In this document: piece after piece, positions 1 to 36,356 of the stretch | Layout: every line of letters starts with the position of its first letter | Position numbering within the stretch: the stretch's first letter is position 1 | Assembly (NCBI GenBank): GCA_012727915.1 | Contig: JAAYGD010000005.1 | Coordinates: forward strand, 1-36,356 | DNA length: 36,356 nt | DNA from: Mycoplasmatota bacterium | GTDB lineage: Bacteria > Bacillota_I > Bacilli_A > RF39 > UBA660 | Reading direction: 5' to 3' | The notes under the pieces: model-generated | What the model was told of the DNA's origin: nothing | The model's database searches: none | Seen by the model: only the letters and a program-made list of their open reading frames with translations | Translations under genes and position numbers: made by a program

Positions 1-314
1 AATCCACCAAGTTCTCCCATATATATTAAATAATCCATACAATTCATATCAGTATAAAATGAAGGGAACTCTGGAGAATATCCAAGCATTTTTTTAGCGT
101 CTATTGAACCTATTTTATATCCACCAACAAATGCTTCTCCACTAGTAGGTATTATCAAATCACATAACATAGACATAGTTGTAGTCTTACCTGCTCCATT
201 AGGACCTAAAAATCCATATATCTTACCTGGCTTTAAATCAATTGATATATTATTAACTGCAATAAGATCTCCAAATTTTTTAGTAAGATTCTTTATTTCA
301 ATTATATTATCCAT
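1..314 (-). CDS. ABC transporter ATP-binding protein (3' end outside window)
   Basis: This is the N-terminal ~104 residues of an ABC-type ATPase, read by hand because the ORF track omits it; the rest lies beyond position 1. It begins MDNIIEIKNLTKKFGDLIAV and carries a clear Walker A, GPNGAGKTT, around residue 40, followed by the Q-loop region (LGYSPEFPSFY). The style is that of ABC-2 type exporter ATPases. The start is set by AGGAGG ending six bases upstream, which lies inside the last codons of the preceding gene; the two genes overlap by 8 nt, implying translational coupling. A permease is expected outside the window. Substrate cannot be told. Confidence 0.93.
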   Translation of the reverse strand, partial: MDNIIEIKNLTKKFGDLIAVNNISIDLKPGKIYGFLGPNGAGKTTTMSMLCDLIIPTSGEAFVGGYKIGSIDAKKMLGYSPEFPSFYTDMNCMDYLIYMGELGG

Positions 315-3300
315 AAATCCTCCTTATCATGTAATTTCTAATAAGTTTATGACCTATAGATAAATAAACTAATAACGATATAAACGCTAATGTTAATATT
401 AAAAATATAATTATAAAAGGATTAAATTTTTTTATTGATATATTAATTGAATAATTTTGAGTTTTACCCCATCTATCGATTGACTTAATTACCAAATTGT
501 AATTTCCTCTTTTTAGTTTCAAATCAAATTCATCTTCATATTCAGTAGTTAATAAAGTACCTTGATTAAATACTTTTATTACTCTTAAATCTTCTTTTAA
601 TGTTTTATTTAATTTAATGTTAATTGGAGATTTATATGTATTATTCATTTTTAAACTATCAACTAATAAATCATTATAATAATTAATACTTACTGGAGAA
701 TTTTCATTTGTAACTCCAAATATTTTATTATCATCTGTTTTTATGGATTTCATAATATATAAATCAAACTCTGATAAAATTTTATTTTCTTTAGCGTCAT
801 ATATAATACTGGTATTAGCAGGTGGATTAATTATAAATAAACCATTACCATTTACTACTTCATTAATTTGTTTATAATAAGCAATAGAACTAAAACTATC
901 TTCCATATACCCCTTATTAAATTCTTGAGTATAATAAAAATCTACACTTCTTATTAAAGCTTTTTTATTAATATCATAAATTTCTAATACTAATTTTGAT
1001 TGAGGATAATATTCCTCTTTTAATATATATATTTCTTTTTTATTATCATTTGTAATGTCAAACCCAGATACAATATATTTATTACTCATATCATAATTAA
1101 ATACTATTAAACCATCATACTCAGCATCGGATTTTCCTGTAGAAATATCTCTAATGGGTTCTGGATTACCTTTTTCTTCTTCTTTATCAATTCTATATAA
1201 TGAAGAGCCATCTTTACCACTTATAAAATTATAAGATACTCCATTTATTACTTCACATAAATCATTATAACCATCATCATTTATATCATCTTCTAAAAAA
1301 TTATACATTGAACCATATGAATTCATTATATTAATAACAAAAATACTAGTCAGATCTTTACCAGATAATATATTATATATTTGTTTTTTATCTTTATCTC
1401 TATCGTTTATAAGTAATTCTTTAATACCATCATTATTAATATCTGGAATCAACAATGCATAATCCATATTTTGTAAATCATTAGGAAAAGAATGTTTTTT
1501 ATTTGTTTTAACATATTCAATTATTGTTCCATTTTTTTTAGAAGTAAAAATAGTGGCTTTATCTTTTTCTAATGCAATTAAATCATATATAGAATCACCA
1601 TTAATATCACCAACATTTATTAATTTAGACGAATCAACATCTAAATATGAATTAATAACTCCATAAAAACTTATAGAGGATCCATTTATAATCATAGAAT
1701 CAATAACTAATTCAGATATTTTGTCTCCATTCATATCATTAATTGCGGTCAAATCATTACCTATTAAATATGTATTTATAGTCTTACCATTTTGAACAAA
1801 AGAACCAGTTTGAAGCATTTTAAACTTAATTGTGGTTCCTTTTACTGCATCTATAATTAAAAAGTAAGACCCAATTACCCTGTTCTCTTCATCAGTCTTA
1901 TTTATGAGCGCAGTTATGTCATTAACACCATCTTTATTAAAGTCTTTTGCAATAGATATCGAAAACAATCCAGTATTATTAAAATCAGTTGGAATATTAT
2001 ATTCCCAAATAGGTAAAGTATCATTTAAATTATCATATTTCTCTATTTTATTTACAATACCATTAGTTTCATAACTAATATATAATTCATCATTATTACT
2101 TTTTAATATTTGAGGATAAGAATAATTATTTATATTTTTTATTAATTTAAAAGATTTAGAATCAACAAGTAAACTAAAAGTATCTATTTGTTCAATTAAT
2201 ATATTTTCTTTAATACTTTGAATAAACATTATATTATCATTAAGTTCATTTACTCCAATATATATTTTATTATCTTTTATTTTTTTACCAGATTTATATT
2301 CATACTCTCCAATAATAATATTCTTTTCTTTTATCTCTATAGGTAATAAAAAAGTATCACCCATATTTAAAGGTTCAATATTTTTAAATTTTAAATTTGC
2401 AATTGTTACTTCATTAACATTATTAAAATTATTAATATCAATGCTTATTACTTTAGGATTTAAAGAATATTCTTTATCTCTTTCTTTTGCATTTAAAAAA
2501 GCTCCAATTAATATTTTATCTTCATAGAAAAACATCTCAAAATTATTATAAAATTCAGTTGTTTTATTAGTTGGACTAATTGAATCTCCTTGATAAGAAG
2601 ACTCTGTAAAATAATATTGTTCTAATATTTCTTTATCTATATTATATGTATTTATTTTATCTAATACTTTACCCGTTTTTCTTTCAATATTAAATAGAGT
2701 TCCATCTTCTCCAATTGCGTATAATTTATCGTTATAGAATTCAACTTGCCAAATATTTCTTTTTACTTTATAAGTAATCCCATCTCTAATCAATGATAAA
2801 TCTTCTAATAACTTAGAAGACCATAATATCTTTCCAGTTTTACCATCCAATAATTTAACTTCTCCTAATTGGTTTGATATAGCAATTTCTTCAAATAAAT
2901 TATTGTTTATATCCTTTACTTCAGTAACATCCCAAATATTATCTTTATCTTTATATTTAAATAATAAAGAACCATCTTCATTACTTAAAACATATATAGA
3001 ATAATCACTTATTACTACTATAGAATTTCCTACTTCTTCAATTTTATTTATATTTATATTTTCATAATAATATTTTGATTGATAATTATATTTTTTTTCT
3101 GTTAATACCTTAGACCATATTATAGATTCATCTTTACCACTAAACGCAATAACATTATAATAACCATAAATAGAATTAGAAGAATAAACTATATCTTTTA
3201 TTTGATCTCCATTTATATCTTCTACTACAATTACACTAACTGGTTTATAATTAGTTTTAATATGTTTTACAACATCTTCATTTTTTATATAAATTCCTGT

Positions 3301-3471
3301 ATTAGAAGAAATAATATAGCTATCATTTTTGTCATTAATATTTAACTTAGTTACAATTGTCTTTTGTTTTATTGAAGCATCTACTCCACCAGAATAATTA
3401 AAAACACTAGGTTCTAAAGCTTTTACATTAACTAACAAAAAGAATATCATTATAAATACTATCTTTTTCAT
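307..3471 (-). CDS. Membrane-anchored FG-GAP/PQQ-like beta-propeller surface protein
   Basis: Large (1054 aa) exported protein. Residues 1-18 form a signal peptide (MKKIVFIMIFFLLVNVKA); residues about 1018-1038 form one membrane helix followed by a basic tail, so the body should be extracellular with a C-terminal anchor. At least eight DxNxDxxxD/E-type loops are spread along it (for example DINGDQIKD, DFNKDGVND, DINNDGIKE, DINDDGYND), the calcium-binding signature of FG-GAP/VCBS propeller blades, and the N-terminal third has PQQ-like blades (LLDGKTGKILWSS). It sits between an unknown soluble protein (4-nt ATGA overlap) and an ABC ATPase (8-nt overlap), so it is probably the extracellular partner of that transporter. 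I do not recognise a named family member; ligand unknown. Confidence 0.85.
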   Translation of the reverse strand: MKKIVFIMIFFLLVNVKALEPSVFNYSGGVDASIKQKTIVTKLNINDKNDSYIISSNTGIYIKNEDVVKHIKTNYKPVSVIVVEDINGDQIKDIVYSSNSIYGYYNVIAFSGKDESIIWSKVLTEKKYNYQSKYYYENININKIEEVGNSIVVISDYSIYVLSNEDGSLLFKYKDKDNIWDVTEVKDINNNLFEEIAISNQLGEVKLLDGKTGKILWSSKLLEDLSLIRDGITYKVKRNIWQVEFYNDKLYAIGEDGTLFNIERKTGKVLDKINTYNIDKEILEQYYFTESSYQGDSISPTNKTTEFYNNFEMFFYEDKILIGAFLNAKERDKEYSLNPKVISIDINNFNNVNEVTIANLKFKNIEPLNMGDTFLLPIEIKEKNIIIGEYEYKSGKKIKDNKIYIGVNELNDNIMFIQSIKENILIEQIDTFSLLVDSKSFKLIKNINNYSYPQILKSNNDELYISYETNGIVNKIEKYDNLNDTLPIWEYNIPTDFNNTGLFSISIAKDFNKDGVNDITALINKTDEENRVIGSYFLIIDAVKGTTIKFKMLQTGSFVQNGKTINTYLIGNDLTAINDMNGDKISELVIDSMIINGSSISFYGVINSYLDVDSSKLINVGDINGDSIYDLIALEKDKATIFTSKKNGTIIEYVKTNKKHSFPNDLQNMDYALLIPDINNDGIKELLINDRDKDKKQIYNILSGKDLTSIFVINIMNSYGSMYNFLEDDINDDGYNDLCEVINGVSYNFISGKDGSSLYRIDKEEEKGNPEPIRDISTGKSDAEYDGLIVFNYDMSNKYIVSGFDITNDNKKEIYILKEEYYPQSKLVLEIYDINKKALIRSVDFYYTQEFNKGYMEDSFSSIAYYKQINEVVNGNGLFIINPPANTSIIYDAKENKILSEFDLYIMKSIKTDDNKIFGVTNENSPVSINYYNDLLVDSLKMNNTYKSPINIKLNKTLKEDLRVIKVFNQGTLLTTEYEDEFDLKLKRGNYNLVIKSIDRWGKTQNYSINISIKKFNPFIIIFLILTLAFISLLVYLSIGHKLIRNYMIRRIYG

Positions 3472-5087
3472 GTTCTTCCCTCACTACTATCAAAAGATAG
3501 AATAGAACCATTATTTTCTTTAATATCACTAATATGAGAAACTATAAATTCTCTTACATGATTTACACCATAAATACTTTTTAACATCTCTTCAGAACCA
3601 ATTTCTCTACCTATTCCATTTTCGGGTATTATTCCATTATAAATTATATCCTTATCATTTTCTTCCATATTTGAAAAATATATTTTAGAAGTAACATCTT
3701 TTTTCCAATATTCTTTACCCTTTATTTTCAATTCATCAATTTTATCTATTAAATATTCTTTTATATAATCAAATTGTTTAATATTCTCATCATTTAAGAT
3801 AGAGGAATCATCATGAGTTTCTTTTTTCAATACATTAGAATATATAATAAGTGATCTAAATCTATAATAAAACTTAGTTAAATTAAAAGTATCTTCTACT
3901 TCTTTATAAAAGTTGTCTTTATAATATCTATCATATCCATAATTCATTTGTTCTTTCCAATAACTAAGTTCACTATATATATTTTCTTTATTTTCTACAA
4001 TAGAATAATAATGTTTTCCCTCTTTTTCATATCTTATATATTTTTTTGGAGGATCTTCTTTTAAAATTTGAACCCTTTCAAAAGAACTATTAATCTCAAA
4101 TATATTTTTTTCTACTTGTAATGGTTTTGTTTTATTATTCAATGTTTGAATAGTATTTAACATTAAATTCATATTTTTTAAATATTCTTTTTGATCTTCT
4201 TCTGAATTTATATCCTTATTTAGAGAATCTAATTGATTTTTTAATATTACATAATATGTTTTTAATTCATCATGATCTATAGTTTTTTCTAAATAAGAAT
4301 ATATATTTAAAGAAAACAATCTATGTTCATGTTCAGAGATTTTCATAAATATATCATTATTACTTAGAGGTTTTGAAGCCTTAGCAGATATTTCATATAA
4401 ATCATTTAAAAATGATAGAGCTTCATCTTTATTAGAAATCTTATCTTTATAAGTTGATAACAATCCTATCTCATCAGTCATCTTTATTTTTTTCATATAT
4501 TCAAAATCTAATTTATTTTTTTCTAATTCAATTTTTTCCATCAAAGATTGATATGTTTCATCTTTACTAAATCTCGAATTAATATAAATGTCTTTTATTA
4601 CTGAATTAAGTTTTTTAAATAAATCACTTTTATTTTGTCTTTCAAAATCAAACTCTAAATCTTTTATTTTTAAATAACTCAACAAAATATTCTTTCTATT
4701 ATTTTCATAATTAAATAATAAGAATTTTTTAATATTCTCATCATTTAATAGACTTTGTTCCTTTAATATCTTTTCTTTTATGTTTTCTCTTTCTTTAATT
4801 AAGCCATCTAAAAATCCATGATTATATTCTTCATTAACTTGTTTTAAACTTCTTAATTCATAAATATTTCTTTCTATTCTTGCAAGTTCATTTGTATAAA
4901 ATAATCTTCTATCATTTAAAGTAGATTCATTACTTTCTTTTAAGTAAGAGTCTCTAATATTTTTATTGCTCGATGATAAGTATAATATATTTCCTCTCAA
5001 AGAAAAAAGCTCTATTACTTGAGGCATTAATTTAATATCAATTCTATAATTATTAAAAAAATTATTTAATATTTCATAGCACTCCAT
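3468..5087 (-). CDS. Unknown helical, charged soluble protein, first gene of the propeller/ABC operon
   Basis: 539 aa with no signal peptide and no membrane segment; rich in Lys, Glu, Asn and Leu with long stretches of predicted helix or coiled coil (about residues 60-130 and 180-310). No family recognised. A short motif recurs: LLNDENIKKF near residue 115 and ILNDENIKQF near 430, hinting at an internal duplication or just composition. Its stop TGA overlaps the ATG of the propeller gene (ATGA), which ties it translationally to that gene and shows TGA is a stop here. The ATG is preceded by AGAGAGGC. It may be a cytoplasmic partner of the surface protein/ABC system; this is inference from position only. 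Confidence 0.8.
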   Translation of the reverse strand: MECYEILNNFFNNYRIDIKLMPQVIELFSLRGNILYLSSSNKNIRDSYLKESNESTLNDRRLFYTNELARIERNIYELRSLKQVNEEYNHGFLDGLIKERENIKEKILKEQSLLNDENIKKFLLFNYENNRKNILLSYLKIKDLEFDFERQNKSDLFKKLNSVIKDIYINSRFSKDETYQSLMEKIELEKNKLDFEYMKKIKMTDEIGLLSTYKDKISNKDEALSFLNDLYEISAKASKPLSNNDIFMKISEHEHRLFSLNIYSYLEKTIDHDELKTYYVILKNQLDSLNKDINSEEDQKEYLKNMNLMLNTIQTLNNKTKPLQVEKNIFEINSSFERVQILKEDPPKKYIRYEKEGKHYYSIVENKENIYSELSYWKEQMNYGYDRYYKDNFYKEVEDTFNLTKFYYRFRSLIIYSNVLKKETHDDSSILNDENIKQFDYIKEYLIDKIDELKIKGKEYWKKDVTSKIYFSNMEENDKDIIYNGIIPENGIGREIGSEEMLKSIYGVNHVREFIVSHISDIKENNGSILSFDSSEGRT

Positions 5088-5101
5088 ATAGCCTCTCTTC
5101 T

Positions 5102-5107
5102 ATTATA
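5102..5107 (-). promoter_or_regulatory. Possible -10 box of the propeller/ABC operon
   Basis: TATAAT on the minus strand about 15 bases before the start of the 539-aa gene; the region 17-18 bases upstream is only T/A rich and gives no good -35. It lies just after the terminator of the upstream RsgI-like locus, so a promoter is expected here. Confidence 0.35.
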
Positions 5108-5135
5108 CATAATACCATTTAAGCATAATAAAATC

Positions 5136-5165
5136 AATAAAAAAAGAATTCATAAGAATCCTTTT
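5136..5165 (-). terminator. Rho-independent terminator after the RsgI-like locus
   Basis: Minus strand reads AAGGATTC-TTAT-GAATTCTT followed by a T run: an 8-bp stem (one G-T pair) with a 4-base loop, overlapping the stop of the distal RsgI-like fragment. Confidence 0.75.
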
Positions 5166-5523
5166 ATCTTCCACTTTGTGCGCCAGTATCTACGTTTGTT
5201 TGACCATCTTGAGTGCTATTTGGTGTTTCACTAGTATTTGTTGAATCAGAATTATTTGGTAACATTGAATCAGAATTATTTGGTTTAGTTGAGTTTGATT
5301 TTAATTCGTTTTTTCTTAATTTCCATTCTGCTTCTAATTCTTCATCTGATTTACCTTTTTCATCATGTCTTTCTTCTACAACTTCATGAATATATCCTTG
5401 AATATCTTTAACCTCTTTAGTAGCTAAATCTGCTTCAGATAAAGCGGGATCCATTTCAATTGCTTTAGAAATCAATAACATTTTTCCATAACTGATATCA
5501 TAATTATCTGCAGATGCTTTCAT
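5164..5523 (-). pseudogene. C-terminal part of an RsgI-like protein, separated by an in-frame TAA
   Basis: The ORF (MKASADNYDISYGKMLLISK...) reads like the distal helix segment of RsgI-type ectodomains (family pattern: ..GIS.GK..LI.K..E.DP.L...ELA...VKE). It is in the SAME frame as the upstream ORF: after that ORF's TAA (5584-5586) twenty sense codons follow with no other stop (AHIKEKNYNAELTVKGVTEE) up to this ATG. They supply the strand and linker expected between the two halves. There is no Shine-Dalgarno before the ATG (GTAACTGAAGAA), so independent translation is unlikely. The tail is Ser/Thr/Asn/Pro-rich with a duplicated 8-residue unit, as on surface-exposed linkers. Best read as one gene broken by a nonsense change, an assembly error, or a readthrough site. 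Confidence 0.75.
5241..5284. repeat. 20-bp direct repeat, two copies, 24-bp period
   Basis: TTGAATCAGAATTATTTGGT occurs at 5241-5260 and 5265-5284. The 24-bp period is in frame and encodes two PNNSDS-type units in the low-complexity tail of the RsgI-like protein. Confidence 0.9.
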
Positions 5524-5583
5524 TTCTTCAGTTACACCCTTTACTGTAAGCTCAGCATTATAATTTTTTTCTTTTATATGAGC

Positions 5584-5943
5584 TTATATTTTTGTTTTAA
5601 CTTTGTTTTCTAATTGAAGTCTAGTCTCTTCTGATGCATTCATTACAGTAAGTTCTATAGTATTTTGTAATTGACCAATTTCAACTGTATTATCAATTAT
5701 TTCTTCTGCAACATTCTCTATTGGTTTTCCAAGTAATTTCATATCTGATAATAATATATCAGCATCTTCATTTAATGGAGTTACTTCTCTTACAACATTG
5801 TCAGCATCTACTCCCAATTCTACTTCTGGATTAATCTTTAATAGTACATAACTATAACCTTCTGTATTATTTCTCATAAATACCAAGTAACCTACTACCA
5901 CAAGTAAAACAACAATACCTAAAATTGCAAAATATTTTTTCAT
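5584..5943 (-). CDS. RsgI-like anti-sigma ectodomain protein, N-terminal part ending at an in-frame TAA
   Basis: 119 aa: a short cytoplasmic start, one membrane helix (about residues 4-23), then an extracellular domain with LLKINPEVELGVDADNVV and VTPLNEDADILL, the hallmark of the RsgI middle domain. In RsgI proteins the Asn-Pro bond of this INP motif is the autoproteolysis site (established for the family, from memory); the NP is intact here. The usual N-terminal RsgI_N sigma-binding domain is absent, and no sigI is in the window, so a signalling role is uncertain. TAA at 5584-5586 stops the protein inside the conserved domain; the reading frame continues with family-like sequence downstream. 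GAAGGAGTGA precedes the ATG. Confidence 0.8.
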   Translation of the reverse strand: MKKYFAILGIVVLLVVVGYLVFMRNNTEGYSYVLLKINPEVELGVDADNVVREVTPLNEDADILLSDMKLLGKPIENVAEEIIDNTVEIGQLQNTIELTVMNASEETRLQLENKVKTKI

Positions 5944-5995
5944 TCATTCACTCCTTCTATGATAATATGCATCACTTTTCACAAAAAAAGTCAAA

Positions 5996-6817
5996 TTATT
6001 GTTTCTTTTTAATTGTAAACATATAAGAAAATATAAAACTAATAATTAATATTAAAATAGAAACAATTCCATTTATATCTAATGAAATACCAGGATATAT
6101 CGCGTAAATAGATCCTATTACAAACCCTATTATGATACTATAAGTACCCACATAATGTTTCTTTAATAAATAATTCATTAATTTAACTAAAATTATAACT
6201 CCAAATACTATTCCCAATAATAAATATATAAAATCCATAAAATTATTGCTTATAGTATTAATTGGATTGGTAATTAAATACAAAAAATACTCATAAGTAC
6301 CTACCAACATTAATAAAAAAGAACTACTAATACCCGGCACAACTTTACCAATAGAAAAGATTAAACCAGTAAGAAAAAGGTATATAAAAGATTGAGCATT
6401 AGTATTATCAATGATTGATAAATTAACAATATTTTTTCCAAATATAAATAGCAACAAAGATAAAGAAAAAGAAATAAATATTAATAAGTAATTAGGTTTA
6501 TGTTTTTCTTTAATATTATTCATTAAAGAAGGAATACTACCTAAGATTAATCCTATAAATACAAAATAAACTTGATTATAATTCTTTTCAAACAATAAAT
6601 ATTGAATGATTTTACCAACAAAAACAACTCCAATTGAAGCTCCTATTACTATTGGTGTTAATAATTTTAAACTCTCTTTAGGCCTTTTTAAAATATTATT
6701 TAAAGAAAATACTATTTTATCATATACATTTAATATAACGGCAATTACACCACCACTAACTCCTGGCATAATTAATCCTATTCCTATAATCAACCCCACA
6801 ATCAAATTATAAAGCAT
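5996..6817 (-). CDS. DUF368 (PopT-type) polyprenyl-phosphate transporter
   Basis: 273-aa polytopic membrane protein. Two inverted-repeat-like half motifs are visible: GLIMPGVSGGVIAVIL near residue 15 and GKVVPGISSSFLLMLVG near 157, the signature PGxS repeats of DUF368. Members of this family were recently shown to recycle undecaprenyl phosphate across the membrane (PopT; known from memory), which supports peptidoglycan and other envelope polymer synthesis. It lies 8 bases after the DUF3048 gene and is probably cotranscribed from that gene's promoter. About eight or more hydrophobic segments are evident. Length matches the family. I see no convincing terminator before the RsgI-like gene. Confidence 0.9.
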   Translation of the reverse strand: MLYNLIVGLIIGIGLIMPGVSGGVIAVILNVYDKIVFSLNNILKRPKESLKLLTPIVIGASIGVVFVGKIIQYLLFEKNYNQVYFVFIGLILGSIPSLMNNIKEKHKPNYLLIFISFSLSLLLFIFGKNIVNLSIIDNTNAQSFIYLFLTGLIFSIGKVVPGISSSFLLMLVGTYEYFLYLITNPINTISNNFMDFIYLLLGIVFGVIILVKLMNYLLKKHYVGTYSIIIGFVIGSIYAIYPGISLDINGIVSILILIISFIFSYMFTIKKKQ

Positions 6818-6825
6818 AAAAACTC

Positions 6826-7842
6826 CTATTCAAAAGTTGAATTTTGATTTAATGGTTGAATTTGAATATATGTTACACCATCATTTACAACTATTTCTTC
6901 CCCATCTACATATTTATAAACAGTTTGAGCCTCTCTAGAAGCTTTAGTCCAAGTTATTGGTCTAGCATGTCCATTAGTTACAAAATATCCATTACCTGTT
7001 CCTACATTTACCAATGTAATTCTACCTTTATCAGAATTATCTGGATCAGCATAACTTTTTACATTAATTATTATAATATTAGTAGTAGTTAATTGTTTTT
7101 TTGATTCTACATCAGTATGTTTATTTCCATTAATAAATCTATAATATAATCCTTCACTAGAATTATATTCATATCTTACAGAATAACTACTTGAATATTT
7201 TATATTTACTTTATTAGCAGACATAGCATCTTCTTCTTCAGATATTGATAATGTGTCTACCGAATAATTTAATAAATTATCCTTTTCAGTTGTTTTTCTT
7301 AAACTCTTACCTAATTGATTAATTTCGCTAATACTCGTAAATACATTGTGAGGAGAAATATGCCCCCAAGTACTTACTCTTTTAGCAGGTACTACATGAT
7401 TTATCTTATAAACACTTAAATCTCTTAAAGCTTGAGGACTTTGTCCGTGATGAGTATAAATAACATCGTTTTCCATAGCATAATCAAGATAATAATGTCT
7501 TGCACTTCTAACTGGCCCTATATAATTAGCATTACTATCTTTAAATATTGCAAATAAACGAGTTAATCCCCATTCTACAGATATATCATATATTAAATAA
7601 GCTTCCTCTAAACCTGCTTGAGGCCAAGCTCCTTTAACATTATCTATCATTACTCCAATAGGTCTAGTATTAGAATCTAAATCTATTATTTTTAATTTCT
7701 TTGTTGGTTTTACTATTACTTCTTCCTTTTCTTCTTCAACAACCTTCTCTGGTTCTTTTAAAAACATTAAACCTACAATTACAAATATACTAACTAAACC
7801 GATAGAAACCAATATATTTATATATTTTTTCTTTAATTTCAT
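6826..7842 (-). CDS. DUF3048 (YerB-like) membrane-anchored protein
   Basis: 338 aa with an N-terminal membrane helix (about residues 7-27), a Glu/Lys-rich linker, then the DUF3048 domain: RPIGVMIDNVKGAWPQAGL, YIGPVRSARHYYLDYA and a Trp/His-rich central part. The YerB family is extracellular and of unknown biochemical function; B. subtilis YerB is a lipoprotein, whereas here no lipobox Cys is visible, so it is held by the helix. Start correction: the ORF-track start is 8 codons upstream and overlaps the ribosome site; TATGGAGG sits just before the ATG at 7840-7842 (MKLKKKY), which I use. It heads an apparent operon with the DUF368 gene. Confidence 0.88.
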   Translation of the reverse strand: MKLKKKYINILVSIGLVSIFVIVGLMFLKEPEKVVEEEKEEVIVKPTKKLKIIDLDSNTRPIGVMIDNVKGAWPQAGLEEAYLIYDISVEWGLTRLFAIFKDSNANYIGPVRSARHYYLDYAMENDVIYTHHGQSPQALRDLSVYKINHVVPAKRVSTWGHISPHNVFTSISEINQLGKSLRKTTEKDNLLNYSVDTLSISEEEDAMSANKVNIKYSSSYSVRYEYNSSEGLYYRFINGNKHTDVESKKQLTTTNIIIINVKSYADPDNSDKGRITLVNVGTGNGYFVTNGHARPITWTKASREAQTVYKYVDGEEIVVNDGVTYIQIQPLNQNSTFE

Positions 7843-7863
7843 ATAACCTCCATAGTATGTAAA

Positions 7864-7869
7864 CATTAT
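7864..7869 (-). promoter_or_regulatory. Extended -10 promoter of the DUF3048-DUF368 operon
   Basis: Minus strand TGGTATAAT: consensus -10 with an upstream TGn extension, about 22 bases before the corrected start; no good -35 at 17 bases. It follows the tRNA operon terminator. Confidence 0.5.
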
Positions 7870-7914
7870 ACCACTTATAAATTAATAATAAATATTTACA
7901 AACTTGTTTTACGT

Positions 7915-7945
7915 AAAGAAAAAAAGCACGTAGTGCTTTTATTTT
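7915..7945 (-). terminator. Terminator of the tRNA operon
   Basis: AAAAGCAC-TAC-GTGCTTTTTT on the minus strand, directly after the CCA of tRNA-fMet; the mirror strand also ends in T's, so it could work both ways. Confidence 0.85.
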
Positions 7946-7947
7946 TT

Positions 7948-8024
7948 TGGTTGCGGGAGTAGGACTTGAACCTACGACCTCTGGGTTATGAGCCCAGCGA
8001 GCTACCAAACTGCTCCATCCCGCG
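7948..8024 (-). tRNA. tRNA-fMet (CAU), initiator
   Basis: 77 nt with CCA encoded. Acceptor CGCGGGA/TCCCGCA leaves the C1-A72 mismatch diagnostic of initiators, and the anticodon stem CTGGG/CCCAG has the three G-C pairs. Loop CTCATAA gives anticodon CAU. Last gene of the cluster; its Met is the substrate of Fmt encoded at 17499. Confidence 0.97.
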
Positions 8025-8033
8025 ATATAAAAG

Positions 8034-8126
8034 TGGCGGAGGAAAAGGGATTCGAACCCCTGCGCCGTTTGCACGACCTCCCGGTTTTCAAGACCGGTCC
8101 CTTCAACCAGACTTGGGTATTCCTCC
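8034..8126 (-). tRNA. tRNA-Ser (UGA)
   Basis: 93 nt with long variable arm and encoded GCCA end. Acceptor GGAGGAA/TTCCTCC pairs fully; anticodon loop CTTGAAA gives UGA. Confidence 0.96.
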
Positions 8127-8133
8127 ACAATTA

Positions 8134-8222
8134 TGGTGCCCGGGGCCGGACTTGAACCGGCACGAGATTTGATTCTCGCAGGATTTTAAGTCCTGTGCGT
8201 CTACCTATTCCGCCACTCGGGC
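8134..8222 (-). tRNA. tRNA-Leu (UAA)
   Basis: 89 nt, long variable arm, encoded ACCA. Anticodon loop CTTAAAA gives UAA. Acceptor GCCCGAG/CCCGGGC pairs except an A6-C67 mismatch. Confidence 0.95.
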
Positions 8223-8231
8223 ATTAAAAAT

Positions 8232-8307
8232 TGGTGTCCCGTACAGAATTCGAATCTGTGACCCTTTGATTAAAAGTCAAATGCTCTACCAACTGAGCTA
8301 ACGGGAC
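8232..8307 (-). tRNA. tRNA-Lys (UUU)
   Basis: 76 nt, encoded ACCA, anticodon loop CTTTTAA gives UUU. Expected substrate for wobble U34 modification, to which the MnmL-MnmM fusion at 29803 may contribute. Confidence 0.97.
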
Positions 8308-8319
8308 ATGTATATAAAA

Positions 8320-8393
8320 TGGCTGCCTCGGCTAGGTTCGAACTAGCGATGTCAGAGTCAAAGTCTGATGCCTTACCACTTGGCTACGAGGCA
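8320..8393 (-). tRNA. tRNA-Gln (UUG)
   Basis: 74 nt, encoded GCCA, acceptor TGCCTCG/CGAGGCA with the U1-A72 pair typical of tRNA-Gln; anticodon loop CTTTGAC gives UUG. Confidence 0.97.
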
Positions 8394-8404
8394 ATAACTA
8401 AAAG

Positions 8405-8488
8405 TGGTGGAGAGAGGTGGGTTTGAACCACCGAACCCGAAGGAACAGATTTACAGTCTGCCGCGTTTGACCACTTCGCTACCTCTCC
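8405..8488 (-). tRNA. tRNA-Tyr (GUA)
   Basis: 84 nt with long variable arm and encoded ACCA; anticodon loop CTGTAAA gives GUA. G7-U66 wobble closes the acceptor. Effector tRNA for the tyrS T-box at 23686. Confidence 0.96.
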
Positions 8489-8493
8489 GAATA

Positions 8494-8569
<76 letters not shown>

Positions 8570-8575
8570 AAAAAA

Positions 8576-8652
8576 TGGTGGAGGATATAGGACTCGAACC
8601 TATGGCCCCCTGCTTGTAAGGCAGGTGCTCCAACCAACTGAGCTAATCCTCC
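8576..8652 (-). tRNA. tRNA-Val (UAC)
   Basis: 77 nt, encoded ACCA, acceptor GGAGGAT/ATCCTCC; anticodon loop CTTACAA gives UAC. First gene of the eight-tRNA transcript. Confidence 0.97.
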
Positions 8653-8677
8653 ACATACTTAAAAAGAACGCATAACT

Positions 8678-8707
8678 AATATAACACTTGTTTCAACTTA
8701 TTGTCAA
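8678..8707 (-). promoter_or_regulatory. Promoter of the tRNA operon
   Basis: TTGACA, 18-base spacer, TATATT on the minus strand, ending about 25 bases before tRNA-Val. A perfect -35 fits the high output needed for stable RNA. Confidence 0.8.
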
Positions 8708-8717
8708 TATAAAAAGG

Positions 8718-9077
8718 TTATTTTTGACTTATTTCTTTTAATTTGTTTACAATGAAATTATTTAAATTTTCTTCTAAAATTTTAAAGCCAGATCCTACTT
8801 CTTTAATTAGTTTTCTCTCTTTTTTAGGTTTAACTTTATGGTTAATTCCTTTAATTGATAACTTAACGTGATTCTGCGCTTCATCTATCTCTAATATTTT
8901 GGTATATATGATGTCTCCAACTTTTCCATATTCATTTACATCTTTTACAAAAAGATCTGATATTTCAGATATATGAATTAAACCACTATAATAATTATCT
9001 AAGTCAACAAATATACCATATTTTTGAACTCCAGTAATTATTCCTTTTACAATCTTTCCTGGTTTATAGTCTGACAT
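8718..9077 (-). CDS. yugI: S1-domain RNA-binding protein, CvfD/YugI (GSP13) type
   Basis: 119 aa. Residues 1-78 are one S1 RNA-binding domain: KPGKIVKGIITGVQKYGIFVDL, then GLIHISEI, and VKLSIKG. The C-terminal segment GFKILEENLNNFI matches the tail of the CvfD/YugI general stress protein 13 family, which binds RNA or ribosomes and acts as a post-transcriptional regulator (family knowledge). Length is normal for the family. A GAGGTG site precedes the ATG, and a TTGATA-17-TATAAT promoter lies upstream, divergent from pgpA. The tRNA promoter starts right after its stop. The symbol is by family resemblance only. Confidence 0.88.
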   Translation of the reverse strand: MSDYKPGKIVKGIITGVQKYGIFVDLDNYYSGLIHISEISDLFVKDVNEYGKVGDIIYTKILEIDEAQNHVKLSIKGINHKVKPKKERKLIKEVGSGFKILEENLNNFIVNKLKEISQK

Positions 9078-9093
9078 ATTACACCTCTAATTA

Positions 9094-9122
9094 ATTATAC
9101 AATATTATTTACTTTATATCAA
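9094..9122 (-). promoter_or_regulatory. Promoter of the S1-domain gene
   Basis: TTGATA, 17-base spacer, TATAAT on the minus strand, about 17 bases upstream of the ATG; overlaps the opposing pgpA promoter. Confidence 0.7.
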
Positions 9123-9136
9123 AACAAATGTATAAT
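9108..9136 (+). promoter_or_regulatory. Likely pgpA promoter
   Basis: TTTACT, 17-base spacer, TATAAT on the plus strand, about 27 bases before the GTG start; divergent and overlapping with the S1-gene promoter. Confidence 0.5.
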
Positions 9137-9163
9137 CTATATGTAAAATAACAAGGAGGATAT

Positions 9164-9649
9164 GTGGATTTAAAAGAACTAACTATTAAAAAATTACAAA
9201 AAAGAGGAGTATCTATAGATAGCATAGCAGAAATAACTTTATTTCTCCAAGAAAAATATTGTAATAATTTAACTTTAGAAAAATGTAGAGAATATGTATT
9301 AAATGTAATAGAAAAAAGAGAAAGTATATACGCTATATTAACTGCAATTGCTATTGATGAAGCCGCTGAAAAAGGATTATTTGATAAAGAAGTAAATGAA
9401 CTTATTACAAATGATGAAGGATTATATGGAATAGATGAAATACTAGCACTAAGCATTGTAAATGTTCATGGGTCAATAGCACTTACAAACTTTGGATATG
9501 CAGATAAAATAAAACCAGGAATTATAAAAGTAATAGATCATATTGGTAAGCAAAAAATACAATGTCATACATTCTTAGATGACATAGTATCCGCTATAGC
9601 AGCTAGTGCCGCAAGTAGAATTGCTCATTACGAAAAAAAAGACAATTAA
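9164..9649 (+). CDS. pgpA: Phosphatidylglycerophosphatase A
   Basis: 161 aa soluble PgpA/YutG-type enzyme that dephosphorylates phosphatidylglycerophosphate to phosphatidylglycerol. Diagnostic blocks: DEILALSIVNVHGSIALTNFGY, DKIKPGII and HTFLDDIVSAIAASAASRIAH, with the conserved Asp pair in LDD. The start is a GTG at 9164 with AAGGAGG four bases ahead; the ATG two bases upstream is in another frame and stops at once. Gram-positive members lack the membrane helices of E. coli PgpA, as here. It lies alone on the plus strand between minus genes and ends in a bidirectional terminator shared with rny. It works in the same pathway as CdsA (19815). Confidence 0.93.
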   Translation: MDLKELTIKKLQKRGVSIDSIAEITLFLQEKYCNNLTLEKCREYVLNVIEKRESIYAILTAIAIDEAAEKGLFDKEVNELITNDEGLYGIDEILALSIVNVHGSIALTNFGYADKIKPGIIKVIDHIGKQKIQCHTFLDDIVSAIAASAASRIAHYEKKDN

Positions 9650-9660
9650 TGTCTTTTTAT
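9634..9660. terminator. Bidirectional terminator between pgpA and rny
   Basis: AAAAAGACA-ATTAA-TGTCTTTTT: 9-bp stem with A/T flanks serving both convergent genes; it contains both stop codons. Confidence 0.8.
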
Positions 9661-11210
9661 TTAGCTTCTTCAATTGCTCTTGTTTCTCTAATTACTGTAA
9701 CTTTTACAGTTCCTGGATATTGCATTTCTTCTTCTATTCTATCTTTTATGTCTCTTGCAATTTTATAACTCTTTAAATCATCTACTTGTTCAGGTTTAAC
9801 AATTACTCTTAATTCTCTTCCTGCTTGCATTGCAAATGATTTTTCTATTCCTTCAAAACTATTTGCTATAGTTTCTAATTGTTCTAATCTCTTAATATAA
9901 TTTTCTAAAGAATCATTTCTAGCACCAGGTCTTGATGCAGATAAAGCATCTGCTATAGCTATTAATACAGATATAATAGATTTTGCTTCAGTATCTCCAT
10001 GATGAGATTCTATTGAATTAATAACCACTTTATCTTCATTATATTTTTTAGCTATTTCAATTCCAACTTCAACATGACTTCCTTCCATTTCAAAGTCTAT
10101 AGCTTTTCCAATATCATGCAATAAACCAGCTCTTTTTGCTAACATTACGTTTTCGCCAATTTCACTTGCCATAATACCAGCTAAAGAAGCAACTTCCATT
10201 GAATGTTGTAAAGCATTTTGACCATAACTTGTTCTAAAATGTAATTTACCAATTATTTCTACAATAAATGGATCTATTTTGCTTAATCCTAATTCTAATA
10301 CTGCATTATTACCATATTCCATAATTTTAGAATTCATATCTTTACATACTTTATCATATAATTCTTCAATTCTTGCAGGATGAATTCTTCCATCTTTAAT
10401 TAAAGATTCTAATGTAATTTTTGCAATTTCTCTTCTTAAAGGATCAAAACTAGATATTACTATAGCTTCAGGAGTATCATCTATAATTAAATCAACACCA
10501 GTTACTGCTTCTATAGTTCTAATATTTCTTCCTTCTCTACCAATTATTCTACCCTTCATTTCATCATTAGGTAAATTTACAACCGATACAGTTTGTTCAT
10601 TAACTACATCAGATGAATATTTTTGCATTGATAAAACTAGTAAATCTTTTGCTTTTTTATCTACTTCTAATTTAGCTTCAGCTTCTTTTTCCTTTATAAC
10701 TTGCGCTATTTCCAATTCCATGCTCTCTTCTACTCTTTTTAATAATAGATCATGTGCTTTATCTTTGCTAAAACCAGAAATGTTCTCTAATAATTTTTCT
10801 TGTTCTTTTTTAATTTGTTCCACTTCATCTTCTTTTTTTTGGATTTCTCTTTGCTTTTGAGATAAGGCATTATCACGTTCTTCTAAAGATTTATCTCTAT
10901 TTTGTAATAATTCGTCTCTTTTGTCTATTTTTGCTTCTCTTTGAAACAATCTATCTTCTAAATCTTTAATTTCAGTTTTCCTGTCTTTTATTTCCTTTTC
11001 ATTGTCCATTTTTAATTTATGTATTTCTTCTTTTGCTTCTAAAACAGAATCTCTCTTTACTTTTTCAGATTCTTTTTTAGCTTTTTCAATTATCTCATCA
11101 GCTTTTTTTGTTGCACTATTACCTTTTCTATTGTTATATACAAAAACGGTGGTAGCACCAATTCCCAATCCAAATATAGAGGCTAAAATGGCTGTTCCTA
11201 ATAATCCCAT
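9657..11210 (-). CDS. rny: Ribonuclease Y
   Basis: 517 aa, the normal RNase Y length. Order: N-terminal membrane helix (about residues 3-25), long charged coiled coil (about 30-170), KH domain with [19 protein letters not shown] near 220-240, then HD domain with HSMEVASLA and [12 protein letters not shown] (metal ligands of the HD motif). It is the membrane-bound endonuclease that starts mRNA turnover in Bacilli and in T-box/riboswitch RNA decay. TGGAGG precedes the ATG, and a TTGACT-17-TACAAT promoter lies about 44 bases upstream, so it is transcribed alone. All motif residues are intact. Confidence 0.98.
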
Positions 11211-11253
11211 GTATCCTCCATTTAAGTTTATTTATAATTTAAACTCTAAATAT

Positions 11254-11282
11254 ATTGTAAGTTTTATTCATTATAAAGTCAA
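11254..11282 (-). promoter_or_regulatory. rny promoter
   Basis: TTGACT, 17-base spacer, TACAAT on the minus strand, directly after the terminator of the 40-aa gene. Confidence 0.75.
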
Positions 11283-11313
11283 GTAAAAAGGTTCCATCAA
11301 ATGGAACCTTTTT
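11283..11313 (-). terminator. Strong terminator after the 40-aa gene
   Basis: AAGGTTCCAT-TTG-ATGGAACCTT on the minus strand, flanked by A and T runs; about 12-bp stem with a 3-base loop. Confidence 0.9.
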
Positions 11314-11315
11314 AA

Positions 11316-11438
11316 CTATTTACTAATAAAATATTCTTGATATACTAGATATCCTTCGATCAAAATTAGAATAATAAGTAACATTGTAAGTAATACTCTT
11401 GCTAAAGATGATCTCTCTTCCCTTTTTTCTTCTTTCAT
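11316..11438 (-). CDS. Small single-span membrane protein (40 aa)
   Basis: Too short for the ORF track; translated by hand. A basic/acidic N-terminus (MKEEKREERSSLARV) leads into one hydrophobic helix (about residues 14-33, LLTMLLIILILIEGYLVY) and a short tail ending FISK. It has its own GTAGGAG site seven bases before the ATG and its own strong terminator, and its reading frame is intact, all of which argue for a real gene. Topology is probably N-in by the positive residues. No family recognised. It lies between the rplT terminator and the rny promoter. Confidence 0.7.
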   Translation of the reverse strand: MKEEKREERSSLARVLLTMLLIILILIEGYLVYQEYFISK

Positions 11439-11483
11439 ATTTATTCTCCTACTTATATATTATATTATACATTATTTACAAAT

Positions 11484-11512
11484 AAAAAAAATAGATTTAA
11501 TCTATTTTTTTG
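11484..11512 (-). terminator. Terminator of infC-rpmI-rplT
   Basis: ATAGAT-TAA-ATCTAT flanked by A7 and T7 on the minus strand, overlapping the rplT stop. Confidence 0.75.
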
Positions 11513-12065
11513 TTGTTTCTTTTTTTACTACTGGTTTTACATCTTTTTTTACTGTTGTTTTAGAAACTTCTTTAGTTGATTCTTTCTTTTCAACTGGTTT
11601 AGCAACTTTCTTTACTGTTTCTTTCTTTTCAACTGGTTTAGTATCTTCTTTCTTAGGTTCAGCTTTAACTTCTTTTTTTAATTCAACTTTCTTTGGTGAA
11701 TATTCTTTACCTTCTAAAGCAAGTTTTGAAATTTCTACTAAATCTTTAAAAGAACTAGGATTTGTAATTGCTATTTCTGATAACATCTTTCTGTTTACTG
11801 ATAATTTAGCTTTATTCAATCCGTTTATAAATTTTGAATAACTTATATTGTTTTCTCTACAAGCAGCATTTATTCTTGTAATCCATAATTTTCTAAAATC
11901 TCTTTTCTTTCTTTTTCTATCTTTATAAGCATAAGTTCCTGAATGTAATAATTGTTCTTTTGCTGTTTTATATAATCTATGTTTACTTCCAAAATATCCT
12001 TTTGCTTCTTTAAGAACTTTTTTTCTTCTATTTCTAGCGACTGTTCCGCCTTTAACTCTTGCCAT
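11502..12065 (-). CDS. rplT: 50S ribosomal protein L20 with a Lys-rich C-terminal extension
   Basis: 187 aa; residues 1 to about 118 are canonical L20 ([51 protein letters not shown]). L20 binds 23S rRNA early in 50S assembly and in Firmicutes represses its own operon through the infC leader. The remaining ~69 residues are an added Lys/Glu/Val/Thr-rich tail built of 13-residue-type repeats such as KPVEKKET and KPVEKKES; the encoding DNA holds a 23-bp direct repeat of period 39. Normal L20 stops near 118-120, so this is a clear length anomaly. Eleven bases separate it from rpmI. Confidence 0.97.
11580..11641. repeat. 23-bp direct repeat, 39-bp period, in the rplT tail
   Basis: TTCTTTCTTTTCAACTGG plus TTTAG occurs at 11580-11602 and again at 11619-11641; the 39-bp period is in frame (13 codons). 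Confidence 0.9.
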
Positions 12066-12076
12066 ATTATTCCTCC

Positions 12077-12271
12077 TTAATATTTAACTGTCTTTAATCT
12101 TTTAGCATCGGATTTACTTAATGTAGACCCTTTTCTTTTTTTTCTGTTAATTTTAGCGTTCTTTTTACCAGTATTGTGTCTACTAATTGGTCTTCCTATT
12201 TTAGACGGACCTCCACTTGACCTAGTTTTTATTTTTTTACTAGTTGCTTTATGTGTCTTTAATTTTGGCAT
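12077..12271 (-). CDS. rpmI: 50S ribosomal protein L35
   Basis: 64 aa, typical length and composition: [20 protein letters not shown] at the start and [13 protein letters not shown] at the end. Small basic protein of the large subunit. It sits in the standard infC-rpmI-rplT order with 9 bases to infC and 11 to rplT, each with a GGAGG-type site, so it depends on the infC promoter and leader. Nothing unusual in the sequence. Confidence 0.98.
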
Positions 12272-12280
12272 AATTCCTCC

Positions 12281-12808
12281 TTATTTTTTCTTAGGCACTA
12301 ATATTATAGACATTGTTTTAAATTCAAATCTTGGTTTTGATTCTGTTTCAGATACTTCTTCTAATGCTTTTGCAAATCTTAAAAGAACTTCTTCTCCTAA
12401 TTCAGTATGTGATAATTGTCTACCTTTAAATCTGATAGAAGCTTTTACTTTGTTGCCTTTTTCCAAGTATTTTCTAGCATTTATAACTCTAGTATCAAAA
12501 TCATGAATATCTATTGTAACTGACAATCTATATTCTTTTAATTCTAAGTTAGTTTCTCTTTGCTTTTTTTCACTTTCTTTTTGCTTTTTCTTCTTTTCAT
12601 ATTTAAATTTTTTATAATCCATTAATTTTGCAACTGGTGGGGTTGTATTTGGATTTATTAAAACCAAATCAAAACCAGCATACTCTGCAAGTACTTGAGC
12701 GTCTTCTTTAGACTTAACTCCAAGTTGTTCTCCTTTAGGACCAATAACCAAAAATTGTTTTAAATTGATTTGTTCATTTATTAACAAATCCTTTTCCCTA
12801 TTTGCTAT
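12281..12808 (-). CDS. infC: Translation initiation factor IF-3, probable AUA start
   Basis: About 175 aa. N-domain LINEQINLKQFLVIGPKGEQLG, linker region KKKKQKESEKKQRE, C-domain with KASIRFKGRQLSHTELG. IF3 checks the start codon and the initiator tRNA. The ORF-track start (TTG at 12821-12823) and the next in-frame GTG both lie inside the Shine-Dalgarno GGAGGTG; the first codon at proper distance, eight bases after GGAGG, is ATA at 12806-12808, giving (M)ANREKDLLINEQI. Use of a non-standard start on infC is well known (AUU in E. coli) and lets IF3 repress itself. No ATG is available before the conserved LINEQI block. Transcription starts from a consensus promoter with an L20-type leader. Confidence 0.95.
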   Translation of the reverse strand: MANREKDLLINEQINLKQFLVIGPKGEQLGVKSKEDAQVLAEYAGFDLVLINPNTTPPVAKLMDYKKFKYEKKKKQKESEKKQRETNLELKEYRLSVTIDIHDFDTRVINARKYLEKGNKVKASIRFKGRQLSHTELGEEVLLRFAKALEEVSETESKPRFEFKTMSIILVPKKK

Positions 12809-12824
12809 AAAAAGCACCTCCAAT

Positions 12825-12853
12825 AAAAAAGGTAAATACCGACAATATTCACC
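12825..12853 (-). terminator. Attenuator terminator in the infC leader
   Basis: Minus strand GGTGAATA-TTGTCGG-TATTTACC then TTTTTT: 8-bp stem with one G-T pair, immediately before the infC Shine-Dalgarno. It competes with an upstream pairing described in the leader entry. Confidence 0.75.
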
Positions 12854-12948
12854 CTAAAAAACCATAAATCACTAATTTATATTCGGCTTTTTAACCCAAA
12901 ACATCAAGTAATCGGGTGAGATATATATCTGCTTTCCTTTTCAAATTT
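12825..12948 (-). promoter_or_regulatory. L20-type ribosomal leader of infC-rpmI-rplT
   Basis: About 125 nt untranslated leader. On the minus strand three nested helices can form: TCACCC (12914-12919) with GGGTGA (12849-12854), ATTACT with AGTGAT, and TTTGG with CCGAA. The outer GGGTGA is also the 5' arm of the terminator GGTGAATA/TATTTACC, so the two structures exclude each other, the layout expected of a transcription attenuator. In Firmicutes this operon is controlled by L20 binding its leader; assignment here is by position and pairing. Confidence 0.7.
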
Positions 12949-12954
12949 GATTTA

Positions 12955-12983
12955 ATTATATATTATCAATAATTATAAGTCAA
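12955..12983 (-). promoter_or_regulatory. infC operon promoter
   Basis: TTGACT, 17-base spacer, TATAAT on the minus strand, just after the rhomboid gene's stop. Confidence 0.85.
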
Positions 12984-12987
12984 GTAA

Positions 12988-14145
12988 TTATTTAAAAAAA
13001 ACATAATATATTAACGTTGCTATTGCAATAGAAATAGCAATTATTCCACTAGTTCTTTCTTGTTTACTTGATTTATTCTTTATTCCTGTTGAATATGATA
13101 ATAAAATACCACCCATTAATCCCCCTAAATGTGCAGCATTATTTATACCGGGAGTTACAAATCCAATAAATATATTTAAAATAATTACTGGTAGTATTTG
13201 TCTTATTAAAACATTTCCTAAGTATGCTCTATAATTATATCCAAAATATAACAAAGCTCCAAACAATCCAAATACAGCTCCACTAGCACCTGCCGATATA
13301 GTTGAAATATCTAAAAAAACTAAAGATACTAAAGAAGATACAATAATACTTCCAAAATATATAATTAAAAATTTAATTTTTCCAAAATAATTTTCAACTT
13401 GAGATCCAACTACATATAATGCCCACATATTAAACATAATATGAAATAATCCAATATGCAAAAAGGCTGAAGTTATAATTCTAAAATATTCATTATTTAT
13501 CAATATATGTGCCTTAGATAAAGCTCCAAACTTTATTAAAGTATTTATATCTTCACTACCATTTCCAAATAAATACATTAATAAAAATATTAATATATTA
13601 ATTGCTATTAAAACATATGTAATAATAGGTTTTTTACTATTAAATAAAGATTCCGCTTCAAGGGTTTTTTTCTTATTAATATTATTTAAATCTGAAGTTA
13701 TTTTAGTAAATAATTCAACATCAGGTTCATTTTTAACCATCTTAGTATTAATATCAGAAAATGCCTCTTTAATTTCTTTTGATAAAATAATATCTTCTTC
13801 TTTTTTTACTATTATTGAATCAATATTTTCTTCTTTTTTTAATTCAACATATTCACTTAAATCAGTAAATATTGATAATGTTTTTACTCTAAATGATAAA
13901 GTCTTTAATTTTATTTGATGTATTATCTTTTTTGTTTTAAATAGATCAAAATCATATTGAGTATTATTATGTATATATCCAGTCATTATCCTTACTATTC
14001 TATATGGTCCATCAACATTCTCAAGCCATATTTCATTTTCTATTCCTCTTAATATTATTGGGCTATATCCTTTCTCTGTAATAAAATAATGTAATAATTT
14101 CATTACTATCATATCTTTATCTCTAAATAATATTTGTTCTTTCAT
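12988..14145 (-). CDS. Rhomboid-family intramembrane serine protease (GluP-like)
   Basis: 385 aa. Residues 1 to about 165 form a soluble N-terminal domain; the C-terminal half is a rhomboid core with about seven helices. Catalytic Ser288 lies in GASGAVFG and catalytic His339 in NNAAHLGGLMGG; the HIMFNMWALYVVG segment matches the conserved HxxxN(M) helix, so it should be active. B. subtilis GluP (YqgP) has a comparable N-terminal domain but adds TPRs, absent here. It overlaps the FAD gene by 4 nt and ends the lspA-led operon. Substrate unknown; membrane-protein quality control is likely by analogy. Confidence 0.93.
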   Translation of the reverse strand: MKEQILFRDKDMIVMKLLHYFITEKGYSPIILRGIENEIWLENVDGPYRIVRIMTGYIHNNTQYDFDLFKTKKIIHQIKLKTLSFRVKTLSIFTDLSEYVELKKEENIDSIIVKKEEDIILSKEIKEAFSDINTKMVKNEPDVELFTKITSDLNNINKKKTLEAESLFNSKKPIITYVLIAINILIFLLMYLFGNGSEDINTLIKFGALSKAHILINNEYFRIITSAFLHIGLFHIMFNMWALYVVGSQVENYFGKIKFLIIYFGSIIVSSLVSLVFLDISTISAGASGAVFGLFGALLYFGYNYRAYLGNVLIRQILPVIILNIFIGFVTPGINNAAHLGGLMGGILLSYSTGIKNKSSKQERTSGIIAISIAIATLIYYVFFK

Positions 14146-15527
14146 TTTTCCTCCTCAACTATATGCCTTCCAACATATACTCCATTTGAATTGGATTGAA
14201 TAATTCCCCTTGTTATTCCTGCTCCATCTCCTAATGCATAAAGATTCTTTAAATTAGTTTGAAAATTTGAATCTACTATTACTTTATTATTATAAAATTT
14301 ACACTCTACTCCATAAAGTAAAGTCTCTGCAGAATTGAAACCAGGAGCAACTCCATTTAATGCTTCAATCATTTCTTCTATAGATTTAATTATTCTATAA
14401 GGTAATACTAAAGATAAATCTCCAGGAACAGCATCTTTTAAAGTAGGAACAATGTTTCCTCTCATCAATCTTTCTTCAGTAGTTCTTCTTCCTCTTTTTA
14501 AATCTCCATATCTTTGCACTAATACTTTACCATCAGCAAGCATATTAGCAAGTTTAGCAATCGATTTAGCGTACCCAATAGAGTCTTTAAATGGTTGAGT
14601 AAATGTCTTAGATACTAACAACGCTAAATTAGTATTATTTGTTTTTGAGTCTTTATATGAATGCCCATTAACTGTAATAAGATTATCTTCATATCTTTCT
14701 ATTACTACTTCACCTGATGGATTTTGACAAAAAGTTCTAACAGTATCATCAAATGTTTTACTATTATAAATAAATTTACCTTCATATAGGTATTTATTTA
14801 TATTTTCCATTACTTCATTTCTTACTTCTACTCTAACTCCAATATCAACAACTGAAGGTATAGCTTCAATATTATGATTATGGCAAATATTTCTTAACCA
14901 TTCGGAACCTTCTCTACCAACAGATAATACTACATATTTAGCTTTTATAGTTTCATCTTTAGTTTTAACTCCTTTTACTACATTATTTTCTATAATTAAA
15001 TCTTCAACCATAGTTCTAAACTTAAAATCCACACCCTTTTCTTTCAAATATTCTTCAATCTTTGAATATATTTCATAACTTTGGTCTGTTCCTAAATGTC
15101 TTAAGGGGTACACTATTAATTTTAAATTATTCTTTATAGCTTCGACTTCAATTTCTTTTATTTTATCAATATGATCATTTCCATATATTTTATCATCAGC
15201 TCCAAAAGACAAATATACTGAATCTACATAATCTATTAATTCTTGAGTTTTTTCATATCCTAAATAATTTTTTAGATTACCACCAACATCTGGAGATAAA
15301 GTTAATTTTCCATCACTAAAAGCTCCAGCTCCTGAAAAACCTGTAGTAATATTACAAGGATTACAATTCATACATTTTCCTGTTGTTCTTTTAGGACATA
15401 CTCTTTTTTTAATTGAATTTCCTTTTTCAATCATAAGTACTTTTAAATTACTATTCTTTACTATTTCTAAAGCAGTAAAAATACCAGAACATCCAGCACC
15501 CACTATTACTACATCATATTTTTGCAC
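14142..15527 (-). CDS. FAD-dependent oxidoreductase (COG2509-type) with a Cys cluster
   Basis: 461 aa. Rossmann FAD motif at the N-terminus (VVIVGAGCSGIFTALEI) and a second dinucleotide-type block near the C-terminus (LYALGDGAGITRGI). Between residues about 43 and 60 it has CPKRTTGKCMNCNPC, i.e. C-x7-C-x2-C-x2-C, followed by GAGAFSDGKLTLSP; both are hallmarks of the COG2509 group of uncharacterised flavoproteins. The Cys set may bind a metal or Fe-S cluster, which is inference. One-base overlap with the pseudouridine synthase gene and 4-nt overlap with the rhomboid gene. Physiological substrate unknown. Confidence 0.9.
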   Translation of the reverse strand: MQKYDVVIVGAGCSGIFTALEIVKNSNLKVLMIEKGNSIKKRVCPKRTTGKCMNCNPCNITTGFSGAGAFSDGKLTLSPDVGGNLKNYLGYEKTQELIDYVDSVYLSFGADDKIYGNDHIDKIKEIEVEAIKNNLKLIVYPLRHLGTDQSYEIYSKIEEYLKEKGVDFKFRTMVEDLIIENNVVKGVKTKDETIKAKYVVLSVGREGSEWLRNICHNHNIEAIPSVVDIGVRVEVRNEVMENINKYLYEGKFIYNSKTFDDTVRTFCQNPSGEVVIERYEDNLITVNGHSYKDSKTNNTNLALLVSKTFTQPFKDSIGYAKSIAKLANMLADGKVLVQRYGDLKRGRRTTEERLMRGNIVPTLKDAVPGDLSLVLPYRIIKSIEEMIEALNGVAPGFNSAETLLYGVECKFYNNKVIVDSNFQTNLKNLYALGDGAGITRGIIQSNSNGVYVGRHIVEEEK

Positions 15528-16414
15528 TATTCCTCCTCATATTTTTTTAATATTTCATAAAATTCTTTTTCAGCATCAACACTAAATTCCATATATTCTT
15601 TAGTAATAGGATGATTGAATCCTATTGTCTTAGCGTGTAACATCTGACCATAATCATTTATAATTTGTTTTCCATAAACTGAATCATTTATTATTGGATA
15701 TCCTATATATTTCATATGAACTCTAATTTGATGTGTTCTTCCAGTATCAAGTTTACACTCTATTAATGTTGCAGTCTTATATCTTTTTAAAACTTTAAAA
15801 TTAGTAATAGCATTCTTACTATTAACATCAGTTACGTTCATTTTTTTTCTATCATTTAAATCTCTTCCAATTGGAGCATCAATAGTTCCCGTATCATGAG
15901 GAATTACTCCACTTACTAACGCTAAATATATTCTATTAACATTTCTTTTTTGAATTTCTTTGCTTAAATAAAAATGTGTATCATCATCTTTAGCAATTAA
16001 TAACAAACCACTAGTATCTTTATCGATTCTATGCACTATTCCAGCCCTATTGTTATCATTTGATAAATTATAATGGTACATAATCCCATTTACCAAAGTA
16101 TCGTTATAATGGCCAATAGATGGGTGTACAACCATACCACTAGGTTTATTAATTACTAAAAGATATTTATCTTCATAAACTATATCTAAATTCATTTTAA
16201 CTGGTAAAACATCATTAGTTTCTTCAATTATATCTTCTATTTTTATTTCATCATCTACTCTAACTATATGACTACTTTTAACAATAGCATCATTAACTAA
16301 TATTTTTTCTTCTTCAATTAATTTTTGTATTCTACTTCTACTAATATTTAATATATCTATCAAATATTTATCTATTCTTATATCACTTTTTTCGTCTACT
16401 GATATTAATTTCAT
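15527..16414 (-). CDS. RluA-family 23S rRNA pseudouridine synthase (RluD-like)
   Basis: 295 aa: N-terminal S4 RNA-binding domain (about residues 10-60, RIDKYLIDILNISRSRIQKLIEEEKILVN) followed by the RluA catalytic domain with VHRIDKDTSGLLL; the catalytic Asp is Asp131 in HRID. The TGRTHQIRVHM block near 225 is intact. S4 plus RluA architecture and gene position after lspA match the RluD/YlyB group of Firmicutes, which modify helix 69 region or related sites; the exact site cannot be read from sequence. Its start lies 32 bases inside lspA, so it is translationally coupled. Confidence 0.94.
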   Translation of the reverse strand: MKLISVDEKSDIRIDKYLIDILNISRSRIQKLIEEEKILVNDAIVKSSHIVRVDDEIKIEDIIEETNDVLPVKMNLDIVYEDKYLLVINKPSGMVVHPSIGHYNDTLVNGIMYHYNLSNDNNRAGIVHRIDKDTSGLLLIAKDDDTHFYLSKEIQKRNVNRIYLALVSGVIPHDTGTIDAPIGRDLNDRKKMNVTDVNSKNAITNFKVLKRYKTATLIECKLDTGRTHQIRVHMKYIGYPIINDSVYGKQIINDYGQMLHAKTIGFNHPITKEYMEFSVDAEKEFYEILKKYEEE

Positions 16415-16871
16415 TAGTTTCTCCTTTAGATATAAACATATTAAATATTATAATCATAAATCCAATTACCATACACATATCTGCCAAATTAAATACCGGG
16501 AAATTATATCCAAAAAAATAAAAATCAAGGTAATCAATAATATATCCATACATTATTCTATCTATAAAATTTCCTAATATTCCCCCTAATACTAATGCAT
16601 AAGATATAGCTTCTAATTTAACTATGTTTTTATCAATTATTACATACCTAATTAATCCCACCAAAGCAATGATAGATAATATAATAAATATTATTCCTCC
16701 ATCTTGCAAAATCCCAAATGCAGCACCAGTATTATTTATATTAGTTATGTAAAAAAAGTTTTTAATTACTTTTATACTATCCGCAAAAGCAACATTACTT
16801 ACTATAATATTTTTAATTATTTGATCTAAAATTGCTATTACTGCACCAAAACTCAATATTTTTTTATACAT
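16383..16871 (-). CDS. lspA: Lipoprotein signal peptidase (signal peptidase II)
   Basis: 162 aa from the corrected start. Four membrane helices; conserved NNTGAAFG (about residues 46-53), GGILGNFIDR (96-105), and the aspartyl dyad Asp113 (IID) and Asp131 (FNLAD). It removes signal peptides from diacylated prolipoproteins such as the one encoded at 28379. The ORF track adds 15 residues (MSFLIFFDTIGVVIF) that overlap the ribosome site; GGAGTGGTG sits just before the ATG at 16869-16871, giving MYKKILSF, the normal family start. A terminator lies just upstream yet no promoter fits between them. Confidence 0.96.
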   Translation of the reverse strand: MYKKILSFGAVIAILDQIIKNIIVSNVAFADSIKVIKNFFYITNINNTGAAFGILQDGGIIFIILSIIALVGLIRYVIIDKNIVKLEAISYALVLGGILGNFIDRIMYGYIIDYLDFYFFGYNFPVFNLADMCMVIGFMIIIFNMFISKGETNEINISRRKK

Positions 16872-16895
16872 AAAAATCACCACTCCAATTGTATC

Positions 16896-16926
16896 AAAAA
16901 AAATTAAAAAGGACAATGTCCTTTAT
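16896..16926 (-). terminator. Terminator between the 188-aa gene and lspA
   Basis: AAAGGAC-ATT-GTCCTTT then TTAATTTTTTTT on the minus strand, overlapping the upstream stop and only about 25 bases before the lspA ATG. Confidence 0.8.
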
Positions 16927-17489
16927 TTTATATCAACTTCAAAATCTTTTATCTTATCTTCATCATAATGTCTTATTTCTATGTTAAAATCTCCTTTATT
17001 AATATCCATTTTATCTAAATCTTTATTTTCATCATAATATAAATTAAGTTCGACTTTTTCACTATCTATATATAATCTAAGAGTATTATCTGTTTTCTCC
17101 CTTATTTCATATTCTTTTTCTAATAATGAATTCAAATACTGAATATCAATTATATTTATATCTAATCCTTCAATAATTGAACCATCATATTTTTCAAAAT
17201 AATCACCATTTTTAATATAGAGATCTTTATCATTTAAATAATAATACGTTTCTATATTATTTTCTTTTTTGGTTATTAAGGATTTTAATCCATACACCTT
17301 ACCAGTTAATTCAATATTTTCATTTACTATACAACTATATGCATAGTTTTTTACCATTATTACTTGCTCACCCTTTGGATCTATTATTTTTTTAGCAATA
17401 TCATCTTTTTTATTAAATATAAAAAAGATATACGCAAACAAAAAAACATAAAATACTAAATACAATAACTTCTTAGTTTTTTCATTCAT
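16923..17489 (-). CDS. Unknown membrane-anchored protein (188 aa)
   Basis: One N-terminal membrane helix (about residues 8-25, LLYLVFYVFLFAYIFFIF) followed by a ~160-residue domain that should face outside, rich in Lys, Glu, Asp, Tyr and Ile with alternating patterns suggesting beta strands (TYYYLNDKDLYIKNGDYFEKY, TLRLYIDSEKVELNLYYDE). No lipobox and no recognised family; it resembles small LolA/outer-layer-like beta proteins only in general pattern. Nine bases after fmt, and followed by a strong terminator, so it ends the cdsA-rseP-fmt transcript. Function unknown. Confidence 0.75.
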   Translation of the reverse strand: MNEKTKKLLYLVFYVFLFAYIFFIFNKKDDIAKKIIDPKGEQVIMVKNYAYSCIVNENIELTGKVYGLKSLITKKENNIETYYYLNDKDLYIKNGDYFEKYDGSIIEGLDINIIDIQYLNSLLEKEYEIREKTDNTLRLYIDSEKVELNLYYDENKDLDKMDINKGDFNIEIRHYDEDKIKDFEVDIK

Positions 17490-17498
17490 AAAATCCTC

Positions 17499-18404
17499 CT
17501 AGTTAAAATACATACCTACTATATTTCTTCCATTAGTAAATTCTTTATAATTCATTTTTCTTTTTCCTTCTAGTTGTAGTGATTCAATTAAAATTATACC
17601 ATCATTAGTTTTAACCCTAATTCCATCTTTAATATCTATTATTTCTCCAATATTACCAGGATAATTTCCTATTAATTTAGATGCTTCCCAAATCTTACAT
17701 ATTTTTCCATCTAAAAAACTATATGATCCTGGCCATGGATTTAAACCTCTTATTTTATTATATATATTATAAGTAGAATCATTCCAATCTATTTTCTCAT
17801 CTTCCCTTTTTATATTATATGCATAAGTGGCTTCTTCATTATTTTGTTTAACTCTATTAATATTATTATTAATTATATTAGGTAAAGTTTTTTCCAATAA
17901 ATCTCTTCCTAAAAAACTAAGTCTATCATGCAATGAACCAACATTTTCTGTTTCTCCGATCATTATTTTTTCAAATGAAATAATATCCCCAGTATCCATT
18001 CCTTCATCCATAAACATTATTGTAATACCAGTTTCAGTATATCCATTTAAAATTGCTCTATGAATTGGTGCACCTCCCCTTAAGTTTGGCAGTATTGATG
18101 CATGAACATTAATACAACCATACTTAGGACAAGCTAAAATTTCTTTAGGAATTATTTGGCCATATGCACAAGTTACTATTATATCTGGTTTTTCATTTAA
18201 TACTTCTTGAAATTCTTTTCTGATTTTAATTGGTTGAAATATTTTTATATTATTCTTTTCAGCGATTATTTTAATTGGACTTTTTTTATTATCTTTATCA
18301 GGTTGAGTAACTACTCCAATAACATTTGTATTTTCAATTAAATACTCAAAAACAGGAACAGAAAATATAGGTGTTCCCATAAATATTACTCTCAAATTTT
18401 TCAT
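17499..18404 (-). CDS. fmt: Methionyl-tRNA formyltransferase
   Basis: 301 aa from the corrected start. N-terminal formyltransferase fold with RVIFMGTPIFSVPVFEYL, catalytic Asn99 and His101 in INVHASILPNLRGGAPIHRAI, and MDTGD near 136-140; the C-terminal domain has the GLNPWPGSY block. It formylates Met on the initiator tRNA whose gene is at 7948. The ORF track begins at a GTG that is part of AAGGTGG; the ATG at 18402-18404 is at normal distance and shares a base with the upstream stop (TAATG), implying coupled translation. Found away from the usual def-priA neighbours. Confidence 0.97.
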   Translation of the reverse strand: MKNLRVIFMGTPIFSVPVFEYLIENTNVIGVVTQPDKDNKKSPIKIIAEKNNIKIFQPIKIRKEFQEVLNEKPDIIVTCAYGQIIPKEILACPKYGCINVHASILPNLRGGAPIHRAILNGYTETGITIMFMDEGMDTGDIISFEKIMIGETENVGSLHDRLSFLGRDLLEKTLPNIINNNINRVKQNNEEATYAYNIKREDEKIDWNDSTYNIYNKIRGLNPWPGSYSFLDGKICKIWEASKLIGNYPGNIGEIIDIKDGIRVKTNDGIILIESLQLEGKRKMNYKEFTNGRNIVGMYFN

Positions 18405-18745
18405 TATATCCACCTTGTAACTGGTTTAACTCTCTTATTAGGATTATATTGTTCAAAAAAATTAACAAAGAAATCAATAAAAGCTTCTAAATATGAATCA
18501 TCATCTTTTACAATTGCGTCCACATTAATTATTGATTGAAGTTCTAAAGAAAAATAATAATCCTCTATATATATATACATAGCTTCATCCAATTCTCTAG
18601 CTTTCTTTATACACTCTTCATTATCTAGTTTACATGAACCAACATACTTCTTATAATAATGAACCAATTTTTTACTAAAATTATCATCATCCATAAATTC
18701 ACAATTAACTATTTCATTATAATGTTTAAATAATTTATTATTCAT
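18404..18745 (-). CDS. Unknown small acidic protein between rseP and fmt (113 aa)
   Basis: Soluble, helical, rich in aromatic and acidic residues (DEAMYIYIEDYYFSLELQ, AFIDFFVNFFEQYNP). No signal peptide, membrane helix or recognised domain. The gene is 2 bases after rseP and shares TAATG with fmt, so it is firmly inside the cdsA-rseP-fmt operon. Three Cys (positions about 15, 38, 45) are not arranged as an obvious zinc site. Function unknown. Confidence 0.75.
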   Translation of the reverse strand: MNNKLFKHYNEIVNCEFMDDDNFSKKLVHYYKKYVGSCKLDNEECIKKARELDEAMYIYIEDYYFSLELQSIINVDAIVKDDDSYLEAFIDFFVNFFEQYNPNKRVKPVTRWI

Positions 18746-18747
18746 AT

Positions 18748-19806
18748 TTACCTCCCCAATAACTTTCCTATATCACTAAATGTAATAATAGCCATCAATA
18801 TCATTAACAATGAAAATCCAATCATATTAACCGTATTTTCTATTTTGATTGGAATAGGTTTTCTTCTTACTTTTTCAATAATTAAAAACAATACTCTTCC
18901 TCCATCAAATGCTGGAAATGGAATTAAATTTATAAATCCAACATTAATACCTAGAAACGCTACTAAAGTTAATACTGATTCAAATCCAGAATCTACACTA
19001 GCCTCTACAACACTATATATTCCAACCGGACCCGCAAGATTATCAACACCTAGCTTTCCTACAATCAATCTATTTATTACTTTAAACATAGAAACAATTG
19101 TATTTTTAAATTCTATAAATGGATAAGTAATAACATCAATAAAGCCTTTCTTATCCTTTTGTATTATTTCAAAGCCAAATACATAACTTTCTTCTTCTAA
19201 TTCCAAATTTTTTGTTGGTATAATAAACACATTTTTAAGTTCCCCTTTAGAATCTTCAACTTTAAAATTAATTCCATCTTTTACATATTCGGTTTCAATT
19301 AAAACCATATATAAATCATCAATAGAGTTAGTTTTATATTTTCCTACTTCTAATATTTTATCTCCTTCTTTTAGTTCAGAATTATATGCATTATATCCTT
19401 CTAATAATTTTCCTACATAAGGACTGGGATCTTTTGCGCCATATATAATTGCTATTAAAAATAATACTAATATAGACAATATAAAATTAAATGAAGCTCC
19501 CGCAATCATAATTGTAAATCTTTCAAAAAAGGTTTTACTTTGAATTTTTTTAGATTTAGGAATTTTTTTATCATCTTCTATTTCTTCACCAGCTATACTG
19601 ACATAACCTCCAATAGGTAAAGCTTTAATAAAATATTCAGTTTCATCATTTTTTCTTTTGAATTTACGAATTGTAGGACCCATCCCAATTGAAAAAGCAT
19701 AAACATGAACTCCTGCTCTTTTAGCAAAAATAAAATGGCCCAATTCATGAACAAATATAATTATACCAAGTATAAAAATAAAAATTAATATATTTATTAC
19801 CCACAT
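18748..19806 (-). CDS. rseP: Site-2 metalloprotease RseP/RasP
   Basis: 352 aa. Zinc motif HELGH at residues 20-24 in the first helix, a PDZ domain (about 125-195; LLEGYNAYNSELKEGDKILEV), and the third zinc ligand in PFPAFDGGRVLF near 295-306, an LDG-type motif. It cleaves anti-sigma factors and signal-peptide remnants within the membrane; in Gram-positives a site-2 protease acts downstream of RsgI autoproteolysis, which is of interest given the RsgI-like locus at 5164-5943. AGGAGG precedes the ATG. It follows cdsA by 8 bases; the usual dxr between them is missing. Confidence 0.96.
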   Translation of the reverse strand: MWVINILIFIFILGIIIFVHELGHFIFAKRAGVHVYAFSIGMGPTIRKFKRKNDETEYFIKALPIGGYVSIAGEEIEDDKKIPKSKKIQSKTFFERFTIMIAGASFNFILSILVLFLIAIIYGAKDPSPYVGKLLEGYNAYNSELKEGDKILEVGKYKTNSIDDLYMVLIETEYVKDGINFKVEDSKGELKNVFIIPTKNLELEEESYVFGFEIIQKDKKGFIDVITYPFIEFKNTIVSMFKVINRLIVGKLGVDNLAGPVGIYSVVEASVDSGFESVLTLVAFLGINVGFINLIPFPAFDGGRVLFLIIEKVRRKPIPIKIENTVNMIGFSLLMILMAIITFSDIGKLLGR

Positions 19807-19814
19807 AAAGCCTC

Positions 19815-20615
19815 CTATATGATTGATATGAAAAATATATAACCAATTAAAACAAATATTAAACTATCAAATCTGTCTAATATTCCACCATGACCAAATA
19901 TAATATTAGAATAATCCTTAACATTATAAAATCTTTTTATTGAACTAAATAATAAATCTCCCAATTGACTAATTACCGCTAAAAACATTGTAATAGAAAC
20001 TAATAACAACAAATTAATTGAATCATTAATATTAATATAATAAATGGTAGATGCTATTATAGTTCCAAATAATACTCCCACAACCAAGCCCACAATACTT
20101 TTCTTTGGAGATATTTTGGGGCACAATTTTTTCCTTCCAGATAACATTCCGGAAATTAATGCATAAGTATCCGTCATAGTAGAAATTGATAATAAATAAA
20201 TAAAAGTTTTAATATCATAAGCTCTAATAAATATTAATAAATTAAATACAAACCCAATCATTAATACTATTCCCAATATAAACAAAGCATCAATAATATT
20301 ATACTTATCAAAATCATTATATATTATAAGAGGAATCAAGAAAAATATTATCATAATACCAATTATTCTATAGTCTAAAAATAAAGAATAATTATCAACA
20401 TTAAATTTACTTAATATTAAAAACAATGTACTTATATACGATAAAAACTTAACAAAAGAAGGAGTCTTTCTTTTTAATTCTTTTAATCCCAATAGTTCTT
20501 TTAGAGCAAGTAATCCTAATACAGAAACTGTTAATTTAAAAACATTTCCTCCATATATAATTACTGGTACAAATATTATTATCATTATTATTATTCCAAT
20601 AATTCTCTTTTTCAT
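19815..20615 (-). CDS. cdsA: Phosphatidate cytidylyltransferase
   Basis: 266 aa with about eight hydrophobic segments. It makes CDP-diacylglycerol from phosphatidate and CTP, feeding PgpA's pathway. The C-terminal signature is present: QLGDLLFSSIKRFYNVKD, then NIIFGHGGILDRFDS; the family pattern normally has Pro, Gly or Ser where Phe stands before GHGG. SPKKSIVG is the usual upstream block. GGTGAG precedes the ATG. A TTGATA-17-TATAAT promoter begins the run cdsA, rseP, 113-aa gene, fmt, 188-aa gene. uppS, normally upstream, is absent. Confidence 0.94.
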   Translation of the reverse strand: MKKRIIGIIIMIIIFVPVIIYGGNVFKLTVSVLGLLALKELLGLKELKRKTPSFVKFLSYISTLFLILSKFNVDNYSLFLDYRIIGIMIIFFLIPLIIYNDFDKYNIIDALFILGIVLMIGFVFNLLIFIRAYDIKTFIYLLSISTMTDTYALISGMLSGRKKLCPKISPKKSIVGLVVGVLFGTIIASTIYYININDSINLLLLVSITMFLAVISQLGDLLFSSIKRFYNVKDYSNIIFGHGGILDRFDSLIFVLIGYIFFISII

Positions 20616-20630
20616 ACTCTCACCATATTA

Positions 20631-20659
20631 ATTATATATTAGTTGTTTATTTATATCAA
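20631..20659 (-). promoter_or_regulatory. cdsA operon promoter
   Basis: TTGATA, 17-base spacer, TATAAT on the minus strand; predicted leader is only about 10-15 bases. Confidence 0.75.
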
Positions 20660-20660
20660 G

Positions 20661-21623
20661 TTATTTAATACCTATACCTCTATATAATCTTTTGTCTTCT
20701 AATGATTTATTATATGTATCAGTAATCAAACTATCTCCATCAGGATTTGTATTTTTTCTTTTTGATATTTCATCATAATAACCAACGTTTGACTTTATAA
20801 TAGAATCTTCATCAATCAAGAACAAATTTGCTCTCATATAACAAGTTCTAAGTATTGTTTTGCTATCTAACAAACCATCTTTCTTTTTGTATTTTTTTAA
20901 AACACTTTGAGTTTTTTTCAAATTATCTAATATTATTCCACTAAATATTGATGTATTTATTTCTTTTGGCATATTAGAAAAGCTCATATAAAACCCAGCA
21001 GTTATAAGAATGTTTTTATCAACCTCGAAATTATTTAATAACATCTCTGATTCCAAATGATCATTCATAAAAATCAAATTATACTTGGCTTCAATTAATT
21101 CTTCTTTTATATCTTCATTATCACTCTTATCTATACTATCTTGTATCATGGATAAAAATATCCTATTAATATCATTATTGAAAAGCTCATCGCAATATAT
21201 TAAATATGAAGACAAAGGAATTCCATATTTAACTTTAGAATAATTTTGAAGTTGTTCTTCTTTTTTTAACTTTTCAATTTCTTCAATTACTATGTTGAAT
21301 ATCTTATTAAATAAGTATCGACTTGATAAATCTGTAGAATCTTGAATAATGCATTCTTCATCATTTAATCGCCCTAATAACAATTCATTTTTAATATGTA
21401 CACTTGCATCAATCATTTCTAATAATACATGTTTTTTGATATTTATATTATCTTTTATTAGTTTATTAATTTCAGACAATAACTCCAATGCATCTTCAAA
21501 TTCTTTTTCTTTCTTTCCTCCAACAATCTCAAAAAAAGATAAGTCTTTGTAGATTTCTTTTCTTTTATTTATTAATGCTTCTTCTTTTTTAAAATTTAAG
21601 TAATCAAGTTCAAATTCATCCAT
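20661..21623 (-). CDS. Unknown helical protein (320 aa)
   Basis: Charged, mostly helical soluble protein with no signal peptide or membrane helix; no family recognised. The N-terminus (DEFELDYLNFKKEEALINKRKE) looks coiled-coil; the C-terminal end has a low-hydrophobicity tail (NPDGDSLITDTYNKSLEDKR). Start correction: the ORF-track ATG at 21633-21635 is part of ATGGAGGG, the ribosome site for the ATG at 21621-21623 (MDEFELDY), which I use. It is composition-like to the 539-aa protein at 3468 but I see no firm alignment. It stands alone, divergent from the 145-aa gene. Confidence 0.75.
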   Translation of the reverse strand: MDEFELDYLNFKKEEALINKRKEIYKDLSFFEIVGGKKEKEFEDALELLSEINKLIKDNINIKKHVLLEMIDASVHIKNELLLGRLNDEECIIQDSTDLSSRYLFNKIFNIVIEEIEKLKKEEQLQNYSKVKYGIPLSSYLIYCDELFNNDINRIFLSMIQDSIDKSDNEDIKEELIEAKYNLIFMNDHLESEMLLNNFEVDKNILITAGFYMSFSNMPKEINTSIFSGIILDNLKKTQSVLKKYKKKDGLLDSKTILRTCYMRANLFLIDEDSIIKSNVGYYDEISKRKNTNPDGDSLITDTYNKSLEDKRLYRGIGIK

Positions 21624-21678
21624 AAAACCCTCCATAAATATATATAATATACTATATTTATTTATTTTTAAACCATAT

Positions 21679-21707
21679 TTGATAAAAAAATATTTTTATG
21701 CTAAAAT
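21679..21707 (+). promoter_or_regulatory. Promoter of the 145-aa gene
   Basis: TTGATA, 17-base spacer, TAAAAT on the plus strand. The -10 covers the ORF-track start codons, showing the true start lies downstream. Confidence 0.65.
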
Positions 21708-21730
21708 ATTTTCTTAATCGAGGTGATATT

Positions 21731-22168
21731 ATGAAATATTCATCAAATTTTGATTTTTATTTGTTACCATGTGGCGCTATTTTCAGTGAGTTTTTATACC
21801 AATATAAATATATAGATGAAGTTCCATCTTATAATAAAAATGATATAAAACCCATTATTGACATTGCAACCGAAAACAAAGTTTTCACATCATCTTGTTA
21901 TCATAGTGATGCAATAAAATTAGCTGAAATAATTAAGAACCAATATAATTCTCCAGAGTTAGAAGAAAAAACTAATAATATTATTGATTCTCATATGGGC
22001 ACTTTATTGTTAAAAGCATTATATGATTATAATTTTGCGGATTCAAATGGACAAAAAAGAATAGATACTGAAATAGAAACATTATTAAGTCTTAATAACT
22101 TAGCTCTTACTGGTATGCCAGAAAAGCCTGGAGGCTTTAAAAAAATATTTAAAAAAAATAAGGATTAA
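21731..22168 (+). CDS. Unknown protein (145 aa) with a basic C-terminal tail
   Basis: Soluble helical protein beginning MKYSSNFDFYLLPCGAIFSEF and ending in a lysine-rich tail (KKIFKKNKD). No family recognised. The ORF track begins 11 codons upstream, but that region holds the promoter -10, and CGAGGTGAT sits eight bases before the ATG at 21731, so I start there. It has its own promoter and a bidirectional terminator, hence a monocistronic plus-strand gene among minus genes. Two Cys (PCGA, SSCYH) are present without a clear motif. Confidence 0.75.
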   Translation: MKYSSNFDFYLLPCGAIFSEFLYQYKYIDEVPSYNKNDIKPIIDIATENKVFTSSCYHSDAIKLAEIIKNQYNSPELEEKTNNIIDSHMGTLLLKALYDYNFADSNGQKRIDTEIETLLSLNNLALTGMPEKPGGFKKIFKKNKD

Positions 22169-22186
22169 ATAATTCTTATTTTTTTG
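22150..22186. terminator. Bidirectional terminator between the 145-aa gene and the RNHCP gene
   Basis: AATAAGGATT-AAAT-AATTCTTATT with A and T runs on the flanks; 10-bp stem with one G-T pair. Confidence 0.8.
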
Positions 22187-22478
22187 ACATTATTTTTAAT
22201 ATCTCATCAAAATTGTCATCTTTTGCAATTATGTTTTTTCTAATTGATTTGCATTTATCACATTTATAAACAATTTTAAATGTATCTTTATATTTTTCTA
22301 TATCAATAGGAATTAGATATCCTTTGCATTCGGATAATCTATCTCCTGGATTAATATCCAAATGAATGGAATGCAAACAATTTGGGCAATGATCTCTTGA
22401 GGAATATACAAGAGGTATTACTTCCTTTTTACAATTATAACAGATAAATTTTTCATCTATTTCATTAAATCTTTTCAT
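22176..22478 (-). CDS. RNHCP-domain zinc-ribbon protein
   Basis: 100 aa with four CxxC-type knuckles: CYNC near residue 13, CPNC near 32, a Cys in SECKG near 51, and CDKC near 73. The core RDHCPNCLHSIHLDINPGDR and CKGYLIPI match the RNHCP domain (named for its Arg-Asn/Asp-His-Cys-Pro motif). It probably binds zinc and nucleic acid; function not established. It starts 14 bases inside the tyrS end, so is coupled to tyrS and under its T-box, suggesting a translation-linked role (inference). Confidence 0.88.
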   Translation of the reverse strand: MKRFNEIDEKFICYNCKKEVIPLVYSSRDHCPNCLHSIHLDINPGDRLSECKGYLIPIDIEKYKDTFKIVYKCDKCKSIRKNIIAKDDNFDEILKIMSKK

Positions 22479-23673
22479 TTAGAATTACTTTAATATATGT
22501 TTTTTTACCCTTTTGAATTACTATTTCTTTTCTATTTACAATATAGTTAGTATCCATTATTTTTTCTTTATCTATTATTATTCCACCTTGTTCTATTAAC
22601 CTTCTTGCCTCTGATTTGGATGGTACCAAATTAGTTTTTACCATTAAATCAATTACATTAATATTATTATCTTCTATTTTTACTGTAGGCATATTATTTG
22701 GATTATTACCACTAAAAATTTCTTCAGATAACTTTTGAACTTTAATAGCTTCTTCTTCTCCATGAACTAATTTTGTTACTTCAAAAGCCATTACCTTTTT
22801 AGCCTTTATAATGTCTTCTTTGCACATTTTTTTAATTTCAGATACTGGATAATCACTAAAGAAACATAATAATCTTTCAACATCTTCATCATATGAATTA
22901 ATAAACATTTGATAAAAATCATATACTGTGGTTTTTTCTCTAGATACCCATAAAGTACCAGAAGAAGTTTTCCCCATTTTTTCGCCATCAGCTTTTACTA
23001 ACAAAGGACAGGTTAATGCTTCTATTTCTTTATTTTTAATATTTGATAAATTATTCATCTTTCTAAATAATTCAGTGCCCGCTACCATGTTAGCCCATTG
23101 ATCAGAACCACCTACTTGTAATACACAACCTTCGGTTTCATTTAAATGTACAAAATCATATGCTTGCATTAACATATAACCCATTTCTAAAAAAGTTAAT
23201 CCCCCTTCTTCTAATCTTTTCTTATAACAATCAGTAGATAACATTTTATTTACATTAAAATGAACTCCAACTTTTCTCATAAAATCTATATAATTATCTT
23301 TCATCCATGATACATTATCTACTATTTTAGCGGGATTGTTACCATCAACATCAACAAATTTTTTTACTAATTCTATTACTTCTTTTTTATTGTATTCAAC
23401 TTGTTCCTTTGATAAGGTTTTTCTTAAATCACTTCTTCCTGAAGGATCACCTATTAAAGCAGTAGCTCCTCCAATTAATACTATTGGATGATGTCCCATT
23501 TTTTGAAGTCTTCTTACTAATGTTAATGCGAAAAAATGACCTATATGCAAACTATCTGCTGTAGGATCTATACCTAAATAGAAAGTTATTTTTTCATTAT
23601 TAATCATTTTTTTAATTAATTCTTCATTTGTTGCTTGATAAACATATCCTCTTTCCTTTAATTCATTAAACAT
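22465..23673 (-). CDS. tyrS: Tyrosyl-tRNA synthetase
   Basis: 402 aa class I synthetase, TyrRS type 1. HIGH motif HIGH at residues 43-46 within GIDPTADSLHIGH, the tyrosine-binding YMLMQAYDF and GGSDQWANM blocks, and the KMSKS-equivalent KMGKT (about residue 230). The C-terminal ~65 residues form an S4-type tRNA-binding domain (KSEARRLIEQGGIIID). AGGAGG precedes the ATG. Expression is controlled by a tyrosine T-box leader. All active-site blocks are intact; the next gene, RNHCP, overlaps its end. Confidence 0.98.
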   Translation of the reverse strand: MFNELKERGYVYQATNEELIKKMINNEKITFYLGIDPTADSLHIGHFFALTLVRRLQKMGHHPIVLIGGATALIGDPSGRSDLRKTLSKEQVEYNKKEVIELVKKFVDVDGNNPAKIVDNVSWMKDNYIDFMRKVGVHFNVNKMLSTDCYKKRLEEGGLTFLEMGYMLMQAYDFVHLNETEGCVLQVGGSDQWANMVAGTELFRKMNNLSNIKNKEIEALTCPLLVKADGEKMGKTSSGTLWVSREKTTVYDFYQMFINSYDEDVERLLCFFSDYPVSEIKKMCKEDIIKAKKVMAFEVTKLVHGEEEAIKVQKLSEEIFSGNNPNNMPTVKIEDNNINVIDLMVKTNLVPSKSEARRLIEQGGIIIDKEKIMDTNYIVNRKEIVIQKGKKTYIKVILNEKI

Positions 23674-23685
23674 ATTTCCTCCTAT

Positions 23686-23741
23686 AAAAAAACACTACAA
23701 ATCTAAGGACGATTAATCGCGGTACCACCTTAGTTCATAGT
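23686..23741 (-). terminator. T-box terminator of tyrS
   Basis: ACTATGAACTAAGG pairs with CCTTAG(a)TTTGTAGT (one bulged A, two wobble pairs) and runs into TTTTTTT; alternative antiterminator uses the T-box bulge. Confidence 0.8.
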
Positions 23742-23885
23742 ATCTCTATGCTCTTTATATTATAACGTAATAAACGTTCAAATTCTTAGTATGTAAATTC
23801 ATTTAATTATTATCCTAATTTCCACCAAACATTAAGTCTCTATATATAACAACTAAACTACTAATTACTAATCACTATTTGATAC
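23686..23885 (-). promoter_or_regulatory. Tyrosine T-box leader of tyrS
   Basis: The minus strand holds the T-box AAGGTGGTACCGCG, a distal loop GGTGGA preceded by an AGAGA bulge, and a specifier UAC (Tyr) followed by A just before TACTAA, which pairs with upstream TTAGTA to close the specifier loop. Uncharged tRNA-Tyr (encoded at 8405) would stabilise the antiterminator and allow tyrS and RNHCP transcription. Confidence 0.92.
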
Positions 23886-23889
23886 CAAA

Positions 23890-23918
23890 ATTGTATCACT
23901 ATAATATTTTAAAGTCAA
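23890..23918 (-). promoter_or_regulatory. tyrS promoter
   Basis: TTGACT, 17-base spacer, TACAAT on the minus strand; the -35 overlaps the last codons of ezrA. Confidence 0.8.
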
Positions 23919-25633
23919 ACATCTTTCTCATATAAACCAAGTAATTTTTTATGAATTCCAGGTTCAATCATATCAATAGTATTTAAAACTAATTCTAATG
24001 ATCTTTTATATTCACCATTACTAAATAAAATTTCAGCTTTGTTTAAACCTTCTTCTATATATTGCTTTCCACCTCTATATCTATTTCCATAAACAATAGC
24101 ATTTTCTGCCATCATAGAAGTTTTAAGTAATTCATTAGTAGTATTATGAATTTTAAAAACTAAATCTCTTGCTGTATCAACTCTCGTATTTAGTACTTGA
24201 ATATTTATTGGCTTCTTTGATAATTCTTTTGCAATTTCCTTTATTCCTTCATACGCTTCATCTAATTCAACATAATACTTATTAGGAATTACTGGGACAT
24301 TATAATCTCTTATTTTATATTTAGTATTTTTTAATAATTCTTCTATTTCTTCCAATTGTTCTCTAGCTCTTTTTTCATCTTCTTGCATATTTCCAACAGT
24401 TTGCATATACTTATTTACTTTTAATTCAATGTTACCAAGTTTGCTCATAATCAATTCTAATTCCTTAACTAATCTTGAATATGGAAAACTCGAAGTATTT
24501 TTTGTATCACAAAGCAAATTAAAATCTTTATTAGCTTCTTCCAAATTTAATGTAACTTCATTTAAATCCTTAATTTGTTCTTTCGTTAATTCATAATTAC
24601 ACTTAGCATCGCTTACTTTACCATACAAACATGTAGTAACTTCATTTATTTTATTAATTTTAGATTTAAATGATATTATTTGTTCTTCAAAATTTTTCCT
24701 TGCGGTTTTCTCCATCTCTAAATCATTATATAAAGAATCAAAGTATTCCAATATAGTTCTTAATTCTAGCAATACATCTTCTAAATTTAAAACTCTTACT
24801 TTTGATTCTGAATCTTTTAATTTCTTTTCTATTTCTTCAATATTATAATCAATATTTAAATAATCTAATTGATATCCTTCTTTAATCATTTTGTTTGATA
24901 AAAGCTTAGCTTCTTCTATTCTCTTTGGAATTAAATTTGTACTCATTAATAAAATAGAAGGAACTTCATCTAATACTGTTTGCATATGTTTAATCATGGT
25001 ATCTAATGATTTAACAATTGTTTTAACATCCTCATATTCTTGATTTTCCATACATTCTTCAAACAATTGAAATCTTTTTTCTATAGTTTCAATTTGTAAT
25101 TGTATAGGTTTAACTAAATTCATAAAATCCGGTTTAGTATTTTCAAATATTTGAATTATTTCTCTAAATTTAAATTTCAAATCAGTAACTATTGCTCTAT
25201 TTTTATCTTCACTTAAAGTAATCTCTTGAATTTCTTTAAATATTTTATCTCTTTTTTCCCTAACTTCATATATTTTTATTTCAGTCTTACTTTTTTTAAC
25301 CAAATAATTTTTATAATCTTTTTGATCTAAAGAATACTCAGTTTCTAAAATTAAATCGTTTATTTTAGGAACATCTTCTTTTTTTATTTTATCTATTCCC
25401 TTATTCCAATTAGAGCATCTTACTTTTAATTTTTCATTCCTAATCAAACTTTCTGCTTTAGATAACTCTGTCATTATAGTAGGATCTATAACTATATTTT
25501 TTTGCTTATCAAGCGCTAAGATTTCTTTTTTATGTTTGTTTCTACTTTGTCTTTGAATTAAAAACAATATTATAGATATTACTAGAATAGTAATAATATA
25601 TATTGTCACTAAAAACAAAATTATGTTATCCAT
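23915..25633 (-). CDS. ezrA: Septation ring formation regulator EzrA
   Basis: 572 aa. N-terminal membrane helix at residues 4-26 with the C-terminus in the cytoplasm, then almost continuous coiled coil (spectrin-like repeats) and the conserved C-terminal block AENAIVYGNRYRG followed by LNKAEILFSNGEYKRSLE. EzrA limits and organises FtsZ ring assembly at midcell. Full length for the family, start preceded by AGGAGG. Neighbours tyrS and rpsD are also near ezrA in Bacillus (from memory). Its presence argues for a walled, FtsZ-dividing Bacilli member rather than a mycoplasma. Confidence 0.95.
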   Translation of the reverse strand: MDNIILFLVTIYIITILVISIILFLIQRQSRNKHKKEILALDKQKNIVIDPTIMTELSKAESLIRNEKLKVRCSNWNKGIDKIKKEDVPKINDLILETEYSLDQKDYKNYLVKKSKTEIKIYEVREKRDKIFKEIQEITLSEDKNRAIVTDLKFKFREIIQIFENTKPDFMNLVKPIQLQIETIEKRFQLFEECMENQEYEDVKTIVKSLDTMIKHMQTVLDEVPSILLMSTNLIPKRIEEAKLLSNKMIKEGYQLDYLNIDYNIEEIEKKLKDSESKVRVLNLEDVLLELRTILEYFDSLYNDLEMEKTARKNFEEQIISFKSKINKINEVTTCLYGKVSDAKCNYELTKEQIKDLNEVTLNLEEANKDFNLLCDTKNTSSFPYSRLVKELELIMSKLGNIELKVNKYMQTVGNMQEDEKRAREQLEEIEELLKNTKYKIRDYNVPVIPNKYYVELDEAYEGIKEIAKELSKKPINIQVLNTRVDTARDLVFKIHNTTNELLKTSMMAENAIVYGNRYRGGKQYIEEGLNKAEILFSNGEYKRSLELVLNTIDMIEPGIHKKLLGLYEKDV

Positions 25634-25654
25634 AAATCCTCCTACTATAATGCT

Positions 25655-25683
25655 ATTTTATCATATTTTGTCTATTTTTTAAA
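25655..25683 (-). promoter_or_regulatory. Likely ezrA promoter
   Basis: TTTAAA, 17-base spacer, TAAAAT with an upstream TGn extension on the minus strand, about 22 bases before the ATG. Confidence 0.45.
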
Positions 25684-25697
25684 TGTTTCATATTATA

Positions 25698-25726
25698 TTG
25701 ACTTAATTATTTAATAATATTATAAT
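25698..25726 (+). promoter_or_regulatory. rpsD promoter
   Basis: TTGACT, 17-base spacer, TATAAT on the plus strand, followed by a leader of about 155 bases. Confidence 0.85.
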
Positions 25727-25732
25727 ACTAGT

Positions 25733-25887
25733 GCATTAAACATTTGAGCGGCATAATAATAAAATATATGATGTGTTTTTTGAAAGTTATAAATAATTAC
25801 CCGGCTGCGTAATGAAAGTACAATAAAAACACCCTATGTATTGGTATTATATTCAATAGTTTAATAGTAAATATTGAAGGAGGAAAA
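25733..25887 (+). promoter_or_regulatory. Structured leader of rpsD, probable S4 autoregulatory element
   Basis: Visible pairings: GTGTTTTT (25773-25780) with AAAAACAC (25825-25832) enclosing ATTAC/GTAAT (25796-25800, 25809-25813). The hairpin loop CCGGCTGC can pair through GCTGC with upstream GCGGC (25748-25752), making a pseudoknot. TTCAATA/TATTGAA forms a helix abutting the AAGGAGG site. S4 represses rpsD through its leader in Bacillus; equivalence here is inference. Confidence 0.6.
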
Positions 25888-26490
25888 ATGTCAAGATATA
25901 CAGGCCCTGCTTATAAAAGAAGCAGAAGAGTTGGAATTTCAACTTTAGAAACTGGTAGAGAATTATTAAAGAAACCTTATGTACCTGGACAACACGGAAG
26001 ATCTAGAAGAAGGAAATTATCAAACTATGGAATTCAATTAACTGAAAAACAAAAAATGAGATTTACTTACGGTTTGGGTGAAAGACAATTACAAAGAGTA
26101 TATGTATCAGCATCTAAGATGAAAGGTATCCATGGTGAAAATATGTTTAGAATACTTGAAAGTAGACTAGATAATATAGTATTCCGTATGGGTATGGCAA
26201 ATACTAGAAGTGGCGCAAGACAATTAGTAAATCATGGTCACGTTCTTGTAAATGGCAATAAAGTAGATATTCCATCATATCAAGTATCACCTGGAGACAA
26301 AATATCAGTAAAAGAAAATTCTAAAACTCAAAAATCAATTAAAGAAGCATTAGACAGAGTTGTTAAAACAGTTGAATATATTTCTTTTGATAAAGAAAAA
26401 TTAGAAGGTTCTTATGTAAGATATCCAGAAAGATCTGAATTAACAGCCGATATTAATGAATCATTAATAGTTGAATATTATAGTAGATAA
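25888..26490 (+). CDS. rpsD: 30S ribosomal protein S4
   Basis: 200 aa, normal length. Starts MSRYTGPAYKRSRRVGIS, has PYVPGQHGRSRRRKLSNYG, and the S4 RNA-binding domain RILESRLDNIVFRMGMANTRSGARQLVNHGHVLVNG. It nucleates 30S assembly on 16S rRNA. No N-terminal zinc-binding Cys set, i.e. the C-minus form. It is monocistronic on the plus strand with a consensus promoter, a long structured leader and a bidirectional terminator. Confidence 0.98.
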   Translation: MSRYTGPAYKRSRRVGISTLETGRELLKKPYVPGQHGRSRRRKLSNYGIQLTEKQKMRFTYGLGERQLQRVYVSASKMKGIHGENMFRILESRLDNIVFRMGMANTRSGARQLVNHGHVLVNGNKVDIPSYQVSPGDKISVKENSKTQKSIKEALDRVVKTVEYISFDKEKLEGSYVRYPERSELTADINESLIVEYYSR

Positions 26491-26518
26491 AAAAATAAGA
26501 ATTACTTCTTATTTTTTG
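26487..26518. terminator. Bidirectional terminator between rpsD and the 111-aa gene
   Basis: AAAATAAGAA-TTAC-TTCTTATTTT with extended A/T flanks; serves both convergent genes. Confidence 0.85.
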
Positions 26519-26837
26519 TTTGACTTTTCTTTAAATTAACTAAATTTGATGAATTTCCAGTTACTTTATTATAAGAATCCAATTCGAATTTGTTCATTTC
26601 AATAATATTGTTATTTATATTTGAAGCAAGTTTTATATTTACATACATAATTGGAAATGATAACACAGCAGTTAATGGAATATTCTTTTTTGTAATTATT
26701 GAACTTAATGCCCATAATGTATATAAAGATGTAATAGATAGAATAAGGAAAATTTTTCTCTTATTCATATTCTCTTTTTTATTTATTATGTTTTCATTAT
26801 TGCTTTCTATAAGTTTTTGATTTTTTTCTTTTTTCAA
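26502..26837 (-). CDS. Unknown small membrane protein (111 aa)
   Basis: A basic, Asn-rich N-terminus (about 28 residues) is followed by two hydrophobic helices (about residues 29-47 and 54-72) and a polar C-terminal tail ending in KKSQTKNKK. No recognised family. The start is a TTG at 26835-26837 with GAGGTAAT upstream; the next in-frame ATG (residue 24, MNKRKIF) is an alternative with no better ribosome site. It ends in the terminator shared with rpsD. Function unknown. Confidence 0.65.
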   Translation of the reverse strand: MKKEKNQKLIESNNENIINKKENMNKRKIFLILSITSLYTLWALSSIITKKNIPLTAVLSFPIMYVNIKLASNINNNIIEMNKFELDSYNKVTGNSSNLVNLKKSQTKNKK

Positions 26838-26881
26838 AATTATTACCTCTTATTAAAAATTAAAATATATTATTTATTGTA

Positions 26882-26914
26882 TTGAAAAAGATAAGAATTA
26901 TTTCTTATCTTTAT
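26882..26914 (-). terminator. Terminator after the YtxH-like gene
   Basis: AAAGATAAGAA-ATAA-TTCTTATCTTTTT on the minus strand; 11-bp stem with a 4-base loop and T run. Confidence 0.85.
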
Positions 26915-27302
26915 CTGCTTCTAATTTTTCTATTACTTGCTTTGCCAAATCTGATATAGATGTTTTAATCGATTTAGTAGCTTCTTCAACAACCGGTTTA
27001 CCAGATTGTTTTGCTAAATCAACTAATTCACCAGCTTTTTTAGCTAAAACTTCTCCTTTTTCTTTTGCCATTTCAATTACTTTTTCTTTATCTAAAGATT
27101 TGATTTCTTTGTTTATTTCTTTAATTTTTCCTTCGATGTTAACTTTTACTTCTTCCATATCTAAATCTTTCAATTGGTCAAACATTTCTGTCATCTTTTT
27201 AGATAAATCTTGTCTAGTTTCTTTCCCAGTCTTAGGTGCAAATAAAAGTCCTAATCCAGCTCCTAAAATAGCACCAAGTGCAAATTTACTCCCTCTCTTC
27301 AT
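26898..27302 (-). CDS. YtxH-domain protein
   Basis: 134 aa. The N-terminal glycine-rich helix GAILGAGLGLLFAPKTGKETR (residues about 10-30) is the YtxH signature; the rest is a long amphipathic, Lys/Glu-rich helix or coiled coil. YtxH-type proteins are membrane-tethered general stress proteins of unknown mechanism. It starts 17 bases inside the YtxG-like gene, so the two are translationally coupled, as ytxG-ytxH are adjacent in Bacillus. Last gene of the four-gene operon, with a strong terminator. Confidence 0.9.
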   Translation of the reverse strand: MKRGSKFALGAILGAGLGLLFAPKTGKETRQDLSKKMTEMFDQLKDLDMEEVKVNIEGKIKEINKEIKSLDKEKVIEMAKEKGEVLAKKAGELVDLAKQSGKPVVEEATKSIKTSISDLAKQVIEKLEADKDKK

Positions 27303-27594
27303 TTTCTTCTTCTCCTTTCTTTTTTTTCTTATTAAATAATCCTAACACAAAGGAAGCTATTCCTTCAGTTATCTTATCCATAATTAATGATATTCTATCA
27401 GTTGCATTATCTATCATTTTAAACGCTCCATCCAAAGATTTAACTTTTTTATCTATATCTTCTACAATTAAATCCATCTTTTTTAATATTTTAAGTGCTC
27501 TTATTAATAATATTATCAATATAATTAAAGTTATAAGTCCAACCATATAAAGTAATAATGGTAACCAAATTTGTAACAATTCTACAAATGTCAT
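27286..27594 (-). CDS. DUF948 / YtxG-like membrane protein
   Basis: 102 aa. One N-terminal membrane helix (about residues 10-31, LPLLLYMVGLITLIILIILLI), then an amphipathic helix (KILKKMDLIVEDIDKKVKSL) and a charged tail KKKKKGEEENEERE. The layout and position directly before a YtxH-type gene match DUF948/YtxG. Overlaps both neighbours: 4 nt with the acidic protein gene upstream and 17 nt with the YtxH-like gene. Function of the family is not established; stress or envelope association is likely. Confidence 0.8.
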   Translation of the reverse strand: MTFVELLQIWLPLLLYMVGLITLIILIILLIRALKILKKMDLIVEDIDKKVKSLDGAFKMIDNATDRISLIMDKITEGIASFVLGLFNKKKKKGEEENEERE

Positions 27595-28376
27595 TCTTCA
27601 CTCTCCTCGTCTTTATACATACTATCTACTAGAGAATAAAAATCATCATCTGAAGTTTCCTTTAACAATTTATCTATAGACTTAATTTTATCATCTATTT
27701 CATCTAAATCATAACTCTCTTCTTCATAGTCTTCTTCATTTAATTCTAATCTACTTAAAGGTTTTTCATCCTTTTGTTCTTCTTTTTTTGGAAGTTCCAC
27801 TTCTTTTTCTTCTTTAAGTGACTCGAACAAATTAATTTCAGCTTGTTTTTCTATTGGAGTTTCTTCTGTTGTATAAAATTTTTCTTCTCTAGTTACTGTT
27901 TTAGTTACTTCCACTTGACCATATGCTTTTCTCATTACGCTATCAACGTCCATTTTACCATCAATATCAAATCCACTAGCAGAATTTTTTTCAACTATAT
28001 CTCCTTTTTTATAATTCTTATCAAGTATTCCATATATTGGAGATATTACAGGAGAAGGTCTAAATACTCTTTTATCATCAGGTGGTGACATGTGTTCAAT
28101 CACTCTACTTTTTTCTTCTTGTTCATTTAATATATTTACTTGTTCAATATCCTCTTCAACAAAATCTTCATCATCAAAGTTTATTGGAAATTTAAACTTG
28201 GGATCAGTCTTAAATAAATCCCTCTCTGTTATGGCAGAATCGGTATCTATTTTTGGTTCTTCAATGCTTTCTTCTTTTACTTCTTCTTTTTTGACTTCTT
28301 TATTTTTTTCTTCTTTTATTACTTCATCATCATCATCCTCAAATAATACATCTTTAAGTTTATTAAAAAAACCCAT
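27591..28376 (-). CDS. Acidic, largely disordered protein with a SepF-like N-terminus (261 aa)
   Basis: Begins MGFFNKLKDVLFEDDDDE: an amphipathic helix followed by an acidic run, like the membrane-targeting start of SepF. The remainder is Glu/Asp/Lys-rich and mostly disordered, with one compact conserved-looking stretch, FRPSPVISPIYGILDKNYKK (about residues 104-123), and a helical C-terminus (DEIDDKIKSIDKLLKETSDDDF). It has no SepF fold. No family recognised with certainty. It lies 2 bases after the lipoprotein gene and overlaps the YtxG-like gene by 4 nt, in a block near ezrA, so a membrane or division-associated adaptor role is possible but unproven. Confidence 0.8.
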   Translation of the reverse strand: MGFFNKLKDVLFEDDDDEVIKEEKNKEVKKEEVKEESIEEPKIDTDSAITERDLFKTDPKFKFPINFDDEDFVEEDIEQVNILNEQEEKSRVIEHMSPPDDKRVFRPSPVISPIYGILDKNYKKGDIVEKNSASGFDIDGKMDVDSVMRKAYGQVEVTKTVTREEKFYTTEETPIEKQAEINLFESLKEEKEVELPKKEEQKDEKPLSRLELNEEDYEEESYDLDEIDDKIKSIDKLLKETSDDDFYSLVDSMYKDEESEE

Positions 28377-28378
28377 AA

Positions 28379-29053
28379 CTAATCTTCCTTTCCATCATCA
28401 TCTACTTCTTCTTCAATGTTTTCATTATTATCTTCTGTTTCTTCTTCAGTATTTTCTTCATTATCTTCAAGAGAATCTAGAAAAGTCCCTTCTTCTCTTT
28501 TTGGAACAAAAATGTTTAATTTCTCTTCACTTTTAGAATCATACGTGTTTCCTAATTTTTCTTCCGCTAAAATATTATTAAATTTTAACGAAGATAAAAT
28601 ATAACCGGAATCCAATAATGCTTTTTCTATATTATTTTCTTTAACATATACTTCTATTTTAGCATAATTATACATTATTTGTATAAAATAACTATCATTT
28701 AATTTAGAAATTTCTATATATCCTTGTTTATCTTTATAATCTAATTTCTTTGAATAGTATATTTCTTTATTTTCTTCGTATTCTAATTTTGTCTTATTAT
28801 AATAACTAACAACATCTACATATAAATAATAAAAATCTCCTTTTGAATATAGTGTTTCATTATATTCATCTCTTCCTACAAGTACTACTCCATTAGGCAT
28901 ATAATACTTATATCCAGGAGATACTGTATTAACTAAATTATTATTATTTTTAAATATGTTTTCTATTATTGTATCTTTATTTAAATCTATTTTACTAATA
29001 CTACAACCAGTAAATATAATAATTGCAATAATAAATAGTATTATTTTTTTCAT
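28379..29053 (-). CDS. Lipoprotein of unknown function (224 aa)
   Basis: Signal peptide MKKIILFIIAIIIFTGCS with lipobox FTGC; Cys17 should be lipidated and cleaved by LspA (16383). The mature part has a beta-rich domain (about residues 40-165; YKYYMPNGVVLVGRDEYN, FYYLYVDVVSYYN) and then an extremely acidic tail (EENTEEETEDNNENIEEEVDDDGKED). No family recognised. It heads the four-gene operon with the acidic SepF-like-start protein, YtxG-like and YtxH-like genes, from an extended -10 promoter. Confidence 0.85.
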   Translation of the reverse strand: MKKIILFIIAIIIFTGCSISKIDLNKDTIIENIFKNNNNLVNTVSPGYKYYMPNGVVLVGRDEYNETLYSKGDFYYLYVDVVSYYNKTKLEYEENKEIYYSKKLDYKDKQGYIEISKLNDSYFIQIMYNYAKIEVYVKENNIEKALLDSGYILSSLKFNNILAEEKLGNTYDSKSEEKLNIFVPKREEGTFLDSLEDNEENTEEETEDNNENIEEEVDDDGKED

Positions 29054-29073
29054 ACAACACCTACTCTAATTTT

Positions 29074-29079
29074 ATTATA
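29074..29079 (-). promoter_or_regulatory. Extended -10 promoter of the lipoprotein operon
   Basis: Minus strand TGTTATAAT (TGn plus consensus -10) about 20 bases before the ATG; a weak TTATTG sits 16 bases upstream as -35. Confidence 0.5.
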
Positions 29080-29104
29080 ACATAAAGGACTAATTCAATA
29101 AATA

Positions 29105-29740
29105 TTATTTTAATTTATAAGCATCAAACATATATATTATATTACCTTTTGATACAAACTTATCTTCATATTCAGTAGTAATTATATCTCTAATATTTGA
29201 ATTGTGCAAATCTAAGTTAACCTCTTTAAATATATATCTATCCATAGACAATGTTTCTATAGAGAATTCAAACAGATTTCTATTATCAGTCTTTAATATT
29301 ATATGATTATTATTCTTAAATATACTATCATATATGTTTAAATAAACTTCACTAGTCAGTCTTCTTTTTGAATGTCTATCTTTATGCCAAGGATCAGAAA
29401 AATTTAAATAAATACAATCAATTTCACTATTAAATATATCCATTAATTCCAAAGCATCACAACTTATAATTTTTAAATTATTAATATTAACTTCATCTAT
29501 TTTTTTTATAGCTTTATATAAAACACTATCATATTTTTCTATTCCAATGTAATTTATATTGGGATTTTTTAATGCATTTTCTAATATAAATTTACCTTTA
29601 CCCATTCCAATTTCTAAATGTATTGGATTATTGTTATCAAATATTTTATTCCATTTACCTTTATATTCCTTGTAATTATTTACTATATACTTACTATTTT
29701 GAACTATTTCTTTAGCGCCTTTTATATTTCTTAATCTCAT
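29105..29740 (-). CDS. trmB: tRNA (guanine-N7-)-methyltransferase
   Basis: 211 aa, SAM-dependent enzyme that makes m7G46 in tRNA variable loops. Motif I HLEIGMGKGKF (about residues 41-51), the PNINYIGIEKYDSV acidic loop, and the TrmB signature YLNFSDPWHKDRHSKRRLT (about 115-133) with SDPWxKxRHxKRR are all intact. AAAGGAG precedes the ATG. It is divergent from the MnmL-MnmM fusion gene, another tRNA-modification gene, across a short intergenic region with opposed -10 boxes. Confidence 0.97.
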   Translation of the reverse strand: MRLRNIKGAKEIVQNSKYIVNNYKEYKGKWNKIFDNNNPIHLEIGMGKGKFILENALKNPNINYIGIEKYDSVLYKAIKKIDEVNINNLKIISCDALELMDIFNSEIDCIYLNFSDPWHKDRHSKRRLTSEVYLNIYDSIFKNNNHIILKTDNRNLFEFSIETLSMDRYIFKEVNLDLHNSNIRDIITTEYEDKFVSKGNIIYMFDAYKLK

Positions 29741-29756
29741 AACATCTCCTTTAATT

Positions 29757-29787
29757 ATTATACTATAAAGAAATAATATAGTATAAT
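29757..29787. promoter_or_regulatory. Divergent -10 boxes in a perfect inverted repeat between trmB and the fusion gene
   Basis: ATTATACTAT (29757-29766) and ATAGTATAAT (29778-29787) are exact inverted copies separated by 11 bases. Each arm contains a TATAAT facing outward: 29757-29762 for trmB and 29782-29787 for the fusion gene. The -35 regions are weak, near TTATAC. Confidence 0.55.
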
Positions 29788-29802
29788 TATGTTGGTGATT
29801 TT

Positions 29803-31245
29803 ATGTATAAATATTCATTAGATAACAAAAGATATCACACATTAAACTATCATTATTTTTCTATATTTAATAGCAAAGTATCTAAAATTAGTTTAAATGG
29901 TGGTTTTACGTGTCCAAATAGAGATGGGAAAGTAGCTGTAGGTGGTTGTATTTATTGTTCTAAGGACGCTAGCGGAGATTATGCAGGAAATGTAAATGAT
30001 GATATAAAAGACCAATTTGAAAATATAAAAAAAATAATAGATAAAAAATGGAACACAAATAAATATATTGCGTATTTTCAAGCAGGAACTAATACGTACG
30101 CTGATATTAATAAATTAAAAGATTTATATGAAAAAGCATTGAGTATTCCAAATGTAGTTGGTTTAAGTATAGCAACAAGACCAGATTCAATAGAAGATAA
30201 TGTCTTAGAATATTTAATAGAAATAAATAAAAGAACATATTTAACTATAGAGTTAGGTCTTCAAACCATTCACGAAAAAACTTCTCAATTAATTAATAGA
30301 GGTCATGATTTAAAATGCTTTATAGATTGTGTTAATAAATTAAGAAAACACAATATTAATGTTGTAGTTCATATTATTAATGGTTTACCTTATGAAACAA
30401 AAGATATGATGATAGATACAGTTAAATTTCTAAATACTATGGATATTCAAGGCATAAAAATACATATGCTTCATGTATTAAAAAATACTGAATTAGAAAA
30501 AATGTATAATAAAGAAAAATTTAAAATATTATCTTTAAAAGAATATGTAAGTATAGTATGCGATCAATTAGAGTATTTAAAAGATAATATAGTAATACAT
30601 AGAATAACTGGAGATCCTAAAGAAGAAGATTTAATTGAACCTTTATGGTTAACCAAGAAATTCTCGGTTTTAAATGAAATAGATAAGGAAATGGAAATAA
30701 GAGGAACATATCAAGGATTTAATAAAACTATATTAAATAGATTTGATTTAATTATTAATAAATTATTAAAAAATAATGATATTGTTGTAGATGCCACAAT
30801 TGGTAACGGAAAAGATACATTAAAACTTGCAAATATTGTTACTAAAGGTTTTGTATTTGGTTTTGATATTCAAAAGGAAGCACTTAAAAATACAAAAAAG
30901 TTATTAAAAGATAATAATATTACTAATTATAAATTATTTAATATCTCTCACGAATATATATTTAATAAATTAATGAATTATGAGAATAAAATTAGTTTAA
31001 TAATATTTAATCTTGGTTATTTACCTAATGGTGATAAAAGTATAATTACAAATCATATAACAACACTAAAAGCTATAGATGAATCAATAAAATTATTAAA
31101 TAATAAAGGTTCTATATTAATTATAGTATACCCTCATAAAGAAGGAAAAAAAGAAGGACGATTAATAAAAAAGAAATACAAATGTAAAACATTCAGAAAT
31201 ACTGATAACATTAATGCTCCTTATTTAATAGAAATAAAAAAGTAA
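29803..31245 (+). CDS. Fusion of YtqA-type radical SAM (MnmL) and YtqB-type methyltransferase (MnmM)
   Basis: 480 aa in one frame. Residues 1 to about 305 are a TIGR01212/YtqA radical SAM protein: FTCPNRDGKVAVGGCIYC gives Cys37, Cys49 and Cys52 for the 4Fe-4S cluster, then SIATRPDSI, LTIELGLQT and IHMLHVLKNT. Residues about 310-480 are a YtqB-type SAM methyltransferase: VVDATIGNGKDTLKLA near 328-343, FDIQKEAL, IIFNLGYLPNGDK and a C-terminal Lys-rich end. In Bacillus and Streptococcus these are separate neighbouring genes; YtqB (MnmM) methylates nm5(s2)U34 and YtqA (MnmL) is linked to the preceding step from cmnm5(s2)U, as I recall recent work. The fusion would mirror bifunctional MnmC. GGTGAT precedes the ATG. 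Confidence 0.92.
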   Translation: MYKYSLDNKRYHTLNYHYFSIFNSKVSKISLNGGFTCPNRDGKVAVGGCIYCSKDASGDYAGNVNDDIKDQFENIKKIIDKKWNTNKYIAYFQAGTNTYADINKLKDLYEKALSIPNVVGLSIATRPDSIEDNVLEYLIEINKRTYLTIELGLQTIHEKTSQLINRGHDLKCFIDCVNKLRKHNINVVVHIINGLPYETKDMMIDTVKFLNTMDIQGIKIHMLHVLKNTELEKMYNKEKFKILSLKEYVSIVCDQLEYLKDNIVIHRITGDPKEEDLIEPLWLTKKFSVLNEIDKEMEIRGTYQGFNKTILNRFDLIINKLLKNNDIVVDATIGNGKDTLKLANIVTKGFVFGFDIQKEALKNTKKLLKDNNITNYKLFNISHEYIFNKLMNYENKISLIIFNLGYLPNGDKSIITNHITTLKAIDESIKLLNNKGSILIIVYPHKEGKKEGRLIKKKYKCKTFRNTDNINAPYLIEIKK

Positions 31246-31262
31246 GCTTTAGCTTACTCATT
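31236..31262 (-). terminator. Terminator after the prepilin gene
   Basis: Minus strand AGTAAGCT-AA-AGCTTACT then TTTTTATTT; 8-bp stem. On the plus strand there is no T run, but it may act as a weak end for the fusion gene. Confidence 0.75.
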
Positions 31263-31613
31263 AAACTCATATACATAATTATTTTCAGATAATTTAGTAA
31301 TTGTTACAGTTCCAGTTAAAGGTTGTTTTGTTAAAGGACTTTTTATTTCTGCTGGCAAAAATCCTTCATCAATTAATTCTTCTACTGTAATTTCGACATA
31401 TCCTGGAGAAGAAAATTGACTTTTAAATGTTTCAAAAGAAAAATTTAAATAACTTTCTGCAGCTGCTTTTACACTTTCAATTGTAGTATTATAAGCCTTT
31501 TCTTTAGAATCATTAATAGTGTCCACTACTGATGGAACTACAATTGCCAATATAATTCCAATAACTACTATTATTGAAAGTAACTCTATTAAAGTGAATC
31601 CTTTTTTATTCAT
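31254..31613 (-). CDS. Type IV prepilin-like protein (orphan)
   Basis: 119 aa with a perfect class III signal: MNKKG|FTLIELLSIIVVIGIILAIVV, cleavage expected after Gly5, Glu at position +5 of the mature protein, and a single hydrophobic helix. The C-terminal ~85 residues are a small soluble head (SPGYVEITVEELIDEGFLPAE resembles minor-pilin or ComGC-like heads). No prepilin peptidase, ATPase or platform gene is in the window. It lies 8 bases after the ATP-grasp gene with its own AGGAGG, and ends in a terminator, so it is the last gene of a four-gene operon. Confidence 0.9.
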   Translation of the reverse strand: MNKKGFTLIELLSIIVVIGIILAIVVPSVVDTINDSKEKAYNTTIESVKAAAESYLNFSFETFKSQFSSPGYVEITVEELIDEGFLPAEIKSPLTKQPLTGTVTITKLSENNYVYEFNE

Positions 31614-31621
31614 AAATCCTC

Positions 31622-32623
31622 CTATAACTTTAATACCTTTTCAAAATCTGGTAAAACTCCAACTCCACCTTTTCTATGTGGTGGCAATTGATATATATCA
31701 TGTCCTGGATATTCATTAGCTTCTATTAATAATACACCTTTATTACTAATTGCAACATCAAATCCAACCATTCCTATTTCTTTAACTTCATAAGAAGCAT
31801 CAATTGCATTTTTTTTTACTTCTTCCCAATTAGGAATTTGAAATCCTTTAATCTTAGTATTTGTTGTTGGATGTTTTTCAAATAATTCTCCAGACTTGCT
31901 TAATGCTGGGTAATTAATTTTTCCAGTTTTAACATCTACTGGAACCACCATTCCACCACTATTGAAATTATCTACAAATTTTCCACTTGCACCAATTCTT
32001 AAATACGCTACAACAACCTCTGCTTTTTCTTTATAATTAATAGTAACAACTCTAATAGTATTTATTGCATCTGGATTTAATTTTGACATACTATCATTTT
32101 GAATTACTAACTCTTCTAATACATATAATTTCTTAGAAACTAAATAATCATATAATTCCTTTGATTCATATTTTGATATTTTTATTTTTTCAATACCTTT
32201 TCCACAAGAGCCATCAATTGGTTTGCATATTATATATTCTTTATTTTTAATAAATTTTTTAAACTCATCATAATTGTCATTTAAATATAACCAATCTCTT
32301 TTTATATATTTATTAAATCTTTTATTAAATTCATTTTTATTTTTAAATATATGATAATAGTTTGGGTTATTTAAAAATCTTATATATTTATCGTTTTTTC
32401 CTCTTGTCATAATAGTTTTTCTATCTTTTTTTGATATATTGTAGAATTCAAATAAATAATAATCTCTATATCCAGCTTGATATTTAAAGCCACACCAAAT
32501 AATATCAAAAAACAATTTTATTGTATTTATATTAGTCTTTTTATTAATGTCTTTAATAGTATTAAAAAAATAACTAAAATCCATATTAATAATTCTTTTT
32601 AATAAATATTTGATCTTTTTCAT
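31622..32623 (-). CDS. ATP-grasp enzyme, sugar-transfer-associated type (ATPgrasp_ST-like)
   Basis: 333 aa. After an N-terminal helical part (1 to about 110) comes an ATP-grasp fold: YIICKPIDGSCGKGIEKI (nucleotide-binding loop, about residues 129-146), YVLEELVIQND, NTIRVVTIN, a flexible GASGKFVDNFNSGG loop, and VGFDVAISNKGVLLIEANEYPG with the metal-binding D..E.N set. This matches the PF14397 sugar-transfer-associated ATP-grasp group found near cell-surface polysaccharide genes. Such enzymes ligate a carboxylate to an amine or thiol; substrate unknown. ATGA overlap with the upstream P-loop kinase gene. Confidence 0.87.
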   Translation of the reverse strand: MKKIKYLLKRIINMDFSYFFNTIKDINKKTNINTIKLFFDIIWCGFKYQAGYRDYYLFEFYNISKKDRKTIMTRGKNDKYIRFLNNPNYYHIFKNKNEFNKRFNKYIKRDWLYLNDNYDEFKKFIKNKEYIICKPIDGSCGKGIEKIKISKYESKELYDYLVSKKLYVLEELVIQNDSMSKLNPDAINTIRVVTINYKEKAEVVVAYLRIGASGKFVDNFNSGGMVVPVDVKTGKINYPALSKSGELFEKHPTTNTKIKGFQIPNWEEVKKNAIDASYEVKEIGMVGFDVAISNKGVLLIEANEYPGHDIYQLPPHRKGGVGVLPDFEKVLKL

Positions 32624-33168
32624 AATTCACCTATGCTATTTAATATTTCAGTTATATTATTTTTTAATTCTTCAATTGTTCCATTATTATATATTATATA
32701 ATCATAATCAGTATAATTATCTAATGCTATTTCAGTATAATTGTTTTTTTGATCATTAGTTAATCCATTATCATTTATACTATTTATTCTAATAGTAAAA
32801 ACCTTTTCATAATTATTTTTTATATTTATTAATTCATCCTTTATTCTCGCATCTGTTATTACAAAAGCATCAAAATAATTACTCAAAATATCAATATCTT
32901 CTTTCATTCTATTTGTAAAAAATAAAGGTTTATTAAATTTATTTCTTATGTCAGTTCCTAAAGATTGTAATAAATCTCGTGGTTTAGTTTCTTCAAGTCC
33001 GTCCCAACCAAAATAATCTTTAGCATACATTTTTATATATTTAGCATATTGAAGCTTAGTAACCTTATATTTTTTTGATTCTAAAAATTTTACAATTATA
33101 TCTCCTGTAACATCTTTTCCGGATCTTGCTTTACCAGATAATATGAATATTAATGGAGATTTATTCAT
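32620..33168 (-). CDS. P-loop kinase, deoxynucleoside-monophosphate-kinase-like
   Basis: 182 aa. Walker A at residues 11-19, SGKARSGKD, then KPRDLLQSLGTDIRNK and a Walker B-like VITDARIKDE, the set seen in phage T4 gp1-type dNMP kinases and related bacterial proteins. It probably phosphorylates a nucleotide, but substrate cannot be decided; dephospho-CoA kinase-like folds are the main alternative. It overlaps the AI-2E gene by 8 nt and the ATP-grasp gene by 4 nt. No other phage-like gene is nearby, so this is a resident gene, not a prophage remnant. Confidence 0.78.
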   Translation of the reverse strand: MNKSPLIFILSGKARSGKDVTGDIIVKFLESKKYKVTKLQYAKYIKMYAKDYFGWDGLEETKPRDLLQSLGTDIRNKFNKPLFFTNRMKEDIDILSNYFDAFVITDARIKDELINIKNNYEKVFTIRINSINDNGLTNDQKNNYTEIALDNYTDYDYIIYNNGTIEELKNNITEILNSIGEL

Positions 33169-34306
33169 TAAATATCCCCTTCTTTATTTTATATTTTTTT
33201 AATACAAATAAATAAATTACTTTTAATGCTGCTGCAAGAGGAGCCGCAATTAATACTCCTAACATTCCAAATAAATAACCAAATATTAACATGCTTACTA
33301 AAATAGTAGTTGGACTTAGTTTCATAGTTTTACTCATAATTAATGGATTTATAATATTACCTTCAATTAATTGTATTATTCCCATTACAATTATAACTAA
33401 TAAACCTATAGCAGAACTTTGAGTAAATCCAACTATTGCAGCTGGTATAATTCCTAAATAAGGTCCAATATAAGGAATAACATTTAATATAGCGGCAATA
33501 AGCGCAAATAATAATGGAGCTTTTAATCCAATTATAGATAATACAATCGCAGCACATATAAATACAATTCCTGATGAAAACACCATACCTTTAACAAAAC
33601 CAAACAAAGAAGTATTTATATCAGTAGTTAATTCAGTATATTCTTCTTTATATTTTTTTGGAATCATAGAATTAATTTTAGCTTTAACCTTATCATAATC
33701 ATATAATAAGTAAAATCCCATTAATAAGCCTAAAGTAAACGTTCCAAAAGCAGAAAACATACTATTAATCATATTTAAAACTTTATCAGGCAAAGTTGTA
33801 GTAAGACTTTTTGCAATGTTTTGAATCGATAATATTATATCAGCTTTAGTAGTTTCAAAATTAACATACTCATTAGATTTTAATCCATTAAACAAATTAT
33901 TAAACCAAACACCCACTTCATCAAATATTCCGGGAATAGCTTTAATAAGCTCATTAATTTGATCCATTATAATAGGAATAAAAGATGTTATTGAAAGTCC
34001 AATAATTACTAATATCAATCCATATAATATTGCGCTTCCCCATAATCTTTTTATTTTTTTCTTTTCCAACCACATAACAACTGGATCTAATAACCAAGCC
34101 ATTACTAATCCAATAAATAAAGGAGTCAAAGCTTTTAATAGATTTAATAAAAACTTAATGATTCCCCACTCTTTACCAATAATAGTAGCGGCATAAACAA
34201 TCAATATTATTATTAAAACATATATTATTTTTAATATTTTTCCGCCTAATCCAATCACATTATTTAAATCATTATAATTAATTTTCTTATTATCTTTTTC
34301 TTTCAT
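33161..34306 (-). CDS. AI-2E family transporter
   Basis: 381 aa from the corrected start, with about eight membrane helices in the usual pattern: two or three N-terminal helices, a soluble segment (about residues 140-195), then a long hydrophobic C-terminal half. Family blocks: GLVMAWLLDPVVMWLEKKKIKR, NVIPYIGPYLGIIPAAIVG, and EGNIINPLIMSKTMKLSP. Family members export or exchange small molecules or ions; despite the name few move AI-2. The ORF-track start is a GTG; TAGGAG before the ATG at 34304-34306 (MKEKDNKK) fixes the start. First gene of the AI-2E, kinase, ATP-grasp, prepilin operon. Confidence 0.93.
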   Translation of the reverse strand: MKEKDNKKINYNDLNNVIGLGGKILKIIYVLIIILIVYAATIIGKEWGIIKFLLNLLKALTPLFIGLVMAWLLDPVVMWLEKKKIKRLWGSAILYGLILVIIGLSITSFIPIIMDQINELIKAIPGIFDEVGVWFNNLFNGLKSNEYVNFETTKADIILSIQNIAKSLTTTLPDKVLNMINSMFSAFGTFTLGLLMGFYLLYDYDKVKAKINSMIPKKYKEEYTELTTDINTSLFGFVKGMVFSSGIVFICAAIVLSIIGLKAPLLFALIAAILNVIPYIGPYLGIIPAAIVGFTQSSAIGLLVIIVMGIIQLIEGNIINPLIMSKTMKLSPTTILVSMLIFGYLFGMLGVLIAAPLAAALKVIYLFVLKKYKIKKGIFNE

Positions 34307-34322
34307 ATACACTCCTATAAAA

Positions 34323-34351
34323 ATTATACAACATATTTATGAAAATAACAA
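34323..34351 (-). promoter_or_regulatory. Promoter of the AI-2E operon
   Basis: TTGTTA, 17-base spacer, TATAAT on the minus strand; the -35 merges with the T run of the thrS terminator. Confidence 0.65.
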
Positions 34352-34383
34352 AAAAGAAATATTATTTTTTATTTAATATTTCT
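34349..34383 (-). terminator. thrS terminator
   Basis: AGAAATATTA, loop of 9, TAATATTTCT then TTTTT on the minus strand; it contains the thrS stop codon. Confidence 0.8.
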
Positions 34384-36095
34384 TCTTTTATCATAAGTAT
34401 AAAATCATCTATCTTAATATTTACAGTTTCATTACTATTATATTTTCTATAACTAATTGTACTACTGTTTAACTCATTATCTCCAATAATTAAACTATAA
34501 GGTATTTTCTTAGTTTGAGATTCTCTCATTTTATATCCTAATTTTTCTTCTCTAGAATCCATTTCAACTCTTAATCCATTATCTTTTAACATACTAAATA
34601 AATTATTTGAGTATTCTAAATGATATTCATTATTAACTGGTATTACATTAATTTGAATTGGAGTTAACCATAAAGGGAAAGCCCCTGCATAATGTTCTAT
34701 TAATATACCCATAAATCTTTCAATAGAACCAAAGATTGTTCTATGTAACATAACAGGTCTCTTCTTAGAACCATCTTTATCTATATAAGTAATATCAAAT
34801 CTTTCGGGCAAATTCGCATCCAATTGAATAGTACCACATTGCCATACTCTTCCTAATGAATCTCTAATATGAAAATCCAATTTAGGGCCATAGAATGCTC
34901 CATCTCCAGGATTTAATTTATATTCTTTTCCAGCTTTTTTACATGCATTAGCTAAAGCTTTTTCAGATTTATCCCAAGACTCTATTGTACCTATATATTT
35001 TTCTTCTGGTCTAGTAGATAATTCTATATGATAAGTTAATCCAAATACTTTATACATTCTATCTACAAAATGAATTAATCTTACTACTTCATCTTCTATT
35101 TGATCTTCTGTCATATATAAGTGAGCATCATCCTGAGTAAATGTTCTCACTCTAAATAAACCATTTAATGCTCCGCTTGCTTCATGTCTATGAACCAATC
35201 CTAATTCACCAATCCTTAAAGGTAAATCCTTATAAGAATGCAATGAATTTTTATATACCAATATTCCTCCAGGACAATTCATTGGTTTAATAGCAAATTC
35301 TCTTTCATCTATTTCAGATGTATACATATTTTCTCTATAATTAATCCAATGACCAGATACTTCCCACAAATCTCTATTTAACATTATAGGAGTCTTTATA
35401 AAGCTATATCCTTCTTTTGTATGTTCATCATACCAATAATTTTCTAATATATTTCTTATAGTCATTCCATTTGGTAAAAAGAATGGAAATCCAGGACCAT
35501 ATTCACTCATCATAAATATGTCTAATTCTTTTCCTAATTTTTTGTGATCTCTTCTCTTAGCTTCTTCTAATAATTCTAAATAGTTATTTAATTTATCTTC
35601 AGTATCAAAACATATTCCATATATTCTTTGAAGCATTTTATTATTAGAATCACCTTTCCAATAAGCTCCACTTACTTTTAATAATTTGAAATATTTTAAT
35701 TCTTTAACAGTATCTACATGTGGACCTCTACACAAATCAGTAAACTCTCCTTGAGTATAGCAACTTATTATAGTACCTTCCTCCATATTTCCAATTAAAT
35801 CAAGTTTATATGGATCATTTTTAAATTTATCTATAGCTTCATCTCTAGATAATTCTTCTCTATATATTCTTTTACCATCTTTAGAAATCTTTTTCATTTC
35901 TCTTTCAATCGATTCTAAATCTTCTTCTTTTATTACTACATCTCCTAAATCAATATCATAATAAAAACCTTCTTCTATTACTGGGCCTACCCAAAATAAA
36001 GCATTTGGATATAATCTTTTTACTGCATTTGCAAGCAAATGAGCACAACTATGATTCAACACATTCAATCTTTCATCTTCCTTAATATTTATCAT
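34362..36095 (-). CDS. thrS: Threonyl-tRNA synthetase lacking the N-terminal TGS domain
   Basis: 577 aa against about 640 for most bacterial ThrRS. The editing (N2) domain starts at once, with HxxxH as HSCAH at residues 15-19 and the DLCRGPHVD block near 140; the class II core follows: MNCPGGILVYK (zinc Cys), GLVHRHEASGALNGLFRVR (motif 2), FTQDDAHLY, and VMLHRTIFGSIERFMGILIEH (motif 3). The anticodon-binding domain ends the protein. What is missing is the ~60-residue TGS (N1) domain. AGGAGG precedes the ATG and upstream sequence is the T-box leader, so the short N-terminus is real. Controlled by a Thr T-box. Confidence 0.97.
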   Translation of the reverse strand: MINIKEDERLNVLNHSCAHLLANAVKRLYPNALFWVGPVIEEGFYYDIDLGDVVIKEEDLESIEREMKKISKDGKRIYREELSRDEAIDKFKNDPYKLDLIGNMEEGTIISCYTQGEFTDLCRGPHVDTVKELKYFKLLKVSGAYWKGDSNNKMLQRIYGICFDTEDKLNNYLELLEEAKRRDHKKLGKELDIFMMSEYGPGFPFFLPNGMTIRNILENYWYDEHTKEGYSFIKTPIMLNRDLWEVSGHWINYRENMYTSEIDEREFAIKPMNCPGGILVYKNSLHSYKDLPLRIGELGLVHRHEASGALNGLFRVRTFTQDDAHLYMTEDQIEDEVVRLIHFVDRMYKVFGLTYHIELSTRPEEKYIGTIESWDKSEKALANACKKAGKEYKLNPGDGAFYGPKLDFHIRDSLGRVWQCGTIQLDANLPERFDITYIDKDGSKKRPVMLHRTIFGSIERFMGILIEHYAGAFPLWLTPIQINVIPVNNEYHLEYSNNLFSMLKDNGLRVEMDSREEKLGYKMRESQTKKIPYSLIIGDNELNSSTISYRKYNSNETVNIKIDDFILMIKEEILNKK

Positions 36096-36112
36096 AAATC
36101 CTCCTATATAAA

Positions 36113-36298
36113 TAAAAAGAATGGTTAAGGAGTGCTAAGCACGGTACCATCCTTTATTTAACTCTAATATTATAACGTAATAAACGGGAACATTCCAACT
36201 AGAAAGTGGTAATCATTATATTATTATATTAGTTTTCACCAAACACTAACTCTCTACAATAATCATATAATAATATTGTCTCTCATCTCTGTTTTTCA
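36113..36298 (-). promoter_or_regulatory. Threonine T-box leader of thrS
   Basis: Minus strand has a variant T-box AAGGATGGTACCGTG, a distal loop GGTGAA preceded by AGAGAG, and specifier ACC (Thr) followed by A before CTTTC, which pairs with upstream GAGAG. A terminator-type hairpin GTGC-TTA-GCAC nested in AAGGA/TCCTT precedes a T-rich run (CTTTTTATTT). Uncharged tRNA-Thr should allow readthrough into thrS. Confidence 0.9.
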
Positions 36299-36306
36299 AT
36301 AGATTA

Positions 36307-36335
36307 AATATACTATTAATTGATATAATTGTCAA
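36307..36335 (-). promoter_or_regulatory. thrS promoter
   Basis: TTGACA, 17-base spacer, TATATT on the minus strand, just upstream of the T-box leader. Confidence 0.85.
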
Positions 36336-36356
36336 TAACTATTGTTTAGTCCATGT

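Follow-up and report, generated by a model that had tools for sequence, protein, structure and literature searches.

A natural MnmL–MnmM gene fusion, a probable bifunctional tRNA wobble-uridine enzyme, patchily distributed in a family of uncultured Bacilli

Does a single long open reading frame of an uncultured Mycoplasmatota bacterium encode a natural fusion of the tRNA-modifying proteins MnmL and MnmM, and could the two halves of such a protein act in succession on the wobble uridine? The frame lies in a window of 36,356 nucleotides (the whole stretch of DNA analysed; contig JAAYGD010000005.1). A first-pass annotation of this DNA had read it as an uninterrupted union of a complete radical-SAM domain with a complete methyltransferase domain. 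It proposed that the chain couples the last two steps of mnm5s2U synthesis as a "convergent MnmC," with two tRNAs encoded in the window as candidate substrates. The features that bear on this reading are listed below (bsMnmM, the B. subtilis protein).

29803..31245, plus strand: MnmL–MnmM fusion gene, 480 aa, a single open frame with a full-length counterpart in 26 other family genomes sampled
29830..30717, plus strand: MnmL/YtqA radical-SAM half, residues 10–305 (TIGR01212)
29911..29958, plus strand: radical-SAM cysteine motif C37-X11-C49-X2-C52 (from the sequence; Cys motif in 27/27 fused homologues)
30706..30735, plus strand: linker-free junction TYQGFNKTIL (same junction in all fused homologues)
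30733..31242, plus strand: MnmM/YtqB methyltransferase half, residues 311–480 (NF053511; solved relatives 8h0s, 8h1a and 4pon)
30790..30819, plus strand: SAM-binding motif DATIGNGKDT, residues 330–339, including the equivalent of bsMnmM D34
31006..31038, plus strand: substrate-pocket motif FNLGYLPNGDK, with the equivalents of bsMnmM N101, Y104 and K110 by alignment (roles from PMC9976899)
31126..31146, plus strand: VYPHKEG, with the counterparts of bsMnmM Y141 and H144 spaced one residue closer
8232..8307, minus strand: tRNA-Lys(UUU), candidate substrate (ARAGORN)
8320..8393, minus strand: tRNA-Gln(UUG), candidate substrate (ARAGORN)

The frame runs for 480 codons from ATG to TAA with zero internal stops, and the three cysteines and the SAM-binding motif lie where they had been reported. 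Both domain identities hold at the equivalog level. The NCBIfam model for MnmL/YtqA, TIGR01212, matches residues 10–305 at 372 bits against a curated cut-off of 180, and that for MnmM/YtqB, NF053511, matches residues 311–458 at 158 bits against a cut-off of 135. Pfam assignments (Radical_SAM, Radical_SAM_C, and rRNA_methylase) agree, and the solved YtqB/MnmM structures 8h0s and 8h1a match the second half of the protein. An AlphaFold model of the fusion, built on a 4-sequence alignment, has a mean pLDDT of 69, with low values in the methyltransferase half. The host assembly is fragmented (76 contigs), but the possibility that a missed stop or frameshift near residue 305 joined two genes is refuted to near certainty by the same fusion, with the same zero-linker, stop-free junction, in 26 other genomes of the family from 21 other genera. 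An internal start for a separate MnmM was likewise rejected as a general device; the methionine that precedes the junction is leucine in the other 26 fused proteins. Adjoining the fusion gene in divergent orientation is a gene for TrmB, the tRNA m7G46 methyltransferase (29105–29740, minus strand).

The host genome (873 kb, 94% complete) holds the partners that such a protein would need. Its single MnmL and single MnmM both lie inside the fusion frame, and no further match to either over the cut-off was found in this genome. MnmE (424 bits), MnmG (816 bits), and MnmA (431 bits) each score over their cut-offs. The FAD oxidoreductase model of MnmC(o), TIGR03197, has no over-cut-off match in the host or in any of the 98 family genomes to which the search extended, an absence that the first-pass reading had called for, and the two candidate tRNAs it named are indeed encoded in the window. 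MnmM has been shown to methylate nm5s2U at U34 in B. subtilis and S. aureus and recognizes U33-U34-U35 (PMC9976899). A 2025 review places MnmL beside MnmC for nm5s2U (PMC12548931), and from that literature we infer that MnmL itself performs the cmnm5 to nm5 step. By this scheme, MnmE and MnmG would place cmnm5 on U34 of tRNA-Lys, -Gln, and -Glu, with the 2-thio group supplied by MnmA. The radical-SAM half would then participate in the conversion of cmnm5(s2)U to nm5(s2)U, and the C-terminal SAM-dependent half would methylate the amine to give mnm5(s2)U. For the fusion chain we infer both the reactions and their order, and the proposed MnmL–MnmM route to mnm5(s2)U is well supported by sequence.

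The fusion is natural and patchily distributed. Its full-length form occurs in 27 of 193 host-family genomes, spread over 22 genera, and in 40 of the 385 genomes of an order sample. Across 295 genomes sampled phylum-wide, a comparison of fused and split architectures found full-length fusions in the host family alone. Outside it, mnmL and mnmM are split and often neighbors, 13–68 nt apart in tblastn terms; an Acholeplasma contig has them in different frames with a 20-nt overlap. Adjacent or overlapping genes of this kind are a natural precursor from which the fusion could easily arise. In the alignment of the 27 fused proteins, the MnmL ending TYQG runs directly, with no linker, into the MnmM sequence FNxSILNxV, and unfused MnmL proteins terminate a few residues past YQG. 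Several genera (g9, g169, g203, and g223 among them) hold both fused and unfused genomes. In one genome of genus g180 (G353, L055), an otherwise complete fused gene is interrupted in frame by a TAG at codon 6, well away from the junction; a start further downstream may be used, or the gene may have been disrupted only recently.

MnmM over the cut-off is confined to exactly the 27 fusion genomes, and no free MnmM gene over the cut-off was found in the host genome or in the 193 family genomes. About 143 of the 193 (a count from the survey table) combine a strong MnmL match with no MnmM over the cut-off. Most of these MnmL-only genomes are estimated to be >85% complete; missing contigs, therefore, cannot account for the absence. 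The flanks of 124 unfused mnmL loci were read and contain no mnmM (0/124), and an all-frame profile search of the flanks gave no MnmM trace downstream of unfused mnmL at E 0.1. In MnmL-only organisms, the predicted endpoint is nm5(s2)U unless an unrecognized methyltransferase takes over. The prevalence among relatives of MnmL without MnmM complicates the suggestion that the fusion serves to couple the two last steps. About 23 of the 193 genomes are without any strong MnmL match, so that the family spans three states: fused, MnmL-only, and neither.

Traces of a former methyltransferase half are visible in a few unfused proteins. Two weak in-frame relics emerged from reading the tails, followed by separate tests, rather than from the flank profile search. 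These tails continue past TYQG for 110 residues in one lineage (L062, G393) and for 124 residues in another (L096, G425). Their alignments to MnmM give z values of 13 and 8, respectively, with 0 of 300 shuffled sequences scoring as high, and profile E values as single targets of 1e-5 and 2e-4 (0.35 and 0.13 for the reversed tails). Both are without the SAM, FNLGYLP, and YPGH motifs. An apparent long match with six stops in another genome (G413) was read through as a further candidate and holds no MnmM. The 110-residue tail belongs to a genus other than g252, the genus of the longer one; its MnmL is sister to that of the fused genome G411, near which its genome also falls in the marker tree. 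In G346, sister to the window genome, the protein ends TYQGFNLE-stop, which looks like a stub.

The longer tail is shared by two species of genus g252, G425 (L096:1812-2184) and G579 (L251), as a common 124-residue, motif-less extension. The two copies differ at 36 synonymous and 10 nonsynonymous positions (dN/dS 0.043, p ~3e-20), and no alternative-frame ORF covering the whole tail was found. Such strong purifying selection on a dead domain suggests a retained, non-catalytic role. A tentative extension of this idea, which we hold to be possible but favor less than its opposite, is that the MnmM half has often been discarded to leave MnmL and that in at least one genus it now persists as a conserved dead pseudo-methyltransferase with a role in the service of MnmL, such as holding the anticodon loop.

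How intact, then, is the methyltransferase half of the window protein? The residues essential in bsMnmM, D34, N101, Y104, K110, Y141, and H144 (PMC9976899), all have equivalents in it. K11 of bsMnmM contacts U33, and the K11E substitution leaves almost no activity in B. subtilis (PMC9976899); the equivalent in the window is Asp315, which is not basic, at a position that reads as K, R, or H in 24 of the 27 aligned fused proteins. This change affects one site, in an N-terminal segment of weak conservation, and on its own does not define the family, yet it lowers confidence in full activity, and an Asp at a position essential in bsMnmM further complicates the coupling proposal. The Gly143 equivalent is also missing from the YHGH loop, and the segment that contains Q163, a residue contributed as a contact by the partner protomer of the bsMnmM homodimer (PMC9976899), is deleted in the window protein and shortened across the fused family. 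Together, these three departures could mean that the window's own methyltransferase is weak or altered. In a same-family case, a fused MnmM (G319, L039) has its H144 loop replaced by PDESNKNTTGK, and G447, of the same genus, has a normal YPGHKEG.

These departures can be taken further, to a reading in which the fusion is real but the methyltransferase half of the window protein is impaired, acting mainly as an anticodon-loop binding module or beginning to decay, with nm5(s2)U as the product. The NF053511 score, lowest but one of the 27 fused proteins, points the same way, as do the mere stub in the sister genome and the motif-less relics kept in two other lineages. We nonetheless consider this reading unlikely. 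The SAM motif and the equivalents of N101, Y104, K110, Y141, and H144 are intact, the Gly deletion is common to four other fused proteins, and the rate of the window's MnmM half is not accelerated relative to the other fused proteins (residual −0.039). The genus of the window is represented by one genome, so dN/dS was taken from 11 within-clade pairs of other fused relatives. Both halves are under purifying selection in these pairs, with values of 0.03–0.11 for the MnmL half and, where calculable, 0.09–0.32 for the MnmM half, always well below 1 and usually two to four times the MnmL-half value.

The history of the fusion can be followed in the separate trees of its parts. In a tree with 13 free MnmM proteins, the MnmM halves of the 27 fusions group as a single clade with support of 100/100, and their monophyly implies a single fusion event. 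Fused sequences are scattered over the MnmL tree, which requires at least 16 changes when these are unordered, 8 of them forced by well-supported branches. The N- and C-terminal halves of MnmL give an equal number of changes, on which ground an exchange of the C-terminal part alone was rejected. A marker tree of RNase Y repeats the mixing of fused and unfused genomes, and many of its local groups match those of the MnmL tree; its 28 genomes were picked to include mixed neighbors, and its change count is not a random-sample figure. Fused and unfused genomes group together in both trees in the case of the window genome (G000) with G346 and G429, of G391 with G455, and of G473 with G254. This mixing, in both trees and within genera, favors inheritance in place with repeated loss, and recurrent loss of the methyltransferase half would account for the patchy distribution of the fusion.

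The strongest rival holds that the fused gene spread by transfer and recombination, replacing or extending a resident mnmL, rather than descending from an ancestral fusion with many losses. A single gain on the weakly resolved MnmL tree would cost ~32 losses against 16 unordered changes, and distances in MnmL and MnmM correlate at only 0.35. Unfused tails, moreover, resemble outgroup tails, and since most of them are without a MnmM trace, some of the patchiness may reflect transfer. As the main cause, however, transfer appears improbable, if somewhat less so than impairment of the window's methyltransferase. Fused genes group with their unfused neighbors in the MnmL and RNase Y trees, the two halves of MnmL agree in number of changes, and the two in-frame relics and the stub are direct signs of loss. 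Eight of nine well-supported MnmM clades are free of conflict with supported MnmL clades, the ninth showing one marginal conflict. AU tests of MnmL against MnmM topologies carry no information on this point, because even the N- and C-terminal halves of MnmL reject one another. Loss, rather than transfer, is the main cause of the patchiness in the reading adopted here.

In the preferred reading, which we regard as probable with good confidence, the window gene would encode a bifunctional tRNA wobble-uridine enzyme of the MnmL–MnmM pathway. A single fusion of neighboring mnmL and mnmM genes would have taken place no later than the common ancestor of the host family of uncultured Bacilli; a minority of lineages would have kept the fusion since, and the methyltransferase half appears to have been lost in many others, whose modification would be expected to end at nm5(s2)U. 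Within one family there is a natural series: the fused protein, a lone MnmL, an MnmL that carries a dead MnmM relic, and the absence of both. A comparison of wobble nucleosides over that series could test whether nm5(s2)U is a product of MnmL and whether U34 methylation is dispensable, and the one-chain enzyme would be a convenient target for reconstituting both steps together.

A fusion of this kind is probably already known, as the abstract of Jaroch et al. 2024 reportedly mentions fusion proteins in the MnmLM pathway. What seems new is that over-cut-off MnmM is confined to the fusion in the host family, that this half has apparently been lost repeatedly, and that a dead relic of it is conserved. 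The closest known system is formed by MnmL (YtqA) and MnmM (YtqB) of B. subtilis and other Gram-positive bacteria, to which both domains match at the equivalog level; MnmE, MnmG, and MnmA are present and MnmC is absent there, as in the host genome. The host differs in having one linker-free chain instead of two genes, and the fused family differs from bsMnmM in a shorter C-terminal segment, the region of the Q163 dimer contact. E. coli MnmC resembles the fusion as a two-domain single chain proposed for the same last steps, cmnm5 to nm5 to mnm5. It contains, in contrast, an FAD oxidoreductase domain, and its methyltransferase is poorly homologous to MnmM (PMC9976899). The label "convergent MnmC" is fair, therefore, as an analogy and fails as a statement of membership: the fusion would work like MnmC from outside the MnmC family, with a radical-SAM domain in place of the FAD domain.
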